Under the pieces are notes generated by a model. That model did no database searches. It was not told the origin of the DNA and saw nothing but the letters and a program-made list of their open reading frames with translations. The translations under genes and the position numbers were made by a program. A stretch of DNA of 64,000 nucleotides, from contig NZ_JAGSYC010000026.1 in the NCBI RefSeq assembly GCF_025685545.1, forward strand, positions 1-64,000, in the 5' to 3' direction. Position 1 is the stretch's first letter; every line of letters begins with the position of its first letter. Shown piece after piece: positions 1 through 64,000 of the stretch. This DNA is from Granulicella paludicola. GTDB taxonomy: Bacteria > Acidobacteriota > Terriglobia > Terriglobales > Acidobacteriaceae.

Positions 1-373
1 GGCCATCCACACGATGCCGCATCAGCATGTTCACGGCGGCGAGCTCTTCTTTCGGATCATTCTGCGTCGTCAGCACGATCAGAACGCTGTCATGCGTGCG
101 CACGATCGCCTGCGCGGCTTCGGCGCAGCTGGAGAAAAAGGGATCGGCGATGCTCGGGATCACGAGTCCGATGGCGCGGGTACGATCGCCCTTCAGAATG
201 CGCGCAGCCTGGCTCGGCATATAGCCAAGCGTCTCAATAGCGCGCTGCACGCGCGCCAACGTCTTCGGGTCTACGCTTTGACCTCCGTTGATCACCCGAG
301 AGACCGTCGTCGTGCCAACTCCGGCAGACTTCGCCACCTCACTCAACGTTGCGTGTTTACTTCGTGTCTTCAT
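1..373 (-). CDS. LacI-family transcriptional regulator (N-terminal part, cut by window edge)
   Basis: Reading the minus strand from the ATG at 373 gives MKTRSKHATLSEVAKSAGVG and then TTTVSRVINGG, the LacI helix-turn-helix and hinge region. It continues with the start of the periplasmic-binding-like effector domain (AIGLVIPSIADPFFS) up to the left edge; about 124 codons are visible. LacI proteins bind palindromic operators and release them on sugar binding. The gene is divergent from a GH76 mannanase 200 bp away, so a role in repressing that enzyme in response to a mannan-derived sugar is plausible, but this is inference. The effector-contacting residues lie outside the window. Confidence 0.9.
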   Translation of the reverse strand, partial: MKTRSKHATLSEVAKSAGVGTTTVSRVINGGQSVDPKTLARVQRAIETLGYMPSQAARILKGDRTRAIGLVIPSIADPFFSSCAEAAQAIVRTHDSVLIVLTTQNDPKEELAAVNMLMRHRVDG

Positions 374-495
374 TTTGCCCAATTCGCGCTGGATTTATAC
401 GATGAAAGTTTTTCGATAGTAACAACTGCCGGACAGAGCGGTACATCGACATGTCTGACGCACAAAGAGACCTAGCTTAACACGACGCCTTTAGG

Positions 496-507
496 ACGAC
501 TTGTCGT
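496..507. promoter_or_regulatory. Inverted repeat, possible operator between the lacI-type and GH76 genes
   Basis: ACGACTTGTCGT has perfect 5-bp arms around a TT centre, in the 200-bp divergent intergenic region. A second small palindrome, GACATGTC, lies at 448-455. LacI-family operators are short palindromes at such positions, but most are CG-centred, so this is only a candidate. Confidence 0.25.
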
Positions 508-574
508 ACTATGGCAAGCGGCACCTAGTGGAAACGATCCCATGGCGCTAAATCATACGCAGGAGAACTCAGGC

Positions 575-1654
575 GTGCGAGCGGTCTTTTTCAATTCACT
601 GCTTTTCTTTTGTTTTTTTGCACCTTCCCCGGTCAGTACGCAACCAAGCAAAACCCGGCAACCCGATGAGCAGCAAAGACGTGTGGAGTCAGCGGCCCAC
701 AATCTTTCGGACGCCTATGACACGAAGACAGGACTTTTTCGCGGGACCGGCTGGTGGAATTCAGCGAATGGCATTACAGCTCTGGCCCGCGTCGGTCGGG
801 AGCTGCACACGCGTGAATTCAATGGCATCTTTCAAAACACCTTTACCATTGCACAAAACAAGAGCCCGGGATTCCTGAACGAGTTCTACGACGACGAAGG
901 CTGGTGGGCTCTGGCTTGGCTCGATGTGCATGAGATCGACAAGAATCCACGCTATCTGGAGATGTCCAAGTCCATCTTTACCGACATGAGCGGAGGCTGG
1001 TCCGACACATGCGGCGGCGGAATCTGGTGGAAAAAGAACGAACACTACAAGAATGCCATTGCAAATGAACTCTTCCTCTCTGTTGCCGTTCGGCTGGCAG
1101 AGGCGAGCTCAGGAGAAGAACGGGCGCGTTATCTGGATTGGGCGCAGCGGGAAGAACAGTGGTTCGTTCATTCGGGCATGATCAATACGGATGGTCTCGT
1201 TAATGACGGCTTGGATAGTTCGTGTCGGAACAATCAGCAGACTACTTGGAGCTACAACCAAGGCGTGATTCTCACTGGTTTGTCGCAGCTGAGCCAAATC
1301 ACTGGTGATGCATCCGCGTTGGCTCTCGCGAACCGCATTGCGAATGCGGTTCAGTCGAAACTGACTGACGCACAAGATGTGCTGCATGATCCATGCGAGT
1401 CGAAGTGCGGCGATGATGGAGTTCAGTTCAAGGGAATTCTGGTGCGGAATCTGGGGGATCTGCAAGAAATATCTGCATCGGCTGGAGTTCGAAGGCTGCT
1501 CGAAGCCAATGCACAGAGCGTTTGGGACAAAGCTCGCACAACAGATGGACACTTCTCTGTGAACTGGGCGGGACCGCCGCAAGATGATGGAACCGGAAGT
1601 TTGATATCGGCTCTCGATGCTCTTACGGCACCACTTTTGCTTCGACCTCTGTGA
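575..1654 (+). CDS. Glycoside hydrolase family 76 protein (probable endo-alpha-1,6-mannanase)
   Basis: The protein has a short basic N-terminus, a hydrophobic export signal (VFFNSLLFFCFF) and an (alpha/alpha)6 barrel. The GH76 hallmark is NEFYDDEGWWALAW: the adjacent aspartates (residues 106-107 from this start) are the catalytic pair of the family. CGGGIWWKKNEHYKNAIANELF and the GMINDGL-like stretch also fit GH76. I place the start at GTG 575 because AGGAG at 561-565 sits nine bases upstream and this gives a normal signal peptide; an in-frame ATG at 542 lacks a clear ribosome site. GH76 enzymes cut alpha-1,6-mannan backbones. It is divergent from a LacI-type regulator, suggesting substrate-dependent expression. 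Confidence 0.88.
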   Translation: MRAVFFNSLLFFCFFAPSPVSTQPSKTRQPDEQQRRVESAAHNLSDAYDTKTGLFRGTGWWNSANGITALARVGRELHTREFNGIFQNTFTIAQNKSPGFLNEFYDDEGWWALAWLDVHEIDKNPRYLEMSKSIFTDMSGGWSDTCGGGIWWKKNEHYKNAIANELFLSVAVRLAEASSGEERARYLDWAQREEQWFVHSGMINTDGLVNDGLDSSCRNNQQTTWSYNQGVILTGLSQLSQITGDASALALANRIANAVQSKLTDAQDVLHDPCESKCGDDGVQFKGILVRNLGDLQEISASAGVRRLLEANAQSVWDKARTTDGHFSVNWAGPPQDDGTGSLISALDALTAPLLLRPL

Positions 1655-1858
1655 GCCCCCCTCTCCCCCGTACTTTTGGGGTAAAGTCTTGGGAAGATTA
1701 GGCTTAAGCGTGGACTTCGATGGCAAACCTCCTAACGTCGAGGAAGCTTGTTCTCTGGCTTGAGTATATCAACCTGGCACGGTAAAAATCCAGTTTATTT
1801 TTCGCGCGAATGGCTTTTGTTCATGAGGGTTTTGCGTTTTCGCTGAGGGCTTAGGGGC

Positions 1859-2212
1859 TTGACTAAAAAGCGAATAAAAGACGAAACTGGGTCACGGACT
1901 GATGCGGGGCTCATGATGCGCGATTGGGAGATTTATGAGGGGCGGTGCACCTGCTGCGGCTATACCGGGCTGATCAAGGTGTGGACGGATGACTGGAGCG
2001 GGTCGGGCGTGGAGTTCGAGGGGTTCTGGTCGACGGAGACGCGGATCGATCTGAATGGGGTGGAGAGCATGGCGTACCCGATCTGTCCACGGTGTCGGGT
2101 TCGCGGCACGGTGGCGCGCGGGGAACGGCTGCTGTGCGACCTGCTGCCGGCGTTCACCGAGGATGACCTGGTGAAGACGCGGCGGGTGGCGGAGATTCGA
2201 GGGCGGCTGTAG
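1859..2212 (+). CDS. Small zinc-ribbon-like hypothetical protein
   Basis: A 117-residue protein with two cysteine pairs, CTCC near residue 30 and CPRC near residue 77, spaced as in a zinc ribbon. No catalytic motif is recognised. The TTG at 1859 has a GAGGG about ten bases upstream; ATG codons at 1913 and 1916 are alternative starts and would keep both cysteine pairs. Its 3' end overlaps the convergent RNA-ligase-like gene by about 60 bp. Function is unknown; a nucleic-acid or metal-binding role would be a guess. Confidence 0.55.
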   Translation: MTKKRIKDETGSRTDAGLMMRDWEIYEGRCTCCGYTGLIKVWTDDWSGSGVEFEGFWSTETRIDLNGVESMAYPICPRCRVRGTVARGERLLCDLLPAFTEDDLVKTRRVAEIRGRL

Positions 2213-2702
2213 AGAACGGGAGGTCCTGCAGGTGCTCCCAAGGGCCGTTGAGGTAGCGCCAGAGTGTGAGACCGATGCCGAGGGGTTTGGGTAGCGGGGC
2301 GGGCGCGAGTTGCGCGAGGGTGTGGCGCGCGGTTTCAGGGTCGACCTTGTTCTGCACGACGATGTGAGGACGGAAGGGCTGGCGGTCCTGCGGGATGAGA
2401 TACGGCTGGAACGCGGCGGCGAGGGTGGCGTGCAGCGAGGCGAGGCCGTCGGAGTGGAAGAAGACAGCAACGCCCCGACCGATGGAACGCAGCGTGGGCT
2501 GGGTGAGCCGGAGAGCCGGGGTCGAGGCGGCGGCTTCGCGAAGGAGTTGCGGGGTGCGCTCGTTGTCGGGAAGCTGGTGGAAGAGGCTCAGGTGGGCGGG
2601 GATGAGATTGCGTTCCGGGGGAAAGAAGCGGCGGCGCAGGTCCTGGTAGAAGCGCTGGGAGGGGTCGTCGAGCTGGAGGGTGAGGATGAGGGGCTGGGTC
2701 AG
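2154..2702 (-). CDS. 2'-5' RNA ligase / LigT-like phosphoesterase with no normal start codon
   Basis: The minus-strand frame encodes a two-lobed LigT-like protein: motif one is HLSLFHQL, motif two is RPHIVVQNKV, followed by a tail ending LWRYLNGPWEHLQDLPFS. These correspond to the paired HxT/S motifs of 2H phosphoesterases, although the second reads H-I-V rather than H-x-T. No ATG, GTG or TTG precedes motif one without an intervening stop: the ATG at 2738 is followed five codons later by an in-frame TAG. A CTG at 2702 has AGGAG six bases upstream and is the best candidate start. Either it is a rare CTG start or the gene is a recent pseudogene. Confidence 0.55.
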   Translation of the reverse strand: MTQPLILTLQLDDPSQRFYQDLRRRFFPPERNLIPAHLSLFHQLPDNERTPQLLREAAASTPALRLTQPTLRSIGRGVAVFFHSDGLASLHATLAAAFQPYLIPQDRQPFRPHIVVQNKVDPETARHTLAQLAPAPLPKPLGIGLTLWRYLNGPWEHLQDLPFSTAALESPPPAASSPGHPR

Positions 2703-2822
2703 AGAGGCTCCTGCGACTGCCTAATCTTCGCTTGGCATGGAGAAGAAGGCAATTCAGCTCTTTCGACTTCGCTCAGGACAGGCTGCTGCGACCGGGTGGA
2801 AGCGCCCACCCGGCCGTAGCGA

Positions 2823-3353
2823 TTATTTGCGCGAGGGTAGTTTGGGGTGTCCGATGATGGTGATGTTCGCGTAATAGGTGTAAGGGCTCTGGATCATGTC
2901 CTGCGCGTCGAGAACATATTCTGTAGGTGGTCCGGCGACACGCTGCAAACTGTAAGGGAGCATAGCCTCTGTATAGCCGATTGAGTCTGGCGAGTCGATG
3001 GAGATCTGGACTACAGGCGCATTATTGCCGGTTTCATCGAGACCGTTGGCGAGATCGTCTGGAAGGAAGAAGAGGACCTGGCGGACGGAACATTCCGTGC
3101 CATTTCCATTCGGTGCACCCATCAAGAGCCGCGCGGAGTAAATGATCGTCGTCTGCGTTGCGGGAGCCGTTGCGGGGATCACAGTCTTGTTGGCGTCACT
3201 GAAGTGAAAATACGGAACCGCTCCCTGACAGGTGACAGGAGGCGGATCAGCAACATTCTTTCTCTTCGCTGGTTTCGGTGATTGTGCCAATAGGGTTGAT
3301 GCGGTGGCGAACAAAAAAACGAGAGGGAGCCCGACGCGAGACGCGATGCGCAT
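2823..3353 (-). CDS. Secreted hypothetical protein
   Basis: A 176-residue protein with a clear Sec signal peptide (MRIASRVGLPLVFLFATASTLLAQ, cleavage after LLAQ), then a lysine/proline-rich linker and a beta-rich domain with only two cysteines. No family is recognised. The body has segments such as VPYFHFSDANKTVIP and QVLFFLPDDLANGLD, consistent with a periplasmic or extracellular domain. It stands alone, with its promoter presumably in the repeat-containing region to its right. Confidence 0.7.
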   Translation of the reverse strand: MRIASRVGLPLVFLFATASTLLAQSPKPAKRKNVADPPPVTCQGAVPYFHFSDANKTVIPATAPATQTTIIYSARLLMGAPNGNGTECSVRQVLFFLPDDLANGLDETGNNAPVVQISIDSPDSIGYTEAMLPYSLQRVAGPPTEYVLDAQDMIQSPYTYYANITIIGHPKLPSRK

Positions 3354-3477
3354 AGTCTTTCTCCGATGTGAAGTTTGGGCCCGGAATAAGTCAGGGTCGC
3401 TTACGCGGGTGCGCGATGCAAGAGGTATTTGTGGCGAGGAGAGGAAAGCAAGTCAGTCGTTGCGCGCTACGCGCTGC

Positions 3478-3545
3478 GCTCCGGGCTTCGGCAGAGAGGA
3501 ACCCAACCACCCGCGATAAGGCTGCGTATGGATGGGGCACCCGGC
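3478..3545 (+). repeat. Left direct repeat flanking the RAYT gene
   Basis: This stretch (CTCCGGGCTTCGGCAGAGAG ... CTGCGTATGGATGGGGCACC) matches 4221-4295 on the other side of the transposase in the same orientation, with the last ~23 bases identical. Together with the inverted palindromes nearer the gene it forms a nested repeat structure. Confidence 0.75.
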
Positions 3546-3619
3546 TCCGGATTGGAACGACTGGAGTCGTGCTCCTTCGATTTGAGGTCACAGATAGAAA
3601 TGTGAGCTTAGTTCGAAGG

Positions 3620-3639
3620 GGCATGGCTTTAGCCATGCC
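3620..3639 (+). repeat. REP-like palindrome, left of RAYT
   Basis: GGCATGGCT, a TT loop, then AGCCATGCC: a perfect 9-bp-arm hairpin preceded by TTCGAAGG. A diverged copy in inverted orientation lies at 4158-4177, so the transposase gene is bracketed by an inverted pair, as is typical of RAYT/REP units. Confidence 0.8.
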
Positions 3640-3649
3640 GTGATCGCGC

Positions 3650-4099
3650 CTAAAGCTCGTCGCCTTCAGGCGCTGAGGTTGGCCTGCGGTAGGCCGATGA
3701 GTGGGGATAGTCTTCGGGGCGCTGACAAAGATGGGCTCGGACTGGATTTTGGTGGATATAGTTCAGGTGCTTCAGGTAGTCGTCGCGGTCGCGCATGCGG
3801 CGATCAGTGAAGTCTCGCTGCCAGATGGGGAGCTTTGATTCAAGCTGGCGTGAGAAGCCGCCTTTGATAAGCTGGACGGCTCGCTCGAGAGTGATCTCCT
3901 GTGGGGTGAGGAGCAGATGGATGTGCTCGGGCATCACTACAAAGGCATGGAGTTTGTAATGGCCTTCTGACCGGTAGTGTTGCAGAGTTTGAAGGAAGAG
4001 TTCGGCGTTGGCCGTCTTTTGAAAGAGTCGGCGGCGGTTGTAGGTTTGGGTGGAGATGAAAAAGGTGCCGTGGCTTGTTGCTCTGGTAGGGATGGCCAT
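3650..4099 (-). mobile_element. REP-associated tyrosine transposase (RAYT, Y1/HUH family)
   Basis: The 149-residue protein carries the Y1-transposase signature: the HUH-like metal site within VVMPEHIHLLLTP, an N-terminal strand GTFFISTQTYNRRRLF, and the C-terminal helix containing the catalytic tyrosine in DYLKHLNYIHQNPVRAHL. The ending HSSAYR is characteristic of RAYTs. These proteins nick REP hairpins in single-stranded DNA and are thought to spread REP sequences. REP-like palindromes at 3620-3639 and 4158-4177 flank the gene in inverted orientation. The frame is intact and the length normal, so it may be active. Confidence 0.9.
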
Positions 4100-4157
4100 G
4101 GGGGTTTGACCAAGCTTACCTCAGGGGCTAAAGCCCGAGATAGTGAGTGGTGGGTTT

Positions 4158-4177
4158 GGTACGGCTGAAGCCGTGCC
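4158..4177 (-). repeat. REP-like palindrome, right of RAYT (inverted copy)
   Basis: GGTACGGCT, GA, AGCCGTGCC with one arm mismatch. Read on the minus strand it is CTCGAAGGGG followed by the hairpin, matching the left copy's TTCGAAGGGG plus hairpin, so the two copies face each other. The hairpin at 9440-9478 shares the core GGCACGGC...GCCGTGCC. Confidence 0.8.
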
Positions 4178-4220
4178 CCTTCGAGGGTGGTGGTGTAGGA
4201 ACTGGCGGCTGCTCGCTTCA

Positions 4221-4295
4221 CTCCGGCCTTCGGCAGAGAGGAAGAGAGGAGTCCACCCATCCGCGATGATGCTGCGTATGGATGGGGCACCCGCC
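4221..4295 (+). repeat. Right direct repeat flanking the RAYT gene
   Basis: Same orientation as 3478-3545: CTCCGGCCTTCGGCAGAGAG at the left end and GCTGCGTATGGATGGGGCAC at the right end, differing in a short central stretch. This could be a duplicated target or an accompanying repeat family. Confidence 0.75.
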
Positions 4296-4312
4296 ACCCG
4301 GCAACTCTGTTA

Positions 4313-5248
4313 TCAAGCTACAGTGTAAGCATCCCTACCAAACAGGATAGTCCCAGAGTGCCTTTCCATTGGCGCTCTTATATCTTCGCTGTCTCGATGC
4401 GCGTAAATGTGTCTGTACGAAAACTGAGCCATTGTTCCGACAAAAGCCAGGGTATTGGTTTCATCAATGGGTGAGACCCACTCCACGCCAGTGGGGCTTG
4501 CGATGAATAAGTGCTGAGGGTCGAGCGGAAACCCAATGTGGGTGTCCTTGTAGCCCCAACCGACACCGACTGATGATCCTCTTTCATGCAGTCGCAATGT
4601 AAATACGGGCGCATCACTCGTAACAAAATACATCCCATTTGCCGGACGTACCACTTGCCAATGCCTTGACACTAAAGCGGAAGCTAGGTTTGGAGTGCTA
4701 TCGTTCATTGAATTGATTTGCTGGAGCGCTGGATCGGCATAGGTTTGCACTAAGCGAGATTTATATTCCCTTATCTCTTCCAACGGAATCAGCCGGCCAA
4801 ACTTGTTAAATATTCTCCATTGGTCATCCCTTAGCGTGGTTGTTTCCAATTGACCTGAGACAAAGTTTGCATAAGTGCCAGGTGAAAGTTCTTCCCGAAT
4901 TTTTCTGGATCGCAAGAAGAGGGAACTAACGTAAAGAGCCCAAGTAGCAGCTTGCACAGAAGTAAGTTCTCTACCGGCAATCAGATTCCTGTAAATGGGG
5001 GCCGCGGCGGTTTCCAACTTTCCTAGTCTGTTCTCCACTTCGAAGTTCGTCTCGTAACCGGGCAATTTACATTCGAAGTAATCTTTTATGACACACTCAT
5101 TGTGAGGAGTGCTTTTCCTTGTAGCTTTGCCCTTTTCATAGACATAAATATTTCCATTCGAATCACTGAAGTGTCGAAAGTGCATCTCCGAGATAACGTG
5201 TTGCTTCCTCGCATTGCGGTTCATAATGATTCTGGATTTCTTCCCCAT
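4313..5248 (-). CDS. DUF4238 domain protein
   Basis: About 311 residues. The N-terminus RKQHVISEMHFRHFSDSNGNIYVYEKGK is the DUF4238 opening, in which a conserved histidine precedes 'phi-x-x-phi-F'; the rest (ENRLGKLETAAAPIYRNLI, YVTSDAPVFTL) also fits. The function of DUF4238 is not established; such genes are scattered and often lie in accessory DNA. AAGGAGG at 5253-5259 is followed by two ATGs; the second, at 5248, has the better spacing. No partner gene is apparent: it sits between the RAYT unit and the nrdJ terminator. The sequence is more A/T-rich than its neighbours, hinting at acquisition. Confidence 0.8.
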   Translation of the reverse strand: MGKKSRIIMNRNARKQHVISEMHFRHFSDSNGNIYVYEKGKATRKSTPHNECVIKDYFECKLPGYETNFEVENRLGKLETAAAPIYRNLIAGRELTSVQAATWALYVSSLFLRSRKIREELSPGTYANFVSGQLETTTLRDDQWRIFNKFGRLIPLEEIREYKSRLVQTYADPALQQINSMNDSTPNLASALVSRHWQVVRPANGMYFVTSDAPVFTLRLHERGSSVGVGWGYKDTHIGFPLDPQHLFIASPTGVEWVSPIDETNTLAFVGTMAQFSYRHIYAHRDSEDIRAPMERHSGTILFGRDAYTVA

Positions 5249-5270
5249 CATTCCTCCTTGCATCAGAAGC

Positions 5271-5299
5271 AAAGGCCCCGCCTTACGGCGGGGCCTTTT
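5271..5299 (-). terminator. Rho-independent terminator after nrdJ
   Basis: GGCCCCGCC TTAC GGCGGGGCC hairpin with A-run on one side and T-run on the other, 40 bp downstream of the nrdJ stop codon. Confidence 0.8.
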
Positions 5300-5336
5300 G
5301 TTTGCGCGCGAAGCGCGATCCGCAATCGCCGAAGCC

Positions 5337-8300
5337 CTAGCTGCAGCCGCTGGTGCTGCCGCATTCCATGCAGCGGTGGCAGGCTCCGTTGCGGACCATG
5401 ATGGCTCCGCAGGTGGAGCAGCTGGGGGCGTCGCCCATGTCGTACATGCCCTTCATGGCGTCACTCGCGTGGATGATGCCGCGGTCGGGGGTCGAGAGCA
5501 GAGATGCAGATTCCTCCGCTGCGCTGCGGAATGACAAATCAGGAGAGCCGCTGCGGGCGGCGAGGTCGGGGGCGATTCCCTGCTGGGGGGCGCGGCGCTC
5601 GTTGAAGAGGGTCGGGTCGTTGGCGAGGGAGGTGGGTTCTGCGAGGCCGGGGAGAGACGGGGTGGAGGTGGAGAAGGTCCCGGCGGTTGCGGAGAGTGAG
5701 TGACCTTCGGGGTTCTTCGACTCCGCGCTGTGCGCTGCGCTCAGAATGACAGAGTTGGTGGGAAGCTCTGCGGCGGGCTTGAGGCCTGCGAAGAGGTCCA
5801 GCTGCTGGCCGGAGAGGAAGCGGAGCTGCATCCAGCGGAAGAGGTAATCCATGATGGACTTGGCGTAGCCGATCTGCTCGTTGCCGGTCCAGCCGGAGGG
5901 CTCGAAGCGGGTGTGCGCGAACTTCTCGCAGAGCAGCTTGAGGGGGACGCCGTGCTGGAGGCACATGGAGATCGCCGTGGCGAACGAATCCATGAGGCCG
6001 GAGATGGTGGAGCCTTCCTTAGCCATGCGGATGAAGATCTCTCCGGGCTGGCCATTCGGGTAGAGCCCGACGGTGATGTAGCCTTCGTGGCCGGCGATGC
6101 CGAACTTGTGCGTGATGCTGGCACGCTCGGCAGGCAGGCGGTGACGCATGGCGCGGGGCGGTGACTGGGCGTCGATGGCGTCGGAGTTTTGCGTGGCGGC
6201 GGCGGCGATCTCGGTGAGCTGGGATTGGGCTGCGGTCAGCTGCTGCTGGGTGGCGGCGAGCTGCTGTGAAAGCAGGTCCTTCGCTTCGCTCAGGATGACA
6301 ATGGTTTCGGCGGCTGCGGCTGCGGCCACGTCCTCCCCTACGTCCGAGGTCTTCTTGTTGGGGTCGACGCTGGTGCCCTTCTTGTCGTCTTCGGTCTGGG
6401 CAGAGACGTTGAGGGGCTGGGTGCCCTTGGAGCCGTCGCGGTAGATGGCCACGGCCTTGAGGCCGAGACGCCAGGACTCGGTGTAGGCGTCGGCGATGTC
6501 CTGCACGGAGCAGTCGTTGGGGAGGTTGACGGTCTTGGAGATGGCACCGGAGAGGAAGGGCTGGGTGGCGGCCATCATTTTGACGTGGCCGAGCCAGGAG
6601 ATGGTGCGGGTTCCCTTGGCGGGCTTGAAGGAGCAGTCGAAGACGGGGAGATGCTCGGCCTTGAGGGCGGGAGCGCCTTCGATGGTGCCGGTGGCGTCGA
6701 TGTAGTTGACGATGCCCTGGACCTCGGCATCGGAGTAGCCGAGCTTGAAGAGAGCGCCGGGAACGGTGTTGTTGACGATCTTGATCATGCCGCCGCCGAC
6801 GAGCTTCTTGTACTTGACGAGGGCGAGATCGGGCTCGATGCCGGTGGTGTCGCAGTCCATCATGAAGCCGATGGTGCCGGTGGGGGCGAGGACGGTGACC
6901 TGCGAGTTGCGGTAGCCGTGCTGCTCGCCGAGGGCGAGGGCGGTGTCCCAGGCATCCTGGCTGGCGGCCTTGAGCTCGTCGAGCTGCGGAGCGACGAAGC
7001 CGGCTGCGTCTTCAGCGCCACGGTGGGTGGGCTTGAGCTCGCGGTCGATGTTGTTGACCTCGGCGCGGTGCATGCGGATGACGTTGAGGAAGGGCTCGCG
7101 GTTGACGTAGAAGCCGGGGCAGGCGCCGCCTTCGATGTCGACGGACTGCGTAATGGGGGTGGCGGCTCCGAGCTTGGGCGCGGAGGAGGCGATGCGTGCG
7201 GACTGGGCGTAGGCGTCGCCACAGAGGATGGAGGTGAGCGTGGCGGCGTAGGCGCGGCCAGCGTCGGAGTCGTAGGGCAGGCCGCGGTCCATCAGCAGCG
7301 CGCCGAGGTTGGCGTAGCCGAGGCCGAGGGGGCGGTAGTCGTGCGAGTTCTTGCTGATCTGCTCGGTGGGGTAACCGGCTGCGTCGACGATGATCTCCAT
7401 GGCGGTGGTGACAATGGAGATGGCGTGACGGTAGGCGGGCACGTCGAACTGGCCGCCGGGCGTGAGGAACTTCATGAGGTTGAAGCTGGCCAGGTTGCAG
7501 GCGGAGTCATCGAGGAACATGTACTCGGAGCAAGGGTTGCTGGCGTTGATGCGGGCGGTGTTCTTGCTGGTGTGCCAGCGGTTGATGGTGGTGTCGTACT
7601 GCATGCCGGGGTCGCCGCACTGCCAGGTGGCTTCGGCGATCTTGTGCATGAGGTCGCGGGCGCGGTACTCCTTCACGGGCGCGCCGTCCTTGACGGTGCG
7701 GGTGGTGAACATGCCATCGTTCTCGACTGCCTGCATGAACTCGTCGTTGACGCGGACGGAGTTGTTGGCGTTCTGGAAGAAGATGGAGGTGAAGGCCTCG
7801 GAGTCGGGGCCGGAGCCGTCGAAGCCAGCCGCCATGAGGTGCCAGGCCTTGCGCTCTTCCTTGACCTTGCACTCGATAAAGTCTTCGATGTCGGGGTGCT
7901 CGATGTTGAGCACGACCATCTTGGCGGCGCGACGGGTCTTGCCGCCGGACTTGATGACGCCAGCGAAGGCGTCGAAGCCGCGCATGAAGCTGAGCGGGCC
8001 GGAGGCGGTGCCGCCACCGGAGAGGGTCTCCATGGAGCCACGGATGGCAGAGAGATTAGAACCGGCGCCCGAACCCCACTTGAAGAGCATGCCTTCGGTC
8101 TTGGCGAGGGTGAGGATGCTATCGAGCGAGTCCTGCACGGAGTTGATGAAGCAGGCCGAGCACTGCGGGCGGCTGTAGCCGGTACGGGAGAAGGCGACTT
8201 TGCCGAGGGTGGCGTCCCAGTGCCAGTTCTGAGCATCGGAGTTGGGCTCGAGGCGGTCGCAGCCGACGTTGAACCAGACGGGCGAGTTGAAGGCCACGCG

Positions 8301-8726
8301 CTGGTTGACGAGGAGGCTGGTGAGCTCAGCAAAAAACACGTCAGCATCTTCGGCTGTTGCAAAATAACCGTCGCGCTTACCCCAGTCGCGGATGGACTCG
8401 GCTACGCGGGAGATAAGGTCGCGGACGCCCTTTTCACGCTCGGGGGTGCCGACCTGACCGTGCAGGTACTTGCTGGCGACGATGTTGGTGGCGGTAACGG
8501 ACCAGTCCGAGGGGACCTCAACGGCCTTTTGCTCGAAGACGAGTTTGCCCTTCCAATCCTGAATGATGGCATCGCGGTGCTCCCACTGCACTTCGTCGAA
8601 GGGGCTGACGCCGGACTTGGAGAAGAGGCGCGAGAAGTGGAGGCCCGGAGCGGAGCGGTGTCCGTTTTCGGAGTAGTGCTCGGTGGAGGTCGATTCGGCG
8701 TGGTGCGTCTGGACGTATTCGGACAT
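5337..8726 (-). CDS. nrdJ: Vitamin B12-dependent (class II) ribonucleoside-diphosphate reductase
   Basis: A 1129-residue NrdJ that reduces ribonucleotides to deoxyribonucleotides using adenosylcobalamin. The ATG at 8726 (MSEYVQTHH) has GAGG nine bases upstream; an in-frame extension runs to 9131 but crosses the leader. Seen in order: an N-terminal catalytic barrel with GCDRLEPNSDAQNWHW, the loop FKWGSGAGSNLSAIRGS and the NPCSEY active-site motif; the NLPNDCSVQDI barrel end; a TSCPD domain (THKFGIAGHEGYITV...); and a C-terminal zinc ribbon with CSTCG and CHRCMECG. The linkers are unusual: near residues 808-819, 991-1008 and 1063-1076 they encode translated copies of a dispersed repeat (ILSEAKDLLS, VILSAAHSAESKNPE, LSFRSAAEESAS). 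Confidence 0.95.
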   Translation of the reverse strand: MSEYVQTHHAESTSTEHYSENGHRSAPGLHFSRLFSKSGVSPFDEVQWEHRDAIIQDWKGKLVFEQKAVEVPSDWSVTATNIVASKYLHGQVGTPEREKGVRDLISRVAESIRDWGKRDGYFATAEDADVFFAELTSLLVNQRVAFNSPVWFNVGCDRLEPNSDAQNWHWDATLGKVAFSRTGYSRPQCSACFINSVQDSLDSILTLAKTEGMLFKWGSGAGSNLSAIRGSMETLSGGGTASGPLSFMRGFDAFAGVIKSGGKTRRAAKMVVLNIEHPDIEDFIECKVKEERKAWHLMAAGFDGSGPDSEAFTSIFFQNANNSVRVNDEFMQAVENDGMFTTRTVKDGAPVKEYRARDLMHKIAEATWQCGDPGMQYDTTINRWHTSKNTARINASNPCSEYMFLDDSACNLASFNLMKFLTPGGQFDVPAYRHAISIVTTAMEIIVDAAGYPTEQISKNSHDYRPLGLGYANLGALLMDRGLPYDSDAGRAYAATLTSILCGDAYAQSARIASSAPKLGAATPITQSVDIEGGACPGFYVNREPFLNVIRMHRAEVNNIDRELKPTHRGAEDAAGFVAPQLDELKAASQDAWDTALALGEQHGYRNSQVTVLAPTGTIGFMMDCDTTGIEPDLALVKYKKLVGGGMIKIVNNTVPGALFKLGYSDAEVQGIVNYIDATGTIEGAPALKAEHLPVFDCSFKPAKGTRTISWLGHVKMMAATQPFLSGAISKTVNLPNDCSVQDIADAYTESWRLGLKAVAIYRDGSKGTQPLNVSAQTEDDKKGTSVDPNKKTSDVGEDVAAAAAAETIVILSEAKDLLSQQLAATQQQLTAAQSQLTEIAAAATQNSDAIDAQSPPRAMRHRLPAERASITHKFGIAGHEGYITVGLYPNGQPGEIFIRMAKEGSTISGLMDSFATAISMCLQHGVPLKLLCEKFAHTRFEPSGWTGNEQIGYAKSIMDYLFRWMQLRFLSGQQLDLFAGLKPAAELPTNSVILSAAHSAESKNPEGHSLSATAGTFSTSTPSLPGLAEPTSLANDPTLFNERRAPQQGIAPDLAARSGSPDLSFRSAAEESASLLSTPDRGIIHASDAMKGMYDMGDAPSCSTCGAIMVRNGACHRCMECGSTSGCS
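5499..5537 (-). repeat. Dispersed repeat copy C, read in frame in nrdJ
   Basis: CAGATTCCTCCGCTGCGCTG followed by CGGAATGACAAA. On the minus strand it is translated as LSFRSAAEESAS in the linker before the NrdJ zinc ribbon. It belongs to the same 'recurring GAATGACA/GGATGACA end' family as copies at 5702, 6270 and 26549. Confidence 0.65.
5702..5753 (-). repeat. Dispersed repeat copy B, read in frame in nrdJ
   Basis: Contains GGGTTCTTCGACTCCGCGCT and ends CTCAGAATGACAGA. Translated on the minus strand as SVILSAAHSAESKNPEGH between the TSCPD domain and the zinc ribbon of NrdJ. Confidence 0.7.
6270..6301 (-). repeat. Dispersed repeat copy A, read in frame in nrdJ
   Basis: AAGCAGGTCCTTCGCTTCGC then TCAGGATGACAA; 30 of 32 bases match the right arm of the intergenic palindrome at 26614-26645. 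It is translated as IVILSEAKDLLS within the linker between the NrdJ barrel and the TSCPD domain. Confidence 0.8.
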
Positions 8727-9124
8727 GGGCGGAACCTCGAAAGAAAATGTCGAACGGAGCCCGGCAAGCGGACTCGGGAAAACGGTGAAGCAAGGGCCTG
8801 GTGCCGATCGATCGAGCAGTTGTGGCAGGAGGACGGCAGATCTTGCAGGGCGGCCGCAGAAACTCTGAAGCTGGCGCCAAAGAATAAGGTGCGGCACGAA
8901 AACCGGTGTTGCGCCGGGATGGTCTCCGGAGGAGAAAACTTGCCCCACGAGCACGGGCTTTGGGTAACAACTGGAGCGACGCTGAGTCGGCACGGGCGGC
9001 AGCGATGGTACGGCTACGATCGAGCGTTTCCCGTGTCGGCAGTTCTTTGTCTGGGTGTGAGCCCGAAGTTCGGGCGCTTCACCAAAGCTGCGGGTGAAGT
9101 CGAAAGTACCGCCACAGGTGGTAC
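8727..9124 (-). ncRNA. Long nrdJ 5' leader, possible cobalamin-riboswitch-like element
   Basis: If transcription begins just after the TATACT at 9131-9136, the mRNA has a ~400-nt leader. On the minus strand it holds a GCCCGAACTTCGGGC hairpin near 9061, an ACACGGGAAACG stretch near 9025-9036, GCCGCCCGTGCC near 8990, and TCCGGAGACCATCCCGG near 8914-8931. The last resembles the B12 box of cobalamin riboswitches, and GGGAA followed by GCCxCCxGTG is roughly in the expected order. The match is partial: the usual CCTGCC is CCATCCC. A cis-regulatory 'nrdJ' RNA motif has also been described upstream of class II reductases. Structure prediction is needed to tell these apart. Confidence 0.35.
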
Positions 9125-9130
9125 GAGTCA

Positions 9131-9155
9131 AGTATAAAACAACTAGATGTTGTGG
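9131..9155 (-). promoter_or_regulatory. nrdJ: NrdR-box-like palindrome and -10 element upstream of nrdJ
   Basis: The minus strand reads CCACAACATCTAGTTGTTTT (9155 to 9136), close to known NrdR boxes of the ACACAACATCTAGTGT kind, directly followed by TATACT (9136 to 9131), a good -10 hexamer. NrdR is the nucleotide-sensing repressor of ribonucleotide reductase genes, and a box in the promoter spacer would allow repression. The nrdR gene itself is not in the window. Confidence 0.6.
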
Positions 9156-9378
9156 TGCCTAAGTAGATACTCCCGTGGCGCGGGTTTGGGGGGCCTGAAC
9201 ATCGGTTTTTCTGGGGTTTTTGTGTGGAAAGTTCCGGGAAGGTGCGTGTTTACTGGCTTTGTTACGATCCCGTGAACCAGCTTTTTAAGACTAGACCTGG
9301 AGGGCCTACGGAACAAGGCGCAAGAGTTGTGCAAACGGCAGTATTTTGAAGTCTTCGGGTGGAAATGTGGATAAGGCG

Positions 9379-9434
9379 GGGAGTAGGGAGTAGGGAGTAG
9401 GGAGTAGGGAGTAGGGAGTAGGGAGTAGGGAGTA
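9379..9434 (+). repeat. Perfect tandem heptanucleotide repeat (GGGAGTA)8
   Basis: Eight uninterrupted copies of the 7-mer GGGAGTA, between the nrdJ promoter and the S53 peptidase terminator. Not coding. Such tracts are prone to slippage, so the copy number may vary between isolates. Confidence 0.95.
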
Positions 9435-9439
9435 GAAAA

Positions 9440-9478
9440 AAGAGCAAGGGCACGGCTTTCGCCGTGCCCTTGCTCTTT
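9440..9478 (-). terminator. Terminator of the S53 peptidase gene
   Basis: A long stem, AGAGCAAGGGCACGGC / TTTC / GCCGTGCCCTTGCTCT, with an A-run at 9435-9441 that becomes a T-run on the minus strand. It lies 17 bp beyond the peptidase stop codon. The core resembles the REP palindromes near 3.6 and 4.2 kb. Confidence 0.85.
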
Positions 9479-9494
9479 CCTGAGGTGGTTTGCG

Positions 9495-12125
9495 CTAGTT
9501 CACGGTCAGGTTGACGCTGGCGGTCGCCTTGAGGGTGGATGTGGCGCTATCCGTGCCCGTGATGACAAAGGTGTAGGTACCGGCGCTCGCGTTTGTCATT
9601 GTGGTGGTCGTAGTGGTGGTGGCCGTAGTGCTGGCACCGGCGGTTTTGTTGCTGCAGCCAGTGAGGCCGACGCTCGCGATGCCGAGCGCGAACAGCGACA
9701 GACCGAGGGTAGCCGAGAGTCGCAGTAGGCACGAGCGGCGGCGGCTAAGAGCGATCAGGACGAGGCCAGCGAAGGCAGCGGGGATTGGAACGCGCTTCCA
9801 CGGAGAGGATGGCAGCGGAGTAGAAGGAGCCCTGAGTGAAGCGACATGCAGTGCCGTTACGCCGGTCGTGCAGCTGGTCGAACTGGTGTAGAGGGTGAAG
9901 CTCGTCTGGACAGAAGCCGTTCCAGACACAGTGACAGCTGCGGGGCTGCTGTAGCAGATGTTGGTGGCCCCGCCGACATTGGTCGGGAGGGTGAAATTGA
10001 CGGTACCGGTGTAGCCGTTGACGGGGGTGACCGTGATCGTCTCCGTGACAGAGCTGCCCGCCGTCACGCTAATGGCCGGAGCTGTGAGGGTGAAGCTCTT
10101 CGCCGTCGAGGTGGTTCCTGGAGTCCAGGCGTTGATGAGCTTGTAGAGGTCGATGGAGCCGAGGCCTGTGGCCTCGTCGTAGCCGGTGGTGGTGATGTAG
10201 CTCGTCGTGCCGGAGCCAGAACCGCAGAGTGAGGTCACGACGCAGGCGTTGGAGCCGCTGGTGATGTCGTGGAAGGCTGCGGCGTAGGTCGCGGTATTGG
10301 AGGCCAGCGAATAGAGGGTGGGATTCACGAGTCCCTGACCGGCGGTATAGCCCTTGGCCTGGTTGAGGATGGCGAGCATGCCGGCAAAGATTGGGGCAGC
10401 GAAGCTGGTACCACCGGCGATCGTGACGCCGTTGGCGTTGGAATAGCTGGTGGCGACGCGGAAGCCGTTGGTGCAACTACCCGCGAAGCCGACGCCACCG
10501 CTGCCAGTATCGCTGGAGCAATAGAGGTAGCCCGCGTTATTGGGTGAGGAATCGAGGGAGATATCCGGCACGAGACGGAAGGAGCCTGCGGGGATGCCGG
10601 TCACGCCAGCCTGCCACGTGGGTCGCGCTGCGTAGATGCTGGTGCCGCCACCACCGGACGAGAGACCGCCAGAGGTGGAGTCGTCGTTCCAGGCCTGCTC
10701 CGGAATATAGGAGAGGGCGGAGCTGATGACGTCTGTGCTGCCCTGGGCGGTGAAGTAGGTGTTGTTGCCCACGGCGACATCGGCTGCGGGGAACTCTGTG
10801 CCACCGAGGCCGGTGACGTAGAGACTGCTGGCGGGATAGTTCACGGCGAGTTGCTGCTCGTTGGCGAGCGATGCCGCGGTGGTGCTTGTGGTATCTCCGT
10901 AGCAGGCGGTGGAGCCGCTATCGCCGGAGGAGGTGATGATGCTCTGCCCCTGCGCGGCGCCCTGCTGCAGATAAGCCTCCAGCGTGGTGAAGTTGGATTG
11001 CCCCAGGTCGGGTTCACATTCGCCGTAGCTGACCGTGATGATGGTGCCGATCTTATTCTGGATGGCGTAAACGATGGAGTCGAAGACGCTGTAATTGCTG
11101 TTGCTACCGGTGTAGATGAAGTCGATGGTGGCCTTATTGGCGATGGAGCTGGAGTACTCGAGATCGAGGTCGGATTCGGCTTCATCTCCAGTACTGATAA
11201 CAGGCGAGCCGCTGCTCGGGACGATGATGAAGTTCGGGGTATTGGTGGTGACGCCGGCGGCGGTCTGGAAGTTGGCGATGTCGGTAGCGACGACTTGCGA
11301 CTGACCGGCGACGACGATGGTCTGGCCGGAGCCGTAATAGCCGGCGCTGTAGGCCGGGTTGAGGTCATAGATCGTTGCTACGTCTTTGGGCGAGAGATAG
11401 TGACTGCCAGAGATGGACGAGGTGAAGGCCGCGGTGGGCCGCTTGATGGCGTGGGACTGCGGCCGATAGTCCGAGAGGTGGCCGATACCGAGCACGACAG
11501 AGCTGAGTGCGGCGGGGAGTGAGAGGTTCTGCGCGGGCGCGACATGGGTGAGGTTGTCGGCGCCGGAGGTCATGGCTCCGCTGGTGGCGCGGAAGTAATG
11601 CAGCGGGGCACCGAAGGCGGACTCGACGGCGGAGGCGGTGCCGGAAAAGGTGATGCTGTCGCGGCTGGGCGATACGGAGACGACGGAGAAGCCTTGGGAT
11701 TGAAGCCAGCTCTCGGTGGTGGCAAGGTCGTTGTCTGACACGCCGAAGCGGGCGCCGAACTGCGCGGGGGTGAGCCACTGGTGATAGAGCGAAGAAGAAG
11801 GATTCTGCTGGGCGGCGAGCAGCTGGTTGAGATCCTGCTGCTGGGCGGCGGAACGGCTGAAGACGAGCGTCATGCCCGTGAGTTGCATTTTGCTATCAAC
11901 CGCGCCGAGATCAGTAGAACGCAGGGCGCGAGGCGAGGCGGAGCCTTCCAGGGTCGTGCGGCTGGCGTTGCTGATGGCACCGGAGATGCGGTCAGCAGGC
12001 TGTGCTCGTTGGGCATGAGCGACGGAAGCGAGGCCAGCGATCGTGGCGAGGATGAGGGCGGCTGCGGAACGAGCAGAAAGAGGAGCGGGGCGGTGGAGAC
12101 GGGCGGGACTCAGAAGGGTTTTCAT
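9495..12125 (-). CDS. S53 family secreted serine peptidase (kumamolisin/sedolisin type)
   Basis: 876 residues: an Ala-rich signal peptide (cut near AHAQ, residue 39), a pro-kumamolisin activation domain (about 75-225, with SSLYHQWLTPAQFGARFG), then the subtilisin-fold S53 domain. The catalytic Glu and Asp are E317 and D321 in EAESDLDLEY; the nucleophile is S574 in GGTSFAAP. A calcium-site region (HDITSGSNAC...GYDEATGLGS) ends the domain. The tail has an Ig-like stretch (ITVTPVNGYTGTVNFTLP) interrupted by a hydrophobic hairpin with SRRRSC between two helices and a lipobox-like LTGC at residue 824, then a Thr-rich linker and a last beta-rich segment. S53 enzymes are acid-active, self-processing and extracellular. 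Confidence 0.95.
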   Translation of the reverse strand: MKTLLSPARLHRPAPLSARSAAALILATIAGLASVAHAQRAQPADRISGAISNASRTTLEGSASPRALRSTDLGAVDSKMQLTGMTLVFSRSAAQQQDLNQLLAAQQNPSSSLYHQWLTPAQFGARFGVSDNDLATTESWLQSQGFSVVSVSPSRDSITFSGTASAVESAFGAPLHYFRATSGAMTSGADNLTHVAPAQNLSLPAALSSVVLGIGHLSDYRPQSHAIKRPTAAFTSSISGSHYLSPKDVATIYDLNPAYSAGYYGSGQTIVVAGQSQVVATDIANFQTAAGVTTNTPNFIIVPSSGSPVISTGDEAESDLDLEYSSSIANKATIDFIYTGSNSNYSVFDSIVYAIQNKIGTIITVSYGECEPDLGQSNFTTLEAYLQQGAAQGQSIITSSGDSGSTACYGDTTSTTAASLANEQQLAVNYPASSLYVTGLGGTEFPAADVAVGNNTYFTAQGSTDVISSALSYIPEQAWNDDSTSGGLSSGGGGTSIYAARPTWQAGVTGIPAGSFRLVPDISLDSSPNNAGYLYCSSDTGSGGVGFAGSCTNGFRVATSYSNANGVTIAGGTSFAAPIFAGMLAILNQAKGYTAGQGLVNPTLYSLASNTATYAAAFHDITSGSNACVVTSLCGSGSGTTSYITTTGYDEATGLGSIDLYKLINAWTPGTTSTAKSFTLTAPAISVTAGSSVTETITVTPVNGYTGTVNFTLPTNVGGATNICYSSPAAVTVSGTASVQTSFTLYTSSTSCTTGVTALHVASLRAPSTPLPSSPWKRVPIPAAFAGLVLIALSRRRSCLLRLSATLGLSLFALGIASVGLTGCSNKTAGASTTATTTTTTTMTNASAGTYTFVITGTDSATSTLKATASVNLTVN

Positions 12126-12483
12126 AGGGTTCTAACTTCGGCTCGATCCTGCAAGTAAGGGGTTCTATCGGTTCCGGTCTCGACAATGTTGAGGCCATAA
12201 AGCTGCCAAGATTTGGAGGCTTCGCCGTAGCCCCAGAGCAGCTCATACAACTGGGCCCGAAGCTGCAACTGGGACTACGTACGAATAATTAGATCAGACG
12301 TGCGATGCTCTGAGCGGGGTTACAGCCGGATAACGACGTCGTGTGGGGTCAAAAAGAGGAAGATTCCGCGTGTGGAACAAAAATAGTTGTTGAAACACTT
12401 AATTTCATGAAACGGAATCGCGCTTCGGCCATCCAACGGAGTATCGTACCCACACGGGAACAAACGACTTTCAGGAGCGACAT
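12126..12483. other. Divergent intergenic region, S53 peptidase / YceI
   Basis: 358 bp without a credible gene. It must hold both promoters. An A/T-rich segment with TTGAAACACTTAATTTCATG at about 12392-12411 is the likeliest promoter area for the YceI gene. No clear riboswitch or repeat was seen. Confidence 0.5.
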
Positions 12484-13074
12484 ATGAAGAAGATTTACGG
12501 ATTGGCGGCGGTTCTGACCCTCGCCCTAGGTGCAGGCAGCCTGCACGCCCAGGTATCGGAGTGGAAGATCGACGGGGCACATTCAGAGGCAGACTTCGCG
12601 ATCAAGCATATGGCGATTAGCACGGTGCATGGCTCGTTCCGCGGCGTTTCGGGCGTGATCAAGTTTGATCCCACGAATGTGACGAAGTCGGGTGTTGAGG
12701 CTTCGATCGATGTGAATACCGTAGATACCGGCGTGGCTGCTCGCGATACGCACCTCAAGAGCCCGGACTTTTTCGACGTGGCGAAGTTCCCGACCATGAC
12801 GTTCAAGAGCACCAATGTCGCCAAGGCTGGGGGCGGCTATGCCGTGACCGGCGACCTAACGCTGCATGGCGTAACGAAGAGCGTGGTGCTCAGCCTGGAG
12901 ACTCCGGGCAAGGAGCAGGTCGATCCAAAGGCCACCAAGCGTGGCTTTACGGCGACGACAACGATCAACCGCAAGGACTTCGGCCTGCTCTGGGCTGGCA
13001 AGACCGGCACGGGCGACGCAGTGCTGTCGGACGACATCAAGATCGAGCTGGACATCGAAGCTGCGAAGATATAA
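12484..13074 (+). CDS. YceI family periplasmic lipid-binding protein
   Basis: 196 residues: a Sec signal peptide (MKKIYGLAAVLTLALGAGSLHAQ) then the YceI lipocalin-like barrel. Family motifs visible: WKIDGAHSEADFAIKHMAISTVHGSF, VDTGVAARDTHLKSPDFFDVAKFPTMTFKS, and GDLTLHGVTKSVVL. YceI proteins bind isoprenoid or other apolar ligands in the periplasm; some are stress- or acid-induced. AGGAG sits seven bases before the ATG. It stands alone, followed by a probable terminator. Confidence 0.95.
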   Translation: MKKIYGLAAVLTLALGAGSLHAQVSEWKIDGAHSEADFAIKHMAISTVHGSFRGVSGVIKFDPTNVTKSGVEASIDVNTVDTGVAARDTHLKSPDFFDVAKFPTMTFKSTNVAKAGGGYAVTGDLTLHGVTKSVVLSLETPGKEQVDPKATKRGFTATTTINRKDFGLLWAGKTGTGDAVLSDDIKIELDIEAAKI

Positions 13075-13112
13075 CGACCATCTGTATTCTGTATTTAGAG
13101 GGCTGTACCAGG

Positions 13113-13142
13113 AGGGGACGGGCCATTGGCTCGTTCCCTTCT
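13113..13142 (+). terminator. Probable terminator after the YceI gene
   Basis: GGGACG ... CGTTCCC stem around GGCCATTGGCT, followed by TTCT; 40 bp beyond the stop codon. A weak T-run makes this less certain. Confidence 0.5.
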
Positions 13143-13345
13143 GCCGTTGGCGGGGACTACAGCCTACATCCGTCAACGCCGCTGCGTAGTAAGCTCAACA
13201 GTAGAAAACCCGCTTGGGATGGCCCATGCTTCGCGGCAATCGCAGGAAAGGCAGTCGGCATCCCTAAGCAACAGGGTAGGAAAGATGGCAGTAAAACAGG
13301 CTGGATTGACTCCGCCTGAATCCTTGAAAAGATTTGGATACCGTA

Positions 13346-14776
13346 ATGAGCCAACCGGTTCAGATTGCAGTAGTAGGTTCAGGATACGTTGGCCTTGTGG
13401 CCGCGGTTTGTTTTGCCGAGATGGGTCACAACGTCGTTTGCGTCGATAACGATGAGCGCAAGGTGGCCGCGCTGCGCGGCGGCGATACGCTGATCCACGA
13501 GAACCATCTGCCCGAGTTGCTGGAGCGTTACCGCAACCGGCGCGTTCAGTTCACTACCGACCTCGCGGAGGCGACGCGCACCAGCGATGCGATTTTCATT
13601 GCTGTGGGCACGCCTCAGTCGGAGACCGGCGATGCCGACCTTTCCTATGTTGAGGCGGTCGCAAGCGAGATCGCTCGTTCCATCAATGGCTATAAGGTCA
13701 TCGTAGAAAAAAGCACGGTGCCGGTGTACACCAATGAGTGGATTCGCCGCGTGATCGAGCGCAACGGCGTTCGCCGCGAAGACTTCGATGTGGTTTCGAA
13801 CCCTGAGTTTCTGCGCGAAGGCACGGCAGTGGAAGACTTCCTGCACCCGGATCGCATCGTGGTCGGCGCAGACAGCGATCGCGCTTCGGCTGTGCTTAAT
13901 GCCGTGTACGCTCCGCTGACAAGTGGCTCCTATTATGAGCAGAAGGATATCGTCCCGGGCTGCTGCTCGGTACAGGCGCCTCCTGCGCTGCTGAACACGT
14001 CGACTAAGAGTGCCGAGATCATCAAGCATGCATCGAATGCCTTCCTCGCGCTGAAGATCTCGTTCATCAACGCCGTTTCAAACCTCTGTGAGGCTGCAGA
14101 TGCAAACGTCGAGCAGGTCGCTCGCGGCATCGGCCTGGATTCGCGCATTGGACCGAAGTTTCTGCGCCCCGGTATCGGTTATGGCGGTTCTTGCTTCCCG
14201 AAGGACGTGGCTGCGTTCCGTTCAGTGGCTGAGCAGATGGGCGTGGACTTCAACCTGCTGAGTGAGGTTGAGAAGATCAACGTCAACCAGAAGAAGCGCT
14301 TCCTGAGCAAGGTCCGTTCCGCTCTCTGGACGCTGCGCGGCAAGAAGCTCGCCGTTCTTGGGCTTGCGTTCAAGGGCGATACGGACGATATCCGCGAGTC
14401 TCCGGCGATCGACCTCGTCGAGATGCTGCTGGCTGAGGGTAGCTCCGTCGTTGCGTACGACCCGGCTGCAATGAAGCGTGCCGAGGAGGAGATTCCTGCC
14501 TCTGACCGTATGCGCTACGCCGAAAGCATCGAGGACGCAGCGAGGGATGCAGACGCGCTGCTGATCCTGACCGACTGGGCGGACTTCGCCAAGCTCGACC
14601 TACAGAAGCTGCACACGACGTTGCGTTACCCGATCGTGATCGATGGCCGCAACCTATATGACCCGCAGCAGATGGTAGCCCATGGCTTTACGTACCTGAG
14701 CATCGGTCGCCCAACGGTGACGCCTTCGCGCGAGACGCACAACGCTCTGCCCGGCGCTGTGACGGTAGGTGCGTAA
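13346..14776 (+). CDS. ugd: UDP-glucose 6-dehydrogenase
   Basis: 476 residues from ATG 13346 ([20 protein letters not shown]). It oxidises UDP-glucose twice with NAD+ to UDP-glucuronate. The N-terminal Rossmann motif is GSGYVGL, the linking region has VEKSTVPV, the NPEFLREG and [16 protein letters not shown] motifs carry the catalytic cysteine, and [13 protein letters not shown] marks the UDP-binding C-terminal domain. The next gene, a UDP-glucuronate decarboxylase, starts two bases after its stop, so both are made from one mRNA and convert UDP-glucose to UDP-xylose for glycan synthesis. An upstream in-frame TTG at 13334 is a less likely start. The leader back to the YceI terminator is about 200 bp. 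Confidence 0.96.
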
Positions 14777-14778
14777 CG

Positions 14779-15738
14779 ATGGCTGAGAAATTGATACTGG
14801 TAACAGGAGCGGCCGGCTTCCTCGGTTCGCATCTGTGCGACGCTCTGCTGGCTGAAGGCAACCGGGTGCTGGGGGTAGATAATCTCTGCACCGGTAGCCT
14901 CGCCAACGTGGCTCACCTGAAGAACGAATCGCGATTCAGCCTCGAAGAGGCGGACATCACCAAACCCTTCGACTTCGGCCATGTGGATTATGTGTTCAAC
15001 TTCGCCTCGCCTGCTTCGCCAGTGGATTACTATCGGCTCGGCATCGAGACGCTGCTGGTAGGTTCTGCGGGAACCCTGAATACGCTGGAGATTGCGAAGA
15101 AGTACGGTGCGGGCTATCTGCACGCGTCCACCTCAGAGTGCTATGGCGATCCCGAAGTGCATCCGCAGGTGGAGACCTATTGGGGTAATGTGAACCCGAT
15201 CGGCCCGCGTTCGGTGTATGACGAAGCGAAGCGCTTCTCCGAGGCTTCGGTGGCTGCGTACAACCGCTATCATCACGTGAACACGCACATGGTCCGCATC
15301 TTCAATACATATGGCCCACGCCTGCAGGCCAACGATGGTCGCGTGATCAGCAACTTCATGATGCAGGCACTGCGCGGCGAGGACCTCACCATCTATGGTG
15401 ACGGCAAGCAGACCCGCAGCTTTACGTACGTCTCCGATCTGATCGCGGGTATTGTGCTGCTCTCGAAGTCCGAGGAGCATGATCCGACGAACATCGGCAA
15501 TCCTGGCGAGTTCACGATGATCGAGTGCGCGCAGGAGATTCTTGCGGTCACCGGCTCGAAGAGCAAGCTGACCTACAAGCCGCTGCCGCAGGATGATCCC
15601 AAGCAGCGCAAGCCAGACATCACTAAGGCGAAGGCACTGCTGGGATGGGAGCCGAAGGTACCGTTGCGTGAGGGACTGGCGAAGTCGCTCGAGTACTTCG
15701 AGGCGTGCGTCGAGGTTGGGCACACCGCAGCGAAGTAG
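14779..15738 (+). CDS. UDP-glucuronate decarboxylase (UDP-xylose synthase), extended SDR
   Basis: 319 residues. NAD+ Rossmann motif GAAGFLGSH; catalytic Ser/Tyr/Lys in TSECYG and [20 protein letters not shown] and the [20 protein letters not shown] stretches are characteristic of UXS enzymes rather than of general epimerases. It decarboxylates UDP-glucuronate, the product of the preceding ugd, to UDP-xylose. Located in the cytosol. A terminator follows 22 bp after the stop. Confidence 0.93.
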
Positions 15739-15759
15739 AAAGACAAATCAGAAAATAGG

Positions 15760-15806
15760 TCGAGCCTGAAGACTCCCTGATGGGTGTTTCAGGCTCGATT
15801 TCTTTA
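15760..15806 (+). terminator. Terminator of the ugd operon
   Basis: TCGAGCCTGAA / loop / TTCAGGCTCGA stem, then TTTCTTT. Confidence 0.88.
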
Positions 15807-15936
15807 TGGCCGTGCGCTGTCTGTGCAGCCGCCACCAAGACGACCACCGTACGCTGCAAAGGAGACGGGGAGCTCTCAAGGAATTGACGTGGCTGCAGCT
15901 AGAACATTCGACCCGGTTCCCCCGGGCATCTTGTGA

Positions 15937-17538
15937 ATGCTATCGTTTCGCAGGGTGCGAATCGAGATGGGCGTTATGAGAAGAAATCCAAGGGCAGCGT
16001 CTGGCGTGATGCGATGGCTGCTCCTGCTCAGTTTCTGTTCATCTTTGGCCCTGGGGCAGCAGACAGCGGATACTATGTTCCAGGCTGCACAGGCCGCCCA
16101 GGCACGGGGACAGCAGACTGAAGCTGCGCGTCAGTTCGAGCGGGCGCTTGATCTCTATGCACAGTTGGTGTCGCAAGCCGCCGAACAACACAGAACACTC
16201 CCGGCGCTGACCCTCCAGCGGTACGCCTTTGCGTTGGCAAAGGTTGGCAAGATGGAAGAGGCGACACAGGAGATGAAAGCGGCCTCCGCAACCGAGCCGA
16301 AAAACGCCACCCTGCATGACAGTGTCGGCTCACTCTATGCACAGCAGCAGCAATGGCCTTCGGCGGAAGCCGAGTTTTCCGCCGCATCGCATTTGTCACC
16401 GCTCAATGCAGAGATGTACCTGCATCTGGGTCTCGCGATGCAGGCCCAAGGGGAACCCGGAGCTCTGGATGAGATCGAGCACGCCTGGAAGCTCGCTCCA
16501 CTCGACGAGGCCATTGCGTTGCAATATGGTTCAGCGCTGGCCGCAACCGGGAATGATGCGCGCGCCATCGACGTGCTAAAGCGCCTTTTGATGCGGCACC
16601 CGGCGAATGCCGGCGCAGAGTATGAACTGGCGCTGGCTTTGCAACGCAGTGTCCGTGTGCCCGAGGCAGTCGCGCTCTTCGAGAAGGTGCTGAAAGCGCA
16701 GCCGCAAAACGCCGATGCCATGATCAACATGGGTATGGCGCTTACGCAGCAGCGTCGGGCAAAGGACGCGGTACCGGTGCTTCAGAAGGCGGTCGAGCTG
16801 GCTCCTCAGAGTGTGACGGCTCTTGAGGATTTGGCTGCGGCCTACGTTCAGTTAAACCAGTTCGACGATGCCGTGCTGCAACTACAGCAAGCATTGCGGC
16901 TGGCCCCTGATATGCCTCAGCTGCACTACGATCTGGGACTTGCTTACAAGATGCAGGACGACGCAGCGCACGCAACACCGGAGCTGCAGCGGGCGGAAGC
17001 ACTCGACCCAAAGGCACCGGAGGCGCCGCTGGCGCTTGGCATGCTCTATATGCAGCGCGGCTTGTATGAAGATGCGGCGCGAGAGCTCGCAGCCTCGTTG
17101 GCGATGCGCCCGCAAGACGGCGATGCCTGGGCCACGCTGGGAAGCGTCTATAACAAGTTGAACCGGCTACCAGAGGCGCAGACCGCGCTGCACAACGCCA
17201 TCCAGCAGTTGCCGGAGCAACCGGACCCTCACCTGACGCTGGCTGCAGTCTACGTCAAGGAAGGCAAGACAGCAGACGCCGTAGCGGAGCGCAAGGAGGC
17301 CGCAGAGCTGATGCGTGGCAACATGAACCGACAACGCGCGGAGGTGGCCACGCACTCCGCTGAGTCGCTGCTGAGGAGCGGTGACTTGGCAGGTGCAACG
17401 CAGCAGTTCAAAGACGCGCTGGGCTTCGATGCATCGTACAAAGATGCGCACACAGGGCTGGCAAAGGTGTATGAGGCGCAGGGAAAGCGAGCAGAGGCGG
17501 CTGCTGAACGTGCAAAGGCCTCCGCAAGCAAGCCATAG
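15937..17538 (+). CDS. Secreted tetratricopeptide-repeat protein
   Basis: Up to 533 residues. A signal peptide (MRWLLLLSFCSSLALGQQ) is preceded by 20-odd residues from ATG 15937; ATGs at 15967 and 15976 give a shorter, more normal N-region and are likely the real starts. The rest is about a dozen TPR helical pairs (for example ALALQRSVRVPEAVALFEKV, ALRLAPDMPQLHYDLGLAYK, YDDA-type helices), so it is a scaffold without an enzyme domain. It lies 66 bp before the haem-TPR gene and runs the same way, suggesting that it belongs with that cluster. Confidence 0.85.
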   Translation: MLSFRRVRIEMGVMRRNPRAASGVMRWLLLLSFCSSLALGQQTADTMFQAAQAAQARGQQTEAARQFERALDLYAQLVSQAAEQHRTLPALTLQRYAFALAKVGKMEEATQEMKAASATEPKNATLHDSVGSLYAQQQQWPSAEAEFSAASHLSPLNAEMYLHLGLAMQAQGEPGALDEIEHAWKLAPLDEAIALQYGSALAATGNDARAIDVLKRLLMRHPANAGAEYELALALQRSVRVPEAVALFEKVLKAQPQNADAMINMGMALTQQRRAKDAVPVLQKAVELAPQSVTALEDLAAAYVQLNQFDDAVLQLQQALRLAPDMPQLHYDLGLAYKMQDDAAHATPELQRAEALDPKAPEAPLALGMLYMQRGLYEDAARELAASLAMRPQDGDAWATLGSVYNKLNRLPEAQTALHNAIQQLPEQPDPHLTLAAVYVKEGKTADAVAERKEAAELMRGNMNRQRAEVATHSAESLLRSGDLAGATQQFKDALGFDASYKDAHTGLAKVYEAQGKRAEAAAERAKASASKP

Positions 17539-17604
17539 CTGTCATCACAGCACGCAGCGAATCACGTGTACATCGCTATGACGGCGTCGCTATAATCCGG
17601 CTCG

Positions 17605-19875
17605 ATGAACGAGACCAGATCAACCCGGGTTCGGCGATGCTTGCTGATGATCTTCCTGTTCAGCTCACTCGGTCTGTTTGCCTGGTCCAGCCTTTCCATC
17701 TTTCGCACAGCGCATGCGGCTGAGGACACGACGGCCAAAGAGCAAGCGGCGCGGAAGATCTATGCGGATAAGGTTCGCGAAAGCTATACATACATCTCAG
17801 CCGGCAAATCTGAATCAGTCTATGGAACGGGCAAACTTTCGCTTCCGGGCAATGCGTCCATCGAGGGCGCAGACTTTATCGAACCGACGGCCTTTCCAAC
17901 AGCTGAATACTGCGGACACTGCCATCAGGAAGCCTTTGCACAGTGGCGTCAGGCACTGCATTCCAATTCGTTTCGCACACCGTTTTACCGTACGAGCGTG
18001 AACCTGCTCATTCAGGAAAAGGGGATTGCCTTTGCGCGGCACTGCGACAGTTGCCACAACCCGATTGCTGTGGTGTCGGGGTCTCTGGACGCACATGCAA
18101 CGGGTGACCGAAGCTTTGATCGCGATGGCTTGACCTGTATGACCTGCCACTCCATTCAGCAGGTGGACAGCAAACTTGGCAATGGCAGCTATGTGATGAG
18201 TGTGCCCGCCGTGATGGTGGATGAGAGAGGTAAGCGGATTCCGGGAATGGTGCCGGATGCGGAGATACTCGCGCACCCTGAGCGCCACTCCGCAGCTGTC
18301 ATGCAGAAGATTTACCAGTCACCGGAGTTCTGTTCGGCATGCCACAAGGCAAACCTTCCGGTGATGTTGAACGATTACAAGTGGATCAGGGCGTTCAGCG
18401 CCTACGACGAGTGGCAGGGTTCGAAGTATTCCAAACAAAACCCGCTGGTGTTTTACACCGCTGATTACACGACCTGCCAGGGCTGTCACATGAAGCGCGA
18501 AGTGATCACTCTGAAGGATCCAGGATCGAAGAAGGGCATGCTTGCATCGCACCGCTGGCTGGCGGGTAACACCGCGGTGCCGTACTACTACGGCTTTGAC
18601 GAACAGCTGAAGCGGACCACAGACTTTCTGCAGACCGGCAACTATCTCAATGTGGATGTGTTCGGCATCAAGGCAGCCGGTTCGGACGACCTGCAGGCAC
18701 CTCTGGGTTCGGTGCCGTTCAAGGTAGATCCCAGGCAGACCCTAGAGACCTACGTAGTCATTCAGAGCAAAGCGATTGGCCATTCGCTCATTCCAGAGGT
18801 GCGCGATCTTTATGAGGCGTGGGTGTCGTTCAAGGTCACCGACGCAAACGGCAAGAAAGTCTATGAGAGCGGTTATCTGCGTCCAGATGGAACGCTTGAC
18901 CCCGAGGCACACAGTTTCACGAACCGACCGGTGAACTCTGCCGGTGAATTTGTCGACAACCACCGCGTTTGGACCATCCACTCCGTGGCCTATGACAACT
19001 CCATTCAATCGGGACGTTCAACGCTGGTGCGATATCGGTTCCGCGTGCCCGATGGTGCCAGCTGGCCTATCACCGTCAAAGCGTCCGTGCAGTATCGGCA
19101 TCTGCGCCAGAGCTATCTCAATAATGTCCTGGGTGCGGATCATCCGGCCTATCCTGTCGTCGAGGTCGCCTCGCGCAGCCGCGTCATCAAGGCAGGGGAC
19201 AATGGCGTGGCACCGCCGGTACCGGCTGACAATGCGGATTGGATGCGCTGGAATAACCTCGGCATCGGGTATCTCGATCAGCTCCAGTATGCGGAGGCGA
19301 TGAGCGCCTTTGAGCATGTCATCCAACTGCGCCCCGACTACAAGGACGGTTATATCAACCTTGGACTCAACTACATCGAGTGGGAAAAATACGCCGATGC
19401 TCGAGCGCCTCTCGAACGAGCTCTGTCGCTTGCACCGCATGATGCTCGAGCCCTGTATTACATGGCGCTGGTGGAGCGACGCGGCCACCACGCGGAGCAA
19501 GCCATCGCGGACCTCGAAGAGGTCGTGACACAGTATCCGCAGGCACGTGACGCTTTACGAGAGCTGGGCATCAGTTATTATCAGCAACATCGTGCCGAAG
19601 AGGCCGTTGCCACCTTCAAGAAGTTGCAGGAAGTAGACCCCGATGACCTTGCAGCGCATTACAACCTCGCCGTGCTTTATCGGAGACTCGGTATGAAGTC
19701 CGAAGCAGCGAAGGAGTCTGCGCAGTACGCTATGAAGTGGATCGATCCGGGTGCGCCGACCTATTCGCTTCAATACCTGCGTCAGCATCCTGAGATTTCG
19801 AATGAGAGCGTGCCCTGGCATGTGCATTCCGACGAAGCGCAGGTCATGAGTACCGGCAAAACAGGAGCTCAGTGA
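17605..19875 (+). CDS. Multihaem (five CxxCH) cytochrome c with C-terminal TPR domain
   Basis: 756 residues: an N-terminal signal/anchor (LLMIFLFSSLGLFAWSSLSIF), then a cytochrome c554-like region with five CxxCH haem motifs at residues 103-107, 147-151, 178-182, 243-247 and 291-295. After a beta-rich middle domain (QTLETYVVIQSKAIGHSLIPEVRDLYE) come TPRs from about 545 to 700. Multihaem proteins of this kind move electrons in the periplasm; the partner and substrate are unknown. Its stop codon overlaps the GTG of the CRTAC1-family gene, so the two are translationally coupled. The TPR half may dock the other TPR protein or an assembly partner. Confidence 0.9.
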   Translation: MNETRSTRVRRCLLMIFLFSSLGLFAWSSLSIFRTAHAAEDTTAKEQAARKIYADKVRESYTYISAGKSESVYGTGKLSLPGNASIEGADFIEPTAFPTAEYCGHCHQEAFAQWRQALHSNSFRTPFYRTSVNLLIQEKGIAFARHCDSCHNPIAVVSGSLDAHATGDRSFDRDGLTCMTCHSIQQVDSKLGNGSYVMSVPAVMVDERGKRIPGMVPDAEILAHPERHSAAVMQKIYQSPEFCSACHKANLPVMLNDYKWIRAFSAYDEWQGSKYSKQNPLVFYTADYTTCQGCHMKREVITLKDPGSKKGMLASHRWLAGNTAVPYYYGFDEQLKRTTDFLQTGNYLNVDVFGIKAAGSDDLQAPLGSVPFKVDPRQTLETYVVIQSKAIGHSLIPEVRDLYEAWVSFKVTDANGKKVYESGYLRPDGTLDPEAHSFTNRPVNSAGEFVDNHRVWTIHSVAYDNSIQSGRSTLVRYRFRVPDGASWPITVKASVQYRHLRQSYLNNVLGADHPAYPVVEVASRSRVIKAGDNGVAPPVPADNADWMRWNNLGIGYLDQLQYAEAMSAFEHVIQLRPDYKDGYINLGLNYIEWEKYADARAPLERALSLAPHDARALYYMALVERRGHHAEQAIADLEEVVTQYPQARDALRELGISYYQQHRAEEAVATFKKLQEVDPDDLAAHYNLAVLYRRLGMKSEAAKESAQYAMKWIDPGAPTYSLQYLRQHPEISNESVPWHVHSDEAQVMSTGKTGAQ

Positions 19876-21779
19876 GCGAGTTGAACCGCAGAAAATTCAT
19901 CAAGTCACTAAGCAGAACTGCTCTGGTGCTGCCATTTGCAGACATCCTCGCGCTTGCGGCCCCACCCCAACAGCAGCAGAAGCCGGTCAAGATCGGCCCT
20001 CAGGAGCGCAGCTACGATGCCAGGCCTGCGCCACCGCCCACAAGTGGACCGAAGTCGCCTGTGGAAGGAACTCCTCTGGGCGTCAGCTTCGTCGACGTAG
20101 CTGCCCAGGCGGGACTCACGCTTGAGACGATCTATGGCGGCAAGTTCACGAACAAATATCTGCTGGAGACAACGGGCTGCGGGCTCGCCTTCTACGATTA
20201 CGACAACGATGGCTGGCAGGACCTATTCCTCGTCAACGGCTGGCGCCTGGAGGGCTTTCCTGCCGGTCAGGAGCCGCGCTGTCATCTCTTCAAGAACAAC
20301 CGCGATGGCACATTCACCGATGTAACGAAGGGCTCCGGTCTGGAACACAAAACTGGTTGGGGTCAGGCCTGCTGCGTAGGCGATTACGACAACGACGGCA
20401 ACGACGATCTCTTCGTCACGTACTACGGACAGAACGCCCTTTACCGCAACCATGGCAATGGCACCTTCACTGACGTGACTGAAAAGGCCGGCCTGCTGCA
20501 ACCAGGGCCCAAAATCCGCTGGAACACCGGCTGCACCTTTGTCGACTACAACAAAGACGGACACCTCGATCTCTTCGTCGCAAACTATGTGGACTTCGAT
20601 CTGAAGACCGCGCCGAAGCCAGAGGACGGCCCATGCACCTACAAAGGCATGCTCGTAGCGTGTGGTCCGCCTGGACTCCCCGGTGGTCGCAACATTCTGT
20701 ATCACAACAACGGTAATGGCACGTTCACTGACGTGAGCGAGAAGTCCGGCATGTGGACCGCGGTCGGCACGTACGGGCTCAGCGTCGCCGCGTCCGACCT
20801 GGACAACGATGGCTGGCCCGATATTTACGTTGCGAACGATTCGGCGCCTGCAACGCTCTACCAGAACCAGCACGATGGAACGTTTAAGGATATCGCCATC
20901 GAAGCTGGTGCAGCGCTCTCAGCCGAAGCCAAGCCGCAGGCTGGCATGGGCGTCTCTATTGGAGATTACAACCGCGACGGCAACATGGACGTGGTCAAGA
21001 CGAACTTCGCGGGCGATACGGACTCGCTCTATACCAATCTCGGCGAGGCCGTCTTTGAAGACCATACCTATCCGGGTGGATTGGGCGAAAATACGAGGCT
21101 GCTCGGATGGGGTGTCGGTTTTTTCGACATGGATAACGACGGCTGGCTCGACATTCTCATGTCCAACGGCCATGTCTATCCAGAGGTCGACAAGTCCAAG
21201 GCCGACCTGAAGTACGCCGAGCACAAGTATCTGTATCGGAATCTGCAGAATGGCGGTTTTGAAGATGTCACCGAGCAGGGTGGGCCCGGCATTCTGGAGA
21301 ACGCTCCCGCGCGGGGTTGTGCTTTTGGAGATTTCGATAACGACGGCGACATCGACGTTGTCGTCAACTGCATCAATTCGGTACCCCAACTTCTGCGCTG
21401 CGATTCTACGTTGAACCGCAACTGGATCAAGATCAAGTTGGTGGGCACCAAGTCCAACCGAACCGGTATCGGCAGCCGCGTTATTGTGACTGCGAAAACA
21501 CAGGCGACGGCGACAAAGTCACTTCAGCAGACAGATGAGTTGCGTAGCGGTGGAAGCTACTTCTCGCAAAACGATCTGCGCATGCACTTTGGTCTGGGCG
21601 ATGCGAAGACGGTTGATATGGTGGAGATTCGCTGGCTTAGCGGCCAAATAGATAGAGTGAAGGATCTGCAGGCCAATCAGCTCTACGTTATTGAAGAGGG
21701 TGGAAAGATCTTGAAGAGCGGACCGCTGAAGCCTGCCACGCCTTCGACTGCGGCAAGAGCACCGGAGAAACACGTCTAA
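19872..21779 (+). CDS. CRTAC1 family protein (FG-GAP/VCBS repeats + ASPIC/UnbV domain), Tat-exported
   Basis: 635 residues starting at GTG 19872 with AGGAG upstream. The N-terminus NRRKFIKSLSRTALVLPFADILALA is a twin-arginine signal, so it is exported folded. Seven calcium-loop motifs of the DxDxDG type (DYDNDGWQDLF, DYDNDGNDDLF, DYNKDGHLDLF, DLDNDGWPDIY, DYNRDGNMDVV, DMDNDGWLDIL, DFDNDGDIDVV) form a beta-propeller, followed by ASPIC/UnbV (GIGSRVIVTA ... RMHFGLGDAKTVDMVEIRWLSG). The family has no firmly assigned reaction. Coupling to a pentahaem cytochrome suggests a periplasmic complex. Confidence 0.92.
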   Translation: MSELNRRKFIKSLSRTALVLPFADILALAAPPQQQQKPVKIGPQERSYDARPAPPPTSGPKSPVEGTPLGVSFVDVAAQAGLTLETIYGGKFTNKYLLETTGCGLAFYDYDNDGWQDLFLVNGWRLEGFPAGQEPRCHLFKNNRDGTFTDVTKGSGLEHKTGWGQACCVGDYDNDGNDDLFVTYYGQNALYRNHGNGTFTDVTEKAGLLQPGPKIRWNTGCTFVDYNKDGHLDLFVANYVDFDLKTAPKPEDGPCTYKGMLVACGPPGLPGGRNILYHNNGNGTFTDVSEKSGMWTAVGTYGLSVAASDLDNDGWPDIYVANDSAPATLYQNQHDGTFKDIAIEAGAALSAEAKPQAGMGVSIGDYNRDGNMDVVKTNFAGDTDSLYTNLGEAVFEDHTYPGGLGENTRLLGWGVGFFDMDNDGWLDILMSNGHVYPEVDKSKADLKYAEHKYLYRNLQNGGFEDVTEQGGPGILENAPARGCAFGDFDNDGDIDVVVNCINSVPQLLRCDSTLNRNWIKIKLVGTKSNRTGIGSRVIVTAKTQATATKSLQQTDELRSGGSYFSQNDLRMHFGLGDAKTVDMVEIRWLSGQIDRVKDLQANQLYVIEEGGKILKSGPLKPATPSTAARAPEKHV

Positions 21780-22246
21780 TGTGGCGTGCATGGCCCTTCT
21801 TGTTGTTCGTCAGCCTTTGCGCCCCAGCGCACGCGGAAGCGACCTGCCCCTGGCTCACACAAGGTACGGCTGCCACGCTCCTCGGCGGAGACGTGAGTGT
21901 GACTGTGCATGTCACAGAAGGCACAGGAGGCTGCGACTTCGTCAGCAACACAAATGGCGGGACAAAGGCCTCTGCATCAAGAGCCAATCTTCACCTGCGA
22001 ATAGAGGTGAGTCATTCATCACCGAAAGAATGCGCCGCGGGAGAACGCCTGACTGGGATAGGCGAAGACGCCGTTCTGTGCAGCCAGACTGTTGCCGGCG
22101 AGCAACAAGACATGGTTCGCGGAAGAGTCAGGAGCACATACTTTTTATGTTTGCTGGAAGCCGCTAAGACAAACTCAACCGACGAGGCGCTGCAAAGGAC
22201 AACGCTGGAGCGTATCGCCGAAGTTGTCGCAGGCAATCTGTTTTGA
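21779..22246 (+). CDS. Small secreted hypothetical protein, last gene of the cytochrome/CRTAC1 operon
   Basis: 155 residues; the ATG overlaps the stop codon of the preceding gene by one base. Signal peptide MWRAWPFLLFVSLCAPAHAEA, then a domain beginning CPWLTQGTAATLLGGDVSV with four conserved-looking cysteines (CPW, GCDF, KECAAG, VLCSQ), probably two disulfides. It recalls small DUF3558-like lipoproteins or receptors but is not assignable. Coupling implies a role with the cytochrome and CRTAC1 proteins. Confidence 0.75.
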   Translation: MWRAWPFLLFVSLCAPAHAEATCPWLTQGTAATLLGGDVSVTVHVTEGTGGCDFVSNTNGGTKASASRANLHLRIEVSHSSPKECAAGERLTGIGEDAVLCSQTVAGEQQDMVRGRVRSTYFLCLLEAAKTNSTDEALQRTTLERIAEVVAGNLF

Positions 22247-22385
22247 ATCGAAGCTGGCCCCGAATTTTCGACTCGCGGGGTCTCCGGAAATTCGTGCGAC
22301 CGACACTGAGGTATAGGGTCCGCACCGGCTTCATGCGACGCTCCCCGGCAACCTCCAATAGTCATTCCAAATTGTTCTGGTAAGC

Positions 22386-22667
22386 CTAGGCCAGGCCCGT
22401 CAAATCCGTTGTGACTTCGTCCACAAAACACCAACCCCAGGATTCTCCCGGCTCGAGCGAACGCATAATCGGATGCTTCGAGGAGTGATAGTGCCTGGTT
22501 GCGTGCTTATTCGGTGAGGAATCACAACAGCCGACATGACCGCATATCAAACACTCTCTCAGATGAACCCAGGATGACCCCATTGCGAGGCATTCTGGGC
22601 AGCCTTTCGCATAACTGGCCTTCGACGAAGGAACCTTCTTTATCTCTTCAAAGTGATGACAAGTCAT
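22386..22667 (-). CDS. UBP-type zinc finger protein
   Basis: 93 residues composed almost only of a zf-UBP domain: CPECLAMGSSWVHLRECLICGHVGCCDSS and KHATRHYHSSKHPIMRS supply the Cys/His ligands. In eukaryotes this domain reads free ubiquitin C-termini; bacterial stand-alone versions are of unknown role. AAGGAGA lies nine bases before the ATG. It is convergent with the preceding operon. Confidence 0.9.
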   Translation of the reverse strand: MTCHHFEEIKKVPSSKASYAKGCPECLAMGSSWVHLRECLICGHVGCCDSSPNKHATRHYHSSKHPIMRSLEPGESWGWCFVDEVTTDLTGLA

Positions 22668-23033
22668 TCTTAAATTCTCCTTCCGCTTGTATTGCTTTTT
22701 GAAAATGGTCGCACATGTACGATGCGAATAAAGGAACCTGCGGAAGCTGACCCGGCTCCAGTGGAGCGCAACTTAGTCGTCAATCGCCGTGGCAGTCGAG
22801 TCGTCGTGTCATAACGGGCGTCGAGCTTCGCACACTCCTGCGATGCTAGGCCACAAAGACGGTAGTCCGGTACACTCACCTAAGCGTGTCTCACGAACTG
22901 GCTGCCGTAAAGCTGATGTGTCAGTCCGAGAATGAGACCAGCAAGAAACCGGCACGACGGTTCTGCAAGTAAGGATCAAAGTCGCCGCATAGCCGAGCGA
23001 GTGATTGATTTATCCTCAACTTGCACCCACAAA
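22668..23033. other. Gene-free stretch before the tRNA
   Basis: 366 bp. No supportable gene; short frames on both strands look random in composition. It presumably contains the promoters of the UBP zinc-finger gene (minus) and the tRNA (plus). Confidence 0.5.
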
Positions 23034-23109
<76 letters not shown>

Positions 23110-23130
23110 GTTCCCAAAGTCCTGATGCAA

Positions 23131-23175
23131 CGAAACAGCCCCGCCCCTTCGGTTGAAGGAGGCGGGGCCTTTCGT
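23131..23175 (+). terminator. Terminator after the tRNA
   Basis: CGAAACAGCCCCGCC ... AGGCGGGGCCTTTCG, with an inner CCTTCGGTTGAAGG stem-loop; 22 bp beyond the CCA end. Confidence 0.8.
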
Positions 23176-23209
23176 TGTCGAAATCTAAAAGTCTGGTGCT
23201 GCGGTGCGG

Positions 23210-23308
23210 TTATGCCAGCATCAGCGTGGTGGAAAGCAGAAAGAGGCCTCCAGCGGCGATGATGCGGAGGATGCTCCTGGTGCGGCCCGTCGTTGGTTGA
23301 GTCTCCAT
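23210..23308 (-). CDS. Possible 32-residue membrane peptide
   Basis: ATG 23308 to TAA 23210 encodes METQPTTGRTRS followed by a single hydrophobic helix (ILRIIAAGGLFLLSTTLMLA), with a purine-rich GGGAAGGGAAGA upstream. It has the form of a small single-pass membrane protein, but such short frames also arise by chance. The surrounding 23110-23538 stretch has no other gene I can support. Confidence 0.3.
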   Translation of the reverse strand: METQPTTGRTRSILRIIAAGGLFLLSTTLMLA

Positions 23309-23538
23309 GTGGGTCTTCCCTTCCCTCGTCAGCGAGGTCATTTCTTTGGTCCCAGTATGTGCTTGCCAACACTGTCTCAAAATAGCCCAAGGATGTCGTG
23401 AGCGTGGGATGAATGTTCAGTGATTGACCCGTGAATGTGTTATCGGCTTAATACCTCTGTTCATCAGTGCGAATGGGCTGCAAAGACAAACCCCTCCGTT
23501 GCCGGAAGGGTTCGCTGTCACATTCATGACGGCCAAGA

Positions 23539-24042
23539 CTACGGGTTGTACTTGTACTTGAGTTCGTGGATGGCAGGCCAGGTCATGGTCTTGTCCGCTC
23601 GATTCACGTACATAAAGATGGGGTGGTCGCCGTTGATGCGGACCGCGACGATGACGCCGGTGCCAAAGGTGCCGCTGCCGTCGGTGCGGGAGATGTCGAC
23701 GTGATGGTTGACGATGGGACCGTTGACGGGGCTGTGCGTTGTCCAGTCGTCGGTGAAACGGGAGAGTGGGTAATCGATGTACTTCTGGGGGTGCTGTTGC
23801 CATGTTGGGTCGGCGTTATAGATACCATAAGCCTTGGCATAGTCCTTGGCTTCGAGAGCGTCGAAGAAGGTGCCAACGCGGTGCTCGTAGCCGAGGTTGG
23901 AGAATAGCCAGCCGTGGCCGGCGACGAAGCCAGCCATGGAGAGAATGAAGAGCAGCACGAGCGCAATGGCGGTGCCGACCAGGGTGTTGCGGATACGATT
24001 GTCGCGGGTCGGGTCGTAGTTTGGAGCGTTCAGCAGGGTCAC
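23539..24042 (-). CDS. Membrane-anchored hypothetical protein
   Basis: 167 residues from GTG 24042, chosen because GAGAGGA lies about nine bases upstream; an in-frame extension to 24141 lacks this. One N-terminal TM helix (TLVGTAIALVLLFILSMAGFVAGHGWLF), then a soluble domain with FFDALEAKDYAKAYGIYNADPTW and QQHPQKYIDYPLSRFTDDW: an NTF2-like or DUF4878-type periplasmic domain is possible. Ends with IFMYVNRADKTMTWPAIHEL. It is downstream of the AIM24 gene, separated by a hairpin. Confidence 0.75.
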   Translation of the reverse strand: MTLLNAPNYDPTRDNRIRNTLVGTAIALVLLFILSMAGFVAGHGWLFSNLGYEHRVGTFFDALEAKDYAKAYGIYNADPTWQQHPQKYIDYPLSRFTDDWTTHSPVNGPIVNHHVDISRTDGSGTFGTGVIVAVRINGDHPIFMYVNRADKTMTWPAIHELKYKYNP

Positions 24043-24143
24043 GGCGGTGGGTCCTCTCTTGCTCTTATCATAGACACCGCTGGTGGTAACAAAGTGCCGG
24101 GCGTTATAGAAAGTCGGATCGCACTTTTTCAAAGTACCCACGC

Positions 24144-24178
24144 AACAAGCCGCGGCCAGATGGGCCGCGGCTATTGTT
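24144..24178 (-). terminator. Terminator of the AIM24-family gene
   Basis: AGCCGCGGCC-AGAT-GGGCCGCGGCT with TTGTTG on the minus-strand exit side, ten bp past the stop codon. Confidence 0.75.
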
Positions 24179-24188
24179 GCTGTGTGGA

Positions 24189-24956
24189 CTAACGATTGTT
24201 ATCGAACATGCTGCCGACGATGCCGCCGAGTACTGCGGCCGTGCCGACGTTGCGCGCTCCTTCACCGCGGTTCTGCGGGAGGTATGGTTCGAGTGCATGA
24301 GCCAGGTTCGAGAGCGGCAGCGTCTGCAGCCATACGCGGCCCGGGCCGGTGAGTGCGGCGAGGAAGATGCCGTCGCCACCGAAGAACATGTTGCGGATGC
24401 CCTGGATGCGGGTGATCTGGAAGTTGACGCTCGACTGAAAGGCGCCTACGTGGCCGGGATGGACGCGCAGCGTCTCGCCAGGCTGGAGATCGCGGACGAC
24501 CACTTCGCCCCCGAGCTCGAGCCAGGCCGTGCCGACGCCGGAGACCTTCTGCAGCAGGAAGCCGTCGCCGCCGAAGATGCCCGCGCCGAGCGACTGCTGG
24601 AAGCCGACGCCGAGCTGGATCATCGAAGTGGCGCAGAGGAAGCCGTGGCGATGGATCATGATCTCGTGGCCGGGACCGATTTCAAGCGGGACGATGTGTC
24701 CGGGGACTTTGGCGGCGAAGGCGACCTCACCGGGGTAGCCCTGCGCGGTGTACTCAGTCATAAAGAGTGTCCCGCCGCCAGCGACGCGCTTAATCGCGCC
24801 AAAGAAACCACCGCCGCCACCCAGCTGCGTGTGTGTAGTCATGGCGATGGTCTGTCCCATCCAGCTAAGCTCTCCGGCCTCGGAGATGACGCTCTCCCCC
24901 GGCTCCAGCAGGAACTCCAGCACCGGCATCGTGGACCCAACAATTCTGCTTTGCAT
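24189..24956 (-). CDS. AIM24 / TIGR00266 family protein
   Basis: 255 residues from ATG 24956 (MQSRIVGSTMPVLEF), with GGAG upstream; an extended frame to 25010 lacks a ribosome site. Family features: LEPGESVISEAGELSWM, a glycine-rich GGGGGFFGAIKRVAGGGTLFMTEYTA stretch, and repeated GFLLQKVSGVGTAWLELGGEVV/GDGIFLAALTGPGRVWLQTLPL. This is a double beta-helix protein common in bacteria and related to mitochondrial AIM24; the biochemical role is not known. Single gene with its own terminator. Confidence 0.93.
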   Translation of the reverse strand: MQSRIVGSTMPVLEFLLEPGESVISEAGELSWMGQTIAMTTHTQLGGGGGFFGAIKRVAGGGTLFMTEYTAQGYPGEVAFAAKVPGHIVPLEIGPGHEIMIHRHGFLCATSMIQLGVGFQQSLGAGIFGGDGFLLQKVSGVGTAWLELGGEVVVRDLQPGETLRVHPGHVGAFQSSVNFQITRIQGIRNMFFGGDGIFLAALTGPGRVWLQTLPLSNLAHALEPYLPQNRGEGARNVGTAAVLGGIVGSMFDNNR

Positions 24957-25165
24957 CGTCTCTCCATTCCTCTTGGGGCGATCTGGCATTGCGAACACCC
25001 ATCGCCCCATATCCTACGCTGCCACCGGCCCGCAGGTTCCGTGGAATTCTTCAGAACCTTTTGGGGCTGAGTGATCCGTGTGAGGTTATGAGACAACTCA
25101 GAAGCGACTCAGGCCGTCCTAACTTATAGCGAAGAAATAGCGAATACTATTCGATTGAGGGCACT

Positions 25166-25732
25166 ATGGCAGAACAGAGAGTTGTACTTGACATCCCTGA
25201 AATGACGGACGCTTCCTCCGAAGCGCTGCGTCACGCTACTGAACGCGCTGAGGCTGCGGAAGCAGAACTCGCAAAGATCAAAGGTGAATCCAGCCGCAGC
25301 GAGGAAGACTTTGCGGATCGCGATGTTTCAGCCGATGCAGGCGGGGTTGAGGAGTTGCGCAAGGATTCCATGATGGCTCATCTACTGGACTCGCTTGAAG
25401 CAGGTAAGGACATTGGGCACTACGGCAGACTAGTCTTCGCGATGGTCGCTCGCCACTTCCTTTCACATGAAGGAGTGTTGGGCTACCTTACCCGCGACAA
25501 GGATTTTACTGAGGAGCAGGCTGTCCTGATGCTTCGCCAAGTCGAAGGCCGCGATTACAACCCGCCGAAGCGGGAACGCCTCCTGGAGTGGCAGAGCCAG
25601 CAGGATTTTCCAATTCTCCCCAACCCGGAGGATCCTGATTGCGGCAATCTGTACCGCAATTTGAAGTTTCCGGAGGAGGTCTACGAACACATTGGGCAGT
25701 ATCAGGAGGAGAAGCTTCACGCTTCGAGTTAG
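25166..25732 (+). CDS. Hypothetical acidic protein with N-terminal coiled coil
   Basis: 188 residues; GAGGG five bases before ATG 25166. Residues 15-50 ([24 protein letters not shown]) are a predicted coiled coil; the C-terminal half ([59 protein letters not shown]) is helical and proline-punctuated, without a recognised family. It lies 97 bp before pyrH and may be co-transcribed with it. Confidence 0.7.
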
Positions 25733-25829
25733 AGCGGAGGGCACCGTATCTTCCTCAAAGAGAACAGACACGCGACTATCGACCATAACCCTCACGCTTC
25801 CGACCTTGCAGCAGCTAAACTGTAGCAGT

Positions 25830-26534
25830 ATGTATAAGCGTGTTCTGCTCAAACTCTCGGGAGAAGCCCTGGCCGCCGGTCGTGGCTTCGGTGTCGATGC
25901 CCTCTTTATCAATGCGGTTGCACAGGAAATTGCCGAGGTCGCGGCGACTGGCTGCCAGGTTGCGATCGTCGTGGGCGGAGGGAACTTCTTCCGTGGCGTG
26001 GCCGAGCAGGCTGTCCACATGGATCGTGTCGCGGCCGACCATATGGGTATGCTCTCCACGGTGATCAATGCGGTGGCGCTGCAGGATGCTATCGAAAAGA
26101 CAGGGCAGACAGTCCGCGTGATGTCGGCGATTGCGATGCATCAGATCGCCGAGCCGTACATCCGTCGCCGCGCTGTGCGTCATCTTGAAAAGGGCCGCAT
26201 CGTCGTGTTCGCAGCAGGAACCGGCAATCCGTACTTTTCGACCGACACGGCTGCGGCTCTCCGTGCTATGGAGATCAATGCGGACTGCCTGTTGAAGGCG
26301 ACCTCGGTGGACGGCATCTATAACGCCGATCCGAAGAAGGACGCGAATGCGATCAAGTTTGAAGAGATCACCTATATGCAGATGATTCAACTGGGGCTGA
26401 AGGTAATGGACATCTCGGCTGTGTCGCTGTGCAAGGACAACAACCTGCCGATGGTGGTGTTCTCGATGCGCGAGCGCGGGAACATCCTGCGCGTGGTGCA
26501 GGGCGAGAAGCTGGGCTCGCTGGTTACGGCGTAG
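25830..26534 (+). CDS. pyrH: UMP kinase
   Basis: 234 residues. ATP-dependent phosphorylation of UMP to UDP, an amino-acid-kinase fold and a hexamer in bacteria. Motifs: [16 protein letters not shown]-like start, [47 protein letters not shown], and [11 protein letters not shown]. The ATG at 25830 matches the family start; the ribosome site is poor, so expression may rely on upstream coupling. In many bacteria pyrH follows tsf; here tsf lies 14 kb away on the other strand. Confidence 0.97.
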
Positions 26535-26548
26535 CTACACCCGATTCA

Positions 26549-26645
26549 TTGTCATCCTGAACGAAGTGAAGGACCTGCTTTAAAACCCACCCACGTATCT
26601 GTATGGTGGGCGAAAAGCAGGTCCTTCGCGTTGCTCAGGATGACA
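26549..26645. repeat. Intergenic imperfect palindrome, parent form of the dispersed repeat
   Basis: Left arm TTGTCATCCTGAACGAAGTG...GACCTGCTTT and right arm AAAGCAGGTCCTTCGCGTTG...AGGATGACAA are inverted copies around a GGGTGGG-rich loop with its own CCCACC/GGTGGG stem. The right arm matches the repeat found inside nrdJ at 6270-6301 in 30 of 32 bases. It may also end the pyrH transcript and that of the acyltransferase. Confidence 0.85.
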
Positions 26646-26669
26646 AAGAGGAAAAAATTCTGAGAGTTC

Positions 26670-27857
26670 TCAAGCTCCGGGTTGTTGCGCTTCGCGCCGC
26701 CGCTTCCACCAGCCGCCGATGGCCTTCTGGCAGGGGTGCTCCACGAAGCGCCGCGCCGCCAGCGCCAGCACGATCACGAAGATGTAGCTGATCCACGGAT
26801 CGAACCGCTGCACATGCAGCTTTTCGGGGATGTGGTTCAGGTGCAGCAACACGAAGACGTTGAAGTGCAGTAGGTAGAGACAGTAGGTAGAGGTGCCGAC
26901 AGCGACCAGAGGGCGGATGGAGAAGACGCTCGCTAGCGGACTGGGGCCGCCGAGACCGAGGATGATAGCGGCGAAGAGCGGTGTCAGCAGTCCGCCATGG
27001 ATGAGGATGTAAGGCAGGCGGTCTGCCAGGTGATAGGCGACGAACCAGACGGCGATGAATCCGCAGAGGCCGACGAAGGCGCGGCTGCGTGAGGTCATCT
27101 TTGCGGCCTCGTGGAGACGCCCCAGCGTGAGACCCGCGAGAAAGGTGCAAAGGTACGGCAAAGGCGTATATTTGAGGGTTTCGAGCCAGTAGCCGCCGCT
27201 GTAGCGGTCGGCCATCTTACCGAGGTGGTCGGGATCGGTAAAGACGTAGATCGTATGCGGGATGAGGCCGATCATCCAAAGGCCGAGACCCAGCGCGAGC
27301 AGTTGCCAGGGGTTCTTTGGCAGGCGGAGCTTGAGAAGCAAGGGAAAGAGCAGATAGAGGGCGATCTCACAGCTAAGGGTCCAAGTGACCGTCATCCAGA
27401 AGGTGGCGAGGTCGGGGAAGAAGCCCTGGACCAGCAGCGGAGTGGCGAGTGCGCCTTCCCAGAACTGGGTGTGCGAACGCACATGGTACTCAGCGATCAG
27501 CATAGGGATCGAGATGAGCATCGTGAGGAAGTAGACCGGGTAGAGGCGGCTGAGACGCGCGACCCAGAAGTCGGCGATGTTGAGGCCGCCGGGCCGGTCG
27601 GCGTAGTTGTACGAGAGGATGAAGCCCGAGATCAGGAAGAAGAAGCTGACGAAGACGTAGCCGATGTTGATGAGCGGATAGAGCGAGAACCATCCCCACT
27701 GCAGCCCAGCAGGCGTGAAGTGAAAGAGCACGATGGTGAGCGCCAGCAAGGTTCGCAGTCCGGTGAGAGCGGGCATGGCGGGTTTTCGCACATAGGCGGG
27801 CGGCTGTAGCTCGGCGGCCTGTTCGCCGGTGGACGTGGGTGCAATCGCTGTCGTCAT
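26670..27857 (-). CDS. Acyltransferase family 3 membrane protein (OafA/YrhL-like)
   Basis: 395 residues with about ten TM helices. The family opening is clear: MPALTGLRTLLALTIVLFHF with the conserved R..A...V...H catalytic-site pattern, then SGFILSYNYADR and FWVARLSRLYPVYFLTML. Such proteins move acyl groups onto surface sugars (for example O-antigen or exopolysaccharide). ATG 27857 has AAGGTG upstream; an in-frame GTG lies two codons earlier. The substrate is not deducible. Confidence 0.93.
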   Translation of the reverse strand: MTTAIAPTSTGEQAAELQPPAYVRKPAMPALTGLRTLLALTIVLFHFTPAGLQWGWFSLYPLINIGYVFVSFFFLISGFILSYNYADRPGGLNIADFWVARLSRLYPVYFLTMLISIPMLIAEYHVRSHTQFWEGALATPLLVQGFFPDLATFWMTVTWTLSCEIALYLLFPLLLKLRLPKNPWQLLALGLGLWMIGLIPHTIYVFTDPDHLGKMADRYSGGYWLETLKYTPLPYLCTFLAGLTLGRLHEAAKMTSRSRAFVGLCGFIAVWFVAYHLADRLPYILIHGGLLTPLFAAIILGLGGPSPLASVFSIRPLVAVGTSTYCLYLLHFNVFVLLHLNHIPEKLHVQRFDPWISYIFVIVLALAARRFVEHPCQKAIGGWWKRRREAQQPGA

Positions 27858-27954
27858 TCGCACCTTTTTAGACGCGGATTTAAACGCTCAAGTCCACCGC
27901 CGATGGCTTTTAAAGAACAAGTGCGTGCTCTTTCTTCCTCTTCCCCTGCCTTGA

Positions 27955-28611
27955 TCACTGGACCTCAACGTGCCTGAAGCCAAGCCCCTGCAACATGGCT
28001 GTAAGCGTCGCCCGCGCGTTCTTCGTTGCAGTATCGAGGATGTGATCGTTCAACGCGGCCTCCTGAAGCTGGCCCTGCGCCTTGGTGCGAGTCTTCGATT
28101 CCAGGTTAGGATCGGCCTTGACGAAGAGGCCTGTCTCGCGAGCGTAGACGCGCGTGTGGTCGTTATCGATGTTGGTGCTGAAGACGGTTGAAGGCGGCAG
28201 CGTGATTTTGATGTCGCGCTCTGCACCGGACTCGGTGATGACCACGTTCTCTGGCTTGAGCAGGCCAAGGTCGATGCCAGCAATCGTCTGTCCCTGCACG
28301 ATCATCAGCAGATGATCGCCGGTGAGCGCGTCGGGAAGAATTGTGTTCGATTCATCGCCTTCGACGACGGTATCGAGTGTATACATCGCAGTTTCGAGCT
28401 TGCTGAGGCGCTGGATGCGCTCGACAACCGCACCATCGGAGATGAAGTTGACCTTCTCGCCCGTGATGTAGGAAGCGAGTTTGCCGGCAAGACCGACACG
28501 GGCCTTATGGACGAAGACGCCGACAAGTACAGCGCCTAGCACCAGCGATACCAGCACGCTCATGAAGGTGCCAGAACCGCTTCGTCCGGATTGGTAGTAC
28601 TGCATCGTCAT
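27955..28611 (-). CDS. DUF4230 domain protein
   Basis: 218 residues: one N-terminal TM helix (SVLVSLVLGAVLVGVFVHKA) and then the DUF4230 domain: VVERIQRLSKLETAMYTLDTVVEGDE, GQTIAGIDLGLLKPENVVITESGAERDIKITLPPSTVFSTNIDND and a helical C-terminus. Function unknown, membrane-anchored and probably periplasmic. GGAG is eight bases before the start. It is 40 bp downstream of pyrG on the same strand and may share its transcript. Confidence 0.9.
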   Translation of the reverse strand: MTMQYYQSGRSGSGTFMSVLVSLVLGAVLVGVFVHKARVGLAGKLASYITGEKVNFISDGAVVERIQRLSKLETAMYTLDTVVEGDESNTILPDALTGDHLLMIVQGQTIAGIDLGLLKPENVVITESGAERDIKITLPPSTVFSTNIDNDHTRVYARETGLFVKADPNLESKTRTKAQGQLQEAALNDHILDTATKNARATLTAMLQGLGFRHVEVQ

Positions 28612-28654
28612 CGTATCGCTCCGCAGCTAGAGTACAACCAGCGTTCGTGTTTCC

Positions 28655-30376
<1,722 letters not shown>

Positions 30377-30389
30377 TTATGCTGCCTGC

Positions 30390-30848
30390 ATGGGTTTTGC
30401 AGAGCTTTCCCTCGCCCTTGAACGCCGTACTTACACCTGGCTCAGGGCACTGGCGGATCGTCGTTCTTCCTTGCCGCCACACTTGCTGCTTGGCGAGCGT
30501 GGCGAAGATGCTGCGTTCTTTCACCTGCGATCGCTTGGCTATACGGTCGTAGCGCGACGCTGGCGGTCGGACCGACTCGCCGGCGATCTTGATCTGGTGG
30601 CGTGGGATGGAGCGACGCTGGTGATCTTTGAGGTTAAGTCGCGCAGTTCGCGAGGCATTGCGCCTGCGGAGATGGCAGTGGATGAGCACAAGCAGGAGAT
30701 GTTGCGAAAGATGGCCTCAGCGTACCTGCGCCTGATTCCCGAGCTGCATCGCGAATCAGTCAAAGTTCGCTTTGACGTGCTATCGGTCTACTTCGACTGC
30801 GGTGACCCAGTCTTCGAGCATCGGCGCAACGCGTTCTCCCGCGATTAG
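30390..30848 (+). CDS. yraN: YraN family protein (UPF0102, predicted endonuclease fold)
   Basis: 152 residues. The family core is GERGEDAAFFHLRSLGYTVVARRWRSDRLAGDLDLVAWDGATLVIFEVKSR, where G-D-L-D and E-V-K form the restriction-endonuclease-like D...ExK site. The N-terminal about 30 residues are an extension. The physiological role is unclear; a Holliday-junction-resolvase-like activity has been suggested on the basis of the fold. Confidence 0.93.
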   Translation: MGFAELSLALERRTYTWLRALADRRSSLPPHLLLGERGEDAAFFHLRSLGYTVVARRWRSDRLAGDLDLVAWDGATLVIFEVKSRSSRGIAPAEMAVDEHKQEMLRKMASAYLRLIPELHRESVKVRFDVLSVYFDCGDPVFEHRRNAFSRD

Positions 30849-30968
30849 GCAAAAACTGCATTCTGTGCTCCGAATCTCGTCACGGGGTGGCCTCGGCGTG
30901 GTACAACTTTGCCATCCCGGTCGACGTCTTTCTTGTGTCTGCCTGACATTTAGACAAGGAGTTTTGCC

Positions 30969-31451
30969 ATGAGCGATGAATTCGGAAATGTGCCTCCGCA
31001 GGCTGGAGCACCAGAAGTCGAAAAGCCCTGGGGAACACCGGTAGAGACTGGCTATCAGCAGGTACCGCCCCCACCACCGCCGGGCGGGTATGCAGTGCCT
31101 CCGCAGGGCTATGCCATAGCTCCTGCCGGTAGCGGCTTGAGCGATTCGGCGGCAGGAGCCATAGCGTACATCACCATCATCCCGGCGATCGTGTTCCTGC
31201 TGATCGATCCTTATAAGGACAAGCCGTTTGTGAAGTTCCACTGCTTCCAGTGTCTGGGATTGGCAGTGATTGGCTTCATTCTCCATTTCCTGGTCGTCAT
31301 TCCTCTGCTCGGCCTGCTACTCGTGCTGCTGGGCGACCTGGCCCTATTCGTGGTCTGGTGCCTCTGCATTCTCAAGGCGTCGCAGGGTGGTTCTTTCAAG
31401 ATTCCAGTAATCGGGAGGTTCGCTGCGGAGCAGAGCGGCTACAACGTCTAG
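30969..31451 (+). CDS. DUF4870-like small membrane protein
   Basis: 160 residues; AAGGAG eight bases upstream of ATG 30969. A proline/glycine-rich cytosolic N-terminus (QQVPPPPPPGGYAVPPQGY), then helices IAYITIIPAIVFLLID, FHCFQCLGLAVIGFILHFLVVIPLLGLLLVLL and LALFVVWCLCILKASQGG, as in DUF4870/Tic20-like proteins. Function not known. Confidence 0.85.
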   Translation: MSDEFGNVPPQAGAPEVEKPWGTPVETGYQQVPPPPPPGGYAVPPQGYAIAPAGSGLSDSAAGAIAYITIIPAIVFLLIDPYKDKPFVKFHCFQCLGLAVIGFILHFLVVIPLLGLLLVLLGDLALFVVWCLCILKASQGGSFKIPVIGRFAAEQSGYNV

Positions 31452-31584
31452 TTCGCGCGAAATGATGAAGCGAGTTTGAGCTGGCAGGTGCCGTCGCAGA
31501 ATGTTGTGACGGCATCGTGCTTTTTGAGGAGTGCGGGTGATGATGGATTGCGGTGAACCAAAGGCGCAACGTAAACTCGCTGGC

Positions 31585-32505
31585 ATGAAACGAATTCTGA
31601 AAGTTCTCTCTCCGGCGGTAGTGTTGGGTTTGTTGGCTTGCGCGGGCACGGCCAGCGCGCAGGACTGGGCGAAGGCTGCGCTGAACAAGAGCCCGCGGCA
31701 TGGGGAGTACGTCACGATCGGTGAACCGGGTGGCCGGAAGCTTCAGGCGTTCGTCGTGTATCCCGAGGTGAAGGACAAAGCGCCGGTCGTGGTGCTGATC
31801 CATGAGATTTTCGGCGAGAGCGACTGGTTCAAGGAGATGGCCGACGAGATCGCTGGCGCAGGGTACATTGTGGTGGCTCCTGACCTGCTGAGCGGTTATG
31901 GACCTGCACCTGCGGCAGCGACCGACACGTCAATGGCAGGCATGAGCGGCGAAGACCACATGCACATGGGCGGGGGGGCTCCGGGCTCAGCGTTCGTACC
32001 TGCGATGCCTGGCGGCACCGCAGCTTTCGGAGATCAGAGTGCCGTAACAAAGGCGGTGTCTTCCCTGCCGAACGAGGGCGTCCTGACCGATCTGGATGCG
32101 GCTGCGGATTATGGCAAGAAGCTGCCTGCGGCGAGCGGCAAGCTATATGTGGCCGGGTTCTGCTGGGGTGGCGGCAAGAGTTTTCTTTACGCGACGCATC
32201 GCAAGGACTTGAGCGCCGCCTTCGTGTTTTATGGACCTCCGCCAGCGGCTGAGGCGATGAAGAACATCACAGCGCCGGTTTACGGGTTTTATGCGGGCAA
32301 CGATGCGCGCATTTCAGCGACGGTTCCGCAGACGCAGATCGACATGAAGGCTGCGGGTAAAACGTACGACCCGGTGGTCTATAACGGTGCGGGCCATGGC
32401 TTCATGCGTGCGGGCGAAGCCCCCGACGCGAGCGCTCCAAATACGGCAGCTCGCACGGAAGGGTTTCAGCGGCTGGTGAAGCTACTGGGTGGTTTGAGAC
32501 AGTAA
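31585..32505 (+). CDS. Dienelactone hydrolase family protein, secreted
   Basis: 306 residues from ATG 31585 with signal peptide MKRILKVLSPAVVLGLLACAGTASAQ; an in-frame extension reaches 31531. Alpha/beta-hydrolase core: VVVLIHEIFGESDWF, nucleophile cysteine in AGFCWGGGKS (Cys as in true dienelactone hydrolases), acid in AGNDARI and histidine in NGAGHGFMR. A Met/His/Gly-rich insert (MAGMSGEDHMHMGGG) is unusual and might bind metal. Substrate unknown. A strong terminator follows. Confidence 0.92.
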   Translation: MKRILKVLSPAVVLGLLACAGTASAQDWAKAALNKSPRHGEYVTIGEPGGRKLQAFVVYPEVKDKAPVVVLIHEIFGESDWFKEMADEIAGAGYIVVAPDLLSGYGPAPAAATDTSMAGMSGEDHMHMGGGAPGSAFVPAMPGGTAAFGDQSAVTKAVSSLPNEGVLTDLDAAADYGKKLPAASGKLYVAGFCWGGGKSFLYATHRKDLSAAFVFYGPPPAAEAMKNITAPVYGFYAGNDARISATVPQTQIDMKAAGKTYDPVVYNGAGHGFMRAGEAPDASAPNTAARTEGFQRLVKLLGGLRQ

Positions 32506-32539
32506 AAAGACCCAGTGATTAGCGGCGAGTGAAGTCAAC

Positions 32540-32579
32540 AAGGGGCGGACAGCATGACTGTCCGCCCTTTGTTTTTTTG
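32540..32579 (+). terminator. Strong terminator after the dienelactone hydrolase gene
   Basis: GGGCGGACAG-CATGA-CTGTCCGCCC followed by TTTGTTTTTTT. Confidence 0.95.
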
Positions 32580-32640
32580 TTACCAAGCTTTTGTTCGGAT
32601 AACAGCCATCCGATGGGACTAGAGATCAGCGTCGAAGCCA

Positions 32641-33744
32641 CTACTTACTTGCTGAAGCGTACTTTCGAGGCCACCAGAGGCGGAAGGTCGTGCCAGACGC
32701 AGAGGTCTCGATGACTTCGACGGATCCGCCGTGGCGCTGCATGATCTGGAGGACAGCCCAGAGGCCCATACCGTTACCCTGCACTCCCTTTGTGGTGAGT
32801 CCGAAGCTGAAGAGGTTTGCGAGCACCGTGGGCGGGATACCCGTGCCTTGATCGGTGATAAGCACCTCTACACCCTCAAGCTGGCCGTTGAAAGCCACTA
32901 TGACCTTACGACCACGCTCCGGGATAGCTTCGCAAGCATTGCGCATGAGGTTGAGCAGCACCTGGCGCGGCTCACCGGGGAGTGCCTGCACGGTGGTATC
33001 GCCGCTCGCGATGAGGTCGAGGTTTAGCTGCTGCTTTTGCAGCAAGGATTTGAGCAGGGAGCGAACAGATTCAGCTGCCTCGTAGAGGCTGACCGATTCG
33101 GGCTGAGTGCCTTTACGAAAGAAGTCCAAGGTAGAGCGGGAGATTGTGATCACCCGACTGGCTTCCTCTTCGGCGGCGGAGGCCCAGCGATTGATCTCGG
33201 GGGTGGCGGCCTCGTCGTTACGAATGAGGTAGAGAAGGTTCTGGATGGCGTCGAGAGGATTGGCTACTTCATGCGCCACCATAGCAGAGAGCCGCGACCA
33301 TTCTTCGAGCTTTTGCGCGGCCATCAGACTCTCCTGCATCTGGCGCTGCTCCTGTTCCTTATTCGCAAGCCTAGCAGCGTAATCGTTGATGCTGTCACCG
33401 ACGGTGCGAACGCGGCGGATCAACTGGACAGCCACCCACGCTGAGAGCAGGGCCGTGATGATGTTCGTGCTGGCGTCTATCCAAAAGAAAGGCACCCAGG
33501 TAGTGACGACTTCCATGAGGTGCGTGGAGCCGCAGGCGACGATGAAGAGGGCAAAGCCGGTGGCGAAGTATGCCCAGTCGCGGGCGATGACACGGCGTGT
33601 GTGTCGGACAAGATAGAGCAGCGTTAGGCAGACGGAGAGGTAGGCCAGCGCCGTGATGGAGTTGGCTATCACCATAGTCCATATAAGTTGCGGGTCCGAG
33701 CGCCAACAGACAGCGTGCGGCATAAGAGGTATGTGCGAAAACAT
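32641..33744 (-). CDS. Sensor histidine kinase with ethylene-receptor-like membrane domain
   Basis: 367 residues. The N-terminal ~110 residues form three TM helices resembling the ethylene-binding domain of ETR1: IANSITALAYLSVCLTLLYLV in helix one and FIVACGSTHLMEV in helix two, keeping the copper-coordinating Cys-x3-His pair; the helix-one Asp of ETR1 is Asn here. Then a coiled coil (NKEQEQRQMQESLMAAQK), an H-box (MVAHEVANPLDAIQNLLYLI), N-box NLMRNACEA, G1 DQGTGIPP and G2 GNGMGLW. It should autophosphorylate on His and pass the signal to an unlinked response regulator; none is adjacent. Ligand unknown: ethylene is possible but unproven. Confidence 0.9.
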   Translation of the reverse strand: MFSHIPLMPHAVCWRSDPQLIWTMVIANSITALAYLSVCLTLLYLVRHTRRVIARDWAYFATGFALFIVACGSTHLMEVVTTWVPFFWIDASTNIITALLSAWVAVQLIRRVRTVGDSINDYAARLANKEQEQRQMQESLMAAQKLEEWSRLSAMVAHEVANPLDAIQNLLYLIRNDEAATPEINRWASAAEEEASRVITISRSTLDFFRKGTQPESVSLYEAAESVRSLLKSLLQKQQLNLDLIASGDTTVQALPGEPRQVLLNLMRNACEAIPERGRKVIVAFNGQLEGVEVLITDQGTGIPPTVLANLFSFGLTTKGVQGNGMGLWAVLQIMQRHGGSVEVIETSASGTTFRLWWPRKYASASK

Positions 33745-34028
33745 CGTTCGAGTTCCCTGGGCAGAATCCGTTACTTGCTAGTTTGAACAGCCTTGAAGAG
33801 AAGCCATATTGTTCTCTGGAATCCAAGAAGCTTAGCGAGATTCTATGCGGAATTACGGGTAGATGCTGCTGAGGGTATCTGAACACGTTCCAGTTTGGTG
33901 CGGGTTTCCATTCGAAGTTGCGCGTTATGTCGAAAGGATGGGCTTCTGCGCAGAGAAAGTGATGCTGCAATTCTTCACAGGAATATTTTCATAGGTGGAC
34001 TAGCCATTGCCGCAAAGGAACATAGAGA

Positions 34029-35366
34029 ATGTTCTCCATGCAAAGACGGGAATTTCTTCGGATAGCGGGACTGACTACGGCTGCGGTCGGTTGTGAACAC
34101 GCATGGGGAGCGACAAAGGTAGAGGTGCCGCGCTTTCCAAGTGGAAATCTGCCATGGCAGGAGACTTGGGACTCTGCTCTGAAGCTGCTGGCGGGCAACG
34201 TGAAAACCGTTCCCAAATACGACAAGCCCATGCTGATGGAAGGTGCCGTTTATCCCGGAGCGTGGATGGAGTGCGGTCCGTTGGAGGCGCTGGTTTACGC
34301 GCAACTTCGCAGGTATGTGCCACAAGGGGAGGGCCAGCCCGACCCGCTCGCCGTCGCTCGTGCCGAACACATGGCCTTCTTTGCCGTGCAGAAAGAGGAC
34401 GGGCAGATTCCCTCCTCCGACAAGCTCTCCGGAGAAACCGGCTTCGGACAGATTCAAATGGTGGTACCTATCGCTGCGACAGCCTGGGAGCTCGCGCAGA
34501 TGACACACGATCATGAACTGCTGGAAACGGCATACTCCGCTTGCAGCCGGTGGGACACGTGGCTGCGGCGGTATCGCGATACACGCAAGACCGGACTAGT
34601 CGAGGGATTTTGTACGTACGATACCGGACACGACAACAGCCCGCGATGGCAGGGCATCCCCAATCGCTGCCCCGACTCGGATGCGAGAAAGTGCCCGCCG
34701 ATTGCGACGATGCCAAGACTTTGTCCGGATTTATCCGCGACGGTGTACGGGGCGCGGAAAGCTCTGGCAGCGATGGCCGGAGCGCTGGGCAAGAAGAATG
34801 AGGCCGCGAAGTGGGAACAGGATGCAGAAACAATTCGCAGGCTGATTATCGAGAAGTTGTACTCGCCAGAGGATGCTGCATTCTTCGATCTCGACGCGAA
34901 GGGTGAGTTTGTGAAGGTCCGCGGCGACCTGATCACGCGTGTGATGGGCGAGCACGTGCTGAAGCTGGATATTGCGGGAGATCGAAAGATCTTCAACGAT
35001 GTGTGGGAGCGGCAGCTTCACAACCCGAAGGCATTCTGGGCGCCGTTTCCCTTCCCTTCGATCGCGATGGATGATCCGGCGTTTGTGCGACCGATCCCTC
35101 GCAATAGCTGGGGCGGAGCGTCCCAGGCGCTGACCGCGCTGCGCGTTCCTCGATGGATGGAGCACTACGGCAAGAAGGCCGAGATGCGACAGCTGATGAC
35201 GGCTTGGATGACGGCCATTGTGAAATCCGGCGAACCGGGAGGGCCGGGGGAGTTTCGCCAGCAGATGGACCCGCTGACCGGGGAGTTTACGAAGAAAGAT
35301 CCGAGCGGCTACTCTCCTGCTGCGCTGGTGTATCTGGATTTCGTGCAAAGGCTGGCAAAGGGGTGA
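34029..35366 (+). CDS. Exported six-hairpin glycosidase (MGH1-like, GH63/GH37 clan)
   Basis: 445 residues with a twin-arginine signal (MQRREFLRIAGLTTAAVG). (alpha/alpha)6-barrel markers: the acid in YDTGHDNSPRW, RNSWGGASQALTALRVPRWMEHYGKK, and the base in PGEFRQQMDPLTGEF followed by GYSPAALVYLDFV. These resemble mannosylglycerate hydrolase-like and GH63/trehalase-clan enzymes, which release glucose or related units from short glycans or glycosides. Substrate not deducible. The start may be ATG 34029 or ATG 34038. Confidence 0.8.
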   Translation: MFSMQRREFLRIAGLTTAAVGCEHAWGATKVEVPRFPSGNLPWQETWDSALKLLAGNVKTVPKYDKPMLMEGAVYPGAWMECGPLEALVYAQLRRYVPQGEGQPDPLAVARAEHMAFFAVQKEDGQIPSSDKLSGETGFGQIQMVVPIAATAWELAQMTHDHELLETAYSACSRWDTWLRRYRDTRKTGLVEGFCTYDTGHDNSPRWQGIPNRCPDSDARKCPPIATMPRLCPDLSATVYGARKALAAMAGALGKKNEAAKWEQDAETIRRLIIEKLYSPEDAAFFDLDAKGEFVKVRGDLITRVMGEHVLKLDIAGDRKIFNDVWERQLHNPKAFWAPFPFPSIAMDDPAFVRPIPRNSWGGASQALTALRVPRWMEHYGKKAEMRQLMTAWMTAIVKSGEPGGPGEFRQQMDPLTGEFTKKDPSGYSPAALVYLDFVQRLAKG

Positions 35367-35508
35367 GGCAGCGGAGAGGATACTTTCGGCATCGAAACAA
35401 GTGTGCATTCCGACTCGGCGTCCTTTGTTCTTGTCTGCTATACGCGATCGAGCAATTCGTGATGGAATGCAGCGTGGTTAAATCTGCAGTATGCCGGGAG
35501 GCAAAGAA

Positions 35509-35751
35509 ATGATCTGGTGGATTCTGGTTGGTCTGATTGCAGGGTTTCTGACAGGAAAGATTATGAAGGGCTCGGGCTTCGGGGTGATCGGCGACATCGT
35601 CATCGGCATCCTGGGCGCGCTCATTGGCGGATGGATCGCAGGCAAGCTGGGCTTTGCAGCCTCCGGCGGGCTGTTGTATTCCATTCTGATTGCCACGCTC
35701 GGAGCGATTCTTCTGACGTTCCTGTTCCGGCTGGTCACGGGACGCGAATGA
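35509..35751 (+). CDS. GlsB/YeaQ/YmgE family stress-response membrane protein
   Basis: 80 residues, three TM helices, glycine-rich: MIWWILVGLIAGFLTGKIMKGSGFGVIGDIVIGILGALIGGWI. This is the transglycosylase-associated/GlsB family, small inner-membrane proteins induced by stress. ATG 35509 has GGGAGG upstream with good spacing; an ATG at 35491 precedes it. Confidence 0.92.
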   Translation: MIWWILVGLIAGFLTGKIMKGSGFGVIGDIVIGILGALIGGWIAGKLGFAASGGLLYSILIATLGAILLTFLFRLVTGRE

Positions 35752-35774
35752 GTTCCATGAGGCGCTAGCAAGCG

Positions 35775-35813
35775 TGCAGGCCCAGGCGATTTGCCTGGGC
35801 CTGCATCGTTTGG
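35775..35813 (+). terminator. Terminator after the first GlsB-family gene
   Basis: TGCAGGCCCAGGC-GATTT-GCCTGGGCCTGCA followed by TCGTTT. Confidence 0.85.
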
Positions 35814-35921
35814 AGACAGGATGAAAGTTCTTATATTTTTTTCTGGACGATGGTTAGTTTTAAGTGGTTCAATCCTGATCGCTGGCTCGTCGTGAGACGA
35901 GCGTGAATCGAGGACACGACG

Positions 35922-36200
35922 ATGGGCATGAATACGTACTTCTGGTTTGGATTGGTGGGCTGGGTGGCTGGCTGGGTCACTGGCAAGAGCATGAAGTGCG
36001 AGAGCCACTCGCCATGGATCGATGCATTTACAGGGCTGATCGGTGGACTGCTGACGGGTTACGCCGTTCGCGGTGTTGAACATGTGAATAATTGGGGTTT
36101 CCTGATGGCCGTAATCGTGGCTTCCGTGGGCGCTGCGCTACTGACATGGGTGACGCATCGCGTGAAGGATGCCGTGGAACATCGGCATACCGCGCACTAA
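35922..36200 (+). CDS. Second GlsB/YeaQ/YmgE-like membrane protein
   Basis: 92 residues: MGMNTYFWFGLVGWVAGWVTGKSMKCE, DAFTGLIGGLLTGYAVRGV and a third helix FLMAVIVASVGAALLTWV. It is a diverged relative of the gene 170 bp upstream, with an extended C-terminus rich in charged residues and histidines. Each has its own terminator, so they are separately expressed. No catalytic motif. Confidence 0.85.
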   Translation: MGMNTYFWFGLVGWVAGWVTGKSMKCESHSPWIDAFTGLIGGLLTGYAVRGVEHVNNWGFLMAVIVASVGAALLTWVTHRVKDAVEHRHTAH

Positions 36201-36231
36201 TCGCAAGATTGATTGGGGGAAGGAAACAGAA

Positions 36232-36257
36232 AGAGCCCGGGCGACGACCCGGGCTCT
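36232..36257. terminator. Terminator between the GlsB-like gene and the VWFA gene
   Basis: AGAGCCCGGG-CGACGA-CCCGGGCTCT hairpin, convergent position, able to serve both strands; weak T-tracts. Confidence 0.7.
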
Positions 36258-36275
36258 GCTGTCTTGTAAAGAGGC

Positions 36276-37988
36276 TTAGGGCTGGGTGGGAGCGGGAGAT
36301 GGGGGTGGCACAGCCGGGGGAGCAGTTGTATCAGCTGGCGGCGTGGTGCTGGTGGCCATCGGCTGCGTGAGGTCGATGTCGGCGGTGCCGATGCGGCCCG
36401 AAGAACCGATGCGCACGACGAAGCGAGCGCGGGTGGCTTTGCCTTCGAGATCGACCTTCTGCTGGAAGTTCAGTGGAACCTCGATGCGACCTGTGGCTGG
36501 AACCTTTGCGGGTGCGCTGAACTTCATGCTGAATGCCTTGGGATTTCCGATCGGCTTACTCTTCTTATCGAATTGAGTGATAGCAAGCACGATGTCAACT
36601 TTGCGAGTGGGGTCGGCCTCAGTGCCAAGAGACCAGGCGAGGCTGCGCGGAGCCACATGGATCTGAAACGTCTTCGGGTCGTTGGCCACACGGGAGACAT
36701 TGATCTCGGCGCCGTCATAGGCCATTTTGCTGTCGGCGGCAGAGACAAGATCGGACATCAAACGGCGTGAAGGAGCTTTGGGATCGACCGGGCGCGGGCG
36801 GAAGGCAAGGTAGTAGCCCTTGGTGGTAGAGATGGTGACGCCGGGACGATCGACCGTGACGTTGATCTTGCGGAACTTGTACGCATCGCGCGAGGTGTTG
36901 GTGGGGTGATAGACGAGGGTATAGAAGTCTGTGCCCTCTTCGGCGGCGGCATTGATTTGGACGTCGACGTCGTTGCGGCCATACATGGTGCGGCCGCCAG
37001 TGGCCTGGGCTAACTGCGAGAACTCATAGTTGCCGCCGAAAGGGTCGTTAAAGGCAGCAGCCCCGCCGTAGACGCCGGGGTCGATGAGCAAACCTGCAGG
37101 GTCAATGGTGGTAAGGGTGATGCGGGCATCGCGCATTAGATTTACGCAGTCCTGGCGCAGGCTATTGATGCGGTTCATCGTATCGACCGGTTGGTTTTCA
37201 AATCGCAGCGCCGGAAAGCCGCGACCGATCCAGATCATGTTCTTGTGGCCCTGATGGCCGATGGAGGCTTCAGAGATGCGACGGAGCGTGAGGAAGGCGG
37301 TTCCATAGCGCTCGGCAGCCCAGGACATGGAGTTGTTGCGCCAGGGGTTGCCGCTGAAGTGGTGCTTGAGCACGTCGAGTAGGAGCTGCTTGTTCTGCGT
37401 GTAGTCGTGCAGCACATCGAACTTATCGATGCCGACGGCGATGAGCATCGTGGGCGTGCTCATGTGGTCGGGCTGGCGTTCGAGGTATTTCTTAAGCGAG
37501 TACTGGGCGAAGGCTTCGTCCTCGAAGCGAGTGTTGAACTCGTCGAGCAGGATGATGTTGACGGGCGCGCGAGGGGCGAGGCGATCGAGGTCGGCGGTGG
37601 ATTCGATATCGACCTCAGGCGCTGGCAGGCGCGAGGTGCCAAGCTCGAAGTTGGTGATGGTCTGCGGGTCTTCGGACTCGGTAACGTGGAAGTCGGACTT
37701 GGTGAGACCCTGCACCGTCTTGCCGTCTTTGGTGGTAGCGACGACGTCGAGCACGACGATGCGCGTGGAGACGTGGACGGTGTAGGTGCCGTCGGGGTTC
37801 TGCGTGGGCTGCGTCGGGGTTCCATTTCGCTGACCGTTCTGCTGGGTTTGAACGGGTGGCGGCGCGGTCTGTACGGGCGCGGGAGTGGGTTCCTGCGAGG
37901 TGACCGTGACGGTCTTGGAGGCGTCCTGGGCGAGTAGCGGAAGTGCGAGGGAGATGGCGAGAAATGCGGGACCGATGCGGCGGTGCAT
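36276..37988 (-). CDS. VWFA-related protein (acidobacterial TIGR03436-type)
   Basis: 570 residues from ATG 37988 (MHRRIGPAFLAISLALPLLAQ, signal peptide). A Pro/Gln-rich linker, then an N-terminal strand domain (STRIVVLDVVATTKDGKTVQGLTKSDFHVTESEDPQTI), then a von Willebrand A-like fold with ILLDEFNTRFEDEAFAQ (MIDAS-like D-x-F-N-T) and HKNMIWIGRGFPALRF. The C-terminal half is beta-rich and ends in a Pro/Thr tail. This architecture is very common and multiplied in acidobacteria. Exported, probably adhesive or scaffold; no known partner. AGGTCAG upstream. Confidence 0.9.
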   Translation of the reverse strand: MHRRIGPAFLAISLALPLLAQDASKTVTVTSQEPTPAPVQTAPPPVQTQQNGQRNGTPTQPTQNPDGTYTVHVSTRIVVLDVVATTKDGKTVQGLTKSDFHVTESEDPQTITNFELGTSRLPAPEVDIESTADLDRLAPRAPVNIILLDEFNTRFEDEAFAQYSLKKYLERQPDHMSTPTMLIAVGIDKFDVLHDYTQNKQLLLDVLKHHFSGNPWRNNSMSWAAERYGTAFLTLRRISEASIGHQGHKNMIWIGRGFPALRFENQPVDTMNRINSLRQDCVNLMRDARITLTTIDPAGLLIDPGVYGGAAAFNDPFGGNYEFSQLAQATGGRTMYGRNDVDVQINAAAEEGTDFYTLVYHPTNTSRDAYKFRKINVTVDRPGVTISTTKGYYLAFRPRPVDPKAPSRRLMSDLVSAADSKMAYDGAEINVSRVANDPKTFQIHVAPRSLAWSLGTEADPTRKVDIVLAITQFDKKSKPIGNPKAFSMKFSAPAKVPATGRIEVPLNFQQKVDLEGKATRARFVVRIGSSGRIGTADIDLTQPMATSTTPPADTTAPPAVPPPSPAPTQP

Positions 37989-38080
37989 GCTGACCTCGTT
38001 GGTGGCGCGTTGCAGGTAAAGACACGGCAACGAGATAAGAGTCGCATACAGACGCGAAGATAGGTAGAGAAAAGATGAAG

Positions 38081-38106
38081 AAAGGCCCGGAGTAGTCCGG
38101 GCCTTT
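38081..38106 (-). terminator. Terminator left by rtcB
   Basis: AAAGGCCCGGA-GTA-GTCCGGGCCTTT 15 bp after the stop codon of the rtcB fragment, followed on the minus strand by TTC. The core GGCCCGGA..TCCGGGCC recurs at 39743-39777. Confidence 0.8.
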
Positions 38107-38120
38107 CGGGTGATGCAGGA

Positions 38121-38370
38121 TCAATCCTTGTAGGGATCGAACTCGTTGGCTCCTGCCATGGCCACGCCGACGGGCGTGAGCGTGTGCAGGAGGCGGATGG
38201 TGTTGCTATGAGCTGCAAGCACCTCGGTGAGGCGCTTGTAACAGTGCGGTGATTCGTCCAGACCTCCACCCTTAAGGACGACGTTCGAGCGCTGCATCCA
38301 CTCGTGCATCATCTCGGGCTTGACCAGGCCTTCACGCTTGCAGACACCGGTCTTGCGGTCTTCTTTTTGA
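38121..38370 (-). pseudogene. rtcB: 3' fragment of an RtcB-family RNA ligase gene
   Basis: The minus-strand frame encodes only about the last 80 residues of an RtcB-type protein: RKTGVCKREGLVKPEMMHEW, RSNVVLKGGGLDESPHCYKR, HTLTPVGVAMAGANEFDPYKD and a stop. VLKGGGLDESPH..YK and the GVAMAG end are typical of the family, whose full length is over 400 residues. Further 5' the frame meets a TGA near 38377 and the sequence is unrelated, so the manganese-site domain is absent. RtcB joins 2',3'-cyclic phosphate to 5'-OH RNA ends. This remnant cannot be active. Confidence 0.75.
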
Positions 38371-38462
38371 CAAAATCAGAGGATTATGTTCCGCTAAAGG
38401 AGTTCCGTCGCATCGTCGCCGAGAACAAATCCGCGCTGCACCGTCAGCGACTAAGAGGCTAA
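38367..38462 (+). pseudogene. Possible 3' remnant of a gene upstream of the AIPR-like gene
   Basis: A 31-codon frame from TTG 38367 reads LTKSEDYVPLKEFRRIVAEN then KSALHRQRLRG, stop at 38462, one base before the AIPR-like ATG. It looks like the end of a real protein and its tight spacing suggests an upstream operon partner. Its 5' part would be lost at the junction with the rtcB fragment. It could instead be a short leader peptide. Confidence 0.35.
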
Positions 38463-38463
38463 T

Positions 38464-39720
38464 ATGTCAGACAGCGTTATCGTTCCCCTTCCATTCCTTT
38501 CATCCCGCAAGCTTTCAGATCCATTCAACCCCCTCGAAAACCCAATCACAACCTACGAGTTCCGCGTAGACACACGGTCAATTCCCGACCTGCCTACCGA
38601 TGCTAACGCGCGACCATCCGAAGCGGCCAAGCTGCGCCGCGTCTACAAGTCGGTGCGTAATGCAGCATTGGACGGTGCACTTGACCCTGATGAAGGCGCA
38701 ACGCCAGGGCTCTTCGGCTATAAGCACTTGGGTATTAACGTTATCGCCGAGCGCGTGGAGGAAACCGATAAGAATCTCGCCACTCTCCACTTCAAACCCG
38801 GTCAGGGAGTGATGAACGGGGGGCACGGACTCGCGATCTTGCGTGAGCTCCAGCAGGATCCCGGTGCCGCGGAGATGCCACCTAACTTCGTCAAGGTAAC
38901 CGTAATCGTTGGGCTGCCAAACGCTGTGATCCCCGAGGTAGCCGGGGCAAACAATACTTCGGTTCAGGTCAAGGCTCAGTCGCTTCTCGAACTCAAGGGC
39001 GCTTTCGAACCTCTAAAGGATGTGTTGAAGGGGACGAGACTGGAAAATGACGTTCAGTGGCGCGAAGGAGACGTCGGCAGGGTAAAGGTGGACGATATCA
39101 TCGCAGCCATGACTTGCTTTCGTAGCGATGTTTATACCATTGGGGATCGCAAGCGTACACCGCACAACGCCTATGCTTACAAGACCGGGCTTATCGACGA
39201 CTTTCGCCGTGATCTAGAGGGTTACCATGCGCTAGCACCGCGACTAACTGAAATATTGGAATTTCAGGATTATGTGCGGACGCAGCCTAAGAAGGTTTAC
39301 AACGAAAATGGCGGGCGTTTCGGTGGTTTGAAGTTTGTTGATTCCATCTACACGGATGCTAAGGGTGAGAAGCGTAAGAAGCCGCTCCCTCCCTTCGTTA
39401 TGCCTTTTACTGGCGAGGAAGTTGAGCATCGCTTGAATGTTGCTGCAGTTTTCCCGATTCTCGCTGCGTTTCGGCAGATGATCAGCCGAAACGGTAATGA
39501 GTTTGAGTGGGTTGGTGGCTTTTCAGCAGTCAAGGAGCTTTGGGACTCCATAGCGATCGATGTAATGGATACTACAAAAGACGCCTGCCAACAGGCGGGT
39601 TATGTGCTGAATGCGTTGGGCAAATCCCGTTCCCACTGGGAAAACGTTCAAAGGATTGTGCAGATCAAGCTTCAGGATCAAGAGCTCGAGAAGATGCGTG
39701 CTGCCCTCAAAGACAGATAA
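38464..39720 (+). CDS. AIPR-like (abortive phage resistance family) protein
   Basis: 418 residues; AAGAGG five bases upstream. The core GLFGYKHLGINVIAERVEET, then VMNGGHGLAILREL, VKVTVIVGLP and VAGANNTSVQVKAQSLLELKGAF follows the AIPR layout, in which an 'NGxxT/NGGH' loop and a later 'NN' segment are diagnostic. AIPR proteins were named from abortive-infection phage resistance and are often found next to restriction-modification genes. It is related in layout to DGQHR/DndB proteins, which is the main alternative. No methyltransferase or nuclease is adjacent. It lies between two similar terminator hairpins and replaces most of rtcB. Confidence 0.6.
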   Translation: MSDSVIVPLPFLSSRKLSDPFNPLENPITTYEFRVDTRSIPDLPTDANARPSEAAKLRRVYKSVRNAALDGALDPDEGATPGLFGYKHLGINVIAERVEETDKNLATLHFKPGQGVMNGGHGLAILRELQQDPGAAEMPPNFVKVTVIVGLPNAVIPEVAGANNTSVQVKAQSLLELKGAFEPLKDVLKGTRLENDVQWREGDVGRVKVDDIIAAMTCFRSDVYTIGDRKRTPHNAYAYKTGLIDDFRRDLEGYHALAPRLTEILEFQDYVRTQPKKVYNENGGRFGGLKFVDSIYTDAKGEKRKKPLPPFVMPFTGEEVEHRLNVAAVFPILAAFRQMISRNGNEFEWVGGFSAVKELWDSIAIDVMDTTKDACQQAGYVLNALGKSRSHWENVQRIVQIKLQDQELEKMRAALKDR

Positions 39721-39742
39721 GTAGGTTTTCGGACAGAAACAG

Positions 39743-39777
39743 ACCAAGGCCCGGACTTTAGTCCGGGCCTTGGTTTT
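39743..39777 (+). terminator. Terminator of the AIPR-like gene
   Basis: ACCAAGGCCCGGAC-TTTA-GTCCGGGCCTTGGT then TTTTG. Confidence 0.92.
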
Positions 39778-39852
39778 GTGTGAGTAGCTTTGGCGGCCTA
39801 GCTGAAGCTAGGCCCTTCCGATATGTCCCGAGCTACTGTTCCGGTTAGGAAT

Positions 39853-40518
39853 TTACGAAGCAGCTTCTTCCGTCGCGACGATCTTCGCCGAAGCTACGGT
39901 GTAATTGGGCTCGCCGATCTTGAAGCGGGCAAAGCGGCGGACCGAGATGTTCTCTCCGAGCTTGGCTACGTTCGTGGCGATGACCTGCGCGATGGTCTGC
40001 GACTGGTCCTTGATGAACGGCTGGTCGAGGAGGCAGACCTCTTCGTAGAACTTGCCCATCTTGCCTTCGAGCATCTTCTCGATGATGTTTGCGGGCTTGC
40101 CGGAGGCCGCTGCCTGGGCGCGGTAGATCTCCTTCTCCTTCTCGATGTCCTCGGGCGTGACCTCGTCCTTACCCACGAAGCGCGGATCGACAGCGGCGAT
40201 GTGCATCGCGATGTCTTTCAGGAGTTCCTGGAAAGCATCGGTGCGGGCGACGAAGTCGGATTCGCAGTTGAGCTCAAGCAGAACGCCGATCTTACCGCCA
40301 GCGTGGATGTAGGTTCCGACAGCACCCTCGTTGGTGGTGCGGCTTGCCTTCTTGGCGGCCGAGGCCATGCCGCGCTTGCGCAGCACAACGAAGGCGTTTT
40401 CCATGTCGCCCTTGGCTTCCTGCAGGGCCTTGAGACAGTCGCCCATGGGGGCGCCGGACTTTTCGCGGAGTTCCTTGACGAGCTTGGCGTCGATCTTTAC
40501 GGCTTCAGTGGTAGACAT
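39853..40518 (-). CDS. tsf: Elongation factor Ts
   Basis: 221 residues, ATG 40518 with AAGGA five bases upstream (an in-frame start further up at 40536 is unlikely). It recycles EF-Tu by releasing GDP. The N-terminal UBA-like domain (VKELREKSGAPMGDCLKALQEAKGDMENA) and the core (GGKIGVLLELNCESDFVART) are intact. At 221 residues it is shorter than the 283 residues of E. coli EF-Ts, nearer the compact Thermus form. It follows rpsB with a hairpin between them. Confidence 0.97.
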   Translation of the reverse strand: MSTTEAVKIDAKLVKELREKSGAPMGDCLKALQEAKGDMENAFVVLRKRGMASAAKKASRTTNEGAVGTYIHAGGKIGVLLELNCESDFVARTDAFQELLKDIAMHIAAVDPRFVGKDEVTPEDIEKEKEIYRAQAAASGKPANIIEKMLEGKMGKFYEEVCLLDQPFIKDQSQTIAQVIATNVAKLGENISVRRFARFKIGEPNYTVASAKIVATEEAAS

Positions 40519-40561
40519 AGGTTCCTTTTTCTGCACGGCGCGATGTGGGCCGTTGTGAAAA

Positions 40562-40588
40562 GTGGCGCGGGCTCTGAGCCCGCGCCAC
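40562..40588 (-). terminator. Attenuator-like hairpin between rpsB and tsf
   Basis: GTGGCGCGGGCT-CTG-AGCCCGCGCCAC, followed on the minus strand by TTTTCAC. It lies after the rpsB stop and before the tsf start, so it could reduce tsf transcription relative to rpsB; an rpsB-tsf terminator is known in E. coli. Confidence 0.7.
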
Positions 40589-40670
40589 CATTGTTCTGGA
40601 TGGCTGTTACAACACGACTAATGTCGTGCTCCTTCCATTCGACATTGCCGAACGAAGGCAGCCGGAGCGC

Positions 40671-41609
<939 letters not shown>

Positions 41610-41749
41610 AAAAAGCTCCTGTTTATAGACCGGGCCGAGCACGCTTGACGTCTGCGGCTGGTCTGGATTAATCCCTGGCAATGAAGCGTCGGGAGATTTA
41701 GGTCCTGCCTCCGATGTAGGTGCTTCGGAGGGTGATGCGGGTGAATCGA

Positions 41750-41818
41750 GGTTGTCAGTTCTCAGTTGTCAGTAACAGCAAAACTTCACTGAAAACTGAA
41801 AACTGTGAACTGACAACC
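41750..41818. repeat. Inverted repeat of the GTTGTCAGTTCTCAG type, between rpsI and rpsB
   Basis: Arms GGTTGTCAGTTCTCAGTT (41750-41767) and AACTGTGAACTGACAACC (41801-41818) pair at 17 of 18 positions; the loop contains further ACTGAAAACTG units. It resembles dispersed A/T-richer repeats and lies ten bases beyond the rpsI stop, so it would form a stem in that transcript. Confidence 0.8.
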
Positions 41819-41826
41819 ACAGAGAA

Positions 41827-42222
41827 CTAGCGCTTCGAGAACTGGAAGCGAGCGCGAGCGCCCTTCTGGCCGTACTTCTTACGTTCCTTGCCGCGCGGAT
41901 CACGCGTTACAAAGCCTTCGGCCTTGAGCGCCTTGCGCAGCTCAACGTTGAACTCCATCAAAGCGCGCGTGATACCGAGCTTGACGGCATCGGCCTGCCC
42001 ATTGATGCCGCCGCCCTTGACCGTGGTCAGGATGTCGAAGGTTTCGTTGATGTCTGCAATGCCCAGGGGGCGCTTGGCGGCAATGCGCTGCGCGGGAGTC
42101 ACGAAGTACTCCTCAAACTGCTTGCCGTTGACGGTGAACTTGCCCGAACCGGGGCGCAGGAAGACGCGAGCGATTGCGCTCTTGCGGCGGCCAGTTCCGT
42201 AGTATTGAATCAAATCTGCCAT
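41827..42222 (-). CDS. rpsI: 30S ribosomal protein uS9
   Basis: 131 residues from ATG 42222 ([20 protein letters not shown]), GAGGA upstream. Family landmarks: [35 protein letters not shown], and the basic C-terminal tail [25 protein letters not shown] that reaches the P-site tRNA. It follows rplM after 63 bp. Confidence 0.98.
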
Positions 42223-42285
42223 TTTGAAAATCCTCATCGAGCCATAGCTCGCAAAATCTTTGTGCCGCGTTAGCTGGCGAATCCC

Positions 42286-42747
42286 TTAAGCCTTCTTGAT
42301 GCCACCCAGAACGGCGAGGGCGGTGGGCTGCTGAGCGTGGTGCGGATGATCGGCACCCTTATAGACCTTGAGCTTGGTACCCATCTGGCGACCGAGCTTG
42401 GACTTGGGCAGCATGCCCTTGATGGCCTCTTCGAGAATCTTCTCGGGACGACGGGCGAGCAGCTTGGTGTACTCCTCTTCACGCAGGCCGCCGGGGAAAC
42501 CGGTGTAGCGGCGGTATAGCTTTTGGCTCGCCTTCATGCCGGTAACGTGGATCTTCTCGGCGTTGATGACGATGACGTGGTCGCCCATGTCAATGTACGG
42601 GGTGTAGAGGGGATTCAGCTTGCCGGCGAGCAGATGCGCCGCGTGCGAAGCAAGGCGGCCGAGGGTCTGACCCGAGGCGTCGAGGACGAACCAGTTGCGC
42701 TTGATGTCTTTGCCGCTGGGGATGGTGGTCGTCTGATTGAGGTTCAT
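42286..42747 (-). CDS. rplM: 50S ribosomal protein uL13
   Basis: 153 residues; AAGGAG ten bases before ATG 42747. Landmarks: [54 protein letters not shown], and [31 protein letters not shown]. First gene of the ribosomal-protein operon with rpsI, reading leftward. Confidence 0.98.
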
Positions 42748-43165
42748 CGTAGGTTACTCCTTGGTTCTGCCGGCTTCGTGAATCGACTATGCGGCTTGAA
42801 GCTCGAAGCGTAGTGCAGTCAGCATGTTGGCGGCAGGGCGCACGAGGACAGGATTGTCCGCGCAGGCTGAAAGCCGGAGTTGCGGTTGAGCGCACAGAGC
42901 CTAAAGGAGCTAAACCATCTAGCTACATAGCGGGCTGGGGAGTGGGTGCCTGAGCGGGTCGGCGTATTTGTGCCCTACCCTGTTGCGGGACTCACCTCGG
43001 TGTCTCGGGCCTGTATGCCTCGTTGCCGCCCTGTTGAAAAGCTTGTATCAGGGCACACGGAGGTGTGGGCGCGGGACTGCGCGAGTATTCAGAATATGCG
43101 AGGTTTGGGGTGGGAGTCAACGACTTTGGCGATTGTATCGAAGAAGTTGGGGTAAAGTGGCAGCT
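42748..43165. other. Divergent intergenic region, rplM / TonB-like gene
   Basis: 418 bp. It must hold the ribosomal-operon promoter. A frame open from 42968 into the next gene has no signal peptide or family similarity before 43166, so I regard it as non-coding. No leader structure was identified with confidence. Confidence 0.5.
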
Positions 43166-43657
43166 ATGAAAAGAGTTATGGGATGGGTTCTGGCCTTCGG
43201 TTTGGGCTGCGGCGTGGCTTCCGCTCAGAGCACTGAGGCGGAGATTTCTGCTCGACTGATGGGTAAGCCCTTGCAACTGCGTGGGTTCTGGATGGACGAC
43301 AAGCTGCAGTTCGATGCTAAGGGAAGCCCGGTCGGTGCGAACACCGAGGGCACCTTCACGGAATCAGCTTTCGACGCGAAGAATGTGTCCTTGAACGGCG
43401 ACCACCTTCACATCGAGGGGCAGCGAGTCGGCCTGAAGTTTGAGAAGGTCGGCACGGTCAAGCGGCTCCCGATCTTTCAAAAAGGGATCTTTCGCAAGAG
43501 TCCGGAGATGATCGTGATTGAGATTGACGGCCAGGGCGACCGTGATTTCAGCAAGGAGCTGGACGCGATCTTCGCCGGATCGCTCGCTGAGGTTGCGCCC
43601 TCTCTTCGGCCTTATTGGCAGCCGTATGCGAGGAGGCATTTTCCTGAATGTGGTTGA
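43166..43657 (+). CDS. N-terminal half of a TonB-like energy transducer (frameshifted)
   Basis: 163 residues from ATG 43166: signal peptide MKRVMGWVLAFGLGCGVASAQ, then a beta-rich domain (EISARLMGKPLQLRGFWMDDKLQFD, AFDAKNVSLNGDHLHIEGQRVGLKF) ending SLRPYWQPYARRHFPECG and a stop. The domain is the usual N-terminal part of acidobacterial 'energy transducer TonB' proteins; the TonB C-terminal domain continues immediately in another frame (next entry). A single-base change near 43640-43657 would join them. Confidence 0.7.
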   Translation: MKRVMGWVLAFGLGCGVASAQSTEAEISARLMGKPLQLRGFWMDDKLQFDAKGSPVGANTEGTFTESAFDAKNVSLNGDHLHIEGQRVGLKFEKVGTVKRLPIFQKGIFRKSPEMIVIEIDGQGDRDFSKELDAIFAGSLAEVAPSLRPYWQPYARRHFPECG

Positions 43658-43970
43658 GCCGGAGAGGCCAGTACCTGCCGGAGTCGTTAAAATTGGCGGA
43701 GCAGTGAAGCCACCGAAACTGCTGAAGTCTGTTGACCCTTCGTTCAGCGATTGCGCCCGCGAGTTGAAGGTCTCAGGATCGACCTCAATCGATATGATCG
43801 TCGACGAGCAGGTCAATTTCGGGCATTTCGTGATTCGGCAACCGTTAGGGCTTGGTCTTGACGAACAAGCGATCGCCGCGCTCGTGCGCTATCGATTTGC
43901 TCCCGCCACGCGGGACGGTGTGCCGGTGAAGGTGGAACTAACGGTCGAGTCAAACTTCAGGATCTTCTGA
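43650..43970 (+). CDS. TonB C-terminal-like domain, out of frame with the preceding half
   Basis: This frame encodes VVEPERPVPAGVVKIGGAVK, PPKLLKSVDPSFSDCARELK and GLGLDEQAIAALVRYRFAPA, a TonB_C domain ending VELTVESNFRIF. TonB domains hand energy to outer-membrane receptors. It overlaps the preceding frame by eight bases. A GTG at 43650 has AGGAGG 13 bases upstream and could allow re-initiation, but without a signal or TM helix the fragment alone would not be exported. An ATG at 43626 is another option. A pseudogene, a sequencing error or a programmed shift are all possible. Confidence 0.6.
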   Translation: MVEPERPVPAGVVKIGGAVKPPKLLKSVDPSFSDCARELKVSGSTSIDMIVDEQVNFGHFVIRQPLGLGLDEQAIAALVRYRFAPATRDGVPVKVELTVESNFRIF

Positions 43971-43988
43971 AAGTCGAAAAATGTAGTT

Positions 43989-46775
43989 CTAAAAGCTGAA
44001 TTGTGCCTGCAGATAGACGATGCGATTCCCCGCCGTGATGGAGCCGAACGGGTTGTTCAGGCTGACGGATTGACCAAAATAGGGCGAGCTAAGGACGCCT
44101 ACGGGCTGACCGGGGTTGTGGGCGTTCAGCACGTTGTAGGCGTCGACCGTGAAGGTAATCGCGTAGGGACGATTGGGTGGGGGGGCAGTTTTTGCGCCGG
44201 GCGCGGCGACCGGGACCACTGGACGGGGACCGATCTGGAAGCTTCGACTTGCGGAGAGATCGAGAAAGTAAAAGCTCGGGGAGTTGCCGTAGTTCACGGG
44301 GACAATCTTTTCGCCGGTCTGCGGGTTGGCGTCCAGCGTGCCATAACGGGTGGTGTAGAGAACCGAGGCGGAGGTGGGATGCGTCGCGAAGGCAGGACGG
44401 TCGTTATAGAGGGTGTCACCGTTGAGGTCGGTGCCGGTGGTGATGTTGAACGGGATACCGCCAGCTACTGATGCGAAGGCGTTCAGCGAAACACCTACTG
44501 GTAGCTGCAAGGTGCCGCCGGTAAAGAATTGCTGGCGAGGTAGAGGAGCTCGACCGTAGTCCTGCGAGACGTTGTAGGAATTGGAGGCGAAGGTGGTGGC
44601 ACCGATGACGTCCTGATTCTGATGATTGAAGTTATAGGAGACGAAAACGTTGGCGCGCTTCGTAAGATTGAGCCGCGAACTGAAGGCGAGAATCTGCGCC
44701 TTGGAGATTCCGTTCGAAGCAAACTCATAGATGTTCTGCGAGCCTCCGAGTGGGCGCACCCCACTACCAGGAACGGCCGGGTTGAAGGTGCCAGGGAGCG
44801 GGGCGTTAATGTTGAGGGAGTCGGACTGATGGACTCCGCGAATGGCGAGATAACGGACGGAGACGGTGCCGAACCTAGAAATGATTTTTTCAAGGGAGAC
44901 ACCGGCGAGCCAGCCGTATTCAGCCTTGAAGTTGGGGTCGATGCGGTACGGGGTAGGCGAAACGGTGGTGAGTGCTGGGCAGGCTCCGGTGGTCGGAGGT
45001 GCGCCACTGGGGTCGTAGCAGGGATTCGAGAGCTCAAAGGTCTGTTGCGAGACACCGTTCTGGCGAACCGTGGTAAGAATGTTGGCCGCGGCAAAGCGGT
45101 TGTAGAAGAGGCCGACGCCGGGACGCACGGTGATGAAGGGTGTGCTCTGCTTCTTGCGGTGGATCGCCCATGCAGCTCCGAAGCGGGGAGCAAGGTCGAG
45201 ATGATCCGGAATGGCCGACTGACTTTCAAGACGCAGCCCAAGATCGAGGGTGAAGTTATCAGCGGTATGCCATTCGTCCTCTGCCCACGCGCCGAGATCG
45301 CCGGTAAGGACGGAAAAGCTTCGCTGGCCGACGGTCTGGCTGTAGAGGCTGGGCTGATTAGCGATGTATGAGTCGATAGAGGAAAACGTGTACTGACCGT
45401 TGTAATTGGCGGTGGAGAGATTGGCATCGCGAGTGAGGCGGTAGCGCGCGCCGAAGCGGAGATAATGCGCACTGCGATCGATCGAAATCGATTCCTGAAA
45501 CTCGAAGTTGTCCTGGTCGTCGCGCAGGGACTGTTGTGGATTGCCTCCACCGTTGAAGGCACCTTCTACGAGAAGGCTGGGCGCTAAGCTCAGGGCGTCC
45601 TGGCGCTGGCGGGAACGGATGTACTGCAGGTGAGCGTCGGAGATGAAGTGCGAGCCTACGCTCTGCGTGTCCGAGAGGCGTAAGGTCTGCGTCGTGAAGC
45701 CGCTGTCGAAAGCCTGCGAGGCGAGCGTCAGCGGGGCGGCGAGACCGCCGTTGGCTTGATTGATTTGGTTGAACTCGTACCGCCCGGTCAGCAGATTTGC
45801 CGGGGTCAACTGGCGGTCCATGCGAAGCGCATAGGTAGAGACGGTTTGCGGGTCGCGAACACCCAGAGAGTACGACACCGGCACGCCGTTCGAGACTGTG
45901 ATCGCGTTCAGGGCAGCATTGCTCTGCTGATCGTTGAACACTCCGGAGAGTGCGAAGAAGGTCTTCCTGTCGATCGGGCCGCTGAGGTTTCCATCGAGAT
46001 TCAGTACGAAATATGGCGGCGCTGCCCCCGTGATGTACGGATTCGGCGAGTTCAATGGGCTGTCGGTCGCATTGACGTTAACCTGCCCGTGAAACTTTTC
46101 GGTCCCGGCCCTGGTGGCGATCTCGATGCGGTTAGTGCCAAACGTATCGTAAAGCGCGGAGTAAGGATTCCGATTAATGCGTACAGAGAGGATCGAGCTC
46201 TTTGGCGGAACGCGGCCGCCTGTGAAGCCGTCGACGATAAAGGTTGGCGACTTTCCAGGAATCGCTCCAGCGAGTGCAGCGATCTCTTTCTGAAACGTAG
46301 CATCATCGTTCGAGAAGGCGTCCAACTGCGCGCCCTGGAAGACCAACGCGCTGGCATTGGCGGCACCGGAGGTGTCAGCGGCATCATCCACCGGGACGGC
46401 AATCTCTTCGGGACGGACCTCAATGGCCATTGGGAGTTCAAGATGTACGGCGGTCGCAGCCGAGGTCAGCGAAAGAGGCCCGCTATAAGCTGCAAAACCT
46501 TTGGCCGTGATGGACAGCTGGTAGTCGCCCACCGGCAACTGCACGGAGAAGTGCCCCTCTCCATCAGTAGCCAGATCACGTGAAAGATGAATGCTCTGAA
46601 TGCGAACAGCCGCACGCGGAATGCGTGCGCCGGAGGGATCAAAGACTGTGCCGGAGACAGACGCCAAGGGGGATTGCGACTGCGATATACAGTCGTGTTG
46701 CGATACTCCGACAAGGCAGCTAAAGGTGAGCCAAAAAGCACAGCGAGCTCGCCTGAGGTAAAGCATGGATACCAA
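43989..46775 (-). CDS. TonB-dependent receptor, Oar-like, with carboxypeptidase-regulatory domain
   Basis: 928 residues: signal region (ARCAFWLTFSCLVGVSQHDCISQ), a carboxypeptidase-regulatory-like beta-sandwich (SVSGTVFDPSGARIPRAAVRIQ ... VGDYQLSITAKGF), a plug-like part with PTFIVDGFTGGRVPPKSSILSVRINRNPYSALYD and RIEIATRAGTEKFHGQVN, then a 22-strand-type barrel ending in an aromatic residue (VYLQAQFSF). Outer membrane; substrate unknown (these import large or complex ligands). Convergent with the TonB-like pair to the left. Confidence 0.92.
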   Translation of the reverse strand: MVSMLYLRRARCAFWLTFSCLVGVSQHDCISQSQSPLASVSGTVFDPSGARIPRAAVRIQSIHLSRDLATDGEGHFSVQLPVGDYQLSITAKGFAAYSGPLSLTSAATAVHLELPMAIEVRPEEIAVPVDDAADTSGAANASALVFQGAQLDAFSNDDATFQKEIAALAGAIPGKSPTFIVDGFTGGRVPPKSSILSVRINRNPYSALYDTFGTNRIEIATRAGTEKFHGQVNVNATDSPLNSPNPYITGAAPPYFVLNLDGNLSGPIDRKTFFALSGVFNDQQSNAALNAITVSNGVPVSYSLGVRDPQTVSTYALRMDRQLTPANLLTGRYEFNQINQANGGLAAPLTLASQAFDSGFTTQTLRLSDTQSVGSHFISDAHLQYIRSRQRQDALSLAPSLLVEGAFNGGGNPQQSLRDDQDNFEFQESISIDRSAHYLRFGARYRLTRDANLSTANYNGQYTFSSIDSYIANQPSLYSQTVGQRSFSVLTGDLGAWAEDEWHTADNFTLDLGLRLESQSAIPDHLDLAPRFGAAWAIHRKKQSTPFITVRPGVGLFYNRFAAANILTTVRQNGVSQQTFELSNPCYDPSGAPPTTGACPALTTVSPTPYRIDPNFKAEYGWLAGVSLEKIISRFGTVSVRYLAIRGVHQSDSLNINAPLPGTFNPAVPGSGVRPLGGSQNIYEFASNGISKAQILAFSSRLNLTKRANVFVSYNFNHQNQDVIGATTFASNSYNVSQDYGRAPLPRQQFFTGGTLQLPVGVSLNAFASVAGGIPFNITTGTDLNGDTLYNDRPAFATHPTSASVLYTTRYGTLDANPQTGEKIVPVNYGNSPSFYFLDLSASRSFQIGPRPVVPVAAPGAKTAPPPNRPYAITFTVDAYNVLNAHNPGQPVGVLSSPYFGQSVSLNNPFGSITAGNRIVYLQAQFSF

Positions 46776-46852
46776 CCCAAGACACTACAGCGTGGAGCGT
46801 ACCGGCTGAGAGGTCGATTAAGAATGCGTTACTGAATGATATCCAAAAGTCT

Positions 46853-48412
46853 CTATTTGTCCGATCGTTTTTCATTATGGGGTGCGAACATCGGCAACTT
46901 CCAGATTTGTAACCGTTCCATCGCTCGGTACCGTCGCGGATCCAGATACCAGCCAGTCGACGGCAGATCCCGCGACCAGATGAGTTGCGCCCCGGCCACA
47001 GGGGCGTGATCGATGACCTGGTACTGCGCTCCCTGCGAATAGATCCAACGGGTGATGTGATCGTCGTTGGTGTCGTGAATGTAGGGGATAACCCCTGGCC
47101 GAGTGATGCCACCCGTATCGATGACGGGGTGTTGCGAGAGAAACGCAGGTTCGCCGATGGCATAAAGCGCCACAGGAGCGCCGGGCGGGAGCGTCTCGAG
47201 GAAAGACGACATCTGCGCGTAGATGTTATCGCCGATGACTTTGTTATGAATCGACAGGCGCGTTGAGGTAAGGCTGGTGATGGCCCCGAAGAGAACGGCC
47301 ACGGCGAGCAGAATGCGATAGAAAACCGGCAGTCGAAGAGCCATCAGCGCTAGCACCGCAATCGTGAGCACGGGAGCGGTGACGAAGATGTAGCGCGTCT
47401 GCACCAGGGTGTGGTTCGCGATGTAGAAACAGCCATTCATCGCGGTCCACGCAAAGAGCAGCCAGCCGCCGGCGTGGAGTGAAAAAAAAAGGGAATCACT
47501 CTGCGTGTGCTTTTTCCCCAGGTATCCAAACAACACCACCAGCAGCACCGCACAGCCGAGGACCGTCGCGGGATAGCCGAAGACATAGAGATGGACCAAT
47601 CGTGCGAGGACGGAGTCTGCAGGGCCTGCACGCTTCGCTGCGTTGGTGTTAGGCAGAACGCTACCGAAGGTATGCAGCGCGTATAGCCCCCAGCCGACGG
47701 CGGGAGCGCTGAGAAAAGCCAGCGCGGCGAGGGAGGTATCGACTCGCAGCGTGAGCGACCCGTGTAGGTGGCGAAGACGCTGGAAGAGAACCAGAGCTAC
47801 GAGCAGCGTGAAGAAAGACATCTCCGGCCGGAGCAACGGCGCGAGGCCCGCCAACAACGCAGCAGCGAGCAGTCGCGGCCAGCGCAGATGGCGTGGCGCG
47901 AGAAGCACGCAGGTCCAGCAGACGAGCCCCGCAGCACCGAGCGCTTCCATGCCAGAGAAAGCCCAATAACCGAAGTAAGGATTCAGCACGAAGACCAGCA
48001 GCATGGACGCGGCAAAGATATCAGCAGCATCATCTGCAAACCAGCGCCTGACGAGCGAACGTGCGTAGGCGAAGACCCCGCTCAACGTGACGACAGCAGC
48101 CGCCGCTGTGAGTGTCTTGCCCGCCGCGAGCCAGCTCGGAATCACGACATGAAAGGCTACCAGCAGCCACACCCAGAGTGGCGAGGTATCTCCGTAGACA
48201 AGATGGCGATTGAAGCAGAATCCATGGCCGTCGGCGAGAGACCGCGCGAACTCAAGATGGATGTAAGCGTCATCCTCCCAATAGCCGAGCGCCGCGAAGA
48301 ACCAAAGCACGGCTAACACGGCGCTGGCCGCGACCAGTAGCCACGCGAGTAAAGGCATGGACAAGCGCTTGCTATGTGAGGGCGTGAGTATCGCGTCCAT
48401 GTCTGGTTTCAT
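46853..48412 (-). CDS. Multi-TM GT-C fold glycosyltransferase
   Basis: About 519 residues from ATG 48412, with ten or more TM helices. The first periplasmic loop has the acidic catalytic site of GT-C enzymes: YWEDDAYIHLEFARSLADGHGFCFN and GDTSPLWVWLLVAF. GT-C enzymes use polyprenyl-phosphate sugars as donors. The C-terminal ~130 residues are periplasmic (VIDTGGITRPGVIPYIHDTNDD, WYLDPRRYRAMERLQIW). It is paralogous to the 52.4-54 kb gene. Acceptor unknown; most likely a surface glycan or lipid. Confidence 0.85.
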   Translation of the reverse strand: MKPDMDAILTPSHSKRLSMPLLAWLLVAASAVLAVLWFFAALGYWEDDAYIHLEFARSLADGHGFCFNRHLVYGDTSPLWVWLLVAFHVVIPSWLAAGKTLTAAAAVVTLSGVFAYARSLVRRWFADDAADIFAASMLLVFVLNPYFGYWAFSGMEALGAAGLVCWTCVLLAPRHLRWPRLLAAALLAGLAPLLRPEMSFFTLLVALVLFQRLRHLHGSLTLRVDTSLAALAFLSAPAVGWGLYALHTFGSVLPNTNAAKRAGPADSVLARLVHLYVFGYPATVLGCAVLLVVLFGYLGKKHTQSDSLFFSLHAGGWLLFAWTAMNGCFYIANHTLVQTRYIFVTAPVLTIAVLALMALRLPVFYRILLAVAVLFGAITSLTSTRLSIHNKVIGDNIYAQMSSFLETLPPGAPVALYAIGEPAFLSQHPVIDTGGITRPGVIPYIHDTNDDHITRWIYSQGAQYQVIDHAPVAGAQLIWSRDLPSTGWYLDPRRYRAMERLQIWKLPMFAPHNEKRSDK

Positions 48413-48464
48413 GATGCGCCAGATGCCCTCGCAACGCAAAGTGAGTTCTGGCTATGGCAAGCTT

Positions 48465-50162
48465 CTAATGCTCGAGCTGAGGGACGCTTGGCTGCTGGCC
48501 CAGCTTCGTAACCAGTGGCTTCGGCGTGCGTCTCTTCGGTCGATGCACCTCGGGCGTTGGGGGTTTGGGGTCGAGACGATAGACGATCAGCAGGTTGCGG
48601 TCGGGATCATCCATTACTGGAAACGCAGCGATGCGCTCCATGTTGTAGAGAGGCGTGATGGCATCGGCCTTGTCATCCTCAACATCGTTCCAGGCGATGT
48701 ACCAGCCGGGCTGATACTTTCTGACGCGCACATCGAGGTCGTCGGTGCCGAAGTCGTCGTCGATGGAAGGCAGACCCGTCATCAGCGTGAGGTCTGAGCC
48801 GGAGATAGAGAGAATCAGGTGAGGGTGCGTCTTATCGTCGAGCACGATCTTACGAATGGACTGCGCCGCAGCGAGAAAGTCATAGGTAGGGTCGCGGAGG
48901 AAGCGGATCTGTTGCACTGCGTCGGGGAGTGCGATCGCGAGGATGACGGCGGTGGCAAGAATTCCCTCTACTACGCGGCGCGGAACCGAGGCCTGCTCCG
49001 GATGACGTGGCTGCCGGAAGGCGTCAATACTGATGGCGACAAAGACCGTAATGGGCACTGCAACGACGAGATAATAACGCGGCTGCAGATTGTTGTGATA
49101 CGCAAGGAAAGCAAAGTAACCGCCAATCCAAAGCCACAGGGCTGGCACAAGCGGATTCGCGAGCAGACGCGGACGCCAGAAGAAGGTGAGAGCCACGGCG
49201 GCGAAGAATACCGGGTACAGAACATGCCCCATCCATAAACCGTCCGAGAGCGTATTGAGCACAACGGTGGCCAACGGTTCAAGCGAGATGCCGGTGTAGG
49301 CATTCGCAGAGAAGAGGTACTTGTAGTCCTCCAGATAGTGCGGGCGCACCAGCAGCACGAAGTATGCAACCCAGAGACTGAATCCCCCCACAAACGGTGG
49401 TAACGCGAGCTTGAGGGCTGGCCCGAACCGGTAGCCCGCACGCGCCCAGATCATATACGCGATCGAAGGCAGTAGGAAGACTGCCGTCGTCTTTGTCAGG
49501 ATCGCCGCCGGGATAAGCAACATGAGGATCAGCGTTGGCAGCAGCGACTTGAGTCTTTGCGAGTTGGTCGGACGCGGCACGGCGCTGCCCTGCAATAACT
49601 GCAGCGGATGCAGATGTGAGGCGGCGAGAATGCCGAGCGCATTCAATGCGATGAGCAACGGCTCCAGAATAGCCATGCGCTCGAAGACGAACAGGAACGG
49701 GCTGGTGCAGAGCAGAAGCATGGCGATGGGAGCTGCCAGAGACCGACCGGAATGATCGTTGCGCGGGCGCGCGTGGCGCTCGATGAGCAGATAGAACGTC
49801 ACCAGCGTGACGGCGAAGACAACGAGTGCGAACGCTCGCGCCGAGGTGACGGAGACGCCACCGATCTTGAATGCAAGTAATTCCAGCAACGGCCAAACGG
49901 GCAAAGCTGCGGCTGGGTTGAAGTCGCCGGCGAAGTACCAATGCCCAAAGAGCATATGACGGATCGCGGCGTCGCCGTACCAGCCTTCATCGGTGTACTT
50001 CGACCAGTCGTTCCAGGGTGAATTATTCGGAAAGTCAGCGGTGAGGTGCAAGAAGTGCAGCACAAAGAAGAGCCCAGCTCCGGCCAAAAGCAACCACGCG
50101 ACAAAACGCGAGAAGTTCGAGGTTTTCTTCGGCGCGGATTGTGAGGAGGGCTGTGGGTTCAT
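48465..50162 (-). CDS. GT39/GT83-like membrane glycosyltransferase
   Basis: 565 residues; about a dozen TM helices. TDEGWYGDAAIRHMLFGHWYFAGDFNPAAALPVWPLLELLAFK carries the D-E catalytic pair and the first-loop pattern of the PMT/ArnT superfamily. FERMAILEPLL is a further family segment. Likely transfers a sugar from polyprenyl phosphate to a lipid or glycan on the outer face of the inner membrane. The C-terminus is soluble and basic (RPKRRTPKPLV). It is 52 bp upstream of the preceding GT-C gene and shares its direction. Confidence 0.85.
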   Translation of the reverse strand: MNPQPSSQSAPKKTSNFSRFVAWLLLAGAGLFFVLHFLHLTADFPNNSPWNDWSKYTDEGWYGDAAIRHMLFGHWYFAGDFNPAAALPVWPLLELLAFKIGGVSVTSARAFALVVFAVTLVTFYLLIERHARPRNDHSGRSLAAPIAMLLLCTSPFLFVFERMAILEPLLIALNALGILAASHLHPLQLLQGSAVPRPTNSQRLKSLLPTLILMLLIPAAILTKTTAVFLLPSIAYMIWARAGYRFGPALKLALPPFVGGFSLWVAYFVLLVRPHYLEDYKYLFSANAYTGISLEPLATVVLNTLSDGLWMGHVLYPVFFAAVALTFFWRPRLLANPLVPALWLWIGGYFAFLAYHNNLQPRYYLVVAVPITVFVAISIDAFRQPRHPEQASVPRRVVEGILATAVILAIALPDAVQQIRFLRDPTYDFLAAAQSIRKIVLDDKTHPHLILSISGSDLTLMTGLPSIDDDFGTDDLDVRVRKYQPGWYIAWNDVEDDKADAITPLYNMERIAAFPVMDDPDRNLLIVYRLDPKPPTPEVHRPKRRTPKPLVTKLGQQPSVPQLEH

Positions 50163-50271
50163 GAAAAAACAAAGGCTCGAAGAACGGATACGATGGCGAC
50201 AGAAGAAAAGTGGATGCCTGTGCTGCTGTCATTACAGGCTTATACGAAAACTAGCTGTTGGATGTTTCCGA

Positions 50272-51222
50272 TTATAAGAGCGGAACTTGCCGCTGCGAGC
50301 CGAGGGCCACTTCAAGCTCGACGGCAGCGACGGCAGCGAAGAGGGTGGACCACTCCAGCCAGGCGCGGGTCTCATTCCAAGTGGCGAAGAAGAACGTCCC
50401 GGCCATACAGAGGCTGGCAAGGTAGAGCGTTTTGCGCTGCAGCGGAGAGAGCGCTCCCCGCGCCAGCAACACCGGTATCCACAAAAAACCCACAATCGAG
50501 AATAGTTGAGGCCAGTGCCACGGCGCGGCCATACGATACCAGGCAACACCGTTAAGCCGATACGGATTATGCGGGTACAGATGCACGCCGATTAAATAGC
50601 TGACCATCCAGAGCGCCATGCCAGTGAGCGAAACCGCACGCCACTTCGCGCTACCGTAGCGCGCGGCAAAAGTGACGACTATCAAATAGAGCGACGTCTC
50701 GCGAGTGAACACATCGACGGCCATAAAGCAGAGGAAGAGCCATGGTTCGTCACCCAGCAGACAAAGCGTGGCGGCGCCAAAAAGCGCGAGATGCGGCAGG
50801 TCGTACGGATACCAGAGCGCCTGCTCAAAGCGCGCGGCGTAGCTGGCATACACGATGACGAGCAGCATAGCCCACGGAAGCCACTCGCAACGAAGCCCCT
50901 GTCTGCGTGCAAAACGAAGGCTGAAGAGGCCAAGCGCATTGACCGCCAGAATACCCAGCAACAGGCATCCCAGCTTCGCTGCCGTAAAGAGCTCATATTG
51001 GTTCAAGTAGCGTGTATAGCGTGAAGCTGCAGACGCCAGCAGATGCGATGACTCCGCCCAGCGCACAAAGGGAACTAGTAGCAGACGGCGCTGAAAGGGC
51101 AGCGACTCAAGCCCCGCACCATACCGATGCAGATCGAGATAGGAGAGATTGACGAAGAAAATGGAGAGCACGCAGTGCGTGGTGGCCAGCAGCAGAAGAA
51201 AGAGTGTGACAGCTCTGCGCAA
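50272..51222 (-). CDS. Multi-TM hypothetical membrane protein of the glycan locus
   Basis: 316 residues, eight or more TM helices, from TTG 51222 with GGAGG six bases upstream; a longer in-frame reading back to 51351 runs through the end of the permease gene and has no ribosome site. It contains FVNLSYLDLHRYGAGLESLPFQRRLL, YPYDLPHLALFGAA and DVFTRETSLYLIVVTFAA, resembling other family-less acidobacterial membrane proteins found beside glycosyltransferases. The charged D-x-R-E-T and H residues at helix ends could serve catalysis, but no family is assigned. Confidence 0.7.
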   Translation of the reverse strand: MRRAVTLFLLLLATTHCVLSIFFVNLSYLDLHRYGAGLESLPFQRRLLLVPFVRWAESSHLLASAASRYTRYLNQYELFTAAKLGCLLLGILAVNALGLFSLRFARRQGLRCEWLPWAMLLVIVYASYAARFEQALWYPYDLPHLALFGAATLCLLGDEPWLFLCFMAVDVFTRETSLYLIVVTFAARYGSAKWRAVSLTGMALWMVSYLIGVHLYPHNPYRLNGVAWYRMAAPWHWPQLFSIVGFLWIPVLLARGALSPLQRKTLYLASLCMAGTFFFATWNETRAWLEWSTLFAAVAAVELEVALGSQRQVPLL

Positions 51223-51239
51223 GACGGCCCTCCATTCTT

Positions 51240-52346
51240 TTATTCGTATGACAGCGCGTCGATGGGGTCTTTGCGCGCAGCTTTGAGCGCCGGGTAGAGC
51301 GAGCCAAAGATTGCACCGGCAAGCGCGATGAGGATCGCCTTCACATCCCATGCGCCGGTCAACTGGAAACTGAGCGTCGGAAAGCGCGCGTGGAGGAAGT
51401 TCTTCAAAATGTACGAGAAGATAATGCCGAGCGCGATGCCAACTGAGGCCAGTAGCCCGGTCTCGCGAAGCACCATCGATACGATAGAGAACTTGCCCGC
51501 GCCCATCGACTTGAGGATGCCAATCTCTCGAGTACGCTCCATAACGGCTGTGTACATCGACTGGAAGATGACCAGAAAACCAATGATGGTGGCGATGCCG
51601 ATCACCACACGCACAGCAATGTTGAAGCCGGGAATGTGGTCAGGGGTCAGGCTCTCAAGCAGTTCGCTCAACGTCTGCACACTCCAGTCCTGCAGACCGT
51701 CAGTATGCGAGATCTCCGAGCGCACTTGCTCCTGAAACTTGGGCTCGCCTTCTGTGCGGAGGTAGAACACCGAGGCCTTGCCAGGATTATTGTCAATCTC
51801 GTCCATCGTCTCAAGCGGGATGAACTTGCGGCTGCCCTTACCATGCTGCACGATGCCGCAGATGGTGAAGATATGGTTCAGCGACTTGATGGTGCTTCCG
51901 ACGCGCATGTTCGGCTTCGCAGAGGCCTGCAGATCGTCGATGATCATGTCGTACTTATTTTGAAATGGACCGCCGGCGATAAAGGTGAAGGGACGGAGAT
52001 CGTTGTAGCTTTTGAAGTCAATGCCGAAGATATTCTCCACGGAGCTGGAGAGGTTCATCTTGATATTGACTGGAGCGACGACAGCAACGTGCGGGAGATC
52101 GCGCAGGACGTTGGCAACGCGCACATCAGCGGAAGCAGAGCTGGTGCTGAGGATCGCGCTGGACGCTCCGGGATGCACGACCATGTCCATGCCGGTTCCC
52201 GCGTTCTGCGTGCGGCTGCCGTTGAGGATGCCATTGAAGATGCCGACGATGGAGAGGATCATCACCACCTCAATAGCAATAGCAAGTGCGCTGATGATCG
52301 AGCGCAGAGGACGGTGGACCAGATTTCCGACAATCAGTTTGTTCAT
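51240..52346 (-). CDS. FtsX/MacB-like ABC transporter permease without an adjacent ATPase
   Basis: 368 residues from ATG 52346. One N-terminal TM (LRSIISALAIAIEVVMILSIVGIF), a large periplasmic domain (about residues 50-245), then three TM helices: the four-TM FtsX topology. The signature end is TAVMERTREIGILKSMGAGKFSIVSMVLRETG followed by YPALKAARKDPIDALSYE, as in MacB/LolCE permeases. These act by mechanotransmission driven by a cytosolic ATPase, but no ATPase gene is in the neighbourhood. It is 17 bp from the next gene and inside the glycan locus. Confidence 0.9.
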   Translation of the reverse strand: MNKLIVGNLVHRPLRSIISALAIAIEVVMILSIVGIFNGILNGSRTQNAGTGMDMVVHPGASSAILSTSSASADVRVANVLRDLPHVAVVAPVNIKMNLSSSVENIFGIDFKSYNDLRPFTFIAGGPFQNKYDMIIDDLQASAKPNMRVGSTIKSLNHIFTICGIVQHGKGSRKFIPLETMDEIDNNPGKASVFYLRTEGEPKFQEQVRSEISHTDGLQDWSVQTLSELLESLTPDHIPGFNIAVRVVIGIATIIGFLVIFQSMYTAVMERTREIGILKSMGAGKFSIVSMVLRETGLLASVGIALGIIFSYILKNFLHARFPTLSFQLTGAWDVKAILIALAGAIFGSLYPALKAARKDPIDALSYE

Positions 52347-52362
52347 GGGCGCTTCGTAGTTC

Positions 52363-53982
52363 CTATTGAGACGGTTCGTCGTTATAGATAAGTCTATAGG
52401 CTCGCTGACAGCCGTAGGCCGTACTTGCCGAAGATTCTGCGAGGTCGTCATCTGCGGGGCTCGCGCATACGCTGTGCAGCGGAACGAGTTTTACCTGCTT
52501 ATTACTCGTCAGACCAAGCCTGCCCTTCCACTCCGCGCTGTCGTCGTCCTTCATGGAAGGGAGCACCATGTAGCGGACGTTGTGGGTGAAGAGATATGTT
52601 GCGAGACGGCCATGGCTGAGGTCTTCGAAATATTGGGGGTCTACGAGACCGCCGAGATCGACAAGGTGCCCGTTGAGTTGAAAGCCCATGCGACCGATAT
52701 CAAATATGGCTACCTGGTTCTGTGCGAGCGCCTGTGGTGGAAGGGCCGTCTGCAACCAGGTCGCCATGCCGCCGTGCTCGGTCTCTATCTGCCTCACCTG
52801 CGAGGTCAGTGCCTGTCGCCAGGAGTGGATAGACCAGACCGCCGAGCTCAACGCAACCAGCAAGGTGAGAATACCTGCTCGCGCACGGAGCGGTGGCAGC
52901 AGCAGCAAAAGGTGATAGAAACCCAGAAACTCCAGCGGAAGAAACAGCAGCATCGGGAGAGCGAGGTAGCGTCCTCCATGTCCGGTGGACGGCAGGATCA
53001 CGGTGTAGAGCGCGATGATGAGAGCTGCCCAGGCACATAAGCACAGTAGCCGCGTCGCCTTGGTACTCCACAGAGCCCGCACGCCAAGTATGGCAAACAG
53101 CGCCAGCGCGCAGACGATAGGGACGCCAATCAGAAGCCCCCCGTGATGAAGATAGTTGCGCGATGCGTCGAAGCTCCAGGTCTTTAGAAAGCGCGCAAAG
53201 ATCTGCCCAAGGAACTCCAGCCGCAGCGTGAGGCCAGCCTGCGGGGTGACTCGATAGAGGAACTGCCGTCCCTGCATGGTCTGGGGCGAGAGATGATGAC
53301 CGATGGCCCAGTTGGTGGCACAGAAGATGACGGACGCGGCCAGTACTCCCGAGAGAACAGAGAGGACAGCGCGAAAACTTCGATGCGCCAGGCGCGAGCT
53401 CAGCAGAAGGAAAACGCAAAGGAAGAGCGCCTCCGGTCGGGTGAGAACGAAGAGGAAGGAAAGAAGACCTAGCTGCAGAAGGTCTCCGCGACCTCGCTCC
53501 GGCTGAAACCAGCGGCGCAAAACGCAGAGCGCCAGCAGCACAAAGAGAAGATGCTCCATGCCAATGAGCCCGAGCCACAGAAAGTTTCCACTGGCCAGCG
53601 GCGCGAGCGCGAAGCACCAGCCCAACGTCAGCGGAAGCCTGTCCTCTTCCGTGAGCGCCTTAAGCGTATAGCCGACACCGGCCAGCAGCAGAAGACTGGT
53701 GAGTGTCGAGAGCAACACAGGACAGACGCCGGGCAAAGCCCACCAGTACGTCGCCAAGAGGCAACTCCAGAGCAGGCTTGTAGATCCGGCAGTCAGGTGT
53801 CCGGGGATGAATCCGAGGTGGTGCGTCTGAGCGAAGTTGCGCGCGATGACCTGATGAATCCACGAGTCGTCGAGCGGAAACCCCCACTGGCCATGCAGCA
53901 CAGAGGCCAACATGAGGAAGACCAGCACGTAAGCAGCAGCACAAAGGAAGCGATCGCGGCGAGGTTTGAGAGCGAAAGACAT
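52363..53982 (-). CDS. Second multi-TM GT-C glycosyltransferase
   Basis: 539 residues from ATG 53982 (MSFALKPRRDRFLCAAAYVLV). The first loop has FPLDDSWIHQVIARNFAQTHHLGFIPG and GSTSLLWSCLL, the GT-C acidic motif plus a TSxLW segment that is shared with the 46.9-48.4 kb paralogue. About eleven TM helices, then a periplasmic C-terminal domain with NQVAIFDIGRMGFQLNGHLVDLGGLVDPQY. Probably uses a polyprenyl-phosphate sugar. Its start is five bases past the stop of the polymerase-like gene, suggesting one transcript. Confidence 0.85.
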   Translation of the reverse strand: MSFALKPRRDRFLCAAAYVLVFLMLASVLHGQWGFPLDDSWIHQVIARNFAQTHHLGFIPGHLTAGSTSLLWSCLLATYWWALPGVCPVLLSTLTSLLLLAGVGYTLKALTEEDRLPLTLGWCFALAPLASGNFLWLGLIGMEHLLFVLLALCVLRRWFQPERGRGDLLQLGLLSFLFVLTRPEALFLCVFLLLSSRLAHRSFRAVLSVLSGVLAASVIFCATNWAIGHHLSPQTMQGRQFLYRVTPQAGLTLRLEFLGQIFARFLKTWSFDASRNYLHHGGLLIGVPIVCALALFAILGVRALWSTKATRLLCLCAWAALIIALYTVILPSTGHGGRYLALPMLLFLPLEFLGFYHLLLLLPPLRARAGILTLLVALSSAVWSIHSWRQALTSQVRQIETEHGGMATWLQTALPPQALAQNQVAIFDIGRMGFQLNGHLVDLGGLVDPQYFEDLSHGRLATYLFTHNVRYMVLPSMKDDDSAEWKGRLGLTSNKQVKLVPLHSVCASPADDDLAESSASTAYGCQRAYRLIYNDEPSQ

Positions 53983-53987
53983 GGGGC

Positions 53988-55544
53988 CTAAGATATCCAA
54001 CGATTTGGGTTCTTCATCAATGGCGCGGTCAGCGGGACAACGCCTTGACCGGAGAGGTCGAGAGTCTTGGAGGCGCGCTCTGCAAAGCGGTTTTTTCCAG
54101 AGAAGAGCGCTCCGATGACAGGGGTGACATACGTACAAAACAAGATACCTATAACGAGCCCTAAGTTCCCGAAGCCAGTCAACCAGATTAGCCCCCCAAG
54201 TAAACTCTCTGGGGCAGAATGAGCAAAGACGACGACCATGAAAAGTCCCCATGGATAACGCCGCAAATCACCACAAATGTAGTCAACGGTGCAAAAGAGG
54301 CAAAGCCATATGAACGGCAGCAACAAGAAGATACCCGCCCATCCGCCAACATAAAACGCTTCAGGAATTGGACTAAATGAGATACCGGTGGAGTCATCAT
54401 CGCCAGCCAGAAAACCACCTATCTGATGTGCATAATAATTGCCGCTCAGAGGCACGGGCTTATCGGGGTCGATTACATGTGGAATTAGATTCTCGTAGTT
54501 ATCTAGAACGGGCTTGTAATCGATATGATTACTTTTGCTCGCATAATTGAAAAAGGTATCGTCAACTGACAACATGGAAAGTCGGTCAACAAGCCCTTGG
54601 TGCTCGTTGTAGTAACCGCTCCTTCCCTGCGTTTCTAGGACGTGTTCTTCTGACTCCTGCTCAATCTCCTTAAACTCATGCATGTGAGTGACAATCTCGT
54701 ACACAAGAGCTGCCCGATCGAGGTTTCCGGCACCCTCTCTTATGCGTTGACGCCCTGCCGCAATCGTGGGTGATATAGCGAAAGCAAAATATCCGAAGAG
54801 AGCAAGAGCTATCACGTTTATTAATCGCAATTTGTAACGGGTGAAGGCGGCGGCAACAATCCAGCAAGCTCCAGACATCAGCATCCCCTGTTTGCTGAAA
54901 ACCAAGGTGCCGCTGGCAAACACAAGGGCCATAGCCATGCTGCTGACAAAATTCACGGAGCGCCGCCCGCCGCTCTCACGGATCGCACCGATAGTACCAA
55001 GGATAATTGCTAGTGGATAAAACTGGCTGAGCTGATTAAATGCAGACATAAAGCTCCCAGTCCCACCAGTCGCAAAGTTATTCAAAATCGTCTGAAGTAT
55101 TCCGACTATCAGGCAACCCGTAGCAGACAGAGTGTAATTGGGCTCAACAGGAGCTATACCTCGCGATAAGCCTACAAGCTTTTTAGTTGCCACAATAACA
55201 AGCAGCAACGAGAACATGCTCGCCGTATAGCAAGCCATATCAAACTGGGGGACCAGTAGATTTGAGTCTGCGGGCTCTCCAAGTATCGCTTTCCACAACA
55301 CGCCAATGCCCACAGTAAGGGCCATCGAGAGGAACACATATGCGCCCGAAGCCTTAGAAAAGCCCCCGGCAATATTGAATGTTATGACGCTGAGGATCAG
55401 ATACCCAAAGAATAAAACACTGAATGTGAGATCTGTGTGTTGGGCTTGCTGTACGCAAAAAAGCACCGCGCCAAAAAGGACGGCCTTCGCCAACGAGATG
55501 CGATCAGGCAGCTGAATCAACACTTTATAACGGAGTGTACGCAA
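53988..55544 (-). CDS. O-antigen polymerase-like multi-TM protein
   Basis: 518 residues from a TTG at 55544 (a GTG seven codons later is an alternative). About 11-12 TM helices with one large extra-membrane loop (about residues 275-385, rich in Glu, Asp, Asn: EIEQESEEHVLETQGRSGYYNEHQG, SGNYYAHQIGGFLAGDDDSTGISFSPIPEAFYVGGW). This layout, and the P-x-P-E in the loop, fit Wzy-type polymerases that join repeat units in the periplasm. The gene is visibly more A/T-rich than its flanks, a sign of transfer. Sequence assignment is by topology, so other families remain possible. Confidence 0.65.
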   Translation of the reverse strand: MRTLRYKVLIQLPDRISLAKAVLFGAVLFCVQQAQHTDLTFSVLFFGYLILSVITFNIAGGFSKASGAYVFLSMALTVGIGVLWKAILGEPADSNLLVPQFDMACYTASMFSLLLVIVATKKLVGLSRGIAPVEPNYTLSATGCLIVGILQTILNNFATGGTGSFMSAFNQLSQFYPLAIILGTIGAIRESGGRRSVNFVSSMAMALVFASGTLVFSKQGMLMSGACWIVAAAFTRYKLRLINVIALALFGYFAFAISPTIAAGRQRIREGAGNLDRAALVYEIVTHMHEFKEIEQESEEHVLETQGRSGYYNEHQGLVDRLSMLSVDDTFFNYASKSNHIDYKPVLDNYENLIPHVIDPDKPVPLSGNYYAHQIGGFLAGDDDSTGISFSPIPEAFYVGGWAGIFLLLPFIWLCLFCTVDYICGDLRRYPWGLFMVVVFAHSAPESLLGGLIWLTGFGNLGLVIGILFCTYVTPVIGALFSGKNRFAERASKTLDLSGQGVVPLTAPLMKNPNRWIS

Positions 55545-55575
55545 CTGCTACCGCCGCGTAAAGGAACCGGCTTAG

Positions 55576-56280
55576 ATGAGGCATAGCGGCTCCGCAGGCT
55601 TTGTCGCGCTGGCGCTTTATGCGCTTGACTGGACACTCTGGTACCAGAAGGTCGGTACGCTACCTAGCGCCGTCCTAGTAGCCCTGATGGCCTGGTTATG
55701 GTCTCCGTCCGCAGAGCGCACCCGGAGCACTTACGGTAGAGCCGCCGCCATCGCCTCAGCGCTGCTTGCGCTGGTTGTGTTGCAGAGTTTTATCCGCGCT
55801 GACCTCGCGCTGACGATGTGCCTGGGCGTATTTATTGCCAGCGCGCTGCATCTGCCACAGCAACTGTCGCTTTCACGCCGCGCCGCACTAACGACCAGCG
55901 CTCTCGGCATACTGCTCTCCGTGGCTGTACAGCTCTATCTCTCCCGGGTGCTTTACCCCAACGCCAGCTACGACGGCGTGCCCGTGTTCATGCTCTTACA
56001 CGACTATCGCCAACTGGTGCTGTGGGTCTCCTGCCTGGTCTACATAACCCCGTTTCTCTGGACCCTCTCTCAAGTATTCCGCCAGCGTTGCTGGGGAGAA
56101 GGAGCAGGCGCTTCCCTCATATTGGCGGCGTTCTTTCATCTCCTGCTTTGGATCACCATGGGCCGGCTCGACGAGGTGCGCATCTTTCTACCCATGGCGT
56201 TGGTCACGCTACCCCTGACCCTGGAGCTGGCCCTGAGGCAAATTGCCTTGATTCCGGTCAACGCTCTACCCCGCAACTGA
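55576..56280 (+). CDS. Hypothetical membrane protein
   Basis: 234 residues with six to seven TM helices (AGFVALALYALDWTLWYQKV, LPSAVLVALMAWLW, AIASALLALVVLQSFI, and a last ITMGRLDEVRIFLPMALVTLPLTLELAL). The D-E-x-R-x-F-L-P segment near the C-terminus recurs in acidobacterial membrane proteins, sometimes beside glycosyltransferases. AAGGAA upstream. Divergent from the polymerase-like gene. Confidence 0.7.
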   Translation: MRHSGSAGFVALALYALDWTLWYQKVGTLPSAVLVALMAWLWSPSAERTRSTYGRAAAIASALLALVVLQSFIRADLALTMCLGVFIASALHLPQQLSLSRRAALTTSALGILLSVAVQLYLSRVLYPNASYDGVPVFMLLHDYRQLVLWVSCLVYITPFLWTLSQVFRQRCWGEGAGASLILAAFFHLLLWITMGRLDEVRIFLPMALVTLPLTLELALRQIALIPVNALPRN

Positions 56281-56437
56281 GGCGTACCCTTCTGGATTCA
56301 CGGAGTGGCAATTTGCACCGAAACCGTGGCATCCTTCCATGGGAGCGTCGCGCTGTTTCCATAGAGCCGTCGAGTTCGGTGCGCCGATCTAATGTAAGCA
56401 GGAAAGAGCCGGTAAGCACGGGCCAACGGAGCACGCT

Positions 56438-56893
56438 TTGTCGTTTGGTAAAGAGCTGCAATTAGAGCGCCAACGGCGCCGGATCACGCTGGAATCCATC
56501 GCCGAAGGCACCAAGGTGCCAACGCGGCATCTCCGCGCCCTGGAGCAGGAGGACTATGCGCAGTTGCCCGGCGGCGTCTTCAACAAGGGCATCGTGCGCA
56601 GCTACTGCCGCTACCTCGGGCTCGACGAGCAGGAGTGGCTTGGTAAGTTCCCCAGCGTCCTTGCAGTAGAATCCGAGCCGGACTGGGAGTCCTTCGCAGA
56701 AAACGTGCGCCGCAGCCGCGTGAATCGCCGCTCACGGACAGGCGCACAGTGGCTGGGAGTGCTGGTGATGCTGATGGCGTTGGTCGTATTGGGCTGGGCC
56801 GCCTGGAAGTTCGTGCTGCAGCCGCGCATGGCGGTTGTGCCGCAGGCCGGCCACCTCATTCTTTCGAAAACGCTCAATGTGGCAAAATCCTGA
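56438..56893 (+). CDS. RodZ-like helix-turn-helix membrane protein
   Basis: 151 residues from TTG 56438, with GGAG six bases upstream. The N-terminal HTH_25 domain is clear: GKELQLERQRRRITLESIAEGTKVPTRHLRALEQEDYAQLPGGVFNKGIVRSYCRYLGLDE. A basic stretch (RRSRVNRRSR) precedes one TM helix (WLGVLVMLMALVVLGWAAWKF). RodZ links MreB to the envelope; the long periplasmic part found in E. coli RodZ is reduced here to about 25 residues. A truncated or specialised RodZ relative. Confidence 0.85.
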   Translation: MSFGKELQLERQRRRITLESIAEGTKVPTRHLRALEQEDYAQLPGGVFNKGIVRSYCRYLGLDEQEWLGKFPSVLAVESEPDWESFAENVRRSRVNRRSRTGAQWLGVLVMLMALVVLGWAAWKFVLQPRMAVVPQAGHLILSKTLNVAKS

Positions 56894-57211
56894 AACACAG
56901 CACTCTCTTGCCTGATCCGCGCTGCGCGAATACCGCGCACATGCCGTTTGAATGGGGCTCACAAAACTGACCATTTAGGCGCATAATAGACACTCATTAC
57001 AGGCAAGTTGAGATTTACTGACGTTTAGTCATACGTTTGCGCTGCATTCCGGGAAAACTCCGGACTGCGCCGGCGACAGCTCTATGTCTTTCGACCTGTA
57101 ACTGTCCTTACACGTCGGCGGACCGCACAAGATGCGGCAGCCAGGCAAACTCCAGCTCGATCGCAGCCACGACGTGCCGTTCACTTTGCACCACTTCCGA
57201 GGAGGCTTCAG
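56894..57211. other. Intergenic region before the large TonB-dependent receptor
   Basis: 318 bp. It presumably holds the receptor's promoter: TTGAGATTTACTGACGTTTA around 57008 and the A/T-rich CATAATAGACACTCATTAC at about 56983 are the only promoter-like segments. No gene or repeat is supported. Confidence 0.4.
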
Positions 57212-60200
57212 ATGCATCGTTTTACAAAACTTACCCGGGCATTCGCCTTATCAGCCCTGCTTGCTGTCACTCTCTGTAGTGTGTATGCGCAGGACGCCAC
57301 TACCGGCAGCATCAGCGGAACGGTGACCGACAACACCGGTGCCGTCGTAAAAGGCGCGACCATCTTGCTGACCAACACCGACCGCAACCACGTCGAGCGC
57401 ACATTGACGAGCAGCTCCGCCGGTACCTATAGTGCGACTTCGCTGCCTCTCGGCACTTACTCCGTCAAGATCAGCGATGGTGGCTTCAAGACGTCGTCCG
57501 TCACCGGACTCGTACTGCATGTCGGCGATGCCCTGACGGTCAACCGCGCTTTGACAGCTGGCGACTCCAGCCAGAGCATCACCGTCACCGCCGATCAGGC
57601 GCGCGTGAACCTCGAAGATGCAAGCTCAGCGGGCCTTATCAACAGCACGCAGATCAACGAAATGCCGCTTTCGACGCGGAACTACGAGAGTCTGATGAAC
57701 CTGCAGCCCGGCGTGTCCTTCAGCGGCGGCAGCAATCAGCTGGCACGGGGCCCGCTCAGCGTCGATGGCTCTTCGAGCACCGTGGCGTTCTCTGTCAATG
57801 GCGGTCGTACCACCTCGAACAATTGGACGATCGATGGCGCTGACAACTTGGACCGTGGAGCGAACTTGACGCTCTACACCTATCCCAGCCCGGACTCTAT
57901 CGCCGAGTTCAAGACACAGCGCGGACAGTACAGCGCACAGTTCGGTCGAAATGCCTCCGGCCAGATCGACGTGGTCACGAAGTCGGGAACCAACAGCATT
58001 CACGGTGGAGCGTACGAGTACGTTCGCAATGACGATTTCGACGCGAACGGCTACTACAACGACTTCCTTGGCACCAAGATCTCCCCCTACCGTTACAACG
58101 ACTTTGGCTTCTACTTCGGCGGCCCGGTCTATATTCCAAAGATTTATGATGGCCGCAATAAGACGTTCTTCTTTGTCTCCGAGGACTTCCTGCGCGAAGT
58201 CATCTACAACGCGAACGTGCAGGGTCTTGTGCCGATGGCTTCAGAGCGCAATGGCGACTTTACGCAGTCGGGCATTAAGAATGGCACCACCTGGACGACA
58301 GGTCCCGTCAGCGTCTGCACCGCATACTCAAATAATTCGGCAACACAGGTAAACAGCTGTACCGCCTCTGGCACACAGGTAACGACTCTGTCGCCTACTG
58401 CACAGGCCTACATGAAGGACATCTACAGTAAGATTCCCGTGCCGAACGTGGCCTATGACCTTGCACACAACCTTGACCCGCACACCATCCTGAACACCTT
58501 CCGCAACACTCAGAACAATACGGACACGGTCGTCCGCATCGATCAGCAGTTCGGGCAGAAGATCAACATCTTCTACCGTTACCTGCATGACACGCTGCCT
58601 GAGTACCTAAGCCAGGGTCAGTTTGGCACGGCGAGCCCGATCCCCGGCGCAAACCCCACTACGGTTGTGAACCCCGGCACGCAGCATCTTGCTCACGGTA
58701 CGTACGTCTTCAGTCCAACCCTGTTGCTGAATGTTGGGTATGCCTTCTCGAACGGCAACATCATCAGCACTCCGGCTGGCTTCCTCGCGTCTTCACAATC
58801 CCCAGACATCAACATCCCAGAGCCTTACGCCAACACCGTTGGCCTTGTCCCGGCGATCACCACCAGCGGTATGAGCGCGCTGAGCGGCAGCCTTGCGTAC
58901 ACCGACCACGGAACGAACCACCAGGCCTTCGGCGACGTGACGAAGACGTGGCGCAACCACACCTTCATCACCGGCTTTTCCTACAGCCACTACCAGAAGC
59001 TGGAGAACAACACGACCGGCACGAACGGCAGCTTCAGCTTCGGCAATGATACGCAGTACGCCTGCGGTGCTACACCGACGGCTGGCTGCGTACCGGCCAA
59101 CAGTGCCTCCGGAGCAGCCGAAGCCCAGGGCTTCGCGAACTTCCTCATAGGGAACGCAAATAGCGGCTTTACCCAGCTATCGAAGGACCCCATCACCGAC
59201 ATCAAGTCAGCGTTGTACGAGGCCTACGTTCAGGACAACTGGAAGATCACGCCTCGCCTCACACTGAACCTCGGTGTCCGCTACGAGTACTACGGACAAC
59301 CGTGGGACGCACGCGGCCAGTTGAGCAACTTTGATCCTTCAAAGTACTCCGCTGCTGCAGCCCCGACCATTGCTACGACAGGCCTTATCTGCTTCACCGG
59401 AACCTGCAGCCAAGCTAACAGCAACGCTGGACTCTCCACATCGCCGAATGCTTCGGCGGATTATGCCGGTATCAACTACATCAACGGCATGATCTTTAAT
59501 GGTCCCAGTTCTGCGAACAATAACCAGGCGTCCCCTTACGGCAACAAGGTAGGCATGGCGCAAAACACGAACTTCGCTCCTCGCTTCGGCTTCGCCTACG
59601 ACGTCTTCGGTGATGGCAAGACGAGTCTCCGCGGCGGCTACGGCTGGTCGTTCGACGATACCGAGGTCAGCTACTACGAGACAACGGTCTTCAACAATCC
59701 TCCGGCTGTGGCAACGTACTCTGTTGGTCAGGCCTCCTTCGACAGCCCCGCAGGCGGCGCACTCACGGCTCTATCGTCGACGCCGGGCCGCATCCAGGCC
59801 GTCCCGCTGCACTATCAGACGCCTTATGTGCAGCAGTACTCGCTTGATATTCAGCAGCAAATCACCCCTACCTTGATTCTTGACGTGGGCTACTTCGGTG
59901 ATCACGGCACACACCTGCTCGGTGCAGAAGAGATCAACCAACCGGTTCCGGGTTCCTGGGTGGGCAAGGTGCAACCTTCCAACTCCGGTAGCGCCTGCAT
60001 CGATCCTGACACCAACGCGCAATCGTTCCTGAACTCAACCTGCGATCGCGTACTAAACCAGATCAGACCCTACCTTGGCTACTTCGCGATCGATGCGATG
60101 CAGTCGATCTTCAGCTCAAACTACAATTCGCTGCAGACCAAGGTCACCAAGCACTTCAGTGGTAAGACATACATCGACGCAAACTACACCTGGTCGCGCG

Positions 60201-60931
60201 ACCTTACCAATGCTCCTGCGGACTATAGCGGCTTCATCCAAAACATCTACAACGTAAACGCCGACTACGGTCGTGCCGCTGCGGACCGCACCAATGTACT
60301 GACCATGGATGGCGTATACGAACTTCCCTGGTACCGCGAGCAGAAGGGTCTGACCGGCCATCTGATCGGTGGATGGGAGATCTCGCTCATCTACTCCATC
60401 AACTCCGGCCTACCGCTCACGGTATCGGCCAGCTCAGCCTACTCACCCTCATACAACCTGCCCAGCGGCGTCACCAGCGTCTTCAACGGCAGAACAACGA
60501 CAGGCTACATCACCGACAACGCCGGTATCGGCGTGCTCGGCAACACCAATGCAGGTCTTCGCCCCAACCAACTTGGAGACCCAAACAGCGGTCACGGTGT
60601 AAAGATCCATAACAAAACGTACGAGAACGCCCTCTGGTTCTACAGCGGCGCGTTCGCTGCTCCCAGCCCCACGGTTACAAACAACCCCGGAACAGCAAAG
60701 CGTGGAACGATTCAGGGCCCCGGCTTTAACCAGGCCGACCTTGGTATCTTCCGCAACTTCCGCGTCTACGATCGCCTGAACTTCCAGTTCCGCGCGGAGG
60801 CTTACAACGTAGCTAACCACACGAATGTGAACTCGATCGGAACAAGCATCGGATCGTCCACCACCTTCGGACAGGTGACCGGCTACCGCGATGCTCGCAT
60901 CCTGCAGTTCGGCGGCAAGATCAGCTTCTAA
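57212..60931 (+). CDS. Large TonB-dependent receptor, Oar-like
   Basis: 1239 residues; GAGGAGG ten bases upstream. Signal peptide [27 protein letters not shown], then a carboxypeptidase-regulatory domain ([25 protein letters not shown] ... [16 protein letters not shown]), a plug ([86 protein letters not shown]), then the barrel ending in FGGKISF. Such receptors take up large glycans or other polymers in acidobacteria. A strong terminator follows. Substrate unknown. Confidence 0.96.
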
Positions 60932-60951
60932 CACTCATGCAACACCAACCC

Positions 60952-60981
60952 AAAGGGCGTCCGCTACGGCGGGCGCCTTTG
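60952..60981 (+). terminator. Terminator of the large receptor gene
   Basis: AAAGGGCGTCCGC-TACG-GCGGGCGCCTTT then GTCTT, 20 bp after the stop. Confidence 0.85.
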
Positions 60982-61058
60982 TCTTGCACCGTACATTTGC
61001 CCGTTCAAACGACGGGAGCGCCGCTCAGGCCCGGATTTCCGCCTCCCGGTGCTCCCCC

Positions 61059-61087
61059 TTGGACGCAGCCCTGCGGACGGGTAGAAT
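61059..61087 (+). promoter_or_regulatory. metK: Predicted sigma-70 promoter of metK
   Basis: TTGGAC at 61059-61064, a 17-bp spacer, and TAGAAT at 61082-61087. Transcription would begin near 61094, giving a leader of about 196 nt before metK. Confidence 0.6.
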
Positions 61088-61093
61088 AGTAAG

Positions 61094-61289
61094 GTTCCGT
61101 TGTATCCGGAGTTCGGCCTTAGTTTTGCCCGAATCCTTCGGCTCTTTGGAGCGACCGGAGTCTCCCAAATCTGCACGCGATGCCTCGCGGACGTGTGCGG
61201 TGAGATGGAAGGTCGTCGGGCGCTCAGGGTCCCTCTTTACATCGACACGAGCGTGTCCGGCTATCTCAAACTTATGGAGTACCACTTCT
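61094..61289 (+). ncRNA. metK leader, structured candidate
   Basis: About 196 nt between the predicted start site and TTG 61290. It has possible stems such as CCGGAGTTCGG...CGACCGGAGTC and GCGATGCCTCGC. It lacks the SAM-I pattern and I could not match it to another SAM class. SAM-responsive leaders are common before metK, so it is a candidate only. Confidence 0.25.
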
Positions 61290-62483
61290 TTGTCTACTAC
61301 CGATCGTTTTCTGTTTACCAGTGAGTCTGTGACCGAAGGTCACCCCGACAAGATCGCCGACCAGGTCTCCGATGCCATTCTGGATGCTTGCCTCGCACAG
61401 GATCCTTACAGCCGCGTAGCCTGCGAGACGCTGACCTGCACCGGCCTCGTCGTCGTTGCCGGTGAGATCACCACCAAGGCCTACGTCGACTTCCAGACGC
61501 TGGTTCGCGAGACCATCCGCGAGATCGGTTACGACGATGCGCTCAAGGGCTTTGATTGCGATACCTGCGGCGTCATCTCCACCATCAACCGCCAGAGCCC
61601 CGACATCGCGCAGGGTGTGGATACCGGCGGCGCCGGCGACCAGGGCATGATGTTCGGCTACGCCACCAACGAGACCCCTGAGCTGATGCCCACGCCGATC
61701 TCGCTGGCTCACAAGCTCGCTGAGAAGTTGAGCGAGGTCCGCAAGTCCGGCCTGATGGGCTACCTCCGTCCCGATGGCAAGAGCCAGGTTACGGTCGAAT
61801 ACGACGCGAACTATAAGCCCGTCCGCGTGGACGCTGTCGTCATCTCGACGCAGCACGCTGAGTTCAGCGATAAGGACCCGAAGAGCACGCTCACCAACGA
61901 TCAGCTGCACGCCGACATCCTGAAGAACGTCATCCAGGCCGTCATCCCTGCCGAGCTGCTCGATGAGAACACCAAGTACCACATCAACCCGACCGGTCGT
62001 TTCGTTATCGGTGGGCCGATGGGCGATACCGGCCTCACTGGTCGCAAGATCATCGTCGATACCTACGGCGGCATGGGCCGTCATGGCGGCGGCGCCTTCA
62101 GCGGCAAGGATTCGACCAAAGTCGATCGCTCGGCTGCCTATATGGCGCGCTACGTTGCGAAGAACATCGTCGCTGCGGGTCTCGCAGACCGCTGCGAGGT
62201 ACAGCTTGCCTACGCCATCGGCGTGGTTGAGCCGGTTTCGATCCGCATCGACACCTTCGGTACAGGCAAGGCTTCGGAAGCTCGCCTCATCGAGCTGGTC
62301 CGCGAGAACTTCAAGCTGACGCCGAAGGGCATCATCGAGAGCCTCGACCTGCGCCGCCCGATCTTCAAGAAGACCGCTGCGTACGGCCATTTTGGCCGCT
62401 CGGGCGACTCCTTCACGTGGGAAGCAACCGACAAGGCTGAGGCGCTGAAGGCTGGCGCTCAGGCTGAGCTCGCTGCCAAGTAG
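61290..62483 (+). CDS. metK: S-adenosylmethionine synthase
   Basis: 397 residues. The start is a TTG at 61290 (read as [21 protein letters not shown]); no ATG lies in frame near the family start, and GGAG at 61275-61278 lies 11 bases upstream. Motifs: [38 protein letters not shown] and [19 protein letters not shown]. The enzyme makes S-adenosylmethionine from methionine and ATP. Length and domain order are normal. The frame is open upstream but that part overlaps the promoter and leader, so it is not coding. Confidence 0.96.
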
Positions 62484-62500
62484 TCAGTCAGTACGAAAAC

Positions 62501-62534
62501 AAAACGGGCGATCCGCCAGGATCGCCCGTTTTGC
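62501..62534. terminator. Bidirectional terminator, metK / S53 peptidase
   Basis: AAAACGGGCGATCC-GCCA-GGATCGCCCGTTTT, 17 bp from each stop codon, symmetrical A and T runs. Confidence 0.93.
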
Positions 62535-62550
62535 TTTGAAGATGACAGCT

Positions 62551-64000
62551 CTAGTTGATGGTGACAGCAAAGATGGAGCTAGCTGTCGCCGAAGAGGAGC
62601 TGCCCGTTAAGGTGACGGTGTAGTTTCCAGCGCTACTCTTGGGAACAGGCGTTGAGATCGTAGTCCCGGAGTTTCCGCTGCAACCCATCAGTGTCGCGAC
62701 AGACGACATAGCAAGGACCATCAACGCGAGGCTCGGCCAGGAACGGCGTCGGGGTGCGAAGGCCATAAGCAGCGCGAAGATTGCGCCTCCGCCCAGTGTG
62801 GCGGCGTAGATAGAGTTGTGCTGCATCGATACTGGTGTCGAAGCCGTTGCCGTGGTCGACGAGATGGTCACAACTGCGTTCGCGTTGCCAGTGGCCGTCA
62901 AGGTGACAGAGCCAGGACTGATCGCGCAACTTGGCTGATACGCCGCGGTGCTCGTGCTGACCGAGCAACTTAGCGAAACGGACCCGGCAAAGCCGTTTAC
63001 CGACGTGATGACGATGGCGTCAGTATTGCCTGACGTGGCGCCTGAAATGAAGCTCAGCGAAGGAGTGCTTGCCGCAACGCTGAACTGCGTGGTGGCAGCG
63101 GTGATGAACTTTGCCACATCGAGCGAGCCCAACCCGGTCGCCTGGTCATATCCTGCTATGACCGCGTAACCCGCAAGCCCCCCGGTGAGAGCGGTGGAGC
63201 TTGGCGTGCTGTTATTGCACATAGACGCGACCGAGACAGAACAGTTGCTGACGCCAGAGGTAGCCACGGTCACGTCGTGAAAGGCAGATGGTGCCGTCTG
63301 CGCCACGCGATATAGTAACGGATTCAGGTTGCCCTGGGCTGCGCCAGCTTTCGTATTGAGCAGCGCGGTGATCGAGGCCATGGCAGGCGCAGCCGCCGAG
63401 GTGCCAGCTAGATACTCGTAATAGCCATTTGCACAGTTTCCGCCGGAGTACGCCAGGCACGAGTAGTAGGCATCGTGCACGGCAGAGCTGAAGGAGACAT
63501 CAGGCTGGTCGCGAAAGCCGTCTGCCGGAACGCCGACGCCTGTCTGCCACGTGGGCTTGGCAATATACTGGCTGACGCCGCCACCACCCGCCTGCACATC
63601 GTAGCTCGTCACGCCATTGGACACGTTCGCTGGCTCGTTCCATGCGCCCTCCGGGATATAGGACAGCACCGAGGAAAGTCCGGAGGAGTTAGTAGACGAC
63701 CAGTAGAGCGACGCGCTTGTTGCGTCGTTGAACTCGGTGCCTCCCACGCAGGTGTCATAGCTTGAAGAACAAATGTAGTTCACGCTGCGGACCGGAGTGT
63801 TCGCAGGCGCAACAGCGAAATCCGAGGCACACCCAGCCGCCCCGGAGTCTCCAGCGCATACAAACGTGGAGATGCCTTCCGCTGCCGCGGTTTGGAAGAG
63901 GGTGTCCCAGGCCGCCGTATTCGCGGCGGTATGCACGGCCTCACAACCATAAAACGAGATGGACATAACGGGGTCGAGCAACGTGTTCACGTTGTACGAA
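62551..64000 (-). CDS. S53 family secreted serine peptidase (C-terminal part, cut by window edge)
   Basis: The frame is open through the right edge; about 483 residues are visible. The catalytic serine lies in YEYLAGTSAAAPAM, with the oxyanion-side residue in VCAGDSGAAGCA and the calcium-site GYDQATGLGSLDVAKF. The catalytic Glu/Asp and pro-domain are beyond the edge. As in the 9.5-12.1 kb peptidase, the tail has an Ig-like stretch followed by a hydrophobic hairpin with PRRRSW between two helices, a lipobox-like LMGC 42 residues before the end, and a final beta segment (GNYTVTLTG). Confidence 0.92.
   Translation of the reverse strand, partial: SYNVNTLLDPVMSISFYGCEAVHTAANTAAWDTLFQTAAAEGISTFVCAGDSGAAGCASDFAVAPANTPVRSVNYICSSSYDTCVGGTEFNDATSASLYWSSTNSSGLSSVLSYIPEGAWNEPANVSNGVTSYDVQAGGGGVSQYIAKPTWQTGVGVPADGFRDQPDVSFSSAVHDAYYSCLAYSGGNCANGYYEYLAGTSAAAPAMASITALLNTKAGAAQGNLNPLLYRVAQTAPSAFHDVTVATSGVSNCSVSVASMCNNSTPSSTALTGGLAGYAVIAGYDQATGLGSLDVAKFITAATTQFSVAASTPSLSFISGATSGNTDAIVITSVNGFAGSVSLSCSVSTSTAAYQPSCAISPGSVTLTATGNANAVVTISSTTATASTPVSMQHNSIYAATLGGGAIFALLMAFAPRRRSWPSLALMVLAMSSVATLMGCSGNSGTTISTPVPKSSAGNYTVTLTGSSSSATASSIFAVTIN

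Follow-up and report, generated by a model that had tools for sequence, protein, structure and literature searches.

The window analysed here, a stretch of 64,000 nucleotides from Granulicella paludicola, documents how a defence-type gene took the place of an RNA-repair gene, and the native flanks can still be read on both sides. We consider it likely that codons 1-325 of rtcB were replaced when an AIPR cargo gene was acquired horizontally. It is clear that the gene replacement is real, horizontally driven and probably recent, and that it is ordinary in kind, being made up of parts of known kinds.

Results

Table 1. Parts of the tsf-rtcB locus, in window coordinates
Feature	Position	Strand	Remarks
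Downstream neighbour ORF	36276..37988	-	No Pfam assignment; orthologue downstream of intact rtcB in G039
Native rtcB terminator	38080..38107	-	12-pair hairpin; same type after intact rtcB in G036, G161 and G267
rtcB 3' stub, last 79 codons plus stop (codons 326-404 of 404)	38121..38360	-	
Apparent tail of upstream partner gene (FFLTKSEDYVPLKEFRRIVAENKSALHRQRLRG), about 33 codons	38361..38462	+	Open frame
AIPR-family gene, 418 aa, foreign	38464..39720	+	PF10592 match, GC3, distribution
Right junction, AIPR stop to tsf terminator	39721..39742	.	Likeness to the tsf-downstream sequence of G007 starts at the terminator (by eye)
Native tsf terminator	39743..39774	-	Hairpin; equivalent after tsf in G007 and other relatives
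tsf (elongation factor Ts)	39853..40518	-	Upstream neighbour of rtcB in relatives
rpsB	40671..41606	-	Next upstream neighbour of rtcB

A preliminary description of this DNA had recognised a 3' stub of about 80 codons from an RtcB-type ligase, and such a stub is indeed present (Table 1), with 87% amino acid identity to codons 326-404 of the intact RtcB protein of relative G010 (E 3.5e-43) and 84-92% identity to other intact rtcB tails. Alignment puts the switch in sequence at 38360/38361, where the native sequence begins at GACCGC, and not at 38366-38370 as first proposed. Next to it, as was also noticed early on, lies the tail of another reading frame (38361-38462), which stops with a single base between it and the ATG of the AIPR ORF (38464-39720). 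The foreign block as a whole runs from 38361 to about 39742; its left end breaks into rtcB, whose native tail fills the roughly 250 bases up to the rtcB terminator, and its right end is at most 22 bases from the tsf terminator.

The stub scores 12.4 bits against PF01139, below the Pfam cut-off of 27 (E 0.09), and the full-length RtcB domain with its catalytic motifs is gone, codons 326-404 alone surviving. The guanylylation and metal motifs of RtcB map upstream of the retained 79 codons, and HGAGR and other motifs presumably lie upstream of the stub-equivalent part of the G010 RtcB protein as well; because these motifs are upstream of it, the stub, judged by its sequence, cannot be a ligase. 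Profile and protein searches found no second rtcB in the same genome. The stub is free of stops and frameshifts, and comparison with intact tails gave dN of 0.05-0.12 with dS of at least 0.7, for a dN/dS of 0.04-0.14, the same as between intact tails. As the frame is open and dN as low as between intact pairs, either the truncation is recent or the tail is still under constraint; a recent truncation of rtcB is the simpler option and probably the right one.

The preliminary description had suggested comparing synteny in close relatives, and an intact rtcB does stand at the same place there, following rpsB-tsf directly and on the same strand in seven genomes of the same genus (G002, G006, G010, G012, G016, G034 and G036) and, complete, in two further genera, which makes three genera in all. 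The other side of the locus is seen in G039 (L092), in which rtcB (3647-4873) is followed by orthologues of the window ORFs 36276-37988 (at 6388-8058, 47% identity), 35491-35751 and 34029-35366, and in which tsf is absent within 3.6 kb of rtcB. The ancestral order rpsB-tsf-rtcB-ORF is pieced together from several relatives, and no single one has the whole of it. Because the nearest relative, G007, is without rtcB and carries a Gp49-like plus HTH pair of toxin-antitoxin type at the equivalent site (L044, 6532-7426), the immediate pre-insertion state is not visible. Among other features of this part of the window, two adjacent small ORFs at 35491-36200 resemble each other, with cross-hits of 33-38% in relatives.

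The AIPR ORF matches PF10592 with 43.9 bits over residues 81-363 (Pfam cut-off 25), and by composition and distribution the gene is foreign. Its G+C content is 53% and its GC3 0.58, against a GC3 of 0.76-0.82 in the stub, tsf, rpsB and the downstream ORF. Counting the window genome in each case, protein searches gave matches in 3 of 101 relatives and, across the phylum, in 4 of 396 genomes, so the vertical conservation across the genus that had been named as an argument against a swap was not found. The matches in the other genomes are at 27-33% identity, the nearest homologues, at about 30-32%, are scattered singletons, and no close AIPR relative was found within the genus. The AIPR family as such is patchy: within the taxonomic family 51 of 300 genomes have it, and these include four others of the genus. 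Two homologues among the closest (L130 and L131) come from viral contigs and have phage-type integrase genes nearby; that of G054 has integrase-like ORFs and a TIR gene in its vicinity, and several plasmids carry stand-alone AIPR genes accompanied by a divergent HTH gene.

Judging by its family and surroundings, the AIPR protein most probably belongs to the accessory phage-defence proteins of AbiU1/AIPR type. It exceeds the Pfam cut-off and shares invariant positions with plasmid-borne AIPR proteins, although it is a distant member (24-32% identity to the relatives found). NGGH and NTSVQV are among its conserved positions. AbiU1/AIPR proteins have been tied to restriction-modification loci (PMC3506569, PMC2292703), and AIPR also to Mza-like loci (PMC9523054). 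Such partners are common for AIPR genes and not obligatory. The gene in the window has no restriction-modification or Mza-type partner: it stands between tsf and the rtcB stub, and its one companion is what seems to be the end of a gene upstream. The protein had no match in PADLOC, NCBIfam or PHROGs, a PDB profile search with it returned nothing, and its single-sequence structure model (pLDDT 33) was unusable. Pattern searches of the genome and viral contigs gave no close AIPR relatives with the single protein and, with a two-sequence alignment, one and three distant relatives, respectively. For the frame tail, nothing above chance was obtained in Pfam, PHROGs, phages or plasmids, and the idea that it is a relative of the gene upstream of the AIPR gene of G550 was dropped, as the two do not align.

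Discussion

The history that best explains the locus would start from rpsB-tsf-rtcB followed by ORF 36276-37988. A horizontally acquired fragment with a stand-alone AIPR gene would have come in, probably as the edge of an integrative element, prophage or satellite, and recombination between the tsf terminator and rtcB codon 325 would have taken out the catalytic portion of rtcB together with the tsf-rtcB spacer, leaving 79 codons and the rtcB terminator. The junctions fit an insertion that deleted codons 1-325 along with the spacer, and the frame tail, with its end a single base away from the AIPR start, points to an operon that was cut down. We infer the vehicle, because no integrase or transposase was seen at the block; reading the listed ORFs of the window by eye did not reveal an integrase either. 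In another part of the window, at 3650-5272, an IS200-like transposase ORF lies beside a DUF4238 gene.

It is possible, if on balance unlikely, that rtcB was already decaying and that the AIPR gene landed by chance in a dead gene. Pseudogenes or remnants of rtcB are found in G324, G699, G708, G738 and G013, and the gene is missing from most of the genus. The stub, however, is free of decay, with an open frame and low dN/dS, even though a brief decay could have gone unmarked in 79 codons. Regarding these remnants in general, the 3' tail is the part kept in remnants of this rtcB type in several genomes (L122, L123, L124 and L109), and no front-only remnant was present among those listed in the two genera searched.

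Some integrative elements insert in the 3' end of a gene and leave a displaced tail behind. The window resembles such cases in that a tail stub adjoins cargo, and G010 in that a tail duplication surrounds cargo; the window differs from them in that rtcB was not restored and no integrase was seen. A more specific version of the replacement would follow this path: an element in the 3' part of rtcB would have supplied a new tail, the stub being the displaced native one, and a later deletion would have removed the reconstituted rtcB with most of the element. The model for it is G010, where intact rtcB is followed by two cargo ORFs and then by a second rtcB tail from codon 331, the sequence that follows this distal tail is similar to the native terminators that G002 and G034 have after rtcB, and the breakpoint is about 5 codons at most from that of the window. 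We nevertheless regard this path as rather doubtful, as the two breakpoints are not identical, G010 is the sole relative of this sort, and the window genome holds no remnant of a reconstituted rtcB. The arrangement in G010 (L058, 4869-5800) amounts to an insertion after intact rtcB, about 1.07 kb long, that duplicated the tail, and its cargo comprises a small ORF (80 aa) and a retropepsin-like protein just below Pfam cut-offs.

The preliminary description had rightly reported two look-alike terminators (then placed at 38081-38106 and 39743-39777), and had proposed that recombination between their repeated arms brought in the block. Both hairpins do contain the exact core GGCCCGGA...TCCGGGCC, and they account for two of the five sites in the genome that have it. 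We find this proposal very improbable, because relatives with intact rtcB and no swap have GCCCGG-type hairpins after tsf and, mostly, after rtcB, which makes the resemblance ancestral, and because the native rtcB tail separates the left terminator from the left junction. The two hairpins are the native terminators of rtcB and tsf. That the junction is an assembly artefact is scarcely credible: the genome is a draft in 26 contigs, but the junction lies 38 kb inside a contig of 1.06 Mb, the foreign AIPR gene is complete, and the genome has no intact rtcB elsewhere.

In presenting the swap as a defence-type gene taking the place of an RNA ligase, the preliminary description was correct about the replacement, given the intact rtcB of relatives and the foreign AIPR gene; a functional trade between the two families is not supported. 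Among the 300 genomes of the taxonomic family, 51 are AIPR-positive and 68 RtcB-positive, and 13 have both against 11.6 expected (a hand count, uncorrected for relatedness); there is no sign of avoidance, and we see no support for a functional antagonism between AIPR and RtcB.

Our comparison also points, tentatively, to the tsf-rtcB interval and the rtcB 3' end as a recurrent exchange site in this family, where defence-type cassettes may insert and sometimes remove the front of rtcB while leaving its tail. Besides the window genome, four genomes have defence-type genes against rtcB or its tail, and one of these four has the geometry of the window: in G738 (L123, 3726-6051), tsf is followed by ParA-like and Schlafen-AlbA genes on the opposite strand and then by a damaged remnant of the rtcB tail. 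The others are G010 (L128, 11151-14544), with a Drt3a and Drt3b pair (DRT3) convergent with the second rtcB tail, G002 (L056, 4836-7703), in which intact rtcB is followed at a distance of about 330 bases by a NACHT protein that has NNH2 and HEAT domains, and G034, with YaaC and a weak PycTM match after rtcB. Reading the listed ORFs of other rtcB-bearing genomes by eye, we noticed no defence-type gene. Recurrence is a lead and not a result, since three of the five genomes with defence-type genes at the site belong to one close group and the count is a raw one. Unrelated defence-type genes after tsf or rtcB in some relatives recall defence islands at variable chromosomal sites, whereas the window genome has a single gene and no island.

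The possible hotspot is the sole aspect of wider interest in these data, which point to a site that gains unrelated defence-type genes in this family. If it proves to be a true hotspot, checking beside tsf and rtcB would be a simple route to new defence systems in these bacteria.
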